Part shown: in pieces, positions 1-64,000 of the stretch
Layout of the letters: each line of letters starts with the position of its first letter
Numbering within the stretch: the first letter of the stretch is position 1
Assembly: GCF_900473935.1 (NCBI RefSeq)
Contig: NZ_UCNN01000027.1
Coordinates: 1-64,000, forward strand
Origin: Synechococcus sp. UW105
Lineage (GTDB): Bacteria > Cyanobacteriota > Cyanobacteriia > PCC-6307 > Cyanobiaceae
DNA: 64,000 nt
Direction: 5' to 3'
Position numbers and translations under genes: made by a program
The notes under the pieces: model-generated
What the model was told of the DNA's origin: nothing
Databases searched by the model: none
What the model saw: only the letters and a program-made list of their open reading frames with translations

Positions 1-44
1 TGCCAGCCAGTCGCGCCGGAGCGCTGTTGGATGGTGGTGGTCAT
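1..44 (-). CDS. psbA: Photosystem II D1 protein, N-terminal fragment (cut by window edge)
   Basis: The first 14 codons read MTTTIQQRSGATGW on the minus strand, starting at the ATG complementary to 42-44. This matches the N-terminus of cyanobacterial D1, which usually opens with M-T/A-T-T followed by a QQR segment and a Trp near residue 14. D1 is the PSII reaction-centre subunit that binds the manganese cluster ligands, P680 and QB, in the thylakoid membrane. Only the extreme N-terminus is visible, so the D1:1 or D1:2 isoform cannot be decided (the diagnostic residue 130 lies outside). The assignment rests on sequence resemblance over a short stretch. Confidence 0.82.
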   Translation of the reverse strand, partial: MTTTIQQRSGATGW

Positions 45-198
45 GAGAACGGAAAACGCCGGTGGGCCAGGGCCCAATGGCTTGTAAAGAAAGTCGGTTT
101 CCCGACCTGGTCAATGTAAAGGACTTTTGCGCAATGTGAACTTGATTCATGGTGCGCTCAGCCTCAGCGGCTCTGATGGCTTTGATTAGCTGAGCTGA
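45..198 (-). promoter_or_regulatory. psbA upstream region with hairpin
   Basis: This spacer lies between the stop of the pyrF-pyrE fusion and the psbA start, both on the minus strand, so it should hold the psbA promoter and leader. On the minus strand it contains TTTACATTGACC (complement of 109-120): a TTGACC -35-like hexamer joined to TTTACATT, which equals half of an HLR1 (RpaB) repeat. Next comes a 5-bp hairpin GTCGG-GAAA-CCGAC (93-106). No convincing -10 hexamer or Shine-Dalgarno could be fixed by eye. The same hairpin core recurs upstream of rpsL. Confidence 0.5.
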
Positions 199-1734
199 TC
201 AGTTGTTGCAGGCGTTGAGCTCTTGCGCTTGGGACGTGCTGATGCGTCCTGTCTCGACCAGCACTGTGCTGATCGTTTCAAGCGTGAGCACCGCGTGCAG
301 CCGCAGTCCTTCGGACTGAAGTCGTTGCTTAGCGCGGGGGTCATGCCGGCCACCATGGTCGAGGAAAACGACCACATCGCTCACCTTCAGCTCGGAGGAT
401 GTGAGCTTGGCAATGCCCTCCAGCACGCTGCCTCCTGAGATCAGGATGTCGTCGACCACCACGACTGTGTCCCCTGCGTTGAATTCCCCTTCCACGAGCC
501 GTCTGGTGCCATGGGCTTTCACCTCCTTGCGCGGATAGATCAGGGGCTTGTGCAGTTGGAGAGAGAGGCCGGTGGCGGTGGGTAGGGAGCCGTAGGGAAT
601 GCCTGCGATTCGGTCGAAGTTGAGCGTTCGCAGTACCCGGGAATAGCAGTCGAGTACGCGATGAAAGAGGGCTGGGTCCGAGATGATCTGACGCAGATCC
701 ACGTAGTAATTGAGGATTGCTCCACTGGCTTGTTTGAATTCACCAAACAACAGGCAGCGAATATCAAACAGGTCAATGATCAGATCCCTTAGTTCCGGAT
801 CGGTGCCTGTTTGAGCTGAAGGCTCCCCATTTGCTGTGTCGCTCTGCGCTGAAGGTTGATCGGCGTGGGGCCAGATCCTGCATTGCACAGATTGCAGCTG
901 GCTTTGTTCCACTCGAGCCTCGAGATGCTCGGAGCGGATGCGATTGATCCGTTGCTTCAGGGCGGTTGTCTGGTCGCTGATGTTGCTGTCGTTCAGAAGA
1001 CTCTGAGGCAGAGGCAGCAGGAGACCATCCCCGGCCTCATTGAGCCCACTGGCCAGTAGTCGCTCAAGATTGCCTTCTTCTCCCCAGAGAGATCGCAGCA
1101 TCACGAATCGCTCTGGGGCGGCCTTGCGAACACGTCCGAGGATGGTCGGATCGCTCGTGCCGACTTCGAGAAGAAGTTGATCCGGTGTCCCCCATCGCTG
1201 ACTTTCGCCTACCACCATCAGATACAGAGGCCGCTCCTCATCGGGGTAGTGCTGCAGGCTTCTGGCCGCCGGATTGGAACTGTGGCAATTGATCACCACA
1301 GCCTTGCCTGGATAGAGCAAGAACGGAGCGGCAATGTCTTGTCCTGCAAAGGGATTGAGCGTGACTGCGTCAGCCTGCAGGGTTTGGAATAAATAGGCGG
1401 CGATGGCGCTTGAGCTGTTGAGATCGCCGTGTTTGATGTCGATGATCAGGGGCAGATCAGGAGGTAACAGTTCGCGCACCTCCATCAGCAGGTCAACGCC
1501 GGCTGATCCCATCGCTTGGTAGAAGCCAAGGCTGGGTTTGTAGGCGCAAACGTGATCTGAGGTGGCCTCAATCACGAATTTGCACCATGCCCGCGCTTGA
1601 CTCAGTAGTGAGCTCCCACCCAGGCCTCGGGGGGTCGCCCAGTTGCGCAGCATCTCCGGGTTGGGATCCAGTCCGGTGATCAGTAGGGACTGCCTACTGG
1701 TCATCGCCTCGGTGAGTGCCGTGAAGAATCCCAT
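199..1734 (-). CDS. pyrFE: Bifunctional orotidine-5'-phosphate decarboxylase / orotate phosphoribosyltransferase
   Basis: Catalyses the last two steps of de novo UMP synthesis in the cytosol. The N-terminal half is a PyrF decarboxylase: ITGLDPNPEML near the start, and the catalytic DIKHGDLNSS segment near residue 100, typical of the mycobacterial/cyanobacterial type. After a low-complexity linker, the C-terminal half is a PyrE phosphoribosyltransferase with the PRPP-binding loop VVVVDDILISGGS about 85 residues from the end. The domain order (decarboxylase first) is the reverse of eukaryotic UMP synthase. I chose the ATG at 1734 (MGFF..., 511 aa), which sits just before the conserved core. An upstream ATG at 1794 would add 20 non-conserved residues. 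Neither start has a clear ribosome binding site. psbA follows on the same strand. Confidence 0.9.
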   Translation of the reverse strand: MGFFTALTEAMTSRQSLLITGLDPNPEMLRNWATPRGLGGSSLLSQARAWCKFVIEATSDHVCAYKPSLGFYQAMGSAGVDLLMEVRELLPPDLPLIIDIKHGDLNSSSAIAAYLFQTLQADAVTLNPFAGQDIAAPFLLYPGKAVVINCHSSNPAARSLQHYPDEERPLYLMVVGESQRWGTPDQLLLEVGTSDPTILGRVRKAAPERFVMLRSLWGEEGNLERLLASGLNEAGDGLLLPLPQSLLNDSNISDQTTALKQRINRIRSEHLEARVEQSQLQSVQCRIWPHADQPSAQSDTANGEPSAQTGTDPELRDLIIDLFDIRCLLFGEFKQASGAILNYYVDLRQIISDPALFHRVLDCYSRVLRTLNFDRIAGIPYGSLPTATGLSLQLHKPLIYPRKEVKAHGTRRLVEGEFNAGDTVVVVDDILISGGSVLEGIAKLTSSELKVSDVVVFLDHGGRHDPRAKQRLQSEGLRLHAVLTLETISTVLVETGRISTSQAQELNACNN

Positions 1735-1801
1735 GGCGCTCAGTGGTGGTTGAAACCAGATTGGGCTGTTGTGCCCTTCTGCGTCTCGTTCCATCCAACA
1801 A

Positions 1802-1903
1802 ATGAATCAATTGCAGTGTCGTCAGCAGAAACAGACGTCCGTCGAGGCGTTGCTGAATGCTCTGGCAGCTGGCCAAGGGCACTGGGTCGACTCGGCACGC
1901 TGA
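1802..1903 (+). CDS. Possible 33-residue small ORF in the divergent spacer
   Basis: An ATG-initiated frame encodes a 33-residue peptide beginning MNQLQCRQQKQ and ending HWVDSAR, followed by TGA. It lies between the divergent pyrFE and radical SAM genes. The composition is amphipathic (Gln-rich start, Ala/Leu-rich middle, charged end) and plausible for a real micro-protein, but no Shine-Dalgarno is visible and I do not recognise it. It could equally be 5' leader sequence of the downstream radical SAM gene, which starts 66 bases later on the same strand. Confidence 0.22.
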   Translation: MNQLQCRQQKQTSVEALLNALAAGQGHWVDSAR

Positions 1904-1969
1904 TCTGGTCGAACGATTGTTAGCGTCAATTCACGTTTGAGCCGCTGCTGAGACGCCGCGACCCTCTGC

Positions 1970-3583
1970 ATGGCTTTCGAACCGTCGTCTTCAGCTGAAT
2001 CATCCGGAGCGGCTGCCGCTGAGCGGGTCCTCCTCGTGCGTCTTCCCTGCAATCCAATTTTTCCGATCGGTCCGATCTATTTGGCCGATCATCTGCACAA
2101 GTGTTTTCCGGGGCTCCCGCAGCGCATCCTCGATCTGGCGGCCCTACCAGTACTCGATGTGGCACGAGTGTTGGCAACGGTTGTGGACCAGTTTCGTCCC
2201 ACTCTTCTGGTTTTCTCTTGGCGCGATATTCAGATTTATGCGCCCGTGGATGGTCGCGGAGGCAATCCATTGCAGAACTCCTTTGAGGTGTTTTACGCCC
2301 GCAATCCCTTCAAGCGTGTGCGGGGGGCTTTGGGCGGACTTCGCTTGATGACTAGCCATTACGGTGAGCTGTGGCGAAACCAGCGCTTAGTGCGGTTGGG
2401 TTTGGGCAGGGCCCGCCGTCATCACCCCGCGGCCCGGGCCGTGCTCGGGGGTGGTGCAGTCAGCGTGTTTTATGAGCAGTTGGGACGTTCGTTGCCCAAG
2501 GGCACGATCGTGTCACTGGGGGAAGGTGAGCCCCTGCTCGAGAAGCTTCTTGCGGGTGGCTCTCTGGACCACGAGCGTTGCTTCGTGGTTGGCGATCGAC
2601 CACGGCCTGGCTTGATTCACGAACAGCCTGAAAGTCGTCCGAAAACCGCCTGCGATTACGACTACATCGCTTCGATTTGGCCCCAGCTTGACTGGTATCT
2701 GGAGGGGGGTGACTTCTACGTTGGCGTGCAAACCAAGCGTGGTTGTCCGCACAATTGCTGTTACTGCGTTTACACCGTGGTGGAGGGCAAGCAGGTGCGC
2801 CTCAATCCGGTGCAAGAAGTCGTGAAAGAGATGCGTCAGCTCTACGACCGAGGCGTGCGCGGGTTTTGGTTTACCGATGCTCAATTTATTCCAGCTCGGC
2901 GTTATATCGAGGATGCCAAGCAGTTGCTACGCGCGATTAAGGCGGAGGGATTGACCGACATTCGCTGGGCGGCCTACATCCGTGCCGACAATCTTGATCC
3001 GGAGCTCGCCCAGCTGATGGTGGAGACCGGCATGAGTTATTTCGAGATCGGCATCACCTCTGGTTCTCAGGAGCTCGTGCGCAAGATGCGCATGGGGTAC
3101 AACCTGCGCACCGTGCTGGAAAGCTGCCAGATGCTCGCTGATGCAGGGTTTCGAGATCACGTTTCGGTGAATTACTCCTTCAATGTGATTGATGAACGTC
3201 CGGAAACGATCCGCCAGACGATCGCCTACCACCGGGCGATGGAGAGCATCTTTGGGGCAGAGCGTGTCGAGCCTGCAATCTTTTTCATCGGGCTTCAGCC
3301 CCACACCCATCTCGAGCAGTACGGCTTCGATCAGGGACTGATCAAGCCTGGTTACAACCCGATGAGCATGATGCCCTGGACGGCTCGCAAGCTGCTCTGG
3401 AATCCCGAGCCAATGGGCAGTGTTTTCGGACGGGTCTGTCTCGAGGCCTTTGATCGCGATCCCAGCAACTTTGGCCGCACTGTGATGGATCTGTTGGAGC
3501 GAGATTACGGTCAGGCTCCCTTGGAGCAAGCCCTGCGAGCTCCTGTTCAGGGGCGTGCTGCTTTGGCCAATGCTGTGAGCTGA
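1970..3583 (+). CDS. B12-binding-domain-like radical SAM protein (cyanobacterial, possibly the 'PSII high-light acclimation' type)
   Basis: A 537-residue protein of the cobalamin-type radical SAM group. The N-terminal ~200 residues look like a degenerate B12-binding domain (VLLVRLPCNPIFPIGPIYLA). The radical SAM cluster motif CPHNCCYC (CxxxCxxC) lies near residue 258 and is followed by the usual barrel, with a Glu-Ile-Gly-Ile-Thr-Ser-Gly segment near residue 360. I recall related cyanobacterial proteins being named photosystem II high-light acclimation radical SAM proteins. That name is from memory, and the substrate cannot be read from the sequence. The start ATG at 1970 is the first in frame. 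Its 3' end overlaps the convergent CPBP gene by 37 bases. Confidence 0.8.
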   Translation: MAFEPSSSAESSGAAAAERVLLVRLPCNPIFPIGPIYLADHLHKCFPGLPQRILDLAALPVLDVARVLATVVDQFRPTLLVFSWRDIQIYAPVDGRGGNPLQNSFEVFYARNPFKRVRGALGGLRLMTSHYGELWRNQRLVRLGLGRARRHHPAARAVLGGGAVSVFYEQLGRSLPKGTIVSLGEGEPLLEKLLAGGSLDHERCFVVGDRPRPGLIHEQPESRPKTACDYDYIASIWPQLDWYLEGGDFYVGVQTKRGCPHNCCYCVYTVVEGKQVRLNPVQEVVKEMRQLYDRGVRGFWFTDAQFIPARRYIEDAKQLLRAIKAEGLTDIRWAAYIRADNLDPELAQLMVETGMSYFEIGITSGSQELVRKMRMGYNLRTVLESCQMLADAGFRDHVSVNYSFNVIDERPETIRQTIAYHRAMESIFGAERVEPAIFFIGLQPHTHLEQYGFDQGLIKPGYNPMSMMPWTARKLLWNPEPMGSVFGRVCLEAFDRDPSNFGRTVMDLLERDYGQAPLEQALRAPVQGRAALANAVS

Positions 3584-4545
3584 AAGGCCAGCACCACCAT
3601 CATGGCCAGAATGCCGACCAGTCCTCCTAGGGGATTCGCCTCGGGGCCGGTGAGCCAAAGCGGAGATTGAGGCGACCATTGGATCAGGCCCGCCTGAAGG
3701 GCGAACCAGCCTCCAACCAGGCCGCCATGTAAGCCGATGCATCCCCAAAGGGATCCCTGGTGCAATCGGCGGCTCATCGCCAGGGCCATCCCCATCAGAA
3801 ATAATCCCAGCAGGAGCCCAAGCATGGGCCAGAACCCGAGGTTGAAGCGGGTGTGCGCCAGGCTGAAAATAAGGGCTTGGATCGGCATCGCTCGTCTCGA
3901 GCCGATCAGCAGCGTCAGCTCTCCCCAAAGCCAACCGCGGAATAGCAGTTCTTCCACGAATCCCACCCCGAAGCCGAGCAATACGGCGTTGATCAGTTCA
4001 GGCAGGGTGAGATCGCCGAGCCAGTAGCCCCAGTGACCTCCGAGGCTGATCAGGCTGATCAGAAGCAGCAGGGCCGCAGCCAAGCCCAGGCCATTGAGCA
4101 GGGCGCGACTCCCCTGCGGACCTTTTCTGCTGCCGCTCAAACCCAGCTCTCGCCAGGGGTGGCGCGTGCCCCAGCGGATGCGCACCCAGCTCGGCAGCAC
4201 CAGTAGTAAGAGCGCGAAGCTGACCCCTGTGCCCATCAGGTCCCTGGTCACTGTTGGCAGTGCCGGAAGTAGTTGGGCGACCGGTTGCATCACCAGCCAG
4301 CCCAGCCCATACAGAATCGGGATCAGGGTGACGGTGGGGATCCAGCTCGAGGGTTGCTTCAGCCATGCCGTCCAGCCTGGATGGAACCGTTGTCTGGCTC
4401 GTTGCGGTCCTGCGTTGCGTGTGCCGCCCCCGCTGGGAGCTTCGCTGCTCTCGAGGCCAGCCTCGATCTCAGCTCTGTGCTGGCTCAGCTCGTTGTTCTC
4501 AGCGTTGTTGGCTGGCTGTTCAGGCATCCCTGGGCGTCTCCCCAC
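3547..4545 (-). CDS. CPBP-family intramembrane glutamic protease (CAAX/Abi type)
   Basis: About 332 residues with many hydrophobic helices after a ~60-residue polar N-terminus. The family motifs are visible: EELLFRGW near residue 197 (EExxxR), FSLAHTRFN about 30 residues later (FxxxH), and a late GLHGGLVGGW segment. CPBP proteins cleave or regulate membrane substrates such as prenylated proteins or anti-sigma factors; the target here is unknown. The longest frame starts with GTG at 4545, directly after the clpS stop codon, which suggests cotranscription and translational coupling. An ATG at 4527 is an alternative. The 3' end converges with and overlaps the radical SAM gene. Confidence 0.85.
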   Translation of the reverse strand: MGRRPGMPEQPANNAENNELSQHRAEIEAGLESSEAPSGGGTRNAGPQRARQRFHPGWTAWLKQPSSWIPTVTLIPILYGLGWLVMQPVAQLLPALPTVTRDLMGTGVSFALLLLVLPSWVRIRWGTRHPWRELGLSGSRKGPQGSRALLNGLGLAAALLLLISLISLGGHWGYWLGDLTLPELINAVLLGFGVGFVEELLFRGWLWGELTLLIGSRRAMPIQALIFSLAHTRFNLGFWPMLGLLLGLFLMGMALAMSRRLHQGSLWGCIGLHGGLVGGWFALQAGLIQWSPQSPLWLTGPEANPLGGLVGILAMMVVLAFQLTALAKAARP

Positions 4546-4860
4546 TCAGCTTTCCGGCTCGAGGGTGCTGGTGAGACCTTTGGCTTTAAGGGTCTCGCAA
4601 TAGAACTCTGCGGGTTCGAGGTCACACACGATCACCAAGCCAACTCCGGTGTTGTGGGCTTCGAGCATGACGGCCATGGCATCTTGCTCGCTGAGTTGAG
4701 GCACCACCTGCTGCAGGGTGGTGACCACATATTCCATGGTGTTGAGCGGATCGTTATGCAGCAGCACCTTGTAGAGGGGTGATCGCTTGCGCACCCGCTC
4801 GGTCTGCTTATCGAGAACGGCAGCTCCGCCGGGGCCTGGGCTTGTGCTATTCACCGCCAT
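4546..4860 (-). CDS. clpS: ATP-dependent Clp protease adaptor ClpS
   Basis: A 104-residue protein matching ClpS, the N-recognin that delivers N-degron substrates to ClpAP/ClpCP. The core begins KVLLHNDPLNTMEYVV, which carries the Asn-Asp pair that binds the substrate alpha-amino group. It continues with a helix containing AMAVMLEAHNTGVG and ends CDLEPAEFYCETLKAKGL. I used the ATG at 4860 (MAVNSTSPG). The open frame extends to 4941 with a non-conserved stretch. It lies immediately upstream of the CPBP protease gene on the same strand. The 194-base spacer towards dapL shows only a small TCGGCC/GGCCGA dyad. Confidence 0.92.
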   Translation of the reverse strand: MAVNSTSPGPGGAAVLDKQTERVRKRSPLYKVLLHNDPLNTMEYVVTTLQQVVPQLSEQDAMAVMLEAHNTGVGLVIVCDLEPAEFYCETLKAKGLTSTLEPES

Positions 4861-5054
4861 GGCCACGATGCTTGGACGGAACCCAATGTAAATGGGGGGT
4901 CTCGGGATCGCTGTGAAAAACATCCTTCTGTCGGCCGTCATGGCCGATCACTGACGTGGACTGGTCCTTGGTCTGCAGTGGATCATCGCCCACCTCGATA
5001 AGGCAGGCGGTGTGTGGTTTTTGCTGATCTTGCTCTTCTGCGCCTTAGACGGGA

Positions 5055-6281
5055 TCAAAGGGCACGGATCCGGCGCATGGCCTCATCCACATTGGCGCGG
5101 CTGTTGAAGGCCGAGAGGCGGAAATAGCCTTCGCCGGCTGCACCAAAGCCACTGCCGGGGGTTCCCACCACGTTGGCCTTTTGGAGCAAATGATCGAAGA
5201 AACCCCAGGAATCGATTCCTGAGGGAGTCTTCAGCCACACGTAAGGAGCATGTTCACCACCGTGAACCTCGATGCCTGCTGCGCTGAGTTCACGGCGGAT
5301 GATCGCCGCATTCTCCATGTAGAAATTCACCAGGGCCTTGATCTCCTGCTGGCCCTGGTCGGAGTACACAGCTTCGGCACCGCGCTGGATGATGTAGCTC
5401 ACACCATTGAATTTGGTGCTCTGGCGCCGGTTCCACAGTCCCCAGAGTTCAACCTCCGAGCCATCGTCTGCTTTGCCCTTCAGTCCCTTGGGGACCACCG
5501 TGTAGGCGCAGCGTGTTCCTGTGAAGCCTGCATTCTTGGAGAACGAACGGAATTCGATTGCACAGTCCCGTGCTCCTTCGATCTCATAAATCGAATGCGG
5601 CAGACCAGGGTCCTGGATGAAGGCCTCGTAGGCCGCATCAAACAGGATCAGGGAGCCGTTGGCGAGGGCGAAGTCCACCCAAGCTTTGAGCTGCTCCTTG
5701 GTGGCGACGGCACCGGTGGGGTTGTTTGGAAAGCAGAGATAGATCAGGTCAACCGGTTCGTTAGGGATCTGGGCTGCGAAGCCGTTGTCGGCGCTGATGG
5801 GTAGATAGCTCAGGCCTCCGTAACGCCCGTTATCACCTGCTTCACCAGTGCGGCCGGCCATCACATTGCTGTCGACATAGACGGGGTACACCGGATCGGT
5901 GACGGCGATGCGGTTACCACTGCCAAGGATGTCGAGGATGTTGCTGCTGTCACACTTCGAGCCGTCAGAGACAAAGATTTCCTCAGGGCTGATCTGGCAA
6001 CCGCGAGCCTGAAAATCGTGTTTGGCGATTGCGTCACGCAGCCAGCCGTACCCCTGTTCGGGGCCGTAACCGTGGAAGCCTGCATTGGTGCCCATCTCAT
6101 CGATGGCGGCCTTCATCGCTTCGCGGCAGGCGAGCGGCAGGGGTTCGGTTACATCGCCGATGCCCAGGCGAATGAGGCCCGAATTGGGATTGGCCTCGCT
6201 GAAGCTTTTGACGCGACGGGCGATCTCTGGGAAGAGATAACCAGCCTTGAGTTTGAGGTAGTTGCTGTTGACCTGAACCAC
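5055..6281 (-). CDS. dapL: LL-diaminopimelate aminotransferase
   Basis: Class I/II PLP-dependent aminotransferase converting tetrahydrodipicolinate directly to LL-diaminopimelate for lysine and peptidoglycan synthesis, the variant route used by cyanobacteria, plants and Chlamydia. Visible motifs are [16 protein letters not shown] at the N-terminus, [24 protein letters not shown], and the PLP-lysine region [15 protein letters not shown] chose the GTG at 6281 (M-VQVNSNYL, 408 residues), which matches the usual family length and N-terminus. An ATG at 6308 would add nine residues. It is divergent from the large radical SAM gene, with a spacer of about 97 bases. Confidence 0.95.
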
Positions 6282-6378
6282 GGAATCACTTGGTGTCTTG
6301 CCGGGCATCCTGCTATGCGACGTGGCTTGACGTCGGCTTCCCTTGGCTTCTTACGATGGAGTCACTGCCCCGCTGGCC

Positions 6379-9048
6379 ATGACCGTCGCGTCTCCGAGCC
6401 TGGAGCCAGTCGATTTCAGCAGTCTGGTTGATTCAGGCATTAATCGTCCTGCCCGCTATATGGGGCATGAACTAGGGGTGGAGCCCCGCGATTGGTTTGC
6501 GGCAAGAGTTCGCTGGGCTCTCACCTATCCAGAGATCTATGAGGTGGGCTCCAGCAATCTGGGCCACATCATCCTTTATTCGATTCTCAATGCTGTGCCG
6601 GGGCAGCTTTGTGATCGCGCTTATTTGCCAGCAGCTGACCTGGCGACACGTCTGCGGGAGCGGCAGCAGGCGTTGTTCGCCGTCGAGAGCCGTCGACCGC
6701 TGCCGGCCTTTGACATTCTTGGTTTCAGTCTCAGCTACGAACTCGGCGCCACCAACATCCTGGAGATGCTTGATTTGGCATGGGTTCCGCAGCGGGCCTG
6801 TGATCGTGGAGACCTGCCTCTTGGTGATCCTCAGGCTCCTCCTCTGATCTTTGCGGGTGGTCCCACTGCGACCAGCAACCCCGAGCCCTATGCGGCCTTT
6901 TTCGATTTCTTTGCCCTGGGAGATGGTGAAGAGCTTCTGCCTGAGATCGGTCTGGTGGTGGCCGAGGCCAAGGCTGAAAATTGGAAGCGCTCACGCCTGC
7001 TCCATGACTTGGCCCAGGTGCCTGGTGTCTATGTGCCGTCTCTGTATGCCCCAGGAAAGGATGGGGTGACGGTCGAGCCACTGCATCCGGATCTCCCTCG
7101 TCGTCCGTTGCGGCGGGTGGCCACGCCGATGCCCCATTACGCGATGGGCCTTGTGCCCCATGTGGAGACGGTGCATGACCGGCTCACCGTTGAGATCAGG
7201 CGCGGTTGCACCCGGGGCTGCCGCTTTTGTCAGCCCGGCATGTTGACCCGGCCAGCCCGGGATGTGGAGCCGGAGGCCGTGATCGAAGCAGTGGAGACCG
7301 GGATGAAGCGCACCGGATACAGCGATTTCTCCCTGCTTTCGCTCAGCTGCAGCGATTATCTGGCTCTCCCAGCCGTTGGTGTGGAGCTGCGCAACCGCTT
7401 AGCGGATCAGAACGTCACCCTTCAATTGCCCAGTCAGCGGGTCGATCGTTTCGACGATGACATTGCCCACATCCTTGGAGGAGGGCGTCAGGCTGGCCTG
7501 ACCTTCGCGCCCGAGGCGGGCACCCAACGTCTGCGCGACATCGTCAACAAGGGACTGACAGACGATGACTTGCTCAACGGCATCCGCACAGCGATGCAGA
7601 ACGGCTATCGCAAGGTGAAGCTCTACTTCATGATCGGCTTACCAGGCGAGACGGATGACGATGTGCTCGGCATCGTCGACACCTGCGTGATGCTTCAACA
7701 GAGCTGTCGTGATCTGGGTCGCCTCTCCCTCAACATCACCATCAGTAATTTCACCCCTAAGCCACACACCCCCTTTCAGTGGCACAGCGTTTCGACGGCG
7801 GAGTTCGAACGCCGTCAGAGGCTGTTGCGGGATGCGGCGCGACGCCTCCGTGGCGTGCGCTTCAACTTCACTGATGTGCGGTTGTCGGCGATGGAAGACT
7901 TTGTTGGTCGGGGTGATCGACGTCTCGCAGCGGTGATCGAAGCCGCCTGGCGGGCGGGAGCTGGCATGGATGCCTGGTTTGAGGCGCTTGATCGCACCTA
8001 CACCGCTTGGACGGAGGCCATTGCTGCTGCTGGTCTGGAAGGGCGATATCGCGATCTGGAACTTGGAGGCTGGGGAGCGGCCAATGCCTTGAGTGCCGCC
8101 GATCTCGAGAGCTTTTGCTCCCAGCCACTGCCCTGGGATCACATCGATTCAGGCATTGAGAAGACCTGGCTAGCGGAGGACCTTCAGCGCGCACTGGCAG
8201 CTGCAGTGGTGCCGGACTGTTCTTTTGATGGCTGTAGCAGCTGTGGTGTCTGCGGACCTGACTTGGGGCACAACGTGGTTGTGCCCCCTCCGAGCATTCC
8301 AGTCCAGCGGCCCAGTCAGGCACCCGGCAGTGCAAGGGTCTGCCGGATCCGTTTTCAGTTCAGTAAGACAGGCTCCATGGCTCTCCTCAGTCATCTCGAT
8401 GTGGTGCGCATGCTTGAGCGATCCCTGCGTCGGACAGGCTTGCCGGTGAGTTTCACCGGAGGCTTCCATCCGCTGCCCCGTCTGCAGCTGGCCCTGGCCC
8501 TCCCCCTTGGTGTGGAAGCCCATGGGGAATGGATGGATCTGGAGTTTCTAGACGTGGTCGATCCCGAGCAGGTGATGACGCTCTGGCAAAGGGCTCTGCC
8601 CAACGAGTTCCGATTGCTGTCGGCCAAAGTGGTTCCGGTGTCGGAATCAAGCCTGTCCCAACGCCTGGAGTCTGCTGTTTGGGGCTTCAGGCTGTCTCGG
8701 CTCAGTGGTTCGGATTCTGCTTCGGAGGTTCGATTCGCGGCTGCGGTTCAGAAGGGGTGCACGGCCTTAATGGCTGGGCAACAGTTGATCTGGAAGGACA
8801 CCGACAAGAAGGGAAGGCCGCGTGAACGGGACTGCCGACCATTTCTGCTCAATCTTCAGCTGCATCCCGATCAGCATGAGCAACCTGCTCCCACTGGCGT
8901 TGATGCTGTGGAGTTGCAGTTGCATGCCGCAATTGATCCAATGGGACGCAGCCTCAAGCCGCTGCAGATTCAGTCTTGGCTAAGTGAGGAGCTGGGGATG
9001 GAGCTGCAACTGGAGCAGGTGCAACGAAGCGCTCTGCTGCTGCAGTAA
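6379..9048 (+). CDS. TIGR03960-family radical SAM protein fused to a TIGR03936/DUF2344 domain
   Basis: About 889 residues. The first ~600 residues form a B12-binding-like plus radical SAM module with the cluster motif CTRGCRFC near residue 275 and an EAGTQRLRD segment after it. A Cys-rich stretch CSFDGCSSCGVCG follows. The last ~220 residues form a separate domain (RFQFSKTGSMALLSHLDVVRMLERSLRR) typical of DUF2344. The family often sits next to RNase E/G genes and has been linked to tRNA/rRNA metabolism, but no reaction is established that I know of. Here it immediately precedes rne, which fits that pattern. I chose the ATG at 6379; a TTG at 6343 would add 12 residues. Confidence 0.88.
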   Translation: MTVASPSLEPVDFSSLVDSGINRPARYMGHELGVEPRDWFAARVRWALTYPEIYEVGSSNLGHIILYSILNAVPGQLCDRAYLPAADLATRLRERQQALFAVESRRPLPAFDILGFSLSYELGATNILEMLDLAWVPQRACDRGDLPLGDPQAPPLIFAGGPTATSNPEPYAAFFDFFALGDGEELLPEIGLVVAEAKAENWKRSRLLHDLAQVPGVYVPSLYAPGKDGVTVEPLHPDLPRRPLRRVATPMPHYAMGLVPHVETVHDRLTVEIRRGCTRGCRFCQPGMLTRPARDVEPEAVIEAVETGMKRTGYSDFSLLSLSCSDYLALPAVGVELRNRLADQNVTLQLPSQRVDRFDDDIAHILGGGRQAGLTFAPEAGTQRLRDIVNKGLTDDDLLNGIRTAMQNGYRKVKLYFMIGLPGETDDDVLGIVDTCVMLQQSCRDLGRLSLNITISNFTPKPHTPFQWHSVSTAEFERRQRLLRDAARRLRGVRFNFTDVRLSAMEDFVGRGDRRLAAVIEAAWRAGAGMDAWFEALDRTYTAWTEAIAAAGLEGRYRDLELGGWGAANALSAADLESFCSQPLPWDHIDSGIEKTWLAEDLQRALAAAVVPDCSFDGCSSCGVCGPDLGHNVVVPPPSIPVQRPSQAPGSARVCRIRFQFSKTGSMALLSHLDVVRMLERSLRRTGLPVSFTGGFHPLPRLQLALALPLGVEAHGEWMDLEFLDVVDPEQVMTLWQRALPNEFRLLSAKVVPVSESSLSQRLESAVWGFRLSRLSGSDSASEVRFAAAVQKGCTALMAGQQLIWKDTDKKGRPRERDCRPFLLNLQLHPDQHEQPAPTGVDAVELQLHAAIDPMGRSLKPLQIQSWLSEELGMELQLEQVQRSALLLQ

Positions 9049-9326
9049 CAGGAAGGGCCCGGTGCTAAGTTGACTTCAAGACGAAAGGCTTTGGGCGTTA
9101 TCGCCATTGCCACGTCCCGACCTTTCACTTCCCAGATCCTGAGGAACGAGAGGCCCATCGCCTCCGGTACTTCGACCCGTCAGCGTCGAAGCCGAGTGCC
9201 AATCAGAGGAGTTTTAGCTCCGCTTCATTCCAAGGCTTCGGCCCAAATCTTTCCTTTCACCCAACCCTTGGACCAATTGGTCATGGGCTGGACTTACGCC
9301 CCTGTGGGCGATCCCTGAACGTTTCC
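9049..9326 (+). promoter_or_regulatory. rne 5' leader with hairpins
   Basis: A 278-base non-coding stretch between the radical SAM gene and rne. It contains a 7-bp hairpin CTTCGAC/GTCGAAG (9170-9191, 8-nt loop) and a perfect 12-bp palindrome GACCAATTGGTC at 9271-9282, about 45 bases before the rne start. A TTGACT hexamer at 9070-9075 could be a -35 box. Long rne leaders are known to mediate RNase E autoregulation in other bacteria. That this leader does so is inference. Confidence 0.45.
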
Positions 9327-11285
9327 ATGCCTCAGCAGATTGTCATCGCCGAGCAGCTGCGCATCGCAGCGTTGCTCTCTGATGAACGGGTTGATGAACT
9401 CATTGTTGCCCAAGGTCGGTATCAGATCGGCGACGTTTATCTCGGCACTGTTGAGAACGTCCTGCCGGGAATTGATGCAGCTTTCGTCAACATTGGTGAG
9501 AGTGAGAAAAATGGTTTCATTCATGTCACCGATCTCGGCCCCCTGCGCCTGAAAAAAGGCTCGGCAGGCATCACCGAGTTGCTTGAGCCCCGCCAGAAGG
9601 TGCTGGTGCAGGTGATGAAGGAACCCACCGGTACCAAAGGGCCGCGGTTGACGGGCAACCTTGCTTTGCCTGGCCGTTATCTCGTGCTGCAGCCGAGTGG
9701 CCAGGGTGTGAATATCTCCCGCCGCATTGCCGCTGAAGGGGAACGCAACCGTTTGCGGGCCCTTGGGGTGCTGGTCAAGCCGCCAGGGGCCGGCTTGCTG
9801 ATCCGCACCGAAGCCGAAGGGATCAGTGAAGAACTGCTGATCGATGACCTTGAGGCTCTTCTTCGCCAGTGGGAGGCGATTCAGAAGGCCGCCGAGTCGG
9901 CTGTTCCGCCTGTGCTGCTGAATCGTGACGAGGATTTTATTCATCGCATCCTGCGGGACCATGCCTCCCCTGAGCTGATGCGGGTGGTGCTCGATGATTC
10001 AGCGGCTGTTGATCGGGTGCAGGAGTTCCTCGGACAGGACGACAGCAATGTGTTGGTGGAAGCCCACAGCGAACCCTCAGAGCTGCTGGAGCACTTCAAG
10101 GTCAACGCGGCCATCCGTGATGCCCTCAAGCCCCGAGTTGATCTGCCTTCTGGTGGCTACGTGATCATCGAGCCCACGGAGGCGCTCACGGTGATCGACG
10201 TCAACTCCGGTTCGTTCACCCGTTCCGCCAATGCTCGAGAGACGGTGCTCTGGACCAACTGTGAGGCGGCTGTTGAGATCGCTCGTCAGCTCAAACTGCG
10301 CAACATCGGTGGAGTGATCATCGTCGATTTCATCGACATGGATTCACGGCGTGATCAGTTGCAGTTGCTGGAGCACTTCACCGCCGCCATCCGTGACGAT
10401 GCTGCACGCCCTCAGATCGCCCAGCTTTCCGAACTCGGCCTGGTGGAGCTCACCCGCAAGCGCCAAGGGCAGAACATCTATGAACTGTTTGGCCGGGCTT
10501 GTCCCAGCTGCGGAGGACTCGGCCATGTCGCCGTTTTGCCAGGGAAAGATCTCCTACAGCCTTTAGCCACCGCCTCCGGAATGGTGCGTTCGGCTGCATC
10601 GGCTCGCGCTGAAGTCGTCCCCGCTGGCGAAGGTGGCAGCCGCCGCCGCCGGGGTGGTCGTGGCCGCTCTGCCCCCCAAGTGGCTGCGGTGTCGGAGGGA
10701 ACGGCTGAACCGTCCAACACAGCGATCGACGAGGCGGCTGTTCCCGCTGTCAGCCCTGCAGTCGAAGCACCGACGCGTCGCCCGGAACCTGAATTGGTTG
10801 CCGTTCCGATGAGTGATGACCAGGAGCAGGTGTTTGGTTGGCTTGGCCTCAGCCCTGCTCTGCTTCTCGAGAATCCGCCAGAAACCGAGAACCTGATGGT
10901 GCGTGTGGTTCGTCCAGGCGATAGCGAGGAAGCGGTGCTGGAACAGGCTCGTCAGCAACTGGCAACCAGCTCCGGCCGCCGTCGCCGCCGGGGTGGTCGT
11001 GGAGTGAGTCGTGGCAATGGCCGTTCCAGTGCTGCCTCCGATGCGAATGGCAAGGCTTCGCTGCCTGACGAGTCATCCGCCCCATTGCTGGTTGAGATCA
11101 CACCTCTAGAAGCCACAATTCCTGCAGTGGATCCGAGCCCTGCGCCTCAGTCCACCCTGTCCACTGCCGCCGTTGAATCGACAGCAGCAGTATCTCCTCC
11201 TGAGGCAGAACCGGCGGAAGCCGATAGTGGAGAGCAGGAGCCGCGTCGTCGTCGTCGTCGCTCCTCGGCTGCAGTCGCTGATTAA
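9327..11285 (+). CDS. rne: Ribonuclease E/G
   Basis: A 652-residue endoribonuclease for mRNA decay and rRNA/tRNA processing. The N-terminal S1 domain ([23 protein letters not shown]) is followed by the catalytic domain with metal-binding aspartates in VIDVNSGS (near 290) and VDFIDMDS (near 336), then the Zn-link motif CPSCGG near 392. The C-terminal ~250 residues are disordered and carry three Arg-rich patches ([18 protein letters not shown] and [10 protein letters not shown]). The last reads RRRRRRSSA, the nonapeptide known in cyanobacterial RNase E to bind PNPase. The membrane-anchored E. coli-type scaffold is absent. rnhB follows 13 bases downstream. Confidence 0.96.
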
Positions 11286-11298
11286 GGGCGATCCACTG

Positions 11299-11883
11299 AT
11301 GACGGCCTGGGAGGCAGGAGTCGATGAGGTGGGTCGCGGTTGCTGGTTCGGCCCCGTCTTCGCGGGAGCCGTCGTGTTGTCGACCCAGGCAGCGATCGAA
11401 CTGCGTCAGTTGGGCCTCACCGATAGCAAAGCGCTCACTCCACGAAAGCGGGCGCGGCTCGTGCCTTTGATCGAAAGTGCTGCGACTGCCTGGGCGCTTG
11501 GTCAGGCCTCTGCCCTAGAGGTGGATGGCCATGGCATTCGCACAGCCACGGAGCTCGCCATGCTGCGTGCCCTGCAGCGTTTGCCCTTGCAGCCTGCACT
11601 CGTGCTGGTCGATGGGGTGTTGCCTCTGCGACTCTGGCCCCATCCGCAGCAGACGATCGTTCGCGGTGATAGCAGCAACGCGGCCATTGCGGCCGCAAGC
11701 GTGCTGGCGAAGGAGGCCCGGGATGCACTGATCCGACGCTTGGCGGAACGATTCCCCTCGTATGGGCTGGAACGCCATGCCGGATATGGAACGGCCATTC
11801 ATCGCCAAGCCCTGCTCTCTCAAGGCCCAACAGCGATGCATCGGCGTTCGTTTCTGAAGAAGGTGTTGCCGCCGCTCGGCTGA
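11299..11883 (+). CDS. rnhB: Ribonuclease HII
   Basis: A 194-residue enzyme that removes ribonucleotides from DNA-RNA hybrids. Family motifs are visible: [19 protein letters not shown], with the first catalytic Asp-Glu pair (residues ~8-9); [10 protein letters not shown]; a central Asp in LVDGVLPL; and [22 protein letters not shown]. The ATG at 11299 places the catalytic DE at the expected distance from the N-terminus. It sits 13 bases after the rne stop, so the two RNA-processing genes are probably cotranscribed. The stop codon and that of the convergent DUF1997 gene sit in a small CTGAAC/GTTCAG dyad. Confidence 0.94.
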
Positions 11884-11892
11884 ACCGCGCGT

Positions 11893-12435
11893 TCAGTCGA
11901 CGCTGGTGGAGGCGCACCATTGCTTGAAATCACAGACAAGCTGGCGACCAACTCTTCCTTTGATGGTGAGCAGGATTCCATTGAGGATTGATTCCCCAGT
12001 ACTTTCCAGCACCTTGCGCGGGATCAGGCGCAGCAGCGGTGGCTGGCTGACCGCGACTCCGAGAGTGGCAACGCCTTTGAGGCCCGTGCTGCTGGCTTCC
12101 AGAACAGATTCCAGGCTGAGTTGAAAATCGTCGACCAAACCGAGCCCTTCAAGCTGGGCATCGACCGCTCGCATGATCAGGGTCTGTCCCTCCCGGAGCA
12201 CTTCCAGAGACACCACAGGTTTGACCTGCAACTGGAAAACCTGAATGGTGGTCACCGTGTAGCGGTAATGACCCGGTTGGATCAGGGAGAGCTGGCTGGG
12301 ATCGAGCAAAGCCTTCACCACCCGATCCTCTTCCTGCAGATAGTCCGGCAGGCGATCAATCTCGGCTTGTACCGGCAGATCAAGCTGCTGGCTGGCGCTG
12401 AAGGCCAGAGGCATGGGCGTTGGCTGACGCGGCAT
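11893..12435 (-). CDS. DUF1997 family protein
   Basis: A 180-residue soluble protein of a family found in cyanobacteria and plastids, with no firmly known reaction. Recognisable segments are LPDYLQEEDRVVKALLDPSQLSLIQ near the N-terminus, a run of beta-strand-like sequence in the middle, and LLRLIPRKVLESTGESILNGILLTIKGR near the C-terminus. No signal peptide or membrane helix is seen. I chose the ATG at 12435 (MPRQPTP...), because a longer frame to 12483 would overlap the divergent pheA start. It converges with rnhB. Confidence 0.8.
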   Translation of the reverse strand: MPRQPTPMPLAFSASQQLDLPVQAEIDRLPDYLQEEDRVVKALLDPSQLSLIQPGHYRYTVTTIQVFQLQVKPVVSLEVLREGQTLIMRAVDAQLEGLGLVDDFQLSLESVLEASSTGLKGVATLGVAVSQPPLLRLIPRKVLESTGESILNGILLTIKGRVGRQLVCDFKQWCASTSVD

Positions 12436-12464
12436 GATCCTATCGAGTGTTTGTGCGCCTACCG

Positions 12465-13307
12465 ATGCCGAACTCAGTGGCATTCCTTGGCCCCGAGGGC
12501 ACCTACGGAGAGCGTGCGGCCCTTGCGTTGCTGAGGCTGGAAGGATTGGAGCATGCCCAGCTTGTGCCCTGTGTTGGTTTGCGTTCCGTTGTGGAGCATG
12601 TGGCGGATGGGCGCTGTGATGCGGCTGTCGTGCCGGTTGAGAACTCCGTTGAGGGCGGCGTCACCGCCAGCCTTGATGCGCTCTGGTCCAATCCCGATCT
12701 CTGCATCCGTCGTGCCCTAGTGCTGCCAATCCGCCATGCGTTGCTGAGCAGCGGCCGGCTTGAAGAGATCTCAGAGGTGTTGTCCCATCCCCAGGCCCTC
12801 GCTCAGTGCAGTGGTTGGCTTGCCAAACACCTGCCCGATGCCCTGCAGCTAGCGACCACCTCCACCGCTGAGGCGGCTCGGATGGTGCAGGGAAGTCGCT
12901 TCCGCGCCGCGATTGCCAGTCATTCGCTCCATCAGCAGGGCGAGCTGTCGGAGCTGGCGTTTCCGATCAATGATGCACCCGGTAACTGCACTCGTTTTCT
13001 GTTCTTACAGCGAGGGGAGCGACGTCAGGATGGAGACGTTGCCAGCCTGGCCTTCTCCCTGCATCGCAATGCACCTGGAGCCCTTCTCGAGGCTCTTGCG
13101 GCAGTGGCAGACCTGGCCATGAATATGAGTCGGATTGAATCGCGGCCCTCAAAGCGTGAGCTCGGTGAGTATGTGTTCTTTGTGGATGTGGAGCTGCCCG
13201 ACGGGGGGGGGACATTGCTGCATCAGCTCACGCAAAGACTTCTCCCCCTTTGTGAGCATCTGGCCCACTTTGGTGCCTATCCCAGTAGCGAATTGGAGGA
13301 AAGCTGA
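12465..13307 (+). CDS. pheA: Prephenate dehydratase
   Basis: A 280-residue enzyme making phenylpyruvate from prephenate in phenylalanine synthesis. The N-terminus has VAFLGPEGTYGERAAL, followed by VPVENSVEGGVTASLD and the catalytic Thr-Arg-Phe in NCTRFLFL. The C-terminal ~85 residues form an ACT regulatory domain with MNMSRIESRPSKRELGEYVFFVD, the expected Phe-binding ESRP motif. It is a monofunctional type without a chorismate mutase domain. The ATG at 12465 starts directly before the core; a GTG at 12447 would add six residues. It is divergent from the DUF1997 gene. Confidence 0.94.
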   Translation: MPNSVAFLGPEGTYGERAALALLRLEGLEHAQLVPCVGLRSVVEHVADGRCDAAVVPVENSVEGGVTASLDALWSNPDLCIRRALVLPIRHALLSSGRLEEISEVLSHPQALAQCSGWLAKHLPDALQLATTSTAEAARMVQGSRFRAAIASHSLHQQGELSELAFPINDAPGNCTRFLFLQRGERRQDGDVASLAFSLHRNAPGALLEALAAVADLAMNMSRIESRPSKRELGEYVFFVDVELPDGGGTLLHQLTQRLLPLCEHLAHFGAYPSSELEES

Positions 13308-13314
13308 CTGGAGC

Positions 13315-13893
13315 TCATTTTGCGTCGCCCGATCCCTCAGGAAGGGGTTGCAGTTGGCTTGGGTGCAAGTGTTCCCATCGTTCGAACGGTTGTACAACCC
13401 AAGGATTGCCGGGCAGTTCCATGGCCCAGAAGTCGGGCTTTATCCGGCTGCTCGTTTTGAGCCAAAGCACTGCGGTTTTGATCAACTCCGGTTGCAGAGT
13501 CTCCTGAAGCCAGTGTCGGGATGCATGCAGGGTGTCACCACTGTCGACCAGGTCGTCCACCAGTAGCAGCTTCGGGCCGAGGGCCTCGCAGGTGTGGGCT
13601 AGCTGGTTCCCAATCCTGAGTTCTTCCTGCGCACGGCCATTCCCTCCCCCATAGCTGCTGGCGGCCATGATCACCAGGGGCCGCTTGAACAGACGGGAGA
13701 GCGTGTCTCCCACCCGTAGCCCCCCTCTAGAGAGGGCGACGACCTGATCAAAGCTGTGTCCGGAGTGCAGCAGCTGCAGGGCGAGATGTTCAATCAGACG
13801 GTGGTAATGCGCCCAGCTCACCCGCAGTTCCCCATCACTGGGATCGCAGATGGGCTCTGGCCTAAGAGGTTTCTCAACGACAGGTTTAACCAC
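13315..13893 (-). CDS. Phosphoribosyltransferase-domain protein
   Basis: About 192 residues with a type I phosphoribosyltransferase fold: SRGGLRVGDTLSRLF for the PP loop region and the PRPP motif LLVDDLVDSGDTLHAS. The substrate is not clear; the layout resembles xanthine/guanine phosphoribosyltransferases but the hood region is not recognisable. The open frame continues upstream into the methyltransferase gene, so the start must be near that gene's stop. I placed it at the GTG at 13893; no good ribosome binding site was found, so the start is uncertain. It probably shares a transcript with the two genes upstream. Confidence 0.75.
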   Translation of the reverse strand: MVKPVVEKPLRPEPICDPSDGELRVSWAHYHRLIEHLALQLLHSGHSFDQVVALSRGGLRVGDTLSRLFKRPLVIMAASSYGGGNGRAQEELRIGNQLAHTCEALGPKLLLVDDLVDSGDTLHASRHWLQETLQPELIKTAVLWLKTSSRIKPDFWAMELPGNPWVVQPFERWEHLHPSQLQPLPEGSGDAK

Positions 13894-13916
13894 AGCTTTG
13901 CGGAGTATCGATCGAA

Positions 13917-14867
13917 TCAGGTTTGGCCTCGAGAGCTGCGGAAGACACCGAACTGCATCAGCCCGGTCGCGAAGGCCCAATGCATCAGCAGCAAGGTTGG
14001 AGTCTCTCTCAAGCCTTGGAATAAGGCCGATGGTCCTAGCCGCAGGACCACTCCAGGGCGGCGGACCCCTTCGGCGATCGAATCGATCCAGGAGGGGAGG
14101 GTGGCCTTGGTCCAATCATCCACCTGAATCGCTCCGCGTTGGTGGATGCTCGCCACCAGGTTGTGGTGAAACCCCTTGATGCTGGAGAACTCGGGATGGG
14201 CCCATTGGGTGAGGAGATGGTGCATCACCGAGCGTTCGATTGCGTTCATCTCGCCATCGCTTGGGTCTCGCCGGTTCCAGTCCGCGACTGCCAGAGTTCC
14301 GCCAGATTTCAAGACCCTCAGCAGCTCATCGGCATAGCGCTGCTTGTCAGGCATGTGAGGCCCTGCCTCAACGCTCCAGACGGCATCGAACTGCTGATCA
14401 TCCAGTTTCAGATCGAGCGCATCCATCACGGCAAAGCGGCAGGTGCTTGCCTCTGGGGTCAAGGCTGTGGCTCTGGCGACCTGTGCTGGGCTGATGCTGA
14501 TCCCGAGCACGTTAAAGCCGTAATCGCGGGCGAGGATCCGTGCACTGCCGCCGATCCCACACCCCACGTCGAGCACGCTGGAGCCTGCGGGGAGTTGGTC
14601 GAGACCACTCCAGTGCACAAGGGCATGCACGAAGTCGGCCTTGGCGTCTCGGAAATCGCGTTGACGTGGCGGGTCACCATAGTGACCGAGGTGCACATGC
14701 TCACCCCAAAGAGATTCCAGCAGGCGATCGTTTGTCCAGGCGTCGTAGGCCGCCGCCACACTGTCGCTCGAGTGATAGGCGCGATTGCGCTTGGTCCAAA
14801 CGACCACGCCAGCAACGATCGCAACAGACAGGGCTACGGCGACCCCGAGCACAGCTGAGGTATTCAT
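13917..14867 (-). CDS. MPBQ/MSBQ-type methyltransferase (plastoquinone and tocopherol synthesis)
   Basis: A 316-residue SAM-dependent methyltransferase with an N-terminal membrane anchor (VLGVAVALSVAIVAGVVVW). The core resembles Synechocystis Sll0418 as I remember it: YDAWTNDRLLESLWGEHVHLGHYG, SAM motif I VLDVGCGIGGSARILA, GISISPAQVARAT and WSVEAGPHMPDK. That enzyme methylates 2-methyl-6-phytyl/solanesyl-benzoquinol. The C-terminal region, with LPSWIDSI and a final hydrophobic segment, also agrees. A gamma-tocopherol methyltransferase is a weaker alternative. The ATG overlaps the upstream gene's stop as TGATG, so translation is coupled. Confidence 0.85.
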   Translation of the reverse strand: MNTSAVLGVAVALSVAIVAGVVVWTKRNRAYHSSDSVAAAYDAWTNDRLLESLWGEHVHLGHYGDPPRQRDFRDAKADFVHALVHWSGLDQLPAGSSVLDVGCGIGGSARILARDYGFNVLGISISPAQVARATALTPEASTCRFAVMDALDLKLDDQQFDAVWSVEAGPHMPDKQRYADELLRVLKSGGTLAVADWNRRDPSDGEMNAIERSVMHHLLTQWAHPEFSSIKGFHHNLVASIHQRGAIQVDDWTKATLPSWIDSIAEGVRRPGVVLRLGPSALFQGLRETPTLLLMHWAFATGLMQFGVFRSSRGQT

Positions 14868-15517
14868 CAGTCGACGTTGGCCAGGGTGTCGCGCAGCACG
14901 GTGCGAGCGGCAAGCTGACGCCGGGTCTCATCGAGCATCTCGAATTCCAGCTTCAGGCGCTCGCTGGTATCAGTGAGTTCGAGTAGCTCTTGCTGTTGTT
15001 CAGCGACTGGTCCACCGAGATGGGCCCCAATCCAGAACGACAACTCTCGCGGCAGTTCAGGTAGGTCTTCAGGCAGTGCTGCTGGCGAGTCGGTGAGTTT
15101 GCCAGTCAGTTCCACAACATCTCTGAGGGCTTGGCTGACGTTCTGGGCAAGTTCTGTGAGCTGGTCGCGGTCCTCGACAGGATCGTCTTCGATCCAACTC
15201 ACCATTGCCGTCCTGTAGGGGGCCTCACGGACCACGTCAAGCACGCGGAACCTTTGCTGGCCGAGGGTGACAATATTGCTCCGGCCATCATCTGATGTCT
15301 GATGCTGAAGGATCTCAGCGCAGCATCCAATCGATGCCATGGTCTGAGTGTTCGGGTTCCAGCGCACCACACCGAAGCGGCGATCATCCTCCAAAACGGT
15401 CTGCAGCATCATTCGATAGCGAGACTCGAAGATGTGCAATGGCAACACGTCCCTAGGGAACAGGACGATATCCGGCAGAGGGAAGAGGGGTAACTCTCTG
15501 ACGGACAGGTCAGCCAC
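14867..15517 (-). CDS. Lon-protease N-terminal substrate-binding-domain protein
   Basis: A 216-residue stand-alone LON_substr_bdg (PUA-like) protein with no protease domain. The N-terminus is diagnostic: ELPLFPLPDIVLFPRDVLPLHIFESRYRMM. It then has a beta-rich body, IGCCAEILQ and RFRVLDVVREAPYRTA, and a helical C-terminus. Such proteins are widespread in cyanobacteria with unknown role; substrate recognition or protein quality control is a guess. It heads a minus-strand unit with the methyltransferase (one-base overlap). The start ATG at 15517 directly precedes the conserved segment. Confidence 0.88.
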   Translation of the reverse strand: MADLSVRELPLFPLPDIVLFPRDVLPLHIFESRYRMMLQTVLEDDRRFGVVRWNPNTQTMASIGCCAEILQHQTSDDGRSNIVTLGQQRFRVLDVVREAPYRTAMVSWIEDDPVEDRDQLTELAQNVSQALRDVVELTGKLTDSPAALPEDLPELPRELSFWIGAHLGGPVAEQQQELLELTDTSERLKLEFEMLDETRRQLAARTVLRDTLANVD

Positions 15518-15543
15518 TAGAGATGGATTCCGAGAACGATGAT

Positions 15544-15562
15544 TTTAGGCAGCTGGCCTAAA
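15544..15562. repeat. Small perfect hairpin between rpsJ and the Lon-domain gene
   Basis: TTTAGGC - AGCTG - GCCTAAA forms a perfect 7-bp stem just after the rpsJ stop and before the Lon-domain start, both on the minus strand. No T-run follows on either strand, so it is not a convincing intrinsic terminator. It may mark the end of the str transcript. Confidence 0.45.
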
Positions 15563-15575
15563 GGGCGTGGAGAGC

Positions 15576-15896
15576 TCAGAGCTTGACTTCGATGTCAACG
15601 CCACTGGGTAGATCCAACTTCATCAGGGCGTCGATCGTTTTAGCCGAAGGGCTGTAGATGTCGATGATCCTGCGATGGGTACGGGTCTCAAAGTGCTCGC
15701 GAGAATCCTTATCCACGTGGGGAGAACGCAGGACGCAGTAGATCTTGCGCTTTGTCGGCAAGGGGATGGGACCGATGGCGGTTGCAGCCGTGTTGTCGGC
15801 GGTTTCAATGATTTTGTCGCAGGAGAGATCCAGCATGCGGCGGTCAAACGCCTTCAGGCGGATGCGGATCTTCTGCTGAGCAATGGCGGTGGACAT
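15576..15896 (-). CDS. rpsJ: 30S ribosomal protein S10
   Basis: A 106-residue S10, a 30S head protein that also acts as NusE in antitermination in other bacteria. Diagnostic segments are [44 protein letters not shown] and [16 protein letters not shown]. It is the last gene of the str operon (rpsL-rpsG-fusA-tuf-rpsJ), where cyanobacteria keep it instead of at the head of the S10 operon. A 153-base spacer separates it from tuf and holds two hairpins. Confidence 0.97.
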
Positions 15897-15912
15897 AGGA
15901 AGCGCAGAGACG

Positions 15913-15927
15913 GTTCCCGCAGGGAAC
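15913..15927 (-). promoter_or_regulatory. Hairpin in the rpsJ leader
   Basis: GTTCCC-GCA-GGGAAC, a perfect 6-bp stem with a three-base loop, ends 17 bases upstream of the rpsJ start codon. It could affect ribosome access or be a processing site in the tuf-rpsJ spacer. Function is inferred. Confidence 0.4.
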
Positions 15928-15998
15928 GGAGAGAGTGAGTTGTCGAGGTTCAGACGCTGCCATCAACGAGGGCAGCACCGTTGCTGAAAACTGTAAGG

Positions 15999-16028
15999 GA
16001 TGGGTGGGTCGCGAACGACGCACCCATC
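15999..16028 (-). promoter_or_regulatory. Hairpin downstream of tuf
   Basis: GATGGGTG and CACCCATC (8 bp) enclose GTCG/CGAC (4 bp) with one G-G mismatch and a CGAA/TTCG loop. It lies about 20 bases past the tuf stop on the minus strand. The following sequence lacks a contiguous T-run, so it is more likely a 3'-end stabiliser or partial terminator than a full one. Position and symmetry are clear; the role is inferred. Confidence 0.5.
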
Positions 16029-16049
16029 ACCTCAATCAAGCGATCGTGA

Positions 16050-17249
<1,200 letters not shown>

Positions 17250-17291
17250 TTTGTTTAAAGAATCGGGGGTGGATTTAAGGGGGGGTAGAGA

Positions 17292-19367
<2,076 letters not shown>

Positions 19368-19453
19368 AAAAAACTCCGGGGTGGGGCGTAAAAAGGCGGT
19401 GGAGATCCTACAGGTCCGTCCCTGAACTCAGTGGCTTCCGGGACGACTGGGGA

Positions 19454-19924
19454 TCAGTAGCGGTAGTGGGCGAAGGCCTTGTTGGCTTCGGCCATCTTGT
19501 GGGTTTCTTCGCGCTTGCGAACGGCATTGCCAGCCTCATTGGCGGCATCCATCAGTTCGCCGGCCAGCTTCTGAGCCATGCTGCGGCCGTTGCGGGAGCG
19601 GGAGAAGCTCACCAGCCAGCGCAGGGCCATGGCCGTGCCGCGCTCTTGGCGAACTTCCATCGGCACCTGGTAGGTCGCACCGCCCACTCGCCGGGCACGG
19701 ACCTCAACCAAGGGAGTTGCATTCTTGACTGCGGTTTCGAACAGTTCGACCGGATCGCCCCCGGTGCGCTCGGTGATTAGGCCAAAGGCATCAGACAAAA
19801 TCCGCTGCGCAGTGGACTTCTTCCCGTGCTTCATCAGGCGGGCCACCATCATTGTGGCCAGGCGATTATTGAACTGAGGATCGGGAAGGATCGGGCGCTT
19901 GACGGCGGCGTTACGGCGTGACAT
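19454..19924 (-). CDS. rpsG: 30S ribosomal protein S7
   Basis: A 156-residue S7, a primary 16S rRNA binder that nucleates the 30S head. It begins [20 protein letters not shown] and contains [31 protein letters not shown] and [19 protein letters not shown]. Length is normal. It is second in the str operon, 74 bases after rpsL. Confidence 0.97.
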
Positions 19925-19998
19925 GAACTGTCAGTGGATGGGAAATGGATACTGCAAATGGATGGATTGGGAGCGCTTGGGGTGCACGCCCTCACGCA

Positions 19999-20373
19999 TC
20001 ATTCCTTGGGCGTCTTGGCGCCGTACTTGGAGCGAGATTGACGTCGGTCCTTGACGCCGGCGGTGTCGAGGGTGCCGCGAATGATGTGGTACCGAACACC
20101 GGGAAGGTCTTTGACCCTGCCACCGCGAATCAGAACCACAGAGTGCTCCTGGAGGTTGTGGCCGATGCCGCCGATATAGGCCGTGACTTCAAAACCTGAG
20201 GTCAGGCGCACACGGGCCACCTTGCGCAGGGCCGAGTTGGGTTTCTTCGGAGTGGAGGTGTACACACGTGTGCATACCCCCCGGCGCTCAGGGCAGGAAC
20301 GAAGAGCGGGCGATTTGGTCTTCGCCTTGACGCTCTGGCGTTCGTTACGGATCAGCTGTTGGATGGTTGGCAT
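19999..20373 (-). CDS. rpsL: 30S ribosomal protein S12
   Basis: A 124-residue S12 of the decoding centre. It begins [13 protein letters not shown] and has [20 protein letters not shown], the [14 protein letters not shown] loop and [16 protein letters not shown], the loops where streptomycin-resistance changes occur in other bacteria. The frame extends upstream to 20415 but the conserved start is the ATG at 20373. It heads the str operon, and the leader carries a hairpin motif shared with psbA. Confidence 0.97.
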
Positions 20374-20388
20374 CGACGGTCGGTTTGC

Positions 20389-20404
20389 GGTCGGAGTCCC
20401 GACC
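20389..20404 (-). promoter_or_regulatory. Hairpin in the rpsL (str operon) leader
   Basis: GGTCGG-AGTC-CCGACC, a perfect 6-bp stem with a four-base loop, begins 15 bases upstream of the rpsL start. On the minus strand the stretch reads CAGGTCGGGACTCCGAC, identical to the psbA leader element except for two loop bases. It may be a regulatory or mRNA-stability element. Confidence 0.5.
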
Positions 20405-20448
20405 TGATTCGACAATCCACCACCATACCGGGTCGCCTGCCCCTTTCC

Positions 20449-20775
20449 TTACAGGCGAGTGAAGGCGCTGCCGCAGGCGCAGTTGCGGATTCCGCTGCGG
20501 GCTGTGATCAGGAAGCCACCACCACTTAGATCGCTGCGGTAGTCGAGGCAGAGGCCTCCCAGCTCGCTCACCTGCGCGGCGGGAGCATGCAGGGTGAGCC
20601 CGTCGCCGCGGGCCACAGGCACCCCCCCCAGAGAACCCGGCTGAAGTCGGATCACATGACGTTCGCAGTGCCCAGACACCAGATCGAGGTGCATCTGTCC
20701 GGCTGTGCCAGCAACAGCAGCCTGGCGGCCGAGCTCTGCTGCTGCGGATGGAGTGATCTGCAGAGTGGCGCCCAT
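20449..20775 (-). CDS. HesB/IscA-family iron-sulfur protein
   Basis: A 108-residue A-type Fe-S carrier/scaffold-like protein. The three conserved cysteines are placed as in IscA/SufA: one in SGHCERHV and the CxC pair in the C-terminal NCACGSAF. The first motif is divergent (the usual GGCSG is GHCER), so this is a HesB-like branch rather than canonical SufA. It lies between the str operon and the glycosidase-like gene. It starts 27 bases after that gene's stop on the same strand and may share its transcript. Confidence 0.8.
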   Translation of the reverse strand: MGATLQITPSAAAELGRQAAVAGTAGQMHLDLVSGHCERHVIRLQPGSLGGVPVARGDGLTLHAPAAQVSELGGLCLDYRSDLSGGGFLITARSGIRNCACGSAFTRL

Positions 20776-20802
20776 TGGACTGGTGTCAGACAGACATCCG
20801 CG

Positions 20803-22497
20803 TCATTTTGGCACCAGCCCAAGGCCGTTCTGCACTCTGGGGGCCATACCGCGACCGGTCATCACCAGACGGTTGGCCACCAATAGGGAAGTGGAGCTGC
20901 CGCCATCCAGGTTGAGGGCATCGGTGATGCCCAGCTGGCGCAGAGCCAGGCTGCTCTCCAGCAGGGTTGGATCGCTGCTGCCAGCTCCTTTCAGTGTCAT
21001 GAGCCAGAGACGCTCTTTGTCCTGAGCAACCACCGTCCGCGGTGCTGACAGGGCGAGGAAGCCGGCGCTGAAGCCTTCCTGGCGACCGTTGAGAACCACA
21101 CGACCGTTTTGCAGCAAGAGGGGGCCTCCTCCGAGTACCTGAGGCTGATCGCCCACAGGATTTGAGCTGCTGGTGCGGATCGTGACCCGTTGGCCAGGGC
21201 GGGCCGGCACCGGTGCGCCACCACGGGCCACGACCAAGTCTCCTTTGAGAGGGATTGGCACCCCTCTTGTCAGTGCGGCGTTGTTGTGCAGAGAACGAAC
21301 GTCTCCGTCAATGACGGTGATCGCCTGCTCTCTCCCGCTCAAGGCTCGATAAACAGGGCCCCAGGCGTGGTCATAGCGGCTCAGTCCGCGCTGCACATAG
21401 CCACTGTTCAGATGGCCGAGGCCCCAGCGCTGCCCGCCTTCAACAATCAGTTCTTGATTGAGGCGCAGACGGCCAAAGTAAAGACGGTTTGTACCGTTCC
21501 AGCCGATCGCTCCGCGGTTGAGAATCGGCCCGGAAAGCCAGTTGCCGTCGATTCTCACCGCTCCAAGGGGTAATTGGCGGATGCGGTTGAAAAATCCTCC
21601 GTTGATCGCGAACACGGCGCCAGCAGGTTGGGCGAGTTGGTTCAGGAAGCGGAGCCCCTGTTGACCACTCCTCGGTGCGAGTGGGCGTAGCTCTAGCCCC
21701 TGACTGTTGGGATCGGTTCCCACTCGGTAGATGAGTAGTGGCTTGACTCCCACCTTCACCACCCGTTTGTCCAGGACCAGCCCTTGCCGCACGAAGCTCT
21801 GAATCGCAGGGTTGAGCAAGGGCGCCGCCAGTGGGTCGCGACCGATCGCAGCACCCCGGTTCCCGCTGCTTAGACCGTCCAGAACGATCCGCCATGGGCG
21901 GGCCAGGGTCAGAGTTGACAGGGTCGTGCTCTGGCCGCTCAGGGTCAGGCTGCTACGACTTCGCTTCGGACGTAACCCCATCGCCCGCAGCTGCCCGTCC
22001 TGCGTTGGGGTTGAACGGAGTCCAAGGACGAGATCGTTGCCCTCCCTTTGCAGCAAGGCCGGTCCATTGAGATCCATCACCAGCCGGTTCGCGGTGCTGC
22101 CTTTGCCTCTGCGTAGGCGGATCACCTTGGGAGCCGGAAGTCTGATGGCGAGGGTGTCGCCGGTTCGCTCGAGCTTCACGCCTACGGCGCTCAGCCAACC
22201 ACTCACCTCGATGGCGACTTCGTCATCAATCGAGCGCTGGGTCAAGCTCCGAAGCGATGCCTTGTGCCCATACCATTCGAGCTCCTCACCCTCTCTAGCG
22301 TTGTTTCGCTGGAAACCGAAACGGGCGACGAGGACATCCAGAGGCAGCCAGATCTGGTCGGGCTTTTGACGATCAGTGCCGATCCAAAGCCAGGGCGTTG
22401 TGATCTCGGATCCGGCCAGGCGCAAGCTTGAGCCCTGGATGGGGCCAACGGCACGGACTTCGGGGATCGGTGCGGGTGGCGGCGGCGGCGAAACCAT
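20803..22497 (-). CDS. Phosphodiester glycosidase (NAGPA/DUF2233) family protein
   Basis: About 564 residues. The C-terminal half has the NAGPA-type signature: GAVFAINGGFFNR, a WNGTNRLYFGRL region and the catalytic-area DALNLDGGSSTSLLV. The N-terminal ~200 residues are beta-rich and could be an AMIN-like or periplasmic-binding domain (WLPLDVLVARFGF). Family members cleave sugar phosphodiesters or act on envelope polymers; the substrate here is unknown. No signal peptide is visible at either candidate start (ATG 22497 or GTG 22533), which is odd for a presumed envelope enzyme. A stop codon lies just upstream. It is divergent from gltB. Confidence 0.75.
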   Translation of the reverse strand: MVSPPPPPAPIPEVRAVGPIQGSSLRLAGSEITTPWLWIGTDRQKPDQIWLPLDVLVARFGFQRNNAREGEELEWYGHKASLRSLTQRSIDDEVAIEVSGWLSAVGVKLERTGDTLAIRLPAPKVIRLRRGKGSTANRLVMDLNGPALLQREGNDLVLGLRSTPTQDGQLRAMGLRPKRSRSSLTLSGQSTTLSTLTLARPWRIVLDGLSSGNRGAAIGRDPLAAPLLNPAIQSFVRQGLVLDKRVVKVGVKPLLIYRVGTDPNSQGLELRPLAPRSGQQGLRFLNQLAQPAGAVFAINGGFFNRIRQLPLGAVRIDGNWLSGPILNRGAIGWNGTNRLYFGRLRLNQELIVEGGQRWGLGHLNSGYVQRGLSRYDHAWGPVYRALSGREQAITVIDGDVRSLHNNAALTRGVPIPLKGDLVVARGGAPVPARPGQRVTIRTSSSNPVGDQPQVLGGGPLLLQNGRVVLNGRQEGFSAGFLALSAPRTVVAQDKERLWLMTLKGAGSSDPTLLESSLALRQLGITDALNLDGGSSTSLLVANRLVMTGRGMAPRVQNGLGLVPK

Positions 22498-22614
22498 GGC
22501 TCGGACGCTAGCCGGATTTTTGTGCAGCACCACGCGTCCTTAGGATCATCAATCGCGTCAGCGCCGCCGCTGGGTCTTTGCGTCTGCGGCTGACGTTCGA
22601 TTCGACCGAAGGAC

Positions 22615-25600
22615 ATGACCCAACTTTCCGACTCAGCCTGGCCCCACTGCGATACCCCAGCTCCTGAAGCCGTGGCCGGAGAGAAGGATGCCTGCGGTGT
22701 GGGCTTTCTGGCCCAGCTGCAGGGAGAGGCCAGCCATTGGTTGCTTCAGCAAGCCCTGCGAGGCCTGGGCTGCATGGAGCACCGCGGCGGCTGTGGCGGG
22801 GATGGAGATTCTGGTGACGGCGCGGGTGTGCTCTGTGGCATCCCCTGGGACTATCTCAAGGCTGTCTGGCCGGAGGCTGCTGCTTCTGGGGATGGCCGAG
22901 GCCTGGGAATGCTGTTCCTTCCATCTGATCCCAGTCGTCGTGAGCAGGCTCAGATGTTTGCCGCTGAGGAGGCTGCAGCCCTGGGTCTCCAATCCAAGGG
23001 CTGGCGTGAAGTGCCGGTTGATTCAGCTGTGCTCGGTCCTCTCGCGCGTGAGACGGCTCCCTCCATTTACCAGTGGCTTGTTGAGGGCGAGCAGGCCGGA
23101 GATGCCCTTGAGGCCCTCTTGTTTCGCCTGCGGCGCCGTCTGGGCGATCGTGCCCGCAAAGCCTTCGGTGCCGAAGGTGCAAGAGACCTTTATGTCGCTT
23201 CGCTGAGCAGTCGCACCGTTGTTTACAAAGGCATGGTGCGCTCTGAGGTGCTGGCGGCTTTCTATGCCGACCTCCGCGACGCTCGCTTCGCGGTGAGCTT
23301 TGCGGTTTATCACCGCCGTTTCAGTACCAATACCCTTCCTCGCTGGCCGCTGGCTCAGCCGATGCGACTGCTCGGCCATAACGGAGAGATCAATACCCTT
23401 TTGGGCAATCTCAACTGGGCCCGTGCTTCCGAGTCCCAACTCAGCCAAGTGTGGGGCGATGCCGCGGCTGATTTGAACCCTGTGGTGAATCCTGCCTTCA
23501 GTGATTCCGCCAATCTCGACGCCAACCTCGAGTTGATGGTGCGCAGTGGGCGTTCGATCACCGACAGCTTGATCACGTTGGTCCCCGAGGCCTTTCGCAA
23601 TCAGCCCGATCTCGATTCTCGTCCAGACGTGACGGCGATGTACGAGTTCAATGCCGGTATCCAGGAGCCCTGGGACGGTCCTGCCTTGTTGGTGTTTGCA
23701 GACGGCAAGCGTGTGGGTGCCACTCTGGATAGGAACGGTCTGCGTCCAGCCCGTTGGTGCACCACCAGCGACGGCTTTGTGATCATGGGCTCGGAAACCG
23801 GCGTGGTGGATCTGAGCGACAAGACCGTGGTCAGTCGTGGTCGGCTCGGCCCTGGTCAGATGCTTGCTGTGGATCTTGAGCGGGGTGAACTGCTCGACAA
23901 TTGGGCCGTGAAGGAAGATGCTGCCGCACGCCATCCGTATGGCAGCTGGCTACAAGAGCATCGCCGCAATCTTGACGCGCAGCCCTGGACGGACGACAGC
24001 CAGCTGGCCGATCTCGACCTGTTGCGTTTGCAGACTGCAACCGGTTTCACCGCTGAAGACCTTGAGCTGGTGATTGAAGACATGGCAGGCGCTGCCAAGG
24101 AGCCCACCTACTGCATGGGCGATGACATTCCCCTAGCAGTGCTCTCTGACAAGCCACATCTTCTCTACGACTACTTCAAGCAGCGCTTCGCTCAGGTCAC
24201 CAATCCGCCGATCGACCCTCTGCGCGAAAAGCTGGTGATGAGCCTGGAGATGCATCTAGGTGAACGGCGGCCGGCTCTCTGTCCGCAGCCTGAGGCCGCT
24301 GCCTTGGTGCACCTCGATTCACCTGTCCTGAACGAAGCCGAACTGGCCGCTATCGCCAATCAGGGACTGCTCTCTCGACATCTCTCGACTCAGTTTGATC
24401 CCACCCTCTCGGCCGAGGCCTTGCAGGTTGCTTTGGATCAACTCTGTGCTTCCGCTAGCAGTGCTGTGGACCAGGGGGCACAGATACTTGTGCTGAGTGA
24501 CCGAGTGGCTGCTCAAGGTCAGCCCGCTCCCCTGGCGGCAACAGTCGCAGCCCTTCCGCCTCTGCTGGCTGTTGGTGCCGTACACCATCACCTCTTGCGT
24601 GAGGGGCAACGCCTGAAGTGTTCTTTGGTGGTTGACACAGCGCAGTGCTGGAGCACCCATCATTTGGCTTGCTTGATCGGCTATGGCGCCAGCGCCGTCT
24701 GCCCTTGGCTCACCTGGGAGACCATCCGGCATTGGCTGGTTCATCCCAAGACCCAGAAGCGGATCGAGCAGGGCAAGCTTGAGGCCCTGACTGCGGCCAA
24801 GGCTCAGGCCAATGTCCGCCTCGCTCTTGAGAATGGTCTTCGCAAGATTCTCTCCAAGATCGGCATCTCCCTTTTGGCGAGCTATCACGGGGCCCAGATC
24901 TTCGAAGCGATCGGTCTTGGTGCCGATGTGATCACGCGCGCTTTCACCGGCACAACGAGCCGAGTCGCGGGTCTCTCCCTTCAGGAATTAGCTCGCGAGA
25001 CCCTGCTCCTGCACGCCAAGGCCTTCCCAGAGCTCAACCGCACCAAGCTCGAGTTCATGGGCTTTGTGCAGTACCGAACTGGTGGGGAGTACCACCTCAA
25101 CAGCCCGGAGATGTCCAAGGCTCTCCACAAAGCTGTCAAGGACGGCCCTGGCTACGACCACTTTTCGACCTATCGCACCCTGCTGGAGAACCGTCCGGTC
25201 ACTGCTCTGCGCGACCTGCTTGAGTTCAGGACTGCTGCCACGCCACTGCCCCTGGACCAGGTTGAGAGTGTGCAAAGCATCTGCGAACGGTTTTGCACGG
25301 GTGGCATGAGTCTCGGGGCGCTGTCGCGGGAGGCTCACGAGGTCTTAGCCGTGGCCATGAACCGCATCGGCGGCAAAAGCAATAGTGGTGAAGGTGGAGA
25401 GGATCCGGCCCGTTTCAAGGTGCTTGCCGATGTGGACAGTGAAGGTCGATCAGAGACCCTGCCTGCCATTCGGGGCCTCAGCAACGGTGATACGGCCTGC
25501 TCGGCGATCAAGCAGATCGCTTCTGGGCGGTTTGGTGTGACGGCCGAATATCTGCGCAGTGGTCGACAGCTCGAGATCAAGGTGGCTCAGGGTGCCAAAC

Positions 25601-27222
25601 CCGGAGAGGGTGGCCAGCTGCCTGGACCGAAGGTGGATGAGTACATCGCCTGGCTGCGGAATAGCAAGCCAGGTGTGGCTCTGATTTCTCCGCCTCCCCA
25701 TCACGACATCTATTCCATTGAGGATCTGGCGCAGTTAATTCACGATCTCCATCAGGTGCACCCCAGTGCCAGGGTGTCGGTCAAGCTCGTGGCCGAGATC
25801 GGTATTGGCACCATCGCCGCAGGCGTTGCCAAGGCCAATGCGGACGTGATCCAGATCTCCGGTCACGATGGTGGCACGGGTGCCTCACCGTTGAGCTCCA
25901 TCAAGCATGCGGGAGGACCATGGGAACTGGGCCTCACCGAGGTGCATCGCAGCCTGATGGAGAACGGTCTGCGTGATCGCGTCCTCCTTCGTGCCGATGG
26001 AGGCCTCAAGACCGGTTGGGATGTCGTGATGGCTGCGCTCCTTGGCGCAGAGGAGTTCGGTTTCGGCTCGGTGGCGATGATCGCGGAGGGCTGCATCATG
26101 GCCCGCGTTTGCCACACCAATAATTGTCCAGTGGGTGTTGCGACCCAGAAAGAAGCTCTGCGCAAGCGCTTCACAGGACTCCCCGAGCATGTGGTGAATT
26201 TCTTCTTGTATGTCGCCGAGGAGGTGCGCCAGCTGATGAGCGTGCTTGGCGTGGCAAGCCTTGAGGAGCTGATCGGTCGTAATGATCTGCTGAAGCCTCG
26301 TGCGGTGAGCTTGGCCAAGACCAAGTCAGTGGATCTCACCACCTTGTTGGCGCCAGTTGTTGGTAGTAACAGTCGCAGCTGGCTGACGCATGCGGCTTCG
26401 GCTCATGGCAATGGACCGACCCTTGAAGATCAGTTGCTCGCTGATGCCGATGTGCTGGCGGCAATTCAGACCCATGGGTCTATTTCTCGCACCTTGGAGA
26501 TCATCAACACCGATCGCAGCATCGGTGCCCGATTGGCCGGTGAAATTGCTGCCCTTCACGGCAACCGTGGTTTTCAGGGAGAGTTGCAGCTTCATTTCCA
26601 CGGAGCGGCAGGTCAGAGCTTTGGAGCTTTTCTGGTGCAGGGAATGGATGTTCGCCTTCAGGGCGAAGCCAATGACTACATCGGCAAGGGAATGAATAGT
26701 GGTCGCATCGTTCTCGTCCCAAATCCCGGGACGGCATCCCCTGGTGAACAAGTGATTCTCGGCAACACGTGTCTTTACGGTGCCACCGGAGGGGAACTGT
26801 TTGTGCATGGGCGCGCCGGTGAACGCTTCGCGGTGCGCAACAGCGGTGCTCGGTGTGTCGTTGAGGGCACGGGTGACCACTGTTGTGAATACATGACTGG
26901 CGGGGTGGTGGTGGTGCTGGGCAGCACGGGCCGCAATGTGGGTGCTGGGATGACCGGCGGTGTGGCTTTCATCCTTGATACCAATGGCGGTCTCACTGAC
27001 CGGGTGAACCACGAGATCGTTGAGGTTTGCCCTCTAACGACGCGTGAACAGGAGGCCACTCTGAAAGGGTTACTCGAGGCTTATGTGGCTGCTACGGGCA
27101 GTGAGAAAGCCGTGGCTCTGTTGGCCGATTGGTCAGCAGCCAAGGAGCGCTTCAAACTGTTGGTTCCTCCGAGTGAGCGCGCTGCCATGGGTCTGCGTGA
27201 TCAGGCTGCAGTGGCCGCCTGA
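22615..27222 (+). CDS. gltB: Ferredoxin-dependent glutamate synthase
   Basis: A 1535-residue Fd-GOGAT converting 2-oxoglutarate and glutamine to two glutamates, the second half of ammonium assimilation. The class II glutaminase nucleophile is Cys27 in [11 protein letters not shown]; in the family the preceding propeptide is removed. The FMN/synthase domain has [16 protein letters not shown] and [15 protein letters not shown]. The 3Fe-4S cysteines lie in [17 protein letters not shown]. The C-terminal beta-helix has repeated GXXGG motifs. The last 13 codons lie in a 23-bp inverted repeat with the following gene. Confidence 0.97.
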
Positions 27223-27239
27223 TCACGCAGACCCATGGC
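27184..27239. repeat. Perfect 23-bp inverted repeat across the gltB stop and the next start
   Basis: The arm at 27184-27206 is perfectly complementary to 27217-27239, with a 10-base loop. The left arm is coding sequence for the gltB C-terminus (AMGLRDQA). The right arm contains the gltB TGA (27220-27222) and the ATG of the next gene (27235-27237). In mRNA this start codon would be buried in a 23-bp helix until a ribosome finishing gltB opens it. No T-run follows, so it is not a terminator. Confidence 0.9.
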
Positions 27240-27543
27240 CTGGTTCATCAAGCAGGAGATTTTTACCGATGCACTGACGGCGTTACCGGTTGAGGAGCGG
27301 CGTGTTCACCTCAGCGATCATCGTCAATGGGTCGAGGCCCAGCGCTCCTCTGGTGTGCGTATGGCCAGTGGTTTCCTGGTGGACGGTGAGCACAAACCCG
27401 GTGGTGGTGGTCTGTTGTTGTTTGAAGCCCCCAGCTATGCCTCTGCCCTGGAACTGATTCGCCAGGACCCGATGATTTGCCGCGATTTGGTGACCTGGAG
27501 CTTGCATGAATGGGTCCCGGTGTCAGGGGAGCTGCAGGCGTGA
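27235..27543 (+). CDS. YciI-like dimeric alpha/beta-barrel protein
   Basis: A 102-residue protein with the YciI/ferredoxin-like layout: MAWFIKQEIF as the first strand, LSDHRQWVEAQRSSGVRMASGFLVD with the conserved His/Gly region, LLLFEAPSYASALELIRQDPM and a final strand SLHEWVPV. Homologues are small oligomeric proteins, some with dehydrochlorinase-like activity, mostly of unknown role. It begins 12 bases after the gltB stop and has no visible Shine-Dalgarno; its ATG lies within the long hairpin. Translational coupling to gltB is therefore likely. It converges on lipA. Confidence 0.8.
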   Translation: MAWFIKQEIFTDALTALPVEERRVHLSDHRQWVEAQRSSGVRMASGFLVDGEHKPGGGGLLLFEAPSYASALELIRQDPMICRDLVTWSLHEWVPVSGELQA

Positions 27544-27589
27544 CGTTCGCGATCCCTAGCAGTGGTGGGGTGCGTAGATCGGAGACAGC

Positions 27590-28468
27590 TCAGCGGGGAT
27601 GGGCTTGCATCAGGCGTTGGACCTCACCGGCGTGGTAGCTGCTGCGAGTTAGAGGTGTGCTCACCACCTGCAAAAAGCCGAGTTCCTTCTCGCCGTGTTG
27701 GCGGTAGTGCTCGAACTGCCCGGGTGTGACGAAGCGGTCCACCGGCAAGTGCTTGGGGCCAGGGGAGAGGTACTGGCCGATGGTGACGATGTCCACTTGG
27801 TGGGCACGTAGGTCTTGCAGCACCTCGATGACTTCCGCATCGTTTTCGCCAAGGCCCACCATCAGGCCTGATTTTGTGTACGCCCGTGGCCAGTTGTCTC
27901 GCACCTGCTGCAGGAGTTCGAGAGAGCGCTGATAGAGGCCCTGGGGTCTTGCTTTGCGGTAAAGCCTGGGCACGGTTTCGATGTTGTGGTTCAGCACATG
28001 AGGCGCTGCGTTCATCACAGTGGCCAGGGCCTCCCAGTTGCCGCAGAAGTCGGGGATCAGCAGTTCGATCGTGGTCAGCGGTGAGCGCTTCTTCACCTGC
28101 TGGATGCACGCCACGAACTGGGATGCGCCGCCGTCGTCGAGGTCATCTCGGTTCACCGAAGTGATGACGACATGCTTGAGGCCAAGGCGTGCCACTGCTT
28201 CGCCGAGTCGTTCTGGTTCTGTGGGATCGAGCGTGCGCACGCTCTTATCGAAATCGATGTCGCAGTAGGGGCAGGCCCGGGTGCAGCCTGGCCCCATGAT
28301 CAGAAAGGTGGCCGTGCCCCCTGCAAAGCATTCGCCGATATTGGGACAACTTGCTTCCTGGCAAACGGTGTTCAGCTTCAGGTCGACAAGCATGTCGGCC
28401 ACGGCGCCGATGCGCTCCCGTTGTGGTGCTTTGACGCGCAACCAGTCTGGTTTCTGCAGGGAGGTCAT
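27590..28468 (-). CDS. lipA: Lipoyl synthase
   Basis: A 292-residue radical SAM enzyme inserting two sulfurs into octanoyl-lipoyl domains. Both cluster motifs are visible: the auxiliary-cluster cysteines in [12 protein letters not shown] (C-x4-C-x5-C) and the radical SAM motif CTRACPYC. The segment [15 protein letters not shown] is diagnostic, as are [15 protein letters not shown] and the late RSSYHAGE. It converges with the YciI-like gene and lies next to tRNA-Pro on the other strand. Length is normal. Confidence 0.97.
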
Positions 28469-28486
28469 CTTCTAAAGTCCCGTCAT

Positions 28487-28560
28487 CGGGATGTAGCGCA
28501 GCTTGGTAGCGCACTTCGTTCGGGACGAAGGGGCCGCAGGTTCGAATCCTGTCATCCCGA
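28487..28560 (+). tRNA. trnP: tRNA-Pro (anticodon CGG)
   Basis: A 74-base cloverleaf. Acceptor CGGGATG pairs with CATCCCG and leaves discriminator A. The D-arm sequence is GCGCAGCTTGGTAGCGC. The anticodon stem CTTCG/CGAAG encloses TTCGGGA, so the anticodon is CGG. The T arm is GCAGGTTCGAATCCTGT. CCA is not encoded. It lies between lipA and the CbiG-CbiH gene, both on the opposite strand. Confidence 0.96.
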
Positions 28561-28581
28561 CTCCACTGTCATGAGGATTGC

Positions 28582-30363
28582 TCAAGTCAGGTCGGCCCCT
28601 GGGTAACCACGTGGTGTGACCAGTCGTCCATCTGATTCCCGGCTGGTGCTGTTGCCGATCACCAGCAGAGTGAGCATGTCGACGGCGTCGACAGGCAGTG
28701 TTCCAAGCGCATGAAGCTCGACGGCTTCTTCGCTGCGCCCGAGTTGACGGGCCAAAACAACGGGGGTGGTCACCTCCCGGCCGCTGAGCAGGATCTGGCG
28801 TGCGCGTTCCAGTTGCCAGTCTCGTCCTTTGGAACGGGGGTTATACAGCGCCACGACAAAATCTCCGTCAGCGGCTGCCTGAAGTCGCTTCTCGATCACC
28901 TCCCATGGAGTGAGACGATCACTGAGGCTGATGGTGCAGAAGTCATGCATGAGTGGGGCTCCGACCCTGGCTGCAGCCAGTTGAAGGGCGGAGATCCCCG
29001 GATGCACCTCGAAGCGGGGGCGCTCCTGCTCAGGCATCGATAGCCAAAGTTCTAGAGCCAGGCCTGCCATGCCATAGATGCCGCTGTCGCCTGAAGACAC
29101 CAAGGCGACTCGGGCACCCTGACGCGCTAGCTCCAGGGCCTGGAGACACCGGTCTCGTTCGCGGGTTAATTGGCCATCCAAACGCACTTGATCGTGGCGA
29201 CGCAGGGGCTCCAGCAGGTCGAGGTAGAGGCCGTAGCCAACCCATGACACGCAGCGGCTGAGGGCTTGCTTCGCATCGGCAGTGAGCAGAGTCAGGTCGC
29301 CGGGGCCGCTGCCAATCAGATGCAGTTCGCCGCGTTGGGGCGCGAAGGGCTCCATCGCTTCGGCGATGGCCACGGTGGCGGCTCCGCATTCTTTGGAGTT
29401 CTGAGGCTTTTCGATCCGTTTCGAGAGCCGTAGATGGCCTCTCTCTCCAGCAGCAAGCAACGCTGCTGCTTCTGCCACCGAAGCTGTTCCCATTTCGGCG
29501 GCGACCACCGCTGATGGTGTGGGTACGTCAATGGAGGCGAGGGCTTCTGGGCTGTTCAGTCTCAGGGGCCAGCCCTGCGCTGCAGCGAGCTTTAGCAGTG
29601 CAGGTTCATCACCCTTACGCTCGATCGTGCTCAGGCCCGCCACTGCTTCCGGCGCCAGGCCTGCTTCCGCTAAGCCTCTGTGAATCGCCCGTTCGACCAG
29701 GCTGAAACTGGTGTTGCGCTCACACCCCACCCCGATCCAGAGGACGGGAGGATGCCAATGGCAGACGCCTGAGCTGGAGGAGGAGCGTCGCTCTGCTGTG
29801 ATTCGCAAACGGATTGTGGCCAAGGCCTCAGCGCTTTCTTCGCTGTCACCATCAGGCGAGCTGTCCACAAGAGCAGCCGCTGCGCTGCAAAGACGCCAGT
29901 GCTTGCTGCCGCTTTGCTGACTGAATCTGATCGGATGCCCCTGGGCCTGCTCGACCATGAGGGCACGCCAGGCGCCGATCTCGCCTCCAGGACGCCAGCC
30001 CCAGTCGCGACCAAAGGCATCGAGGGGAAGTCGTTTCTGGCTGACGCAGTCGCCTGTGATGACGGCAATAGCGCCAAGAACCGCTGCGAGCTCGTAGGCG
30101 AGGGCTTCCGCTCTGGCCTGATGTCCGCCCAGCAGTGGCACCACCACTCGGGCTTCGGCATCCAAAACAAGAACGGCCGGATCTGTGGACTTGCCTGCAA
30201 TCAGCGGGGCGATCAGACGGGTGACGGCCCCTAAAGCCCCGATCACGATCACCGTGCCCCGCCAATGCTGCTGCAGAAGTGCAGCTCCGCTACCGCGGAT
30301 CAGATCCGCTGGAGGGGTCTGGATCGCTTCCGCTGCCTTGACTGTTAGGGCGATCTGCTTCAC
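28582..30363 (-). CDS. cbiGH: CbiG-CbiH fusion: cobalt-precorrin-5A hydrolase / (cobalt-)precorrin-3B C17-methyltransferase
   Basis: A 593-residue fusion of two corrin-ring enzymes. Residues ~1-335 are CbiG: a variable N-terminal domain and a C-terminal CbiG domain with LWIGVGCERNTS and LSTIERKGDEPALLKLA. Residues ~345-593 are a tetrapyrrole methyltransferase (CbiH/CobJ) with GELHLIGSGPGDLTLLTADA, ALVSSGDSGIYGMA and VALYNPRSKGRDWQ. They catalyse neighbouring steps of the anaerobic route to pseudocobalamin. Such fusions are known in cyanobacteria. The 140-base spacer upstream shows no clear structure. Confidence 0.92.
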   Translation of the reverse strand: MKQIALTVKAAEAIQTPPADLIRGSGAALLQQHWRGTVIVIGALGAVTRLIAPLIAGKSTDPAVLVLDAEARVVVPLLGGHQARAEALAYELAAVLGAIAVITGDCVSQKRLPLDAFGRDWGWRPGGEIGAWRALMVEQAQGHPIRFSQQSGSKHWRLCSAAAALVDSSPDGDSEESAEALATIRLRITAERRSSSSSGVCHWHPPVLWIGVGCERNTSFSLVERAIHRGLAEAGLAPEAVAGLSTIERKGDEPALLKLAAAQGWPLRLNSPEALASIDVPTPSAVVAAEMGTASVAEAAALLAAGERGHLRLSKRIEKPQNSKECGAATVAIAEAMEPFAPQRGELHLIGSGPGDLTLLTADAKQALSRCVSWVGYGLYLDLLEPLRRHDQVRLDGQLTRERDRCLQALELARQGARVALVSSGDSGIYGMAGLALELWLSMPEQERPRFEVHPGISALQLAAARVGAPLMHDFCTISLSDRLTPWEVIEKRLQAAADGDFVVALYNPRSKGRDWQLERARQILLSGREVTTPVVLARQLGRSEEAVELHALGTLPVDAVDMLTLLVIGNSTSRESDGRLVTPRGYPGADLT

Positions 30364-30503
30364 ATAACCAGTCTTTTGAAGTCGTTGAAGCAGAGGCAGG
30401 GCACTGCACGACAGCCCCAGCGCGAAACCGCTTTGGTGTTGCAGGACAGGGTCAACCTCGGAGAGAGGGGGCGTTGCAGCGTTCAGGACAGCAGGCTCGG
30501 AAA

Positions 30504-31829
30504 TCAGCGCTGGGGCTCGTCAGTGTTCAACGGCTCCCGATCTGATCCTCCCAGGCTGATGGTGGGTGACTGTTCCTTTTCAGCAGATTTTGTCGGTGGA
30601 GGGGTGGTTGGATCGACGATCCCGCTGGCGGAGATCTTGCGATTCGACCGTTCGCTGATTGGGGGCATGACCTCTGTCATGGCCGTTGACTGCTCATCCA
30701 GGCTGTCGTTCGTGCCGGAGTGGTTGTCGTTGCCTTCTTCAACCGGAATGGGAACGTCTGTCTGTTCGACCGATGGCGTTTTGGTGTCCTCCTTCTTGGG
30801 CTCGGTTGCGTCGGCCCGGGGGGTGTTGGCGCTTGGTTCTTCCTGTGGCAGCGCCGCTGCAGGCTCTGGCTCAGGCTGAGGAGCGGGGTCGCCCACGAGG
30901 CGGGCAACATCGCTTTCTCTCAGTCTTGACTGAAGCCAAGCCGGTTTCTGCCTGGTTCGCGGTGGGACGAAACGCAGTTGGTTGTTAAAGGTTGGATCAA
31001 TCGGATCTCCTAGACCGTCCAGCAGTTCCATCTGCACGATCTCGCTGGCTTCGTTCTGACGGACCCAGATTGCGTCTTGGCGGTCTACCAGGAAACTGTC
31101 TCCATTCAGGGTGAGGCGCAGGCGCCAGCGCCCGTCGCCTTCACGCAGGTTCTGTAAAGGTGCATTCCAAATCAGCCAGTCCAATAGCAGTGGCTCACCG
31201 TTACCAAGCTCAGCGGGGCTAACCATCACCATCCAGGGAGCGTTCGGATCTGGCTGGGTGCCTTTGAGAGCCTGAAATTGATGCAGGCGCCAGTTCAGGC
31301 TGGCCCCTGGCGCCTTGACGGCTTCTCCCCATGGATAAGCGGCGTATGCACTCAGGCGATGGCTGCCAGGACTGAGTGCCGGCAGGGTTGCCTTCACCGT
31401 GAGACCTGCTCCGGAGCTTTTTTCACCACTGCTGAAACGAAGCGGGGGCTCGTTGTCGATCTGGAGAGCCACGTGGGGGCCAAGGCCTAGGTCAGGATCG
31501 TTGACCAGTGGCCAGTCTTCGACTTCCACAACCAGTTTCAGTTCCTTCCCGTTCAGAACGGCACCGTCCTGCGGGTTTTTGAGCGTCAGCCTGGGGTGAT
31601 GATCGGCCAGACGGCTGCGCAGCTGCTGGACGCCACCTGGCGCTGTGACTTCCTGGAGCCCGCCCTTGGGTCCCTCAGGTGTCACAACTCGCCTGGGGCG
31701 ATTGTTGACGGTGCGATCTCCCCAGGCGATGGCTGGAATGTCAAGGGCGGATGCAGGTGCCACACCGATCAAAACGATCAGCGCGGTGATCAGGATTGCG
31801 ATGGCATGGCGGCGTGCCAACGTGCCCAT
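30504..31829 (-). CDS. Secreted or membrane-anchored protein of unknown function next to psaAB
   Basis: A 441-residue protein I do not recognise. An N-terminal hydrophobic segment (IAILITALIVLIGVAPASA) looks like a cleavable signal with an Ala-Ser-Ala site. Residues ~30-300 are beta-rich, with an Ig-like stretch LTLKNPQDGAVLNGKELKLVVEVED and several WR/LRL strands. From ~315 to the end it is disordered and rich in Pro, Glu, Ser and Thr. It is divergent from psaA across a 419-base spacer. A near-perfect dyad lies 13 bases upstream of the start. A role in the thylakoid lumen or periplasm is a guess. Confidence 0.8.
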   Translation of the reverse strand: MGTLARRHAIAILITALIVLIGVAPASALDIPAIAWGDRTVNNRPRRVVTPEGPKGGLQEVTAPGGVQQLRSRLADHHPRLTLKNPQDGAVLNGKELKLVVEVEDWPLVNDPDLGLGPHVALQIDNEPPLRFSSGEKSSGAGLTVKATLPALSPGSHRLSAYAAYPWGEAVKAPGASLNWRLHQFQALKGTQPDPNAPWMVMVSPAELGNGEPLLLDWLIWNAPLQNLREGDGRWRLRLTLNGDSFLVDRQDAIWVRQNEASEIVQMELLDGLGDPIDPTFNNQLRFVPPRTRQKPAWLQSRLRESDVARLVGDPAPQPEPEPAAALPQEEPSANTPRADATEPKKEDTKTPSVEQTDVPIPVEEGNDNHSGTNDSLDEQSTAMTEVMPPISERSNRKISASGIVDPTTPPPTKSAEKEQSPTISLGGSDREPLNTDEPQR

Positions 31830-31842
31830 GGAGGCTGCAGCA

Positions 31843-31861
31843 GTTCAGAAGCATTCTGAAC
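31843..31861. promoter_or_regulatory. Perfect dyad upstream of the secreted protein gene
   Basis: GTTCAGAA-GCA-TTCTGAAC: 8-bp perfect arms with a 3-base centre, ending 13 bases from the start codon at 31829. Its size and symmetry suit a dimeric repressor site. It could also be a leader hairpin. I do not recognise the motif. Confidence 0.45.
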
Positions 31862-32248
31862 AATCCATCCGCTGACCCAGCGGGCCTCAAGTTTTGTGTT
31901 AATGGGATTCAAAAAATTAGTTCTTAATTGTTATTGATTCCTCCAAAATGTCTGCACTGGGCTGTTAGCCGCTCTCTGGCAGACCCCCTGTCCTCACTGG
32001 GGCGCTGACGGATTGAACCTTTGTAACTCACCTGGCCAGAGGGTCGACATTCGCCTCTATGCTTCCGCCAGCGGTCCCCTCTTTGGGGCCCAATGCTCCA
32101 GTGAGAGTCGGGAGGCCTTTCTCCCGAAAACCACTGGCGCCCGGATGCTGTGAGGCTTTGCCGAGCTGCGCCCGGGGCCCCGATGAGCCTTCCGGTTTAT
32201 CGGAGGGGTGGCCCACCACCTCGATCCCGTCCCTCGAGGAACGACTCG
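31862..32248 (+). promoter_or_regulatory. psaAB promoter and structured leader
   Basis: This non-coding spacer upstream of psaA has an AT-rich block (31898-31955) that probably holds promoter elements. A structured 3' half includes nested stems CCAGTG/CACTGG around TCGGGAG/CTCCCGA (32098-32137), and GGTGG-CCCA-CCACC just before psaA. GTTACAAA (minus strand, near 32020-32027) resembles half of an HLR1/RpaB site, but a proper second repeat is missing. No protein-coding frame here is convincing. GAGGA precedes the psaA ATG. Confidence 0.5.
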
Positions 32249-34552
32249 ATGACCAAAAGCCCACCAGAGCGTGGGAGCACTCGCAAGAGCAAATTTGTCA
32301 AGGTCGACAACCCTGCGACCTTTGAACTGTTCGGTAAGCCCGGACATTTCGACAGATCTCTTGCGAAAGGTCCCAAAACCACAACCTGGGTTTGGAACCT
32401 CCACGCCAACGCTCACGATTTCGACTCACACACGAGCGACCTCCAAGAGGTTTCTCGCAGAATCTTCAGTGCTCACTTCGGCCATCTGGCCGTGGTGTTC
32501 ATTTGGCTGAGCGGCGCCTTCTTCCATGGAGCCCGCTTCTCCAACTATTCCGGCTGGCTTGCCGACCCCACTCACGTGAAGCCCAGTGCTCAGGTGGTGT
32601 GGCCGGTGTTCGGTCAGGAAATTCTCAACGGTGACATGGGTGCCGGGCATCAAGGCATCCAGATCACCTCAGGCCTCTTCCAAATGTGGCGTGCCTGGGG
32701 CATCACGACTGAAACCCAGTTGATGGCCCTGGCGATCGGCGCTCTGGTGATGGCCGGCCTCATGCTCAATGCAGGCGTCTTCCACTACCACAAGGCAGCT
32801 CCAAAGCTGGAGTGGTTCCAAGATGCCGAGGCCATGCTGAACCACCACCTGGCGGTTCTGTTCGGTCTGGGTTCCTTGTCATGGGCGGGTCACCTGATCC
32901 ATGTCTCGGCTCCCACCACCAAGCTGATGGATGCCATCGATGCCGGCCAACCGCTGGTCCTGAATGGCAAGACCATCGCGTCTGTGGCGGACATCCCTCT
33001 GCCTCACGAATTTTTCAACCAGGATCTCCTGGCTCAGCTTTATCCAGGAATCGGCTCCGGCATCGGTGCCTTCTTTAGCGGTAACTGGGCTGCTTACAGC
33101 GACTTCCTCACCTTCAAGGGTGGTCTCAACCCTGTGACTGGAAGCCTGTGGATGACCGACATCGCGCATCACCATTTGGCGATTGCCGTGATGTTCATCG
33201 TTGCTGGTCACATGTACCGCAACAACTACGGCATCGGGCACTCAATTAAGGAGATCCACGAAGCGCATCAGGGAGATCCTCTGCTCTTCCCTGCAAGCAA
33301 CGGCCATAAAGGCATCTACGAGTTCATGACGAACTCCTGGCATGCCCAGCTGGCTGTGAACCTTGCAATGGGTGGCTCGGTTTGCATCGTTGTTGCCCAG
33401 CACATGTACGCGATGCCTCCGTATCCGTACATCGGTATCGATTACCCGACTCAGATCGGTCTGTTCACCCATCACATGTGGATTGGTGGCTTTCTGATCG
33501 TTGGTGGTGCAGCGCACGCTGCGATCGCCATGGTTCGTGACTACGACCCCGCACAGCACGTCGACAACGTGCTTGACCGGGTGCTCAAGGCTCGCGATGC
33601 CATCATCAGCCACCTCAACTGGGTGTGCATCTGGCTCGGCGCTCACAGCTTCGGCCTGTATGTGCACAACGACACCATGCGTGCTCTGGGTCGCCCCCAG
33701 GACATGTTCAGTGACTCCGCAATCCAGCTGAGGCCTGTCTTTGCTCAATGGATCCAGGGCCTTCATGGCGCTGCAGCCGGAAGCACCGCTCCTAACGCTC
33801 TTGCTGGCGTCAGCGAAGTGTTCAACGGTTCCGTTGTGGCCATTGGTGGCAAGGTCGCCGCTGCCCCGATTCCTCTGGGCACCGCTGACTTCATGGTCCA
33901 CCACATCCATGCCTTCACGATTCACGTGACGGTTCTGATCCTGCTGAAGGGTGTCCTGTACGCCCGTAATTCACGTCTGGTTCCCGATAAGGCGAACCTG
34001 GGCTTCCGCTTCCCTTGCGATGGTCCTGGTCGTGGCGGCACCTGTCAGGTGTCTGCTTGGGACCACGTGTTCCTGGGTCTGTTCTGGATGTACAACTCCC
34101 TCTCCGTCGTGATCTTCCACTTCTCTTGGAAGATGCAAAGCGATGTGTGGGGCACGGTGAATGCTGATGGCTCTGTCCAGCACATCACCAACGGCAATTT
34201 TGCCAACAGCGCCATCACGATTAATGGCTGGCTGCGTGACTTCCTGTGGGCTCAGGCCGCACAGGTGATCAACAGCTATGGCTCCAACACCAGCGCCTAT
34301 GGCCTGATGTTCCTTGGAGCTCACTTCGTCTGGGCCTTCAGCCTGATGTTCCTGTTCAGCGGCCGCGGCTACTGGCAAGAGCTCATTGAGTCCATTGTTT
34401 GGGCTCACAACAAGCTGAAAGTGGCTCCGGCCATCCAGCCCCGTGCGCTGTCCATCACCCAGGGCCGTGCTGTGGGTGTCGCTCACTATCTTCTGGGCGG
34501 CATCGCGACCACGTGGGCCTTCTTCCACGCCCACATCCTTGTGGTCGGCTGA
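32249..34552 (+). CDS. psaA: Photosystem I P700 apoprotein A1
   Basis: A 767-residue PSI reaction-centre subunit with eleven transmembrane helices. It binds half of P700, antenna chlorophylls and, together with PsaB, the FX 4Fe-4S cluster. The FX loop [18 protein letters not shown] is intact. Many chlorophyll-ligating HxxxH-type pairs are seen ([31 protein letters not shown]). The start ATG at 32249 gives MTKSPPERG..., the expected N-terminus, with GAGGA about ten bases upstream. psaB follows 22 bases after the stop, so the two form an operon. Confidence 0.98.
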
Positions 34553-34574
34553 CCTCTCCTGACCTTTCCCTCTA

Positions 34575-36791
34575 ATGGCAACGAAATTTCCTTCGTTTAG
34601 CCAGGGTCTGGCACAGGACCCGACAACCCGCCGCATTTGGTACGGGATCGCCACGGCTCACGATTTCGAGAGCCATGACGGAATGACGGAGGAGAAGCTT
34701 TACCAAAAGCTCTTCTCCACCCATTTCGGGCATCTCGCCATCATTGGCCTCTGGGTTTCGGGAAACCTGTTCCATATCGCCTGGCAGGGCAACTTCGAGC
34801 AGTGGGTCGCCGACCCTCTGCACGTGCGCCCCATCGCTCACGCAATTTGGGATCCCCACTTCGGTCAAGGCGCCATTGACGCCTTCACTCAGGCGGGTGC
34901 TTCCTCCCCAGTGAACATTGCCTACTCAGGCCTGTATCACTGGTTCTACACAATCGGCATGACCACCAATGCCGAGTTGTATCAGGGATCCATCTTCATG
35001 ATGATCCTGTCGGCATGGGCACTCTTTGCCGGCTGGTTGCATTTGCAGCCCAAGTTCCGTCCATCCCTGGCTTGGTTCAAGAACGCTGAATCACGCCTCA
35101 ACCATCACCTCGCCGTTCTCTTCGGCTTCAGCTCGATTGCCTGGACCGGTCACCTGGTTCACGTGGCCATCCCTGAGTCACGCGGTCAGCACGTTGGTTG
35201 GGACAACTTCCTGAATGTTCTGCCTCACCCGGCAGGTCTTCAGCCGTTCTTCACCGGCAACTGGGGTGTGTATGCCCAGAACCCTGACTCCACAGGTCAG
35301 ATTTTCGGCACCGCCGAAGGTTCTGGAACTGCGATTCTCACCTTCCTGGGTGGTTTCCACCCCCAGACGGAAGCCCTCTGGCTCACAGACATCGCGCATC
35401 ACCATCTGGCCATCGGTTGCATTTTCGTGATCGCAGGTCACATGTACCGCACCAATTTTGGTATCGGTCATTCCATCCGCGAAATCCACGAAGCGCACAA
35501 CCCACCCAAGGGAACCCCTGGTGACCTGGGTGCTGGCCACAAGGGTCTGTACGACACCCTGAACAACAGCCTGCACTTCCAGCTTGGCCTCGCCTTGGCC
35601 TCCCTTGGCGTTGTCACCAGCTTGGTGGCGCAGCACATGTACTCGATGCCCTCGTATGCCTTCATCGCGAAGGACTACACAACCCAGGCAGCGCTGTACA
35701 CCCACCACCAGTACATCGCCATCTTCCTGATGTGCGGTGCCTTCGCTCACGGCGCGATCTTCTTCATCCGTGACTACGACCCCGAAGCCAACAAGGACAA
35801 CGTCCTGGCTCGGATGCTCGAGCACAAGGAAGCGATCATCAGCCATCTGAGTTGGGTCACCCTGTTCCTCGGTTTCCACACCCTGGGCCTCTACGTCCAT
35901 AACGACGTGGTTGTTGCCTTCGGTACTCCTGAGAAGCAGATCCTTGTGGAGCCCGTCTTCGCCCAGTTCGTCCAAGCCGCTTCAGGCAAGATGATCTATG
36001 GCTTTGATGTGTTCCTCGCCAATGCCTCCAGCTCTGCAACCCTGGCGTCGCAGAACATCCCTGGAGAGCACTATTGGATGGACGCCATCAATGGCGGTGC
36101 GAACGATCTGTTCCTGCAGATCGGTCCTGGTGACTTCCTGGTGCATCATGCGATCGCACTGGGTCTGCACACCACCACCCTCATCCTGGTGAAGGGCGCG
36201 CTTGATGCCCGTGGCTCCAAGCTGATGCCTGATAAGAAGGACTTCGGTTACTCTTTCCCTTGCGACGGCCCTGGCCGTGGCGGCACCTGCGACATCTCTG
36301 CCTGGGACGCCTTCTACCTGGCCGTTTTCTGGGCCTTGAATACAGCCGGTTGGCTCACCTTCTACTGGCATTGGAAGCACCTCGCCATTTGGCAGGGCAA
36401 CGTTGCTCAGTTCAATGAGTCCAGCACTTATCTGATGGGCTGGTTCCGCGATTATCTGTGGCTGAACAGCTCACAGCTGATCAACGGTTACAACCCCTTC
36501 GGCAGCAACAACCTCGCTGTGTGGTCTTGGATGTTCCTGTTCGGTCACCTTGTGTGGGCGACAGGCTTCATGTTCCTGATCTCCTGGCGTGGTTACTGGC
36601 AGGAGCTGATTGAGACCATCGTCTGGGCTCATCAGCGCAGCCCCATCGCCAACATGATGGGCTGGCGCGACAAGCCTGTCGCTCTGTCCATCGTTCAGGC
36701 CCGTGTTGTGGGACTCTCCCACTTCACTGTTGGCTACGTACTCACGTACGCCGCATTCCTGATCGCCTCAACATCTGGCAAGTTCGGCTAA
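34575..36791 (+). CDS. psaB: Photosystem I P700 apoprotein A2
   Basis: A 738-residue PSI core partner of PsaA. It begins [36 protein letters not shown], with the FX-binding [18 protein letters not shown] and the C-terminal region [23 protein letters not shown] that binds P700 and the phylloquinone. It is the second gene of the psaAB operon and is followed by a strong intrinsic terminator. Length is standard. Confidence 0.98.
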
Positions 36792-36833
36792 TTCGTTAGC
36801 CACCTGCTCGATTCTTCAAGAGTCGTTCCTTGG

Positions 36834-36862
36834 CCCCGTCCGGTTTTCCGGGCGGGGTTTTT
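36834..36862 (+). terminator. Intrinsic terminator of psaAB
   Basis: CCCCGTCCGG-TTTT-CCGGGCGGGG (10-bp stem with one G-T pair) is followed directly by TTTTT. It starts 42 bases after the psaB stop. This is a textbook factor-independent terminator. Confidence 0.93.
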
Positions 36863-37325
36863 CATTGACATCTCTGTGACTTCTCTGTCTGGTTGGTTGG
36901 CGCTCATCCTGTAAGCACTGATTCGACAAGGCTTCAAGTTGGCCTGTCTGGTTCCCCTTGCTTGGTGCGTCGGACGTCGGACACTGGCAGCTTTCTGAAT
37001 CAGCTGCAGCCTCGATCGCACCCTCAGTTCTGTCTGTGCGTCTGCATCGGCAGTTCAGGGCTGGTCTCCTGCAGTCCATCAGGGCAGCTTTTCCTTGTCG
37101 CTGCAATCGTTCTCTTCGCTGAGACTCGTGCGGAAATGCTCAATGTCTGCCTTGGATTGGCTTGTTCACTCGGGGAGGGTTGCTGCTCTGCTCTCAGGCC
37201 CTGAGTGCTCGGCTGTGCATCAAGGCGTTGAAGGCATGCAATTACGGTTGCATCCGACTTGACCACTGCATTTTGTTGATTGTTCAGCCATGAACTGCGA
37301 TGCATTCACTCAGCCACGCTTGAAA
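36863..37325. other. Non-coding spacer between psaB and the desaturase
   Basis: About 460 bases with no convincing gene. Several open frames cross it on both strands (one of 103 codons on the plus strand), but their Cys/Ser/Leu-heavy products do not resemble real proteins and none has a ribosome binding site. A short direct repeat CGTCGGAC/GTCGGAC lies at ~36969-36983. A small RNA cannot be excluded by eye. Confidence 0.5.
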
Positions 37326-37351
37326 GGCTGATGACAAGAATGTCATCAGCC
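37326..37351 (-). terminator. Hairpin downstream of the desaturase gene
   Basis: GGCTGATGACA-AGAA-TGTCATCAGCC is a perfect 11-bp stem. On the minus strand it is followed by TTTCA, a short T-run, about 80 bases past the desaturase stop, so it may end that transcript. GGCTGATGA occurs again at 37363-37371. The short U-tract makes this a moderate call. Confidence 0.55.
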
Positions 37352-37431
37352 TGCAGTCCTATGGCTGATGATCGCGCCTCGTCGTGTTGACGCTGACCCT
37401 TAGCCAATAGGAATGACCCAACTGGCTCTGT

Positions 37432-38556
37432 TCAGTGTGTTGGTGAAGTGAGTTCGAGTTGGTTGCGATCCCAAAGGATCAATGAAAAACACGTTCCAAT
37501 CTCTTCTAGGTGCAGGTACCGGATGTTGTCCAATAAATGAAGGTTGGCCAGATGGCACTGCTTTAATCGATAGTTTGGTATCCGCTCAGAGAGGTGGTGA
37601 ATATGATGGTAGGCAATGTCAGCAGTGAACCAATTCAAGACAGCAGGGAGTTGGAGAAAAGAAGAGCCTTCAATTGCGCCCTTAAAATAGCTCCAGTTTT
37701 CTTCTCCACTGGTGTATGAACCGGGGAAATTATGCTGGATGAAGAATACAGCAATCATCAGTGCTGCGCTGCATGCCATCACAGGGGCATAGAGAGCCCA
37801 AAAGTGCCAATGGCCAATGCTGCTGCCGATCCACCACCAGAGAAGTGCAACGCATATTGTATTTGCAATCGTATCGACTACCTCCCCGCGCGTATAGAAA
37901 AAGCTTGATTGATGATTCCTAATGATTTGAGCAGGGGAGAGCCACCTGCCGCCTCTTGCCATCGCATAGACGCTTTTAATTGAATGAAGCACAAACTCGG
38001 CAAAGCCGAGAAGAAGTGCCATCCTTGGTTTGATGATGAGATAGAAAAATCCACCAGGAAATAGCAATAGAGGGTGGCGGAGAATTCTGTAGATGAATTT
38101 GGCTCGGTTTGATTTTTCTTCGTATTCTTGGCGTGTGATCAGTGCCGATGGGCCGCGGTAGCGATCCCAATTGCCATTGTGTTGGTGGTGAAACGCGTGT
38201 CCTCGTGACCAGGGATGTTGTGGCATGCCGTGAATCAGGCTCAGGCCAAAGGCGGCGATGCGGTTGGCTTGTTTAGAGCGAAACAAGCTCTGATGGCCGC
38301 AGTCATGCATGAGCGAAAAGCTTCTGCTCAATAGCAGAACCAGAAGGATCACAAGCACTGGTGTCAGCACCAATGCCTGCATGTTGAAAGACTGGCTGAC
38401 GGATCCAAGTGCCATGGCTACCGCGATGATTGGTGCCACGGTGCTAAAAATTTGCCAGAGGGCAATGCGGTCATCGCTCGCCATGAAGGGGTTGAGATCG
38501 AAGTCGATCCGCCTTGGAGCTGTCGATATCGATGGATGCGAGCTAGTGGTCGTCAA
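37432..38556 (-). CDS. Membrane fatty acid desaturase
   Basis: A 374-residue di-iron desaturase/hydroxylase-fold protein with the three histidine boxes HDCGH (84-88), HAFHH (120-124) and HHIHH near residue 315. Hydrophobic pairs lie between them (LVLTPVLVILLVLLL; VALLWWWIGSSIGHWHFWALY). The HDCGH box favours the DesA/DesB (delta-12/omega-3) group over delta-9 DesC; the exact regiospecificity is not readable. The gene is distinctly AT-richer than its neighbours: two 60-base stretches counted by hand (37561-37620, 38041-38100) are 43% and 38% G+C, against about 60% in psaB. That suggests acquisition or low expression constraint. Confidence 0.85.
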   Translation of the reverse strand: MTTTSSHPSISTAPRRIDFDLNPFMASDDRIALWQIFSTVAPIIAVAMALGSVSQSFNMQALVLTPVLVILLVLLLSRSFSLMHDCGHQSLFRSKQANRIAAFGLSLIHGMPQHPWSRGHAFHHQHNGNWDRYRGPSALITRQEYEEKSNRAKFIYRILRHPLLLFPGGFFYLIIKPRMALLLGFAEFVLHSIKSVYAMARGGRWLSPAQIIRNHQSSFFYTRGEVVDTIANTICVALLWWWIGSSIGHWHFWALYAPVMACSAALMIAVFFIQHNFPGSYTSGEENWSYFKGAIEGSSFLQLPAVLNWFTADIAYHHIHHLSERIPNYRLKQCHLANLHLLDNIRYLHLEEIGTCFSLILWDRNQLELTSPTH

Positions 38557-39037
38557 GCGGTTCTCGCCTCAATACTGGTGCCTCTATGGACACGGCCCGT
38601 GAATCTATTCGGCTTGGTCGTGATACGTCGAATCTTTTTGGTCTCGGTCTGACTCATGCAAGCTGCTTTTGCTGATCAGCAGGTTGATTGGAGTGGCGAT
38701 GGATCGCTTGGTTGTGGAACGAGCCTTCCATTCCCAAGCGCTGACCGTTGCTTGTTGGATTGTCTTAGAGGCACTGGCCTCGCTGGTTTGTCGTCTTGCC
38801 CATACAGGCCGATGGCATGAGTGGACGCCCCCTGCAACGCACCTCCATGAGCAGGAACATGGGCTGCTCCCCCAGCGGGCATCACCATCCTGTGGTCTGC
38901 ATGCCTGCGAAACACTTCGCAGCAGCCTTGGCAGCTGCTCTCGCTGGTGGCTCAGGCGATTGCCGATGCCTGCCGATCCAGCTTGGAGGTGCTCATGCTT
39001 TTGGCCTGGAATGGCTGGTTTGACGCCATTCCACTCT
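38557..39037. other. Spacer between desaturase and RND pump; possible gene remnant
   Basis: About 480 bases. Open frames on the plus strand (from ~38699, and another from ~38860 continuing antisense into the pump gene) change frame midway and resemble no family I know. They could be a decayed gene or chance. A GGAATGG/CCATTCC stem (39008-39032) lies just past the pump stop without a T-run. The desaturase promoter should lie near 38560-38640, but no clear -35/-10 pair was found. Confidence 0.35.
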
Positions 39038-42000
39038 TCAAGAGCTTTTCCCTGTTCCTCTATTCCAGCCCTGAAAGCCCAAGCAATCCCGTTGCTTTAG
39101 GAGCAGATACATCGACGGCACCACAAACAGCGAGAGCAGCGTGGACACCAGCAAGCCACTGAAGACAACCGTACCGATACTGATACGACTGGCGGATCCA
39201 CTGCCGCTGGCCAGAAGCAAAGGCACAAAGCCAGCAAGAGAGGTGATTGCGGTCAGCAGGATTGGACGCATGCGTTCCTCTGCGGCATCAGTGATCGCTT
39301 CAAGGAGGGGCAGTCCCGAGCGCAGCCTCTGATTGGCAAATTCAACGATCAGGATGCCGTTTTTGGCTGCAAGGCTGATCAGCACAAGCAGCCCCATCTG
39401 TGCGAATACATCCAAAGGCAGGCCTCGCACACTGAGGCCGGCTAGGGCCCCCATCAAAGCGATTGGCACCGTGAGCAAAATCACCAGTGGATCAAGAAAA
39501 CTTTCGTATAGGCCCGCGAGAAGCAAATAGACCACCAACACACCGAGGCCGAAGAAGGCCCATGTCACCCCCTCGGCATTCCTCTCCTCTGCTGCCAGCC
39601 CCGTGAAGGCCAGCCCAATGTTGCCGCCGCCGAGCTGTTCGCCTGCTTCTTCGAGCAGGGTGATCGCCTGACCACTGCTGATTCCTCGGGCCGGAACTGC
39701 ACTCACAGAGATGGATCGATTCAAGGCAAAGTGATCGATCGAGGCAGTTGCTTCGCCGAGTCTTAAAGAAGCAACGTTTGATGCGCTGATCAGCTTTCCG
39801 TCATTCGTGCGCAGCATCAGGGACCGGATGTCTTCAGGGCTACGGCGGTCTTGGCCTTCCAGTTGCAGCCAAATGCTGCGGATTTCCCCATCGGCAAACG
39901 TATCGTCGAGGTACCGCCCTCCGATGGCAGTACCGATCGCATTCAATGTTTCTCTGTAAGGAAGATTGAGTGCCGCCATCTGGTCCCGATCCAGTTCGAG
40001 AATCCAGCGGGAGGAGCTCGCATCAAAACGGGTACCGACGCGCTCAAACTTTCCACTGTCTCTTGCGATGCGGATGAACTGATCAGCAACTTGTTCGAAT
40101 TGGGAGAGGCTCAGTTGTCCTCCGCTGCGATCCAGCAATTGAACCGTCAGTGCTGAATCTCCGCTGAACCCTCCCACCGTTGGTGGTGTGAACAGCACCA
40201 CCCTGGCCGCTTTGATGCTCTGATTCAGGCTTGATTGCAGCCGTCTTTTGATGGCCTGATCGCTTTGGCTCGAACCGCGCCTCTGCTCCAGTGATCGCAG
40301 CCTTAGGAAAAAGGATCCTTTGTCTTCACCACTCTGGCCAAAGGAACTTCCGGCATAGAAATTGCCTGAACGAATCAAGGGCTCTTTACTAATCACTGCT
40401 CGGATTTCGTTCATTGTGGAAACACTGCGTTCCAGACTTGCTCCCTCAGGCAGGGTGAAATAACCGCGAATCTGGCCTTGATCTTCATTCGGGATGAATG
40501 CCGTAGGCATCGTTGTTAATCCGATCGCTGTGATCACTAAGCAAACGAGCAGCACCACCCCCGTCACCTGGGGCTGAGTCAGTACGCGACGAAGACTCCT
40601 GGAATAGTGCAATTCGGTCTTCTGCATCCAGGTGCGCAGACGATTGCTCACGCTTCGGATCGGCTCGGGGAGTCGTCCGCGTCCAGGACTGAGCACCCGT
40701 GCCGAGGCCATCGGCGTGAAGGTCAGAGCGTTCAGGGTTGAGAACAGGATCGCCCCGGTGATGGCAATGGCGATTGGCTGATAAAGCCGTCCGATCGAAC
40801 CAGGTATGAGCAAAACCGGGACAAACACTGCTGCTAGCACCAGCGATGTGGCCACAACCGCACCGGATAATTCCTCCATCGCTTGTTCCGCTGCCTCGAG
40901 CGGTGGATCGCCCTTCTCAATGCGATCGGCGATCTCTTCACTCACGACGATCGCGTCATCGACCACGATCCCTGTGGCCAGAACCAAGCCAAACAAGATC
41001 AGGCTGTTGATGTTGGACCCGCTTAGTCGAACCAGAAGAATGCTGCCCACCAAGGAGATCGGTACGGTGATCCCTGGGACCATGGCCAGACGCCATCGCC
41101 CGAGAAACAGCACCAGCACGATCAACACCAGGATCACTGCATCCCGGAGGGTCCCAATTGTGCGGTCAAGATTGGCCTGAATCGTTTCGGCTCGATCCAC
41201 GATCATCTGCATCGTGATCCCTGGTGGGAACCCTTTTTCCAGGCGTTCGAGAGTCGTCTGGATGGCGCGACTGAGCTTCAAGGCATTGGCACCATCACGT
41301 TGCCAGATGCCAACGGCGATCGAACGCTCTCCCTGGAGGTTCATGGCCGCTCGTCCATAGCTGCGTTGTCCCAGAGCGACCCGTCCGACATCACGGAGAC
41401 GCATCAGCCCCCCATTCGGCAATCTCTGAATCACCATCTCTTCGAGTTCCCACTGGCTGCGCAGTCGCCCATCGGCATCCACGGGAAGAGACAGCAGCTG
41501 ACCGGCTGGAGCCGGTGCACTGCCGATTGATCCAATGGCCGCCAGAACGTTTTGCTCCGCTAGAGCTCGACTCACGTCGGTCACGGTGAGATTGGCCTGC
41601 TCGAGTTTCTGGGGATCAAGCCAGAGGCGATAGGCCAGTTCGCTACTCCCGAACACGCGCACTTCTCCAATACCAGGAAGCGTGCGCAGCGACTCACGCA
41701 GGGATTTCTCAATCCAACCGGGTAGAAATGTGGAGACGTACTGATCGCCTGGGTGGCTAAATCCAATGATCATCAGTAGATCATTGGAGGACCTGTTCAC
41801 GCTCAGCCCCTGGCGTGTCACCGCCTGAGGTAAACGTCGCATCGCCAGATTGACTTCGTTTTGGACTTTGATCGCGTTGAGCTGTGGATCGCCCTCTTTG
41901 AAGCGCAAGCTGATCCGTGCCTGACCTTGGCTGCTGGTGGACTGGATGCTGTCGAGTCCATCGAGACCGTTGAGCTGCTGTTCCAGAACGGTGGTGACGC

Positions 42001-42199
42001 TCTGTTCAACCACTTCTGGAGCGGCAGATGGAAACCTCGCTCTCACGCTCACCTGGGTGGGAGCGAGTTCGGGCAGATCTTCCAGGCCAAGACCGACGAG
42101 TGATACCAGACCAGTGAGCAGCACAAGAAGCGTGCACACCACCGTCAGGACAGGTCTCTTGAGAAATGGTTGGGAGACGGATCTCAAGTTGACCGGCAA
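39038..42199 (-). CDS. RND-family efflux transporter (AcrB/HAE1-like)
   Basis: A 1053-residue inner-membrane proton-driven pump with the two-fold RND layout: TM1 near residue 15-35 (VLTVVCTLLVLLTGLVSL), a large periplasmic loop, TM2-6, a second loop and TM8-12. The proton-relay aspartates appear in GLVLATGIVVDDAIVVSEE (TM4). TM3-4 contains PISLVGSILLVRLSGSNINS. No membrane-fusion protein or TolC-like gene is adjacent, so its partners must be encoded elsewhere. Substrate is unknown; hydrophobic compounds are usual for the family. Confidence 0.93.
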   Translation of the reverse strand: MPVNLRSVSQPFLKRPVLTVVCTLLVLLTGLVSLVGLGLEDLPELAPTQVSVRARFPSAAPEVVEQSVTTVLEQQLNGLDGLDSIQSTSSQGQARISLRFKEGDPQLNAIKVQNEVNLAMRRLPQAVTRQGLSVNRSSNDLLMIIGFSHPGDQYVSTFLPGWIEKSLRESLRTLPGIGEVRVFGSSELAYRLWLDPQKLEQANLTVTDVSRALAEQNVLAAIGSIGSAPAPAGQLLSLPVDADGRLRSQWELEEMVIQRLPNGGLMRLRDVGRVALGQRSYGRAAMNLQGERSIAVGIWQRDGANALKLSRAIQTTLERLEKGFPPGITMQMIVDRAETIQANLDRTIGTLRDAVILVLIVLVLFLGRWRLAMVPGITVPISLVGSILLVRLSGSNINSLILFGLVLATGIVVDDAIVVSEEIADRIEKGDPPLEAAEQAMEELSGAVVATSLVLAAVFVPVLLIPGSIGRLYQPIAIAITGAILFSTLNALTFTPMASARVLSPGRGRLPEPIRSVSNRLRTWMQKTELHYSRSLRRVLTQPQVTGVVLLVCLVITAIGLTTMPTAFIPNEDQGQIRGYFTLPEGASLERSVSTMNEIRAVISKEPLIRSGNFYAGSSFGQSGEDKGSFFLRLRSLEQRRGSSQSDQAIKRRLQSSLNQSIKAARVVLFTPPTVGGFSGDSALTVQLLDRSGGQLSLSQFEQVADQFIRIARDSGKFERVGTRFDASSSRWILELDRDQMAALNLPYRETLNAIGTAIGGRYLDDTFADGEIRSIWLQLEGQDRRSPEDIRSLMLRTNDGKLISASNVASLRLGEATASIDHFALNRSISVSAVPARGISSGQAITLLEEAGEQLGGGNIGLAFTGLAAEERNAEGVTWAFFGLGVLVVYLLLAGLYESFLDPLVILLTVPIALMGALAGLSVRGLPLDVFAQMGLLVLISLAAKNGILIVEFANQRLRSGLPLLEAITDAAEERMRPILLTAITSLAGFVPLLLASGSGSASRISIGTVVFSGLLVSTLLSLFVVPSMYLLLKQRDCLGFQGWNRGTGKSS

Positions 42200-42363
42200 A
42201 TGGTAGAAACAAGACCAGATCCTGCCAGAGCAGCTGTGTCGATGGAGAGGGTTTCCGAGACGGCTTGGCTGGATTTAGTTGGAGATGTCTTGACTGTTGT
42301 TATTGATCAGTCTGCGTGTTTTGGCGGACTTGGTTGATTGAATTGATTGGATACTTGCAAAGA

Positions 42364-42397
42364 AAAAGCCTGGAGCAAAAGAATGCCCCAGGCTTTT
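42364..42397 (-). terminator. Intrinsic terminator of psaI-psaL
   Basis: AAAAGCCTGG and CCAGGCTTTT form a 10-bp stem, with GC/GC pairs continuing into the loop. On the minus strand it is followed by a T-rich tail (TTTTTCTTT), about 50 bases beyond the psaL stop. The rest of the 42200-42446 spacer is AT-rich with repeated TTGATTGAT motifs and should hold the pump gene's promoter. Confidence 0.85.
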
Positions 42398-42446
42398 GAT
42401 TGATTGATCAAATCGTAGGGACGGTCTGCCCCTCTTGTTGGCTGAT

Positions 42447-42938
42447 TCAGCCGACGCTCCAAACGCCAGCTGCAATTTTCACCAAATCTTGGACATGCAA
42501 GGTGTCGCACAGCAGCCAAGCGAAGACTGCGCCGCCACATCCGCCAAGCCAGAAGCCACTGGTGAATTCAGCCCAACCATTTCTGGTGAAAAGGTCGGCA
42601 GGAGGATTCTCTACCGTGACATCTGAAGGAGGAATGTTGGGATGCTTGCCTGGCTGGTTGTAGAGAAGAAACAGCAGGGTCAGCAGGTGAACAGCACCAA
42701 TGGCAGCAAGGAGGCCTGCTGTTTGTGCGTAGTCGGTATTGCGAAGGGGACCGCAAATTGTGTAGGGGCCATACAGCAAATAGCCGAAGGCTGCGCCCGT
42801 TTCGATTCCGCGGAAATTGGGAGTAATTCCTTGGCGATAAAGCGGCAGGTTATTGATAAGCCACTTCATGAAGTAGCCGCTGTTGACAGGTGTTGAAAGG
42901 TCGCCGACGCAAGGATCGGCAGCGGGGGTGACGGTCAT
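42447..42938 (-). CDS. psaL: Photosystem I subunit XI
   Basis: A 163-residue PSI protein needed for trimer formation in cyanobacteria. Recognisable parts are [45 protein letters not shown], and two to three hydrophobic helices ([37 protein letters not shown]). It is the second gene of a psaI-psaL pair on the minus strand, 42 bases after psaI, with its own terminator. Confidence 0.96.
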
Positions 42939-42980
42939 TGGAGATTGATGGCTGGTAAGGGCACTTGTGGCAAGTAGTCC

Positions 42981-43097
42981 TTATTCGGCTGCGGTAATAA
43001 CGCGACCGACGAGGACGATGAAAACAGCTGGGAAAACAATTCCGATGATTGGCACGAACACCACAGGCAGCCACGCTGCTGCAAAGTCTCCAGTCAT
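42981..43097 (-). CDS. psaI: Photosystem I subunit VIII
   Basis: A 38-residue single-helix protein, MTGDFAAAWLPVVFVPIIG followed by a hydrophobic segment and ending GRVITAAE. It matches PsaI, which lies beside PsaL in the PSI trimer domain. The start ATG is at 43097 and the stop TAA at 42981-42983. It is directly upstream of psaL on the same strand, as in other marine picocyanobacteria. Confidence 0.93.
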   Translation of the reverse strand: MTGDFAAAWLPVVFVPIIGIVFPAVFIVLVGRVITAAE

Positions 43098-43228
43098 GAT
43101 CAGGCCCAAAGCATCGATACGATTTTAGAGTCCTAGAGTCAATGGGCCTCCCTGAGGCTTTCCCGGCGACATAAAAGTTCAATCCCCGTTTCACGTTGGT
43201 CGGGGTTGTCCGCTCCCCGTTTGTTGCG

Positions 43229-43699
43229 ATGTCTCAGTTCTTCGTTGGTGGCGCTGCCTTCATTCTTGCTTTGGTTCTCTACTCCCTCGGGAGGCGTCCG
43301 AGCAGACCCTTTCTGCGCAGCACAGATGTGTCTGGAGTTGCTGCCCTCAACCGCGCTCAAGTCGAGCTTGTTCAGGCGGCAGTGGCCGAGGCCGAGGCTG
43401 CATCGTCATCAGCTGAGCTGGCGTGGCACTCACCAAGGTCCACAAGCGAGTCCCTTGCATTGCAGCAACGTCTGCGCAAGGCGATGAATGGTGGGCCTGA
43501 TGAGCGCCTTGAGGCTGTGACCCTTGCGGGTCGCTGGGGTAATCAGTCCATGCTCCCGTTGTTAAGGCGAGGCCTCAGGGATTCAGACAGTCGTGTCATG
43601 GAGGCAGCTGCTGCGGCCTTGGCTGATCAACGTGGTGCCACCCGTGTGCGCCCCTCTGCACCTGTCTCTCCTCCTCGCAATGCTTCAAAGACCAGCTAG
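43229..43699 (+). CDS. HEAT-repeat-like protein with N-terminal membrane anchor
   Basis: A 156-residue protein of unknown role, divergent from psaI. It starts MSQFFVGGAAFILALVLYSLGRR, a single signal-anchor helix. A helical middle follows (LNRAQVELVQAAVAEAEAASSS), then a HEAT/PBS-like repeat pair near residues 95-140 (DERLEAVTLAGRWGNQSMLPLL, LRDSDSRVMEAAAAALAD) and a basic Pro/Ser tail. PBS-type repeats occur in phycobilisome lyases, but this protein is too short for one. I chose the ATG at 43229, which begins the hydrophobic anchor. Confidence 0.7.
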   Translation: MSQFFVGGAAFILALVLYSLGRRPSRPFLRSTDVSGVAALNRAQVELVQAAVAEAEAASSSAELAWHSPRSTSESLALQQRLRKAMNGGPDERLEAVTLAGRWGNQSMLPLLRRGLRDSDSRVMEAAAAALADQRGATRVRPSAPVSPPRNASKTS

Positions 43700-43881
43700 G
43701 TCAATCCCGAAGGGCTGAGGCCTCCATTGGTCCGATCAAGAGCCATTCAGTCGGGGTGGCTCAAGCTGTGCTTTTCAGCTTGTGGTCGATGTCACGCGAT
43801 ACCACGCGATTTCAGCGCAGTTGCAGTGCTCTCGCACTCCAGCCGCGCTCAATTCATTCGTACATGGGGCCGGAGGCTGGC

Positions 43882-44856
43882 TTAGTTGCCCCCAGCGCCT
43901 CGCAATGTTTCGCGGATGCGGTAAATCGGCCGATCCTGACTTTCGTGATAGGTGCGGATCAACAGCTCCGCGAGCAGTCCGAAGCAGAACAGTTGGATTC
44001 CGGCTAAGCCGAGAACGACTGCCAGGGTCATCAGTGGACGATGGCCAATGTCAGCTCCCATCAGCTTGATCACGAGCAGATAGGTGCTGGCGATCAGGCT
44101 TGTGGCAATTGCCACGAGACCTGCGAAGCCGAACACGTACATCGGCCGTGTCAGGAATCTCTTCATGAACCAAACGGTGAGGAGGTCCATCAGCACGCGG
44201 AATGTGCGGTCGATCCCGTATTTGCTGCTTCCGTACTGACGGGCACGGTGATTGACCTTCACCTCCGTAATCCTGGCGCCTTCGATGAAGGCCAGTGCAG
44301 GTAGAAAACGATGAAGCTCTCCATACAGACGCATATCGGAGAGCACTTCACGTCGATAGGCCTTGAGCGAACAGCCGTAGTCGTGGAGTCGCACACCCGT
44401 CACCCGGCCAATCAAACGGTTGGCGATCTTGGATGGAAGCTTCCGCTGCAGGGCTGCATCCTGGCGCTGATGGCGCCAGCCGCTCACGAGGTCGTAGCCC
44501 TCACGCAAGGTGGCCAGCAACTTGGGAATGTCGGCAGGGTCGTTTTGTAGATCGCCATCGAGGCTGACGATGACCTCGCCACGGGCGACGTCAAAACCAG
44601 CCGCCATGGCGGCTGTCTGTCCATAGTTCTTGCGGAGAAGCACGCCGACGAGCTCAGGTACCTCAGCACTGAGGCGTTCAAGCACCTCAGCAGTTCGATC
44701 GCTGGAGCCATCGTTCACCAGCACTAGTTCAAAGCTTTCGCCGGTTGGGTGCAGAGCCTTCAGAAGCTGTTCCACCAGTTCCGGCAGACTCTCTTCCTCG
44801 TTGTAGAGAGGCACCACCACAGAGAGATTGAGTGTGGTCGCAGGGGTGGTGGCCAT
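43882..44856 (-). CDS. Family 2 glycosyltransferase, polyprenyl-phosphate sugar transferase type
   Basis: A 324-residue GT2 enzyme like GtrB/DPM1/ArnC. The GT-A domain has LSVVVPLYNEEESLPELVEQL, VNDGSSDRT, the metal-binding Asp-x-Asp in VSLDGDLQNDPADIP, and GWRHQRQDAALQRKLPSKIANRLIGRVTG. Two C-terminal membrane helices follow (FGFAGLVAIATSLIASTYLLVI; MTLAVVLGLAGIQLFCFGLLAELL). It probably attaches a sugar to undecaprenyl phosphate for envelope or glycan synthesis. The sugar is unknown. Confidence 0.9.
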   Translation of the reverse strand: MATTPATTLNLSVVVPLYNEEESLPELVEQLLKALHPTGESFELVLVNDGSSDRTAEVLERLSAEVPELVGVLLRKNYGQTAAMAAGFDVARGEVIVSLDGDLQNDPADIPKLLATLREGYDLVSGWRHQRQDAALQRKLPSKIANRLIGRVTGVRLHDYGCSLKAYRREVLSDMRLYGELHRFLPALAFIEGARITEVKVNHRARQYGSSKYGIDRTFRVLMDLLTVWFMKRFLTRPMYVFGFAGLVAIATSLIASTYLLVIKLMGADIGHRPLMTLAVVLGLAGIQLFCFGLLAELLIRTYHESQDRPIYRIRETLRGAGGN

Positions 44857-44923
44857 CCCATTGTTGGATCAGTCACAGCAACCTAGGCCCACGGGGCAGA
44901 GCTCAAGCACTCATCGGAGGCTC

Positions 44924-45682
44924 TCACCAAGTGCGATTGCGCCTGTAGATGGTTTGCGTGCCCAGCATCCTCTTTGTGCCGTTAGGGCAAACCCCTTCCC
45001 GTTCAACTTTGTAGTACCCGTGGTTGCATTGACTCAGTGGTGTGCGTGAACTGGAGTATTTCTCCCCTGGGCAATAGGCGTCTTCATTGATCGAACGGAA
45101 ATCCCGATATCTCATGCGGTCCTCAGTCGTCACATAGAGCGTCGCGGCACCCTCTTTGGGGAGGGCTGCGTTGGCTGCCCGAGTCACTCTCCAACTGAAC
45201 TGGTTCGCTCCGGGTTGCACTGAGAGGAAGCTGCCATGCTGTTTGGTGCCGAGGCTGATCCAAAAGCGCTCTGATTTGCTGCGACCACCGTCGTATTCAC
45301 GATCGGTGTATCCCCCGGTGCGGCGGTTGCGGATGACGATCCGCTGCTTGCTTGCCGGGGGGGTGGAGGCCAGGAAGCTGATTCCCTTGACGGGATTCAC
45401 GCTTTCCCCAGGACAATCCCCCTGAAAGATGGTTCTCACCAGAGTCAACTGCTGGATCGGCTGGCTGTGCTGCAGAAAGTGGCCGCTGGCAGCGGATCCA
45501 CTGTTTGGATAGCTCTGAGCTGGATAGCCAGTCGGTGGATATCCAGCCGGTGGCAGCCCCTGGGCTGGGAAGCCACCAGGGAGGTACTTTCCTGCCAGAT
45601 CGACGCCCTGGGCAGATCTGCCTGGGGGGCTAAAGCTCGACTGGGCGAGAAGGCTGCTTGCAATCAGGGAGAGCGGATCCAT
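44924..45682 (-). CDS. Secreted Pro/Gly/Tyr-rich N-terminus protein of unknown function
   Basis: About 252 residues and not recognised. It begins MDPLSLIASSLLAQSSF, a weak signal-like segment. A repeat region follows, with PAGYPPTGYPAQSYP (short GYP/SYP repeats). The C-terminal ~160 residues are beta-rich with paired cysteines (GDCPGES, AYCPGEKYSS, SQCNHGYYKVEREGVCPNG) suggesting disulfides outside the cytoplasm. It lies 42 bases after the NlpC/P60 stop on the same strand and may be cotranscribed. An upstream start at 45709 is possible. Confidence 0.6.
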   Translation of the reverse strand: MDPLSLIASSLLAQSSFSPPGRSAQGVDLAGKYLPGGFPAQGLPPAGYPPTGYPAQSYPNSGSAASGHFLQHSQPIQQLTLVRTIFQGDCPGESVNPVKGISFLASTPPASKQRIVIRNRRTGGYTDREYDGGRSKSERFWISLGTKQHGSFLSVQPGANQFSWRVTRAANAALPKEGAATLYVTTEDRMRYRDFRSINEDAYCPGEKYSSSRTPLSQCNHGYYKVEREGVCPNGTKRMLGTQTIYRRNRTW

Positions 45683-45724
45683 CGTGCGTCGGCTTGTCCT
45701 GCCAACCATCTTGCTGTGTGTTCG

Positions 45725-46456
45725 CTATGGCAGCGTGCTGCCGTCATGGCAGCGGTCCACTCGGCCTGCACCTCTTAGCTCGTTGCGGTAGTGAGAGGCC
45801 ACGGGGTGTTCGTCACGGGGGTCGATGCTGTCTCTGCCGATGCCGTTTCTACCGTGGTCCCGCCCGGAGCTGTGCCAGTAGCGCCCGCTTTCCTGATGGA
45901 TGCCCACGTGGGTGCAGCGCTTGGCTGTGCCAAAGAAGAGCAAATCCCCCGGACGAAGGAGGTGGCTTTGTCCAGGTTGTACGGCAATGGGGGTGCAGAA
46001 GCGCTCTTGCTGATAAGCGTCGCGTGGCAACCAGATTCCCTGGCTCGCGAAAGCGCTCTGCACCAGCCCCGAACAGTCCAGGTCTGGGCCCAGGGTTCCC
46101 CCCCAGAGGTAGCTGTTGTGTCTCTCGGCAGCGATGGCGACCCAGTCCAGAACTGCGGGAAGTCGGGCTGCGATGGTGGGATTGTCGAAAAGAATCGGGC
46201 GCCAATCACGGGTGGCTTTGGCCTGCCCCATCAGGTCGACCACTGCCAGCCAGCAGGGATAGCCGTCTTCGCAAAGACGCACTCGCACCCGACCGTGACA
46301 TGGCCAGTTGAGGACCTGGAAGCATCGGCCTGCTGCAGCTTGAGTCGTCAGGTTTGACCCGGCAAAACGGGCATAGCCGTTCACGCCGGAGTCGAGGACC
46401 CACAGACTTCCGGGATGGAGAAGTTCAGGAGCCAGAAGGGTGCCTAGGGTCGGCAT
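45725..46456 (-). CDS. NlpC/P60 family cell-wall peptidase
   Basis: A 243-residue enzyme of the cyanobacterial gamma-D-glutamyl-diamino-acid endopeptidase type. An SH3-like N-terminal part is followed by the papain-fold domain: YLWGGTLGPDLDCSGLVQSAF with the catalytic Cys near residue 127, CTHVGIH with the catalytic His, and a later WHSSG that may supply the third residue. It should cut peptidoglycan stem peptides in recycling or remodelling. No signal peptide is obvious. Its start is 17 bases from the divergent serine hydrolase start, so the promoters must lie within coding sequence. Confidence 0.88.
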   Translation of the reverse strand: MPTLGTLLAPELLHPGSLWVLDSGVNGYARFAGSNLTTQAAAGRCFQVLNWPCHGRVRVRLCEDGYPCWLAVVDLMGQAKATRDWRPILFDNPTIAARLPAVLDWVAIAAERHNSYLWGGTLGPDLDCSGLVQSAFASQGIWLPRDAYQQERFCTPIAVQPGQSHLLRPGDLLFFGTAKRCTHVGIHQESGRYWHSSGRDHGRNGIGRDSIDPRDEHPVASHYRNELRGAGRVDRCHDGSTLP

Positions 46457-46473
46457 TGTCAGATGCCAGTGCC

Positions 46474-47367
46474 ATGGCGTTCTACCGTCCCGACCAGGTC
46501 ATGCAGGAGTACCTGGCGGCTCAGCTCAAGCGCTTGGCATCCCATGGGTGTGATGACCTGCTGGAGCACCTTTCTCTGACCTGGGTGCGTTATGACCGAT
46601 CGGATCCAAGTTCTGGGAGTGGCTCCGGGGCTGCGTGGGGAGAGCAACGACTGATCTATCCCGCCAGTGTGGTCAAACTGGTTTACGCCGTGGCCGTTGA
46701 GGCCTGGCTTCAGCAGGATCTGTTGCCAGAAGAGCCGGAGTTGCGCCGAGCGATGCGCAACATGATTGCTGACTCAAGCAATGACGCCACAGGACTGCTG
46801 GTGGATCTGCTCACTGGCACGACCAGTGGTCCATCCCTGCATGGGGAGGCCTGGAGGCTCTGGCAACATCAGCGCCGGTTGGTGAATGACTGGTTGCTGA
46901 AGCTCGGCTGGCCGGAACTGGAACACGTCAATTGTTGTCAGAAAACTTGGGGCGACGGACCCTACGGCCGGGACCGTGATTTTTACGGTCCGACCCTCGA
47001 TAATCGCAATGCCCTCAGCACATCAGTCACCGCCAGAATGCTTGAGGCGGTGATGACCGATGCAGTGTTGTCCCCTCCGGCTTGTAAGCGTCTGCGCGAT
47101 CTGCTGCTGCGCTCTCTCGACTTGCAGGAGCGGTTTCGTGACCCTGAGAATCAGGTGGATGGCTTTTTGGGGGCAGGGCTGCCAGAAGGCAGTTGCTTGT
47201 GGAGTAAGGCCGGTTGGATGAGTCAGGCCCGCCATGATGCTGCTTGGTGGATCCCTCCAGAAGGTGCCCCCACATTGTTGGTTGTGTTCACCGAAGGTGC
47301 TGATTGCGCCCGTGATGAAGGTCTGCTTCCGGAGCTGGCCCAACAGCTGGCTGCGTTTCAGGGTTGA
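46474..47367 (+). CDS. Class A beta-lactamase-fold serine hydrolase
   Basis: A 297-residue penicillin-binding-type protein. The serine motif SxxK is in YPASVVKLVY (SVVK, near residue 65), an SDN-like triad in DSSNDATG, and a KTG-like box in WSKAGWM. No signal peptide is seen in the chosen frame (MAFYRPDQVMQEYL). The conserved active-site boxes argue for a beta-lactamase/DD-peptidase-like hydrolase; whether it hydrolyses beta-lactams is unknown. The ATG at 46474 fits the divergent arrangement; a longer frame to 46354 would overlap the peptidase gene. Confidence 0.82.
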   Translation: MAFYRPDQVMQEYLAAQLKRLASHGCDDLLEHLSLTWVRYDRSDPSSGSGSGAAWGEQRLIYPASVVKLVYAVAVEAWLQQDLLPEEPELRRAMRNMIADSSNDATGLLVDLLTGTTSGPSLHGEAWRLWQHQRRLVNDWLLKLGWPELEHVNCCQKTWGDGPYGRDRDFYGPTLDNRNALSTSVTARMLEAVMTDAVLSPPACKRLRDLLLRSLDLQERFRDPENQVDGFLGAGLPEGSCLWSKAGWMSQARHDAAWWIPPEGAPTLLVVFTEGADCARDEGLLPELAQQLAAFQG

Positions 47368-47507
47368 GCAACCGTTGCTCTCGTTTGCCGAGCCAAGCCA
47401 TCCGAACAGGTGCTCTCACTCATGCGGAGGCACCTGCACGTTGATTAGAACAAAGAGATCCCCAAGGAGACCGCCACCTTCGGATCGTAAAAAGAGGTCT
47501 CAAGGGC

Positions 47508-47531
47508 AAGGGGTGGTTGCGACCACCCCTT
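47508..47531. terminator. Hairpin between convergent genes
   Basis: AAGGGGTGGT-TGCG-ACCACCCCTT is a perfect 10-bp stem with a four-base loop, located between the serine hydrolase and the oppositely directed small gene. The flanking tails are pyrimidine-rich but lack a long T-run, so it is a moderate candidate for a bidirectional terminator. Confidence 0.6.
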
Positions 47532-47538
47532 CTTCATC

Positions 47539-47919
47539 TCAAGGCTTGGGCTTGTGTTTGGGTGCGTCGCTCGGTGGCCCAATCCGGCTCTCAAGAGCTT
47601 CCACCCGGTGAATGAGCACCTCAAAGGCATGCACGAATTCCCGGTCATCGCATTCGAGCCGCTCAATGCGTTCGATCAGCTCGCTTGTGGTTTCCTCTGG
47701 CAGAGGAACCGGGGATGGCGGAATCGAGTGTCCGGGCCCATGAAGCACGGCACCTTGGCTGGCCACGTAGAGGTCAACGAGCTGGTCGAGAACCTGTCGC
47801 GACTGCAATCCCTGCTCGCGGCAGAGAGTCTTGAAACGCTTGCGGGATGGAGACTGGAACAACGATCTGCGGGATTTGGAGAATCCCCGAGAGGGAACAG
47901 AGGGACAGGGGCACCACAC
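47539..47919 (-). CDS. Small protein with ribbon-helix-helix-like and coiled-coil parts
   Basis: A 126-residue protein I do not recognise. The central part (RKRFKTLCREQGLQSRQVLDQLVDLYV) looks like a ribbon-helix-helix or similar small DNA-binding motif. Residues ~75-110 form a Glu-rich helix (TSELIERIERLE) able to coil. The C-terminus is a basic Pro/Lys tail. The frame opens with GTG at 47919 and its start is not certain. It faces the serine hydrolase gene across a hairpin. Confidence 0.55.
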   Translation of the reverse strand: MWCPCPSVPSRGFSKSRRSLFQSPSRKRFKTLCREQGLQSRQVLDQLVDLYVASQGAVLHGPGHSIPPSPVPLPEETTSELIERIERLECDDREFVHAFEVLIHRVEALESRIGPPSDAPKHKPKP

Positions 47920-48004
47920 GTTTGGACAGTGACGATGCGCCAGATCTGAGAGAAAGGCATCAACGGATTTGGAGGTCGGATGACCTCCACAACCCTCAGT
48001 GCAA

Positions 48005-48093
48005 CGGAGAGGGAGGGATTCGAACCCTCGACAGAAGTTGCCTCCTGTAACTCCTTAGCAGGGAGCCGCTTTCAACCACTCAGCCACCTCTCC
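48005..48093 (-). tRNA. trnS: tRNA-Ser (anticodon GCT)
   Basis: An 89-base tRNA with a long variable arm. Read on the minus strand, acceptor GGAGAGG pairs with CCTCTCC (discriminator G). The D-arm begins TGGCTGAGTGGTTGAAAGC. The anticodon loop CTGCTAA in stem CTCC/GGAG gives GCT. The class II variable arm runs TTACAGGAGGCAACTTCTGT, and the T arm contains GGTTCGAATCC. It lies upstream of the small RHH-like gene and downstream of alr on the same strand. Confidence 0.95.
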
Positions 48094-48162
48094 AGCGGCC
48101 TGCACACCTTACCAAGCAGTGGCCCATTCTCGGCAGCGGCTTGGGCCAAACAGGGCCTGCGC

Positions 48163-49395
48163 TCAGACCGTCACCCTGGGCAGGCGATGCTTGAAGCTGC
48201 ACAGCACTTCCCAGGGGATCGAATCGCTGAGGCTGCTCCAGAGTCTGGGGCTGATGCACTGATCACCATCGCGACCGAGCAGGGTCACCACATCACCGGC
48301 CTCCAGATTGGGTTGATCGGTGGCATCAAGGATCAGTTGATCCATGGTGATAGCCCCAACTTGGGGCAAGGGCTTGCCGTTGTACAGGGCGGTGATCTTC
48401 CCAGACAGGCAACGACTCACCCCATCGGCGTACCCAATGCCCACCACGGCCAATCGGCTCGGTCTTGCCGTGACGAAACGATGCCCGTAGCTCACCCCAA
48501 CTCCTGCTTGAACATCCCGGATCAAGGTGACGCGCGCTTTCACTCCCATCGCCGGCTCAAGAGACACGACTGACTCAAAATGGTCGCTGGGACTGTGGCC
48601 GTAGAGGGCCAGACCGACGCGTACTAGATCGTGATGCAGGCTCGGATCGCGCAGGGTGCCAGCTGAATTGGCGAGATGACGCAAGGCGCCTGACGTAGGC
48701 AGGGCCCGAAGCACCTGCTCGAAACGTTGCTGCTGCAGGCGGGTGACCCGATCTCCCTCTCCATCGCTGCCACCATCGGCCATGGCCAGGTGGCTATAGA
48801 TGCCGCTCAGTTTCAGCTGGTCTAGCTGGGTGATCGTCTCGGTCAGACGGGGTGCATCCTCCCAGTCACAGCCCAGCCTGCTCATGCCCGTATCGAGCTT
48901 GAGTTGCACGGGGAAGCGACGACCACTGCCATCGGCGAGGTTCTGGCAGAGCAGGGCTTCTCGCATGTTGCTCAGGGTGGGCATCAATTGCCAGTGGAGG
49001 CAGGCCCTCAGCTCGTCAGCCTGATGAAGATTGCCCAACACCAGGATGGGTTGATCAAGCCCTGCTCGACGCAGCTCGATGCCCTCCTGAAGTGTGGCCA
49101 CTCCGAACTGCTCCGCACCTCCCTTCACCGCAGCTCTGGCCACGGTGGAGGCCCCATGGCCGTAGCCGTCCGCCTTCACCACGGCCATCAGCGCACATTT
49201 GGGCGCAAGCAGTCGCCGCAGCGCCCGCACGTTGCTCTCGATCGCAGCCGGGGAGACCTCCAGCCAGGCTCGCTGTCGCGGGTCCAGCTGCCTCTGGTCA
49301 TTCAGGCCTGATGCCTCCTGACCGCTGCTGATCAGATCACGCATGGAGCGAAGGTCGCGCTGGGCACGGAACAATCCGTGGATTGCCCGTAGCAT
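48163..49395 (-). CDS. alr: Alanine racemase
   Basis: A 410-residue fold-III PLP enzyme providing D-alanine for peptidoglycan. The PLP lysine is in ALMAVVKADGYGHGA, followed by FGVATLQEGIELRRAG. The catalytic tyrosine is in GVGVSYGHRFVT, and the C-terminal strand has GAITMDQLILDAT. The core begins about residue 43, so the start is uncertain: ATG at 49395 (used) or ATG at 49344 (MRDLISSG). It is divergent from the HNH gene by 22 bases with the longer start. Confidence 0.94.
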   Translation of the reverse strand: MLRAIHGLFRAQRDLRSMRDLISSGQEASGLNDQRQLDPRQRAWLEVSPAAIESNVRALRRLLAPKCALMAVVKADGYGHGASTVARAAVKGGAEQFGVATLQEGIELRRAGLDQPILVLGNLHQADELRACLHWQLMPTLSNMREALLCQNLADGSGRRFPVQLKLDTGMSRLGCDWEDAPRLTETITQLDQLKLSGIYSHLAMADGGSDGEGDRVTRLQQQRFEQVLRALPTSGALRHLANSAGTLRDPSLHHDLVRVGLALYGHSPSDHFESVVSLEPAMGVKARVTLIRDVQAGVGVSYGHRFVTARPSRLAVVGIGYADGVSRCLSGKITALYNGKPLPQVGAITMDQLILDATDQPNLEAGDVVTLLGRDGDQCISPRLWSSLSDSIPWEVLCSFKHRLPRVTV

Positions 49396-49417
49396 GCCTT
49401 GGAATCAGCGGGCTGGC

Positions 49418-49918
49418 ATGGTCCAGGTTCTCGTTCTCAATGCGTCCTATGAACCGCTAAATATCACCACCTGGCGCCGTGCCACGGTGATGATGTTGAA
49501 GGGCAAGGCAGAGGGGCTCGAGCATGACCCCAACCATTGCCTCCGCGGAGATTTCCATGTGCCAACGGTGATCCGTCTCCGCCAGTACGTGCATGTGCCC
49601 TTCCGCCAGCTCGCTCTCACTCGACGGAACCTCTTCCACCGCGACAATCACTGTTGTCAGTACTGCGGTTGTCGAGGTGGTCAGCTCTCGATTGACCACG
49701 TGCTGCCGCGCAGCCGCGGCGGTGGTGACCTCTGGGAGAACGTGACCACTGCCTGCCTTCGCTGCAATGTTCGCAAGGGCAACCGCACCCCACAGGAGGC
49801 CAACATGCCGCTGCGGCGCAAGCCGCATCGACCCATGGGGCACCTCAGCTTTGAAGCCAGACGCCAGATTGATTCAGGCCAACGGGCCGACTGGGCCAAA
49901 TATGTGATTGGGGCATGA
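49418..49918 (+). CDS. HNH endonuclease-domain protein
   Basis: A 166-residue protein with an HNH/zinc-ribbon nuclease domain at residues ~75-130: CQYCGC, SIDHVLPRSRGGGDLWENV and CLRCNVRKGNRTP (CxxC ... HxxPRSxGG ... CxxC). The N-terminal part (VLVLNASYEPLNITTWRRA) is typical of the widespread cyanobacterial family annotated only as HNH endonuclease; its physiological DNA target is unknown. No intron or mobile-element context is seen, so this looks like a resident gene. I chose the ATG at 49418 (MVQVLVLNASYEPLN). Confidence 0.88.
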   Translation: MVQVLVLNASYEPLNITTWRRATVMMLKGKAEGLEHDPNHCLRGDFHVPTVIRLRQYVHVPFRQLALTRRNLFHRDNHCCQYCGCRGGQLSIDHVLPRSRGGGDLWENVTTACLRCNVRKGNRTPQEANMPLRRKPHRPMGHLSFEARRQIDSGQRADWAKYVIGA

Positions 49919-49945
49919 CCCTGGCTGCCTCAGTCGACGGCTGAC

Positions 49946-51040
49946 TCAGTCGACATCGTCGCTGAGCGATTCGAGCTTTGCCCGCTGTTCCTCGGCGATA
50001 CAGGCTCCAATCACGTCTTCCATTTGCCCCTCGAGTACGGGGTCAAGGCTGAAGTTGCGGCCGAGTCGGTGATCGGTCACCCGATTGTCCTTGGCGTTGT
50101 AAGTGCGGATCTTCTCACTGCGGTCACCACTGCCGACCTGGGCGCGACGGGCTGAACTTTCCTTGGCGTTGGCTTCCGCCAGCTGCCTTTCATAAAGCTT
50201 GGCGCGCAGAATCTCCAAGGCACGCTCGCGGTTTTGCAGTTGAGAGCGCTGCTGGGTACAGAACACACGGATGCCGCTGGGTTTGTGCAGCAGGTCTACG
50301 GCTGTTTCCACCTTGTTGACGTTCTGGCCACCTGCGCCACCGGATCGGGCGGTGCTGATCTCCAGATCAGTGGGATCGATCTGGACCTCAACAGGGTCCG
50401 CTTCTGGCATTACGGCCACGGTGGCCGTTGAGGTGTGAACACGGCCCTGGGATTCGGTGGCCGGTACCCTCTGCACGCGGTGCACGCCCGCTTCAAATTT
50501 CAATTGGCTGAACACCGCGTCGCCCTTCACGGAGAGAATCAGTTCGCGGTAACCACCTAGATCCGCCGCACTGGCGCTGACAGGCTGCACGTTCCATCCC
50601 TGGCGGCTGCCATAGCGTTCATACATGCGCGCCAGATGACCGGCCCAAAGGCAGGCTTCATCACCTCCGGCTCCGGCTCTGATCTCAAGCATGACGCTGC
50701 GTTCGTCGCGGGGATCACTAGGGAGCAGTGCCAGTGTCACTTTCCGAACGAGGGCGTCTTGCGTCAGCGTCAGTTCCTGGACCTCCTGTCGGACCAGCTC
50801 CTCCATGGCCTCATCCCCTCGGCTTTCTCTCAGCAACGCTTCTGCCTGTTGGAGCTCTTCGTCCACCTGCTGCAGGCTCTGGTAGTCCTGCACGAGGGGT
50901 TCCAATCTGGAGCGTTCGCGGGCAATCGCCTGGAGTCGTTTGGGATCGGAGGCGACGTCTGGATCAGCCAGTTGCCGTTCCAGAGTGTGAAAACTCGTCG
51001 TGGCTGCTTCCAGCCGGCTGATCAGGGTTGCGATCTCCAT
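49946..51040 (-). CDS. prfA: Peptide chain release factor 1
   Basis: A 364-residue RF1 reading UAA and UAG. The GGQ catalytic motif is in [18 protein letters not shown]. The stop-codon tripeptide PAT occurs in [14 protein letters not shown] (RF1 type, not the SPF of RF2). The first ~100 residues form the helical domain. I chose the ATG at 51040 ([13 protein letters not shown]). It is downstream of rpmE on the minus strand, separated by a likely terminator. Confidence 0.96.
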
Positions 51041-51061
51041 CCCCTTCGGCACGCAGTGATC

Positions 51062-51102
51062 AACAAACAACCCCAGTCGCAGAGAAGTCTCCGCGACTGG
51101 GG
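51062..51102 (-). terminator. Intrinsic terminator after rpmE
   Basis: On the minus strand CCCCAGTCGC and GCGACTGGGG form a perfect 10-bp stem (51071-51102) with a 12-base loop that pairs further. It is followed by TTGTTTGTTG. It lies 46 bases past the rpmE stop and about 30 bases before the prfA start, and probably ends the ribosomal superoperon. Confidence 0.82.
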
Positions 51103-51147
51103 GCAAGAGGGTCAGACAAGGGAGTCAGACCGTTGCTTGGAGCAATT

Positions 51148-51417
51148 TCAGGCTTCGGTTTTTGCAGCGTCGCTCTTGGCGGCTTTCTTCTCGCCTGCGG
51201 CTTCACCTGCACCGCCCATACCGTACTTGCGCATGAAACGGTCCACCCGTCCCTCGGTGTCGAGGATCTTCTGGGTGCCGGTGAAGAAGGGGTGGTTCCC
51301 GCTCCAGACGTCGACATGGATCTCGGGCTGGGTGGAGCCGGTGGTCATCACCACCTCTCCGTTGCAAATGACCTTGGCATCGGGATACCAGGTGGGGTGA
51401 ATGTCGGGCTTAGGCAT
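51148..51417 (-). CDS. rpmE: 50S ribosomal protein L31
   Basis: An 89-residue L31. It begins MPKPDIHPTWYPDAKVICNGEVV and continues with HPFFTGTQKILDTEGRVDRFMRKYG, then an Ala/Lys-rich cyanobacterial tail. Only one Cys is present, so it is the zinc-free (C-minus) form. It is nine bases downstream of rpsI. In cyanobacteria L31 follows S9, as here. Confidence 0.95.
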   Translation of the reverse strand: MPKPDIHPTWYPDAKVICNGEVVMTTGSTQPEIHVDVWSGNHPFFTGTQKILDTEGRVDRFMRKYGMGGAGEAAGEKKAAKSDAAKTEA

Positions 51418-51426
51418 GACAGAAGA

Positions 51427-51831
51427 TCAGCGCTTGGAGAACTGAGGAGCTTTGCGGGCTTTCTTGAGGCCGTACTTGCGGCGTTCCTTGGCGCGGGGGT
51501 CGCGGCTGAGGTGGCCTTCGGTTTTCAAGGGCTTGCGGTTGTCGGCAGACAGCTCACAAAGAGCACGGGCTGCGCCCTGCTTGATGGCATCCGCCTGGCC
51601 GGTGAGACCGCCACCACGCACATTGACCAGGACGTCGTACTCGGTAATCAGGCCCAGAGTCTGAAGAGGAGCTTTGACAGCTGCGATGTAGGCGGGGTTG
51701 TAGTTCAGGTAATTGTCACCAGGGCGCCCGTTGATGGTGATCGTGCCATTGCCCGGAACGAGGCGAACACGCGCGACAGAGGTCTTACGGCGACCAGTGC
51801 CCCAGTAGACGACAGAATTGTTGGTGCTCAT
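51427..51831 (-). CDS. rpsI: 30S ribosomal protein S9
   Basis: A 134-residue S9. It has [58 protein letters not shown] and the basic tail [12 protein letters not shown] that reaches the P-site tRNA. Its ATG overlaps the rplM stop by four bases (ATGA), giving translational coupling. Confidence 0.97.
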
Positions 51832-52289
51832 TTGGTGGAAGCGGCGGTAGCGGCGGGATCGAGCTGGAGGGGCTGGGGCTGCTGGGCGGCATGAGGATGC
51901 TCGCTGCCCTTGTAGACCTTGAGCTTGCGGAACAGCTGGCGTCCTAGGGCGTTATGAGGAAGCATGCCTTTGATGGCTTTCTCCACGATCCGCTCGGGCA
52001 GACGCTCCTGCAGATGCTCGAAGGTTTCCACCTTCATGCCGCCCGGGCGACCGGAATGGCGGCGGTACAGCTTTTGCTGGGGCTTGTTGCCGCTGACGCG
52101 AATCTTGTCAGCGTTCACCACGATGACGAAATCGCCGGTGTCGAGGTGGGGGGTGAAGCTGGCCTTGTTCTTGCCACGCAACACGGAAGCGACCTCAGTG
52201 GCCAAACGGCCAAGGGTCTGATTCTCAGCGTCCACCAGATACCACTGGCGTTCGATTGAATCGATTGAGGGAACGGATGTCTTGTTCAT
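51828..52289 (-). CDS. rplM: 50S ribosomal protein L13
   Basis: A 153-residue L13. Core segments are [46 protein letters not shown] and [26 protein letters not shown], followed by a cyanobacterial Gln/Ala-rich tail. The ATG at 52289 ([10 protein letters not shown]) was chosen over a longer frame. A 197-base spacer separates it from truA and contains a 12-bp palindrome CCGGCATGCCGG (52294-52305) and an 8-bp hairpin. Confidence 0.96.
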
Positions 52290-52374
52290 CGCGCCGGCAT
52301 GCCGGTTCGGGTATGCCCCACCTGAGCTGGCGGAGCTGGGCAAAAAGGATCGGCCGCAGAGTGCGTCCTGATCA

Positions 52375-52393
52375 AAGCTCAATGGTTGAGCTT
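52375..52393 (-). promoter_or_regulatory. Hairpin in the truA-rplM spacer
   Basis: AAGCTCAA-TGG-TTGAGCTT, a perfect 8-bp stem, lies about 90 bases past the truA stop and about 85 bases before the rplM start. The minus-strand flank is TTTGATC, so it may be a weak terminator or part of an L13 leader. Confidence 0.45.
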
Positions 52394-52486
52394 ACCTCGT
52401 CGTGGGTCTCACTCTGGTGGGAAATAAGACTCTGGAGGAAGCGGAGCGGGCCAATCTGGCCGGCGCATGACTGCTCCGGCATGGCG

Positions 52487-53368
52487 TCAGTCTGTTTTCG
52501 GCAACGCTGGCGGATCCGGTGGTGGATCCTGCGATGCCAGAAAATACCGCGGCTGGCAATCGTACCACCCGCCTTTCGTAAAGATGGACTCCCCATAACC
52601 GGCTCGAAGAAGGCAGAGACCTTGCGCAGGGGCGGCATCCTTCACTTCACTGCGCCGCCGCTCTCGCCAGCGCCTTTCGAAGGTCTCCAAGGTGAGCCGC
52701 TGCTCGCCTAAGGCCACGAGTTGCCCCATGAGCAGGCGCACCATGCCGTAGAGAAATCCACTGGCCTGGATCTCAACGTTCACGAGGTCTCCTTGGCGCT
52801 CCAGGCTCACCTCCTGAATGGTGGTGCGTGCATGGGCTCGTCGGCTGCCGGCGCGCATGAAGGCGCTGAAATCATGGAGCCCCACCAGGCCCTCGAGCGC
52901 CTTGGTCATTAAGCCATCGTTCAGCTTCGTCTGATAGCGATGCCAGCTCCACGGGGCCAGGAACAGATTTGGCCGTCGGCCGTTGTAGACGGTGTAGCGG
53001 TAGCGCCTATACGTGGCTGAATAACAGGCATGCCAGGAAAGAGGCCGTTCCACTGCCTCGCGTACCCGGATGCTTCCTGGTAGACGACCATTCAGAGCTG
53101 GTGCCCAACGCCAGGCTGGAATTGGGCCGCAACAGTCAAAATGCACCACTTGCCCGGCTGCGTGAACGCCGGCGTCGGTGCGCCCGGCGGCAAACGTCTG
53201 CACGGGACGATGGGGGTCTAATTGGCTGATGGCATCTTCCAAAACGGCCTGCACGCTTTTGCCCTGCCGTTGTCGCTGCCACCCACAAAATGCGGAGCCC
53301 TCGTACTGCAGGCTGAGGGCAATCCGTCGCTTCGACGGATTGCCCTCAGCAGCAGACGAGGGCTCCAT
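52487..53368 (-). CDS. truA: tRNA pseudouridine(38-40) synthase
   Basis: A 293-residue TruA. The conserved core begins [20 protein letters not shown] near residue 14. The catalytic aspartate is in [16 protein letters not shown], and later parts include [15 protein letters not shown] and [19 protein letters not shown]. The first ~13 residues ([13 protein letters not shown]) precede the homologous region, and their DNA is a quasi-inverted copy of the DNA encoding [12 protein letters not shown]. It lies 22 bases after rplQ, at the end of the alpha-operon portion. Confidence 0.95.
53294..53366. repeat. Long quasi-palindrome at the truA start
   Basis: The outer arms (53294-53303 and 53357-53366, 10 bp) and inner arms (53312-53329 and 53333-53350, 18 bp) are perfectly complementary with a three-base loop. 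They are separated by an imperfect 8/6-base stretch that itself shares GCAG. The third base of the truA ATG is the first base of the structure, so the start codon lies at the foot of a ~28-bp stem. Confidence 0.9.
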
Positions 53369-53390
53369 GCTGATCAGGACTCAGGCCCGA

Positions 53391-53741
53391 TCAGACCAAT
53401 TCAATAATGGCCATTTCGGCGTTGTCGCCACGACGGGGCACCGTGCGTGTGATGCGGGTGTAACCACCTTTGCGATCGCCGTAGCGGTCTTGAGCTTTGT
53501 CAAACAGCGTGTGAACCAGCTGCTTGTCGTAGATGTAGCCGATAGCCCGGCGCCGGGCGGCCAAGCTGCCGTCCTTGGCGAGGGTGATCATCCGCTCCGC
53601 TTCATCACGCAGCGCCTTGGCACGGGCTTTGGTGGTGGTGACACGACCTTCGCGGATCAACTGGGTCGTCAGGCCGCGAAGCATGGCCTTGCGTTGGTCA
53701 GCCGGACGGCCTAGCTGAGGAACTCGACATTGGTGACGCAT
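53391..53741 (-). CDS. rplQ: 50S ribosomal protein L17
   Basis: A 116-residue L17. It begins [24 protein letters not shown] and has [21 protein letters not shown] and [25 protein letters not shown]. Normal length. It follows rpoA by 36 bases and precedes truA. Confidence 0.97.
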
Positions 53742-53777
53742 GGTTCTGGCAGACGCGGGGTGTAAAGAACGAAAAAA

Positions 53778-54716
53778 TCAGGCGCTCGTGCGGCTCTGGG
53801 GAATCGAGATGCCGATGCGCTCGAGGGCTTCGATCACCTCATCGGCTGACTTGGAACCGAAGTTCTTGATCTCCAGCAAGTCCTCATAGCTGAAGCCCAT
53901 CAGGTCGGAGACGGAATTGACCTGTGCGCGCTTCAGGCAGTTGTAGGCACGAACGGAAAGGTTGAGCTCTTCAAGAGGAATCTGGGCTTCCGCCGAAGGC
54001 TCGGGTTCCAGGCCGGGCTCTTCCACCATCGTGACGGTGGCAAGAGGCTGGAAGAGCTCAATCAGCTGATTCGCTGCCTCGGCGATGGCGTCATCGGGTG
54101 TGATCGAGCCGTCGGTCACCACCTCCATGCGCAAGCGTTCACGAGCGGAGCCACCCTCGGCAACAGCCGTTTCATCGATGGTGAAATTCACTCGATGCAC
54201 GGGCATGAAGACAGCATCGATCTGAAGAAGATCAATGGCGCTGGTGTCTTCACTGTGTCGATCAACCGGGCGATAACCGATGCCGCGCTCGACATGAACC
54301 TCAAGCTCAAGGCTATGGCCGTCGCTCACCGTGGCGATGGTGCGGTCGGGATCAACCACCTGCACTTGAGAGGAAAACTGCAGATCGCGCGCCTTGACCT
54401 CAGAGGGACCAGCGACGACCAGGCGTCCGATTTCGAGTTCAGCTGAGCGGCTATTGACACTCACCTGCTTGCAGTTGAGCAGGATGTCGAGAACGTCTTC
54501 ACGCACTCCTGGCACAGTGGCGTACTCGTGATTGACGCCGGCGATTCGCACGGCGGTCACGGCACTGCCTTCAAGGCCACCCATGAGCACACGACGTAAG
54601 GAGTTCCCCAACGTGGTGGCTTGACCGCGCTCCAGCGGACCGATGAGGAACACGCCGGTTTGGGCGCGATCATCAGCGATCTGATGCTCGATACGGTCGA
54701 TCTGGTATTGCAGCAC
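53778..54716 (-). CDS. rpoA: RNA polymerase alpha subunit
   Basis: A 312-residue alpha subunit. The N-terminal assembly domain has [28 protein letters not shown] and [12 protein letters not shown]. The C-terminal promoter/activator-binding domain begins [25 protein letters not shown] and ends with [17 protein letters not shown]. It follows rpsK by 46 bases in the alpha operon. Confidence 0.98.
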
Positions 54717-54762
54717 GATCTGAAGCGGGGTTAAGGGAGAGAATCCAGTGGGCCGTTGCGAA

Positions 54763-55155
54763 TTAGACGCGACGGCGCTTGGAGCGGCGGCAGCCGTTGT
54801 GGGGCAGTGGCGTGACGTCGCGAATCAGGGTGATTTCCAGTCCTGCGACTTGGAGAGCACGGATTGCGGTTTCACGGCCGGAGCCCGGACCACGGACAAG
54901 CACCTCAATCTGGCGCATGCCTTGCTCAAGCGCACGCCGGGCGGCTGCCTCTGCAGCTGTTTGAGCAGCAAAGGGGGTGCCTTTGCGTGCACCTTTGAAT
55001 CCGCTAGCACCGGCGGACGACCAGGAGATCACTTCTCCAGTGGTATCGGTGATTGAGACGATCGTGTTGTTGAACGTGCTCTGAATGTGGGCAACGCCGT
55101 TGGGGACGTTGCGCTTGGCCTTTTTGGGGCCAGATTTTTTAGCGGTCTTGGCCAT
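54763..55155 (-). CDS. rpsK: 30S ribosomal protein S11
   Basis: A 130-residue S11 with [43 protein letters not shown] and the C-terminal [16 protein letters not shown]. It lies between rpsM and rpoA. The 78-base spacer after rpsM holds a perfect TCGCCC-TTTA-GGGCGA hairpin (55207-55222). Confidence 0.97.
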
Positions 55156-55233
55156 GAACGGGGGCCTGAAGGCAGTGAAAAGGGGACGATCGAAGCTGAC
55201 GCTGGCTCGCCCTTTAGGGCGATGTGGCAGGCC

Positions 55234-55599
55234 TTACTTCTTCTTGCCGGCCACGGTTTTGCGGGCGCCGCGACGGGTGCGGGCGTTCGTGCGGGTGCGT
55301 TGACCGCGAACTGGAAGGCTCATGCGGTGCCGACGACCACGCAGGCAACCAATGTCCTGCAGACGCTTGAGGGCCATGCCCTCCTGACGACGTAGGTCAC
55401 CTTCGATGGTGAAGGCTTCAGTGGCTCCGCGCAGCTTTTGCACATCGCCATCTTCCAGATCCTTGACTCGGGTGTCGGGGTTGACACCAGTCTTGGACAG
55501 GATGGTGCGGGCCCGGGTGGGACCGATTCCGTAGATGTAGGTGAGGGCGACTTCAACCCGCTTATCGCGGGGAATGTCGACACCAGCAATCCTTGCCAC
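55234..55599 (-). CDS. rpsM: 30S ribosomal protein S13
   Basis: A 121-residue S13. It begins (M)[29 protein letters not shown] and ends with the basic [21 protein letters not shown]. The start is a GTG at 55599, chosen because ARIAGVDIP is the family N-terminus; the frame itself runs to 55644. It follows rpmJ in the alpha operon. Confidence 0.96.
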
Positions 55600-55626
55600 T
55601 GAGCAAACAATCGAGGGGGGACAGGC

Positions 55627-55674
55627 GCCACCTAACGGTGGCAATTGAGGCGGTGGTCAGCGGTCAGCTGACCG
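55627..55674 (-). promoter_or_regulatory. Two hairpins in the rpmJ-rpsM spacer
   Basis: GCCACC-TAAC-GGTGGC (55627-55642) and the perfect 14-bp palindrome CGGTCAGCTGACCG (55661-55674) lie in the 86-base spacer before rpsM. No T-run follows. They could be a ribosomal-protein feedback site or processing site; this is inference. Confidence 0.45.
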
Positions 55675-55685
55675 GCAGCTAGGGC

Positions 55686-55799
55686 TCAACCCTGGCGCTG
55701 CTTGTGCTTTGGGTTGGTGCAGATCACCATGACCCGGCCGTGACGACGAATCACGCGGCACTTTTCGCACATTTTCTTGACCGAGGCGCGCACCTTCAT
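55686..55799 (-). CDS. rpmJ: 50S ribosomal protein L36
   Basis: A 37-residue L36: [19 protein letters not shown] and on to NPKHKQRQG. The zinc ligands Cys11, Cys14 and Cys27, and His32, are in place. The ATG is at 55799 and TGA at 55686-55688. It sits between adk and rpsM, as in other cyanobacteria; infA is not here. Confidence 0.96.
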
Positions 55800-55850
55800 G
55801 GGGTGTGGCTCTCCAAAATTCCAAACAGCTAACTTACCACAGGGCGGTTG

Positions 55851-56408
55851 TCACCCCTTTCTCAAGGCTTCTTCGATCCGCTCAGTGATCGATTCGATGC
55901 TGCCTTGCGCTTCTACCGAAATCAACAGGTTTTGTTGGCGGTAATGGTGAATCAGAGGTGCTGTTTGCTCGCGATAGACCTCGAGACGATGGCGGATGAC
56001 CTCTTCGTTGTCGTCATCTCGACCGCGGGCAAGCATGCGTGCCATCAAGACAGCGTCGTCGAGTTCGAGCAGCACAACGGCTTCTAATGGCTGGCTGATC
56101 TCCTGCAAAAGCGGTTCCAGGGCTTCAGCTTGAGCAACATTGCGAGGGAAGCCATCCAGAAGCCAGCCCCCGTCTCCCAGTGCCCCGAGCTGCCCCTTCA
56201 CGATCGCCAGGACCAGGGCATCACTCACCAGTTCTCCGCGGTTCATCACGGCTTCGGCTTCTTTGCCGAGATCGCTTCCTGCTGATACCTCGGCCCGCAG
56301 CAGGTCGCCGGTCGAGAGGTGCTTCATCCCATGCTGACTACACAATCGGGCCGCCTGGGTGCCTTTCCCGGCACCTGGTGGGCCGAGAAAGAGGAGACGT
56401 TTTTTCAT
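55851..56408 (-). CDS. adk: Adenylate kinase
   Basis: A 185-residue adenylate kinase of the short type, without the long LID or zinc-binding cysteines. The P loop is LFLGPPGAGKGTQAARL, then STGDLLRAEV, LLDGFPRNVAQAEAL and the short LID ARGRDDDNEEVIRHRLEVY. The ATG at 56408 (MKKRLLFLGPPG) is the family start. It lies downstream of secY with a 73-base gap, the conserved secY-adk linkage. Confidence 0.96.
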   Translation of the reverse strand: MKKRLLFLGPPGAGKGTQAARLCSQHGMKHLSTGDLLRAEVSAGSDLGKEAEAVMNRGELVSDALVLAIVKGQLGALGDGGWLLDGFPRNVAQAEALEPLLQEISQPLEAVVLLELDDAVLMARMLARGRDDDNEEVIRHRLEVYREQTAPLIHHYRQQNLLISVEAQGSIESITERIEEALRKG

Positions 56409-56481
56409 GGCTTCGATGGCAATGGGGTGTGATTGGCACGATTGCGAGCCAATGGAAGGTTGACTGCGCTTTGCTGTTGAT

Positions 56482-57789
56482 CTACTGGCGTACGAGGCCC
56501 TCATAGCGTTGAGAGACCACGTAGGTCTGAACCTGCTTGGCGGTGTCGATTGCGACGCCCACCAGAATCAGGAGAGACGTTGAGCCGAGCCCTCCCAGCT
56601 TCACCTGGCTGGTGGTTTCGATCAGCGACGGGATGATCACAACGGCCCCTAGGAACAGGCCGCCCAGCAAGGTGAGGCGCGCTTGTACTCCGGAGATGTA
56701 GTTGGCTGTGGCCGTTCCCGGGCGCACGCCAGGGATGGCTACGCCCCCTCGCTTGAGGTTGCTGGCAATGTCGGTTGGATTGAGGGTGAGTGACGCGTAG
56801 AAGTAGGCAAAGGCCAGGATTAGAGCGAAGTAGAGCAAGTAGTACGGCCAGTTACCGGGCTGAATCGCACCGACAGCCCTCGATAACCACTCCTGCTTGG
56901 CGAACTGGGCCAGCGTGACAGGAAGAAACAGCATGGCCGAAGCGAAGATGATGGGCATCACCCCACCTGCATTCAGCTTCATCGGTAGGTAGCTCTGGCG
57001 ATTAGGCAGGGTGCCTGTTCCACCCACCTGGCGTTTCGCACTCACGATCGGCAGGCGTCTGGAGGCTTCCTGCACGAACACGATCCCGACAATCGTGGCC
57101 AGAAAGACAAGCGTGATCTTGATCAGGTCGAGCACGGTGCCCCGATCACCTGTCTGCGCCTGGGTCACTGCTCCACCCACTGTCTGCGGCAGCGTGGCCA
57201 CGATGTTCAGGAAGATCACAAGGGAGGCACCCTGGCCGATCCCCCGCTCGGTGATCACTTCACTGAGCCACATCACCACCATCGATCCGGTCACCAGTGC
57301 CAGCGATGTCTGCACAACGAAGACCAGATCGCTCAAGCCCTCAGTTGCGTATTGACGCAGGATTAGCGAAAACACAACGCTCTGCACAAGACCCCAGCCA
57401 AGGGCCACATAGCGCGTGATCTGAGCGATCTTTCGCCGTCCTGCTTCGCCTTCGTTCTTCTGTAGATCCTCGAGCTGCGGCAGGGCTGCAGTGAGGAGCT
57501 GCAGGATGATGGAAGCGTTGATAAAGGGAAGGATCCCGAGGGCAAAGATGCCCAGGCTCGACACACCACCACCGGTGAAGATGTCGAGGAATCCGATCAG
57601 CTGTCCACCACCTTCGAGGAACTGTTGGAAGGCCACACGGTCGATCCCCGGCATCGGGATGTAGATGCCAACGCGGACCAGCAGAAGCAGTCCGATGGTG
57701 GTCAGAATTCGACCACGCAGTTCGGGATTGCTCACCGCCTGGGTGATTACTTCTCCGGCGCTGGGGTTTCGTCCCCGACTGACGAGCAT
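56482..57789 (-). CDS. secY: Preprotein translocase subunit SecY
   Basis: A 435-residue SecYEG channel subunit with ten transmembrane helices. Landmarks are RILTTIGLLLLVRVGIYIPMPG near the N-terminus, the plug region after it, GIFALGILPFINASIILQLL, EGEAGRRKIAQITRY, and the C-terminal DTAKQVQTYVVSQRYEGLV. The ATG at 57789 (MLVSRGRNPSAGE) is the usual marine-Synechococcus-like start. A strong terminator-like hairpin lies between rplO and this gene, so part of its expression may depend on readthrough or a separate promoter. Confidence 0.97.
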   Translation of the reverse strand: MLVSRGRNPSAGEVITQAVSNPELRGRILTTIGLLLLVRVGIYIPMPGIDRVAFQQFLEGGGQLIGFLDIFTGGGVSSLGIFALGILPFINASIILQLLTAALPQLEDLQKNEGEAGRRKIAQITRYVALGWGLVQSVVFSLILRQYATEGLSDLVFVVQTSLALVTGSMVVMWLSEVITERGIGQGASLVIFLNIVATLPQTVGGAVTQAQTGDRGTVLDLIKITLVFLATIVGIVFVQEASRRLPIVSAKRQVGGTGTLPNRQSYLPMKLNAGGVMPIIFASAMLFLPVTLAQFAKQEWLSRAVGAIQPGNWPYYLLYFALILAFAYFYASLTLNPTDIASNLKRGGVAIPGVRPGTATANYISGVQARLTLLGGLFLGAVVIIPSLIETTSQVKLGGLGSTSLLILVGVAIDTAKQVQTYVVSQRYEGLVRQ

Positions 57790-57819
57790 GAATGAGATGG
57801 GGTAAGTGGGGCGTGATGC

Positions 57820-57857
57820 CAAAAAGCCGTCTGATGACCGAAGTCATGCAGACGGCT
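57820..57857 (-). terminator. Intrinsic terminator-like hairpin between rplO and secY
   Basis: On the minus strand AGCCGTCTG/CAGACGGCT (9 bp) stacks on ATGAC/GTCAT (5 bp) with a one-base bulge. The structure is closed by a C(TTCG)G tetraloop and followed at once by TTTTT. It lies 35 bases past the rplO stop and about 30 bases before the secY start. It has every element of a factor-independent terminator although it sits inside the spc operon. Confidence 0.85.
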
Positions 57858-57891
57858 CAGACCTTAGAAGTGCCTGCGACAATCGGGGTGA

Positions 57892-58344
57892 CTAGTCGAG
57901 CACTTCGCAGCTTCCACCTGCGGCTTCGATCTTGCTGCGGGCGGAGGCGGTGAATGCTGCTGCCTGAACGGTGAGTTTCACCTTCAGTTCACCGTTGCCC
58001 AGCACTTTGAGTGGGTGCTTAGGGCTCGTTACCACTCCTTCTTTGACGAGGGAGTCGAGATTGACGGTGCTGCCGGCCTTGAGCTCATTGAGAGCTGACA
58101 CATTCAAGACGGTGAAGAACTTGGGGTTCACCAGGGGGAAGTGCTTGAGCTTGGGCACCCGGCGGTACAGCGGCATTTGACCACCCTCGAAACCGGGGCG
58201 GGTTGGACGGCCTGAGCGGGATTTTTGGCCACGCATACCGAAGCCACAGCTGGCGCCTTGGCCTGCGGCGATGCCGCGGCCCTTACGCAGTTTGCGGCGA
58301 CGGGCGCCTTTGTTGGGTTTGAGGGAATCGAGACGAAGGGTCAT
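57892..58344 (-). CDS. rplO: 50S ribosomal protein L15
   Basis: A 150-residue L15. It begins [40 protein letters not shown], the basic Gly-rich N-terminus, and ends with [23 protein letters not shown]. It follows rpsE directly; rpmD (L30), which separates them in E. coli, is absent as in other cyanobacteria. Confidence 0.97.
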
Positions 58345-58350
58345 GGGGAA

Positions 58351-58992
58351 TCAGGAGTAGATCTGCTCGAGGGAGATCCCCCGTTCCTTGGCGGTGTCCT
58401 TGTGGGTGCGGAGCTCGGCCAGGGCCACCATCGCAGCCCGGGCGTTGTTTAGAGGCGTCTTGCTGCCGAGGCGTTTCGCCAGCACGTTCTTGATGCCAGC
58501 TAGTTCCAACACGGTGCGGATGGAACCACCCGCGATCACACCGGTACCCGGTGCGGCAGGACGGATCAGAACGCTGGCGGCACCATCACGTCCATTGGAC
58601 AGTGTGGGGATGGAGTTGTGACGCGTCAGCGGCACCTTCACAAGGTGCTTTTTGCCGTCGGCAACCCCTTTACGCACGGCACCGATGACATCGCCCGCCT
58701 TGCCGACGCCGACGCCGACCTGGCCGCGCTCGTTACCGACCACGACGATGGCCCGGAAGCTCATCTTTTTGCCTCCCTTGACGGTTTTGGAGACACGGCG
58801 GATTTGCACGACGCGTTCCTGCCATTCGGAATCACGCTCCTGGCCGCGGCGATCACCGCGGCGTCCACCACGTCGGTCGCCGCGGTCGCGTCCACCACGA
58901 CGCTGTTCCTGCTGCTGGCCTTCAGCTGCTGCAGGAACATCGGACGCTGCCGGGACGTCGTTGGCGGGGGTCTGAGTGTTTGGTTCGGTCAT
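58351..58992 (-). CDS. rpsE: 30S ribosomal protein S5
   Basis: A 213-residue S5 with a long N-terminal extension (~55 residues) rich in Arg, Gly, Asp and Gln. The core has [42 protein letters not shown] and [22 protein letters not shown]. The start at 58992 ([10 protein letters not shown]) was chosen. It lies between rplR and rplO. Confidence 0.96.
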
Positions 58993-59005
58993 GTTGAGAG
59001 CAGGA

Positions 59006-59374
59006 TCAGAATTGAAGGCCCGCTTCCCGGGCGGCATCGGCGAGGGCTTGCACCCGGCCGTGGTACAGGTTGCCGCCGCGATCGAAGACCACCTGTTGGA
59101 TGCCCTTGGCGATGGCGCGCTTGGCTAGGAGTGAGCCCACCGCGACGGAGGCATCACAGCTGCTGCCGTCAGCCTTGAGGTTGGTGCGCAGTTCCTTGTC
59201 AACGGTTGATGCTGAGCAGAGGGTGCTCTGGGCATCGTCGTCGATGACTTGGGCGTAGATGTGGTTGTTGGAACGGAACACGGCCAGGCGCGGACGCGTG
59301 GCGGAACCGTTGAGATGGCGACGCAGGCGCCGGTGGCGCTTCTGGGTCTGCTGTTTGCGGGAAAGGGTCGACAT
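59006..59374 (-). CDS. rplR: 50S ribosomal protein L18
   Basis: A 122-residue 5S-rRNA-binding L18. It begins [23 protein letters not shown], and has [20 protein letters not shown] and [29 protein letters not shown]. Normal length. It is 33 bases after rplF and 13 before rpsE. Confidence 0.97.
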
Positions 59375-59407
59375 GGTGGGGGAAACGGAGGGTTGCCTGG
59401 CAGGGGA

Positions 59408-59947
59408 TTACTTTTTGCCCGACTTGCCTGCCTTGCGCAGGATGCGCTCGCCCGCATATTTGATGCCTTTGCCTTTGTAGGGCTCAGGCGGACGGATGGC
59501 GCGGATCTTGGCGGCTTCGTTGCCGACCAGTTCTTTGTCGGTGCCGGAGACGGTGACGTTGGTGTTGTTCTCCACTGCGAAGGTGATGCCTTCTGGGGGA
59601 ACCACTTCCACTGGGTGGCTGTAGCCGGCGCTGACGACGAGGGTTTTGCCTTTGACCTGAGCGCGGTTACCCACGCCAACGATCTCAAGCTTCTTGCTGT
59701 AGCCGTTGCTGACCCCCTCAACCATGTTTGCCACCAGAGTGCGGCAAAGACCATGGCGCTCACGAGAGCGCCGCTTGTCGTTGCTAGGGGCCACAACGAT
59801 GGTGTTATCGACCTGGCTGATGGTGACGCCATCAGGCAGGGTTCGTTTGAGTTCACCCTTGGGGCCCTTCACCGTCACGGCAAGACCGTCGAGGGTGATG
59901 TTGACCTTCTCGGGGATGGGGATTGGAGATTTACCAATACGAGACAT
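59408..59947 (-). CDS. rplF: 50S ribosomal protein L6
   Basis: A 179-residue L6 with [34 protein letters not shown] and the conserved [16 protein letters not shown] near the C-terminus. Normal length. It lies 15 bases after rpsH in the spc operon. Confidence 0.97.
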
Positions 59948-59962
59948 AGTTCTGGCTCCTGG

Positions 59963-60364
59963 TCAGTACACGTAGCAGAGCACTTCACCACCGACGCCCT
60001 CTTTTCGGGCATCGCGGTCGCTCATCACACCCTTGGAGGTGGAGATGATTGCCACCCCCAATCCGCCGAGGACTTTGGGTAGGCCACGGGTGTTTTTGTA
60101 GATGCGCAAGCCCGGTTTGCTGACCCGCTGCATTGAGCGGATGGTGGGCTGGCGGTGCTTGCCGCTGTACTTCAGTTCCAGGACCAGGCTGGTGTGAATC
60201 CCTTCACCTTCTTCGCTGATTTCAGCGATGAAACCCTCCTGCTGCAGCACCTTTGCGATGCTGCGCGACATACGCGAGGCGGGAACTTTTGTGGACTGAT
60301 GACGTTTCTCACTCGCATTGCGAATGCGGGTGAGCATGTCGGAAATAGGGTCGTGGTTGGCCAT
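59963..60364 (-). CDS. rpsH: 30S ribosomal protein S8
   Basis: A 133-residue S8, a translational repressor of the spc operon in E. coli. It begins [20 protein letters not shown] and contains [37 protein letters not shown], then GGEVLCYVY. The ATG at 60364 was chosen. rpsN (S14), which lies between rplE and rpsH in many bacteria, is missing here, as expected for cyanobacteria. Confidence 0.97.
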
Positions 60365-60383
60365 AGTGGTTTCCGAGGGGGGC

Positions 60384-60923
60384 TCAGTTGCTGCGGAATG
60401 GCATTCCCATCTCGCTGAGGAGGGCCCGGCCCTCTTCATCCGTGCGGGCAGTGGTCACGATGGTGATGTCCATGCCCCTAATGGCGTCGATCTGGTCGAA
60501 CGAGATTTCAGGAAAGATGATCTGTTCCCTCACCCCCAGGGTGTAATTCCCTCGACCGTCGAAGCTTTTAGGGCTGACGCCGCGGAAGTCGCGGATGCGC
60601 GGCAGTGCGAGGTTGATCAGACGCTCCAGGAAGGCATACATGCGGTCGCCGCGAAGGGTGACTGCGCAGCCGATCGGCATGCCCTGGCGAATTTTGAAGC
60701 CGGCGATGGCCTTTTTGGCACGGGTGACCAACACCTTCTGGCCGGTGATCTGTGCCAGTTCATTCACCGAGGCCTCTAGGGACTTGGCGTTCTGGGCTGC
60801 TTCACCGAGGCCCCGGTTGACGGTGACTTTCACCACCTTGGGGACTTCGTGGACATTGGAGAGACTGAGGTCTTTCAGCAATTTGGGCTGAATGGTCTCC
60901 CTGTAGCGCTGTTTGAGTGACAT
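60384..60923 (-). CDS. rplE: 50S ribosomal protein L5
   Basis: A 179-residue 5S rRNA-binding L5. It has [49 protein letters not shown] and [33 protein letters not shown]. Normal length. A 47-base spacer separates it from rplX. Confidence 0.97.
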
Positions 60924-60970
60924 AGCTGGGGAATGGACTTCTGGACTTGGTCAGAAGAGAGGGTCGAGGA

Positions 60971-61327
60971 TCAATCGATCACTTCGCCGGTTTTCTTGAG
61001 GCGACGTTTCTTGGTGCCGTCCTTTTCAGTGACGAGCTCAACGCGGCTGGCGACCTTCTTTGAGGTCGAATAGAGCATCACGTTGGAGGCATGCAGTGAT
61101 GCTTCCTCGGTGACGATCCGACCAGATTCACCTTCCTGGGTGGGCTTGACGTGTCGAGTGCGCAGGTTGATGCCCTGCACGATCACACGGTTCTCATTGG
61201 GCAGGGTGCGAAGCACTTCACCGGTCTTGCCCTTGTCCTTACCAGTGATCACCTGAACGGTGTCACCTTTGCGCAGACGCATCTTGATGCGCTGAGTGGT
61301 GTTGGATTTCGGAGTTGCAGTTGCCAT
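60971..61327 (-). CDS. rplX: 50S ribosomal protein L24
   Basis: A 118-residue L24 with a KOW motif: [38 protein letters not shown], then [18 protein letters not shown]. It follows rplN with one base between stop and start. Confidence 0.96.
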
Positions 61328-61328
61328 C

Positions 61329-61694
61329 TCAGATCACCTCCGGAGCGAGGGAGACGATTTTGGTGAAGTTGCGGTCGCGCAGTTCACGGGCCACAGGACC
61401 GAAGACGCGGGTGCCCTTGGGGTTCTTGTCGTCGTTGATGATCACCGCTGCGTTGTCGTCGAAGCGGATTGAGTTGCCGGTATCGCGACGCAGAGTTGCT
61501 CGCGTGCGCACCACAACGGCCTTCACGACATCGGACTTTTTCACGCCCATGTTGGGCATGGCGTCCTTGACGGCGGCCACGATGACATCGCCCACATGGG
61601 CGTAGCGCCGATTGCTGCCCAGCACACGGATGCACTGGATGCGCTTGGCGCCGCTGTTGTCAGCGACGGTGAGGAAAGATTCTTGCTGAATCAT
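61329..61694 (-). CDS. rplN: 50S ribosomal protein L14
   Basis: A 121-residue L14. It begins [26 protein letters not shown] and has [28 protein letters not shown] and [14 protein letters not shown]. Its ATG overlaps the rpsQ stop by four bases. Confidence 0.97.
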
Positions 61695-61957
61695 TTGGCG
61701 GCCTCGTCAGCTTTAGGGCTGTGGCTGAGCACTTCGGCGATTGCCCAGCGCTTGTGGCGGCTCATCGGCCGGGTTTCGGTGATGCGAACGCGGTCGCCGA
61801 CCCGGCAGTTGTTGTCTTCATCGTGAGCCTTGTAACGGGTGGTACGGCTCACCGTCTTTTGATAGATGGGGTGGGGGAAGCGGTTCTCCACCGCGACAAC
61901 CACCGTTTTGTCCATCTTGTCGCTGACGACGGTGCCGACCCTTTCCTTGAGTGCCAT
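61691..61957 (-). CDS. rpsQ: 30S ribosomal protein S17
   Basis: An 88-residue S17. It has [32 protein letters not shown] and [25 protein letters not shown]. It overlaps rplN by four bases and follows rpmC by 20. Confidence 0.97.
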
Positions 61958-61977
61958 GGTTGGTTCTCCTTAGGGGA

Positions 61978-62187
61978 TCAGGAAGCAGTGGAGCTTTGAC
62001 GCTCCGATTGCACCGTCAGCAGTTGGGCCAGCTTGATGCGGCTTTCCTTGAAGCGGTGCGTGTTGGCGAGTTGCCGTGTGGCCTGCTGGAAGCGCAGGTC
62101 GAACAGCTCGCGGCGGAGACCGTCGATCTGTTCATTGATCTCTGCGTCAGAGAGCTGACGCATTTCGGAAGCATTGGGGCGTGCCAT
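61978..62187 (-). CDS. rpmC: 50S ribosomal protein L29
   Basis: A 69-residue L29 forming a helical hairpin at the peptide exit. It has [40 protein letters not shown]. It starts two bases after the rplP stop. Confidence 0.95.
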
Positions 62188-62189
62188 GG

Positions 62190-62666
62190 TCAGGCCTCCA
62201 CAGTTGCGGTGGACGCAGCCTTGGCATCGCTGCCTTGTGCGGCTGTCTCCTGGTCTTCCAGGGTGATGAACTTGGTCTTCACAGGAAGCTTGTACTGCGC
62301 AAGGCGCATGGCCTCCCGTGCGATTTCGGGAGTGATTTCCTCACCGCCCATCTCGAACAGAACCCGTCCCGGCTTGATCACCGCCACCCAGAATTCTGGG
62401 TTGCCCTTACCGGAACCCATACGGGTTTCAGCAGGACGCATGGTGACCGGTTTGTCTGGGAAGATCCGGATCCAGATTTTGCCGCCCCGCTTGACATAGC
62501 GGGTCATGGCACGACGGCTGGCCTCGATCTGACGCGAGGTGATCCAGCCGCACTCCTGGGCTTGCAGTGCGAATTGACCGAAGGCAATGGTGTTGCCACG
62601 GGTAGCGACGCCGCGCATGCGGCCGCGCTGCTGCTTGCGGAATTTGACGCGTTTTGGACTCAGCAT
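62190..62666 (-). CDS. rplP: 50S ribosomal protein L16
   Basis: A 158-residue L16 with [62 protein letters not shown] and [15 protein letters not shown]. The C-terminus is extended by an Ala/Thr-rich tail, usual for marine picocyanobacteria. It follows rpsC by 16 bases. Confidence 0.97.
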
Positions 62667-62682
62667 GGTTCAGGCCTCCTGT

Positions 62683-63414
62683 TCAACCCTCGTTGGAGCG
62701 GTCTTCGAACTGTTGGGGCCTGCGACCGGCCCGGCGCCGTGGGGTGGCCCCCACTGGCAGTTGTTGCGGGGCTTCATCACCCAGCACTTCGCCTTTGAAC
62801 ACCCAGACCTTGATGCCCAACACCCCGTAGGTGGTGCTGGCCACCTTGGTGGCGTAATCGATGTCTGCGCGAAGGGTATGCAAGGGAACACGACCTTCAC
62901 GGGTCCACTCGGTGCGGGCGATTTCAGCACCGTTGAGACGGCCGCTTACCTGGATCTTCAGGCCGAGCACGCCAGCGCGCTGGGCCCGTTGGACGGCCAT
63001 GCGGATCGTGCGGCGGAAGGCCACTCGCTTTTCCAATTGCTGAGCGATGTACTCAGCAAGCAGAAATGCATCGGCATCGACCCGCTCGACTTCAACGACA
63101 TTGATCCTGACCTGACGGCTCGAATCTCCGACGGTTTTCTGGATGCCGCTGCGCAGCTCCTCAATGCCGCTGCCCTGGCGACCAACCAGCACGCCGGGAC
63201 GTGCTGTTTTGAGTTCAACCTCAAGTTGATCAGCTTTGCGGGCGATCAGCACATCGCTGATGCCGGCGGAGCCGTATTTCTTGTGGATGAATTTGCGGAT
63301 CCGGTCATCTTCTTGAAGAAGAGACGGATAGTTCTTGCTGGAGGCATACCAGCGGGACCGGTGCTCCTGGGTGATCCCCAGGCGTAAGCCGGTTGGATGG
63401 ATTTTGTGTCCCAT
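62683..63414 (-). CDS. rpsC: 30S ribosomal protein S3
   Basis: A 243-residue S3 with a KH domain. It begins [24 protein letters not shown]. Other parts are [19 protein letters not shown] and [27 protein letters not shown]. The C-terminal ~40 residues are basic and variable. The ATG at 63414 was chosen over the longer frame. Confidence 0.97.
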
Positions 63415-63433
63415 CAGTCGGTGTACTCGGGGG

Positions 63434-63799
63434 TCAGGAGTCGGTCTGGGCTGCCACAGCAATGCTGATGTGGCAGGTCTGTTTTTTGATCGCGAAGGCG
63501 CGACCTTGGGCGCGGGGCCGATACCGCTTCATGGAAGGACCCATGTCCGCTGTGGCGTTCGTGATCACCAGGGAGGATGGATCCATCCCCAGGTTGTGCT
63601 CAGCATTGGCGACAGCAGACCGGAGCACTTTGGTGATCGGGCCGGTGGAGCGGTAGGGCATGAACTCGAGCATGATCAAGGCATCGCGATAGGTGCGACC
63701 TCTGATCTGATCGAGGACCCGCCGCACCTTGGACACTGAGCCGCGGATGAAGCGACCGTGGGCCTGGGCGATGGGGGCTGTCGGGGATGACGTGGTCAT
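63434..63799 (-). CDS. rplV: 50S ribosomal protein L22
   Basis: A 121-residue L22 of the exit tunnel. It has [74 protein letters not shown] and a final strand HISIAV. It is four bases after rpsS and 19 before rpsC. Confidence 0.97.
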
Positions 63800-63803
63800 G
63801 GTC

Positions 63804-64000
63804 TCAGCGGCCTCCTTTCTTGTCTTTGATGTGGCCCTTGAAGGTGCGGGTGGGGGCGAATTCGCCCAGTTTGTGACCCACCATTTGCTCGGTCACAAAG
63901 ACCGGCACGTGGCTTTTGCCGTTGTGAACGGCAATGGTGTGGCCGATCATCATCGGCAGGATGGTGGAGGCCCTTGACCAGGTCTTGATGACGGATTTGT
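63804..64000 (-). CDS. rpsS: 30S ribosomal protein S19, C-terminal part (cut by window edge)
   Basis: About 65 codons of S19 are visible on the minus strand: [19 protein letters not shown], then [28 protein letters not shown], and the end [10 protein letters not shown]. These match the conserved S19 C-terminal region. The N-terminus lies beyond position 64000. The stop TGA is at 63804-63806. It is upstream of rplV in the S10 operon, with rplB presumably preceding it outside the window. Confidence 0.95.

Follow-up and report, generated by a model that had tools for sequence, protein, structure and literature searches.

The start of truA, the gene for tRNA pseudouridine(38-40) synthase, carries in Synechococcus sp. 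UW105 a predicted hairpin that is old and genus-wide, and of which the 64,000-nt stretch of DNA analysed here (the window) holds an unusually perfect version. The hairpin is conserved, has more structure than coding accounts for, is followed by codons biased towards a run of U, stands at a gene whose canonical start codons are missing in many relatives, and has in the window an inner arm of derived state. We consider, with a confidence hardly above even, that it is a selected RNA element resembling an intrinsic terminator, which lies in the first codons of truA and keeps TruA low among the ribosomal-protein genes. Judged from the sequence, the hairpin probably holds truA expression down; we further infer co-transcription with rplQ, termination and a role in dosage. 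If this is correct, a regulatory RNA signal is hidden in coding codons and upheld by synonymous choice and compensatory change across this genus of marine cyanobacteria, and it would explain a low-dose RNA-modifying enzyme being placed among ribosomal-protein genes.

Structure and conservation of the truA hairpin

The genes on the minus strand of the window are found in the order rplQ, truA, and then rplM and rpsI. truA covers 52487–53368 and the upstream gene rplQ (L17) 53391–53741, with 22 nt between the rplQ stop and the truA ATG. The start of rplM (L13, 51828–52289 from an MNKT start) is located 197 nt past the truA stop, and rpsI (S9) covers 51427–51831 and shows a YWGTGRRK motif, the latter two genes being read from the sequence without a family search. 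The truA–rplM spacing is 153–204 nt in the 27 genus loci measured, leaving room for a promoter of rplM's own, and 67–368 nt with a median of 178 in other loci; the gaps are similar and therefore do not separate the two groups. The ATG of truA (53366–53368) is the only in-frame ATG, GTG or TTG between the preceding stop and the core. TIGR00071 (TruA) covers residues 14–253 of the protein, and the family core thus begins after an N-terminal extension, as the initial annotation of this DNA had it.

The whole hairpin is located at 53294–53366 on the minus strand, at the start of the truA mRNA, and is defined by its inverted-repeat arms, its fold and its conserved position in relatives. The repeat search and pair counts give an outer stem, with a 5' arm in the mRNA at 53356–53366 and a 3' arm at 53294–53304 that codes for YEGS of the TruA core motif, these arms matching to 100% over 11 bp (10 bp in the initial annotation). 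The repeat search together with the alignment gives an inner stem, with a 5' arm at 53333–53350 that is rewritten in this lineage compared to the nearest relative, and a 3' arm at 53312–53329 that has the same sequence there. The inner arms match to 100% over 18 bp around a loop of 3 nt, and the palindrome exists as it was first described. Because truA covers 52487–53368 on the minus strand, its ATG is 53366–53368 and the outer arm opens on the G of this codon, placing the start codon at the foot of a very stable predicted hairpin, again as first proposed. For the minus-strand RNA of 53280–53400 the predicted folding energy is -81.9 kcal/mol, whereas dinucleotide shuffles give -43.9 +/- 3.9 (z -9.77), 0 of 200 being as good; the transcribed strand thus bears a stable predicted hairpin, as an intrinsic terminator would.

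For comparison, 80 relatives were retained of 152 found in named genome contigs. The genus set has a TruA match in 28 of 31 genomes, the three without a match being 58–73% complete. The duplicates L001, L002, L007, L011 and L019 and the split fragment L108 were removed before counting, and the 104 loci include both L016 and L098, which are identical across the aligned 80 nt and probably one genome. The typical stem of the genus joins CCCTCG-x-CTG, from the extension, to CAG-TA-CGAGGG, from the QYEG codons, and the 5' foot of the predicted hairpin is found at -62 to -52 before QYEG.

Folding was compared with that of synonymous codons redrawn from each gene's own usage, which controls for both protein sequence and codon usage. 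The resulting z is below -2 in 27 of the 28 genus loci, with L092 at -1.88 as the exception, and in 2 of the 65 remaining relatives' loci; it is also below -2 in 8 of 11 extra loci, which were selected since the hairpin was visible and are therefore not independent evidence. The mean z is -4.12 in the 39 loci (28 of the genus and 11 extra) and +0.44 in the 65 others. A first run on a slightly longer segment gave 37/39 and 3/65, some of the 65 having undefined values. For four neighbouring genes of the genus (rplQ, rpoA, rplM and rpsI), 0 of 104 gene starts have z below -2. The sister-genus set consists of the 12 of 19 genomes with a TruA match, among the matches listed, five of which were hits of the RNA model; 11 of the 12 loci have z below -2, as do 6 of 7 when the five genomes already hit by the covariance model are left out, and L203 of this genus is without the hairpin. 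By the recoding, the neighbouring-gene controls and the sister genus, the segment is more structured than its protein sequence calls for. In L079 (a Synechococcaceae MAG) another strong hairpin stands at the truA start, with arm sequences of its own and z -4.84, and is perhaps of independent origin, and in the truA extension of L084 the left-arm motif GAACCCTCG is present twice, 15 nt apart.

Codon bias after the stem and pairing of the arms

Intrinsic terminators are built of a hairpin with a U-run behind it on the transcribed strand, and we read the element as resembling one. The tail after the hairpin in the window (53283–53293, minus strand) contains U but is weak, with a T run at 53287–53290, that is TTTT beginning three bases past the palindrome; compared to the relatives' loci the window has the strongest stem and one of the weakest tails. 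The tail codons in the genus are Ser-x-Phe-Cys, and Phe is written TTT in 43 of 43 cases against 136/239 elsewhere in truA (p 5e-10), with a weaker figure in the sister genus (11/12 against 64/119, p 0.013) and no bias in the 65 other loci (20/50 against 262/629, p 0.88), the Fisher tests on the tail codons counting related genomes as independent. The Cys codon is TGT in 23/28 genus cases against 36/133 elsewhere in truA, with little bias in the sister genus (7/12 against 21/49). Each of the 28 genus loci has a tail richer in T than its synonymous recodings (mean 8.5 against 6.4), and there are runs of eight T in two genus clades and of seven in a third. The 8 bases past the predicted stem hold 7–8 T in 14 of the 28 genus loci and 4–6 in the other 14, with 5 in the window. 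The third base of the tail Phe column does not change on the tree, but the same is true of 3 out of 49 further two-fold columns of the genus set (27 sequences) and of 1 out of 47 in the 35-sequence set. Neither in the window nor in L103 was the hairpin called by a simple terminator scan, whose limits (a loop of 8 and an unbroken stem) do not suit a long bulged stem.

Pairing between the arms was analysed in an alignment of 36 sequences (A2), with L037, L043 and L016 omitted, and L109 was omitted from the trees for the third-base and pair tests. In A2 87.5% of the cells pair, compared to 82.6% with partners shuffled among sequences and 35 to 47% with the structure slid by 1 to 3 columns. Cells changed on both sides number 29 against 12.4 when shuffled, and pairs with changes on both sides number 4, a value reached in 39 of 500 shuffles, with 5 found when the structure is slid by +3. 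Pair 11-80, at the third base of a Gly codon, is AU in 13 sequences, CG in 10, UA in 7, GU in 2, GC in 1 and other in 3, and is thus paired in 33 of 36. Of 21 uniform clades on the 35-sequence tree, 16 are Watson-Crick at this position, 8.3 being expected (p 0.0006), the pair being one of ten put to the tree test. The other nine have no tree-corrected covariation on that tree, mostly because they hardly vary, and compensatory change beyond relatedness was accordingly found for one pair of ten.

Two results limit the RNA reading. RNAalifold recovered 4 pairs on A2, and G.U is not above A.C, as sense-strand RNA would favour, with 21 against 28 over 18 pairs and 15 against 22 with two pairs omitted. 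When the family genomes were searched with a covariance model made from A2, 29 of 151 had matches at E <= 0.01, and 28 of the 30 loci kept contain the TruA motif searched for; several of the weaker matches fold differently, and since the right arm is coding such matches mark truA and not the hairpin.

Origin of the extension and rewriting of the inner arm

The nearest relative of the window is L002 (Synechococcus sp. UW140), with a TruA 97% identical, and L082 is identical to L002 in this region. Both have the same N-terminal extension and the same ATG as the window, without a perfect inner arm, and the compared N-terminal segment has 22 protein letters in L002 and 23 in the window. Between the window and L082, 9 of 20 alignment columns are changed in the inner left arm, a 3-nt insertion included, against 27 of 658 elsewhere in the same alignment, 3 of the 27 being an artefact of the slice end, and the inner right arm is unchanged. 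The outgroups L083 and L109 look like L082 at the inner arm, and the state in the window is therefore derived. A dense cluster of changes hence matches one arm to the unchanged other arm and is derived compared to the outgroups, as expected of a template switch; in the recent past the left inner arm was replaced by a reverse-complement copy of the right one, with one codon gained, and template switching would fit the pattern as the cause. The same kind of change is seen in another genus, where L043 has 20-bp perfect arms and L037 7 bp and the two differ in 6 of 20 columns there and in 20 of 655 elsewhere, which makes it plausible that perfection of the arms has recurred at the truA locus. Template switching is known to create and mend RNA hairpins (PMC8794818, available part), and coding inverted repeats are homogenised by it in yeast (PMC8604942, available part). 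The likeness to these published cases is that a cluster of changes makes one arm the reverse complement of the other; the difference, so far as the available parts of both papers go, is that here a bacterial gene is changed within its start, where an old conserved hairpin was already present. It would be a natural case in which a template-switch-like change perfects a hairpin in a bacterial gene.

The initial annotation had proposed that the N-terminal extension, and with it a shifted start codon, came from a snap-back duplication in this lineage. It is true that the inner left arm exactly reverse-complements the right one and that the extension precedes the TruA core, but the extension is not absent from the nearest relatives, which share it and the ATG without having the perfect arm, the gain is one codon only, and the open frame and the outer hairpin at the truA start occur throughout the genus. 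A comparison of truA 5' ends across relatives, as the annotation had suggested, hence finds the hairpin old and genus-wide, the outcome that it had itself named as refuting. What stands of the proposal is a rewrite of the inner left arm resembling a template switch; the origin of the N-terminus does not, and we find that origin scarcely credible, the relatives refuting it in this lineage except in so far as the old hairpin of the genus may itself have had such a beginning.

A further possibility is that the palindrome has no function and marks a mutational hotspot, where template switching recopies the arms and the protein motif QYEG holds the right one constant. The perfection of the arms in the window compared to L082 and in L043 compared to L037 would agree with this, as would the published template switching that makes and mends hairpins (PMC8794818 and PMC8604942, in the parts available) and the lack of an excess of G.U over A.C. 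Recopying should, on the other hand, erase the one-base difference in length between the left arm (six bases, x, CTG) and the right arm CAGTACGAGGG, yet 22 of 28 genus loci retain it, and a hotspot predicts neither the U-run bias nor the tracking of single bases at the Gly third position through many clades, both of which are seen. We regard this explanation as improbable.

The junction at gltB had been taken as a second event of the same kind in the window. This repeat (27184–27239) has a 23-bp perfect core and 26-nt arms at 96%, and spans the gltB stop and the ATG (27235) of the next ORF without being followed by a U-run. The nearest relative has both arms unbroken and G005 shows a weaker complement, so that the repeat is not a fresh event in this strain, and the idea of recurrent fresh palindromes in the window was dropped. 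Since it reaches the start of the next ORF and has no U-run, it is a different element from the truA hairpin. Inverted repeats with arms of at least 11 bp and a loop of at most 12 were not found in five 60-kb order-1 Markov sequences modelled on the window; 335 kb of the real genome contained 4 with arms of at least 15 bp, two of them in the window, the 335 kb being the window plus 270,696 sampled bases, or 12.6% of the genome. The two outside the window are located in L150 at 15289–15329 (18-bp perfect arms and a 5-nt loop, 140 nt past an ORF end) and in L146 at 8553–8591 (17-bp perfect arms and a 5-nt loop, inside overlapping ORFs).

Start codons and possible modes of action

An in-frame ATG, GTG or TTG is missing from 35 of the 104 loci in the stretch that runs from the preceding stop to the last five codons ahead of QYEG, compared to 0 of 374 in the same kind of search for rplQ, rpoA, rplM and rpsI where anchors were found. 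The genus accounts for 14 of its 28 loci without a canonical start before the core, three of the 14 having one at -3, inside the core. The other 14 comprise two with ATG and eight with GTG near -60, and four with only TTG, at -48 or -27, inside the hairpin. The codon at -60, the position of the ATG in the window, is AUC (six) or AUU (five) in eleven genus loci. In L098/L016 there is an in-frame stop at -69, and ACG and AUU are near-cognate candidates before the core. It is from this absence of alternatives that we think codons other than ATG, GTG and TTG may initiate truA translation. A rare non-AUG start in a translation-related gene is known from infC, which uses AUU; the truA starts differ in following from the absence of alternatives and in being known here from sequence alone. 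In many Synechococcus and Cyanobium genomes truA cannot start at ATG, GTG or TTG, and the annotated starts there therefore deserve checking. Fusion of RplQ and TruA by a frameshift was considered and rejected, both in L098/L016, where the stop at -69 is followed by no ATG, GTG or TTG before the core, and in genomes like the window, where an in-frame stop follows the rplQ stop; the exclusion covers loci with an in-frame stop, as distinct from those with the frame open through the end of rplQ. As separate observations, rpoA has GTG or TTG, and no ATG, between the preceding stop and the conserved N-terminal motif in 91 of 91 anchored loci, and 18 Cyanobium/Synechococcus-type loci (L025, L028, L031, L033, L038, L041, L046, L047, L049, L050, L055, L056, L065, L070, L072, L073, L076 and L077) without ATG, GTG or TTG before the core have a CTG overlapping the rplQ stop (CTGA) among their few near-cognate candidates.

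In the terminator reading that we favour, the first approximately 25 codons of truA would double as the hairpin, with its 5' foot at the start codon and the U-run following in Ser-x-Phe-Cys. Transcription should enter truA from rplQ, and the ribosomes ending rplQ should halt 24 nt before the hairpin in this genome, so that the hairpin would be free to fold on the nascent RNA. The hairpin and the U-run might then release a part of the polymerases by leaky intrinsic termination, and weak start codons in many relatives might lower TruA further. The matching of the arms would be upheld by compensatory change and occasionally by template switching, which in this strain may have produced the near-perfect palindrome of 73 nt and made the gene one codon longer on balance. 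An unlikely variant is a ribosome-gated attenuator, where transcription of truA would end at the terminator unless a ribosome initiates at an AUU/AUC/UUG-type codon at the hairpin foot and keeps it open; scarce initiation would, if this holds, set the TruA dose inside the ribosomal-protein operon.

A selected RNA element might also act after transcription, either by blocking 30S loading at the truA start or as the target of a double-strand RNase whose cut parts the message of rplQ from that of truA; the U-run would then be incidental. The 5' foot of the hairpin at -62 to -52 before QYEG overlaps candidate start codons, the 14 of 28 genus loci without ATG, GTG or TTG before the core also point to low initiation, and long perfect stems are classical substrates of RNase III. 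Such a mode of action leaves the TTT bias after the stem unexplained, which is present with the hairpin and absent in other loci, and we hold it possible while well short of probable.

Hairpins followed by a U-run are known from S. elongatus, which is reported to be without Rho and where leaky terminators within operons reportedly lower the downstream genes and are proposed to set stoichiometry (PMC3219970, available part). The intra-operon terminators of S. elongatus PCC 7942 described in the available part of that paper are alike in having a hairpin and then a U-run, a weak one in the window, between two genes of an operon, in the proposed stoichiometry role and in the absence of Rho; they differ in that the truA element is located in the first codons of the downstream gene with arms and tail coding, that its stem is longer and bulged, and that termination here would be deduced from the sequence. 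Premature intrinsic termination in 5' UTRs or ORFs has been described in E. coli, for example at ispU (PMC7815308, available part), with a likeness in the stem-loop and U-run early in the transcription unit, while the E. coli cases have mapped 3' ends and, in that part of the paper, no known relation to rplQ or truA. The L17 downstream element (RF01708; PMC2864571, available part) is likewise a structured RNA directly after the L17 gene, but it is described there from potential 3' UTRs of Lactobacillales and Listeria and has many G-U pairs and GNRA loops, and RF01708 was not matched at the truA hairpin. In the literature covered, with most subscription journals outside it, no truA start hairpin and no non-AUG truA starts in Synechococcus were found. 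Terminators themselves being known, the novelty lies in an intrinsic-terminator-like element within the first codons of its downstream gene. In five sources no Rfam family reaches the gathering cut-off at the hairpin, with only sub-threshold miRNA-precursor models and Chloroflexi-1 at that of the window and none at L103. Elsewhere in the window, at 32056–32252 on the plus strand, there is a psaA RNA motif (RF01752, 181 bits), which is known as a cis-regulatory element of cyanobacteria.
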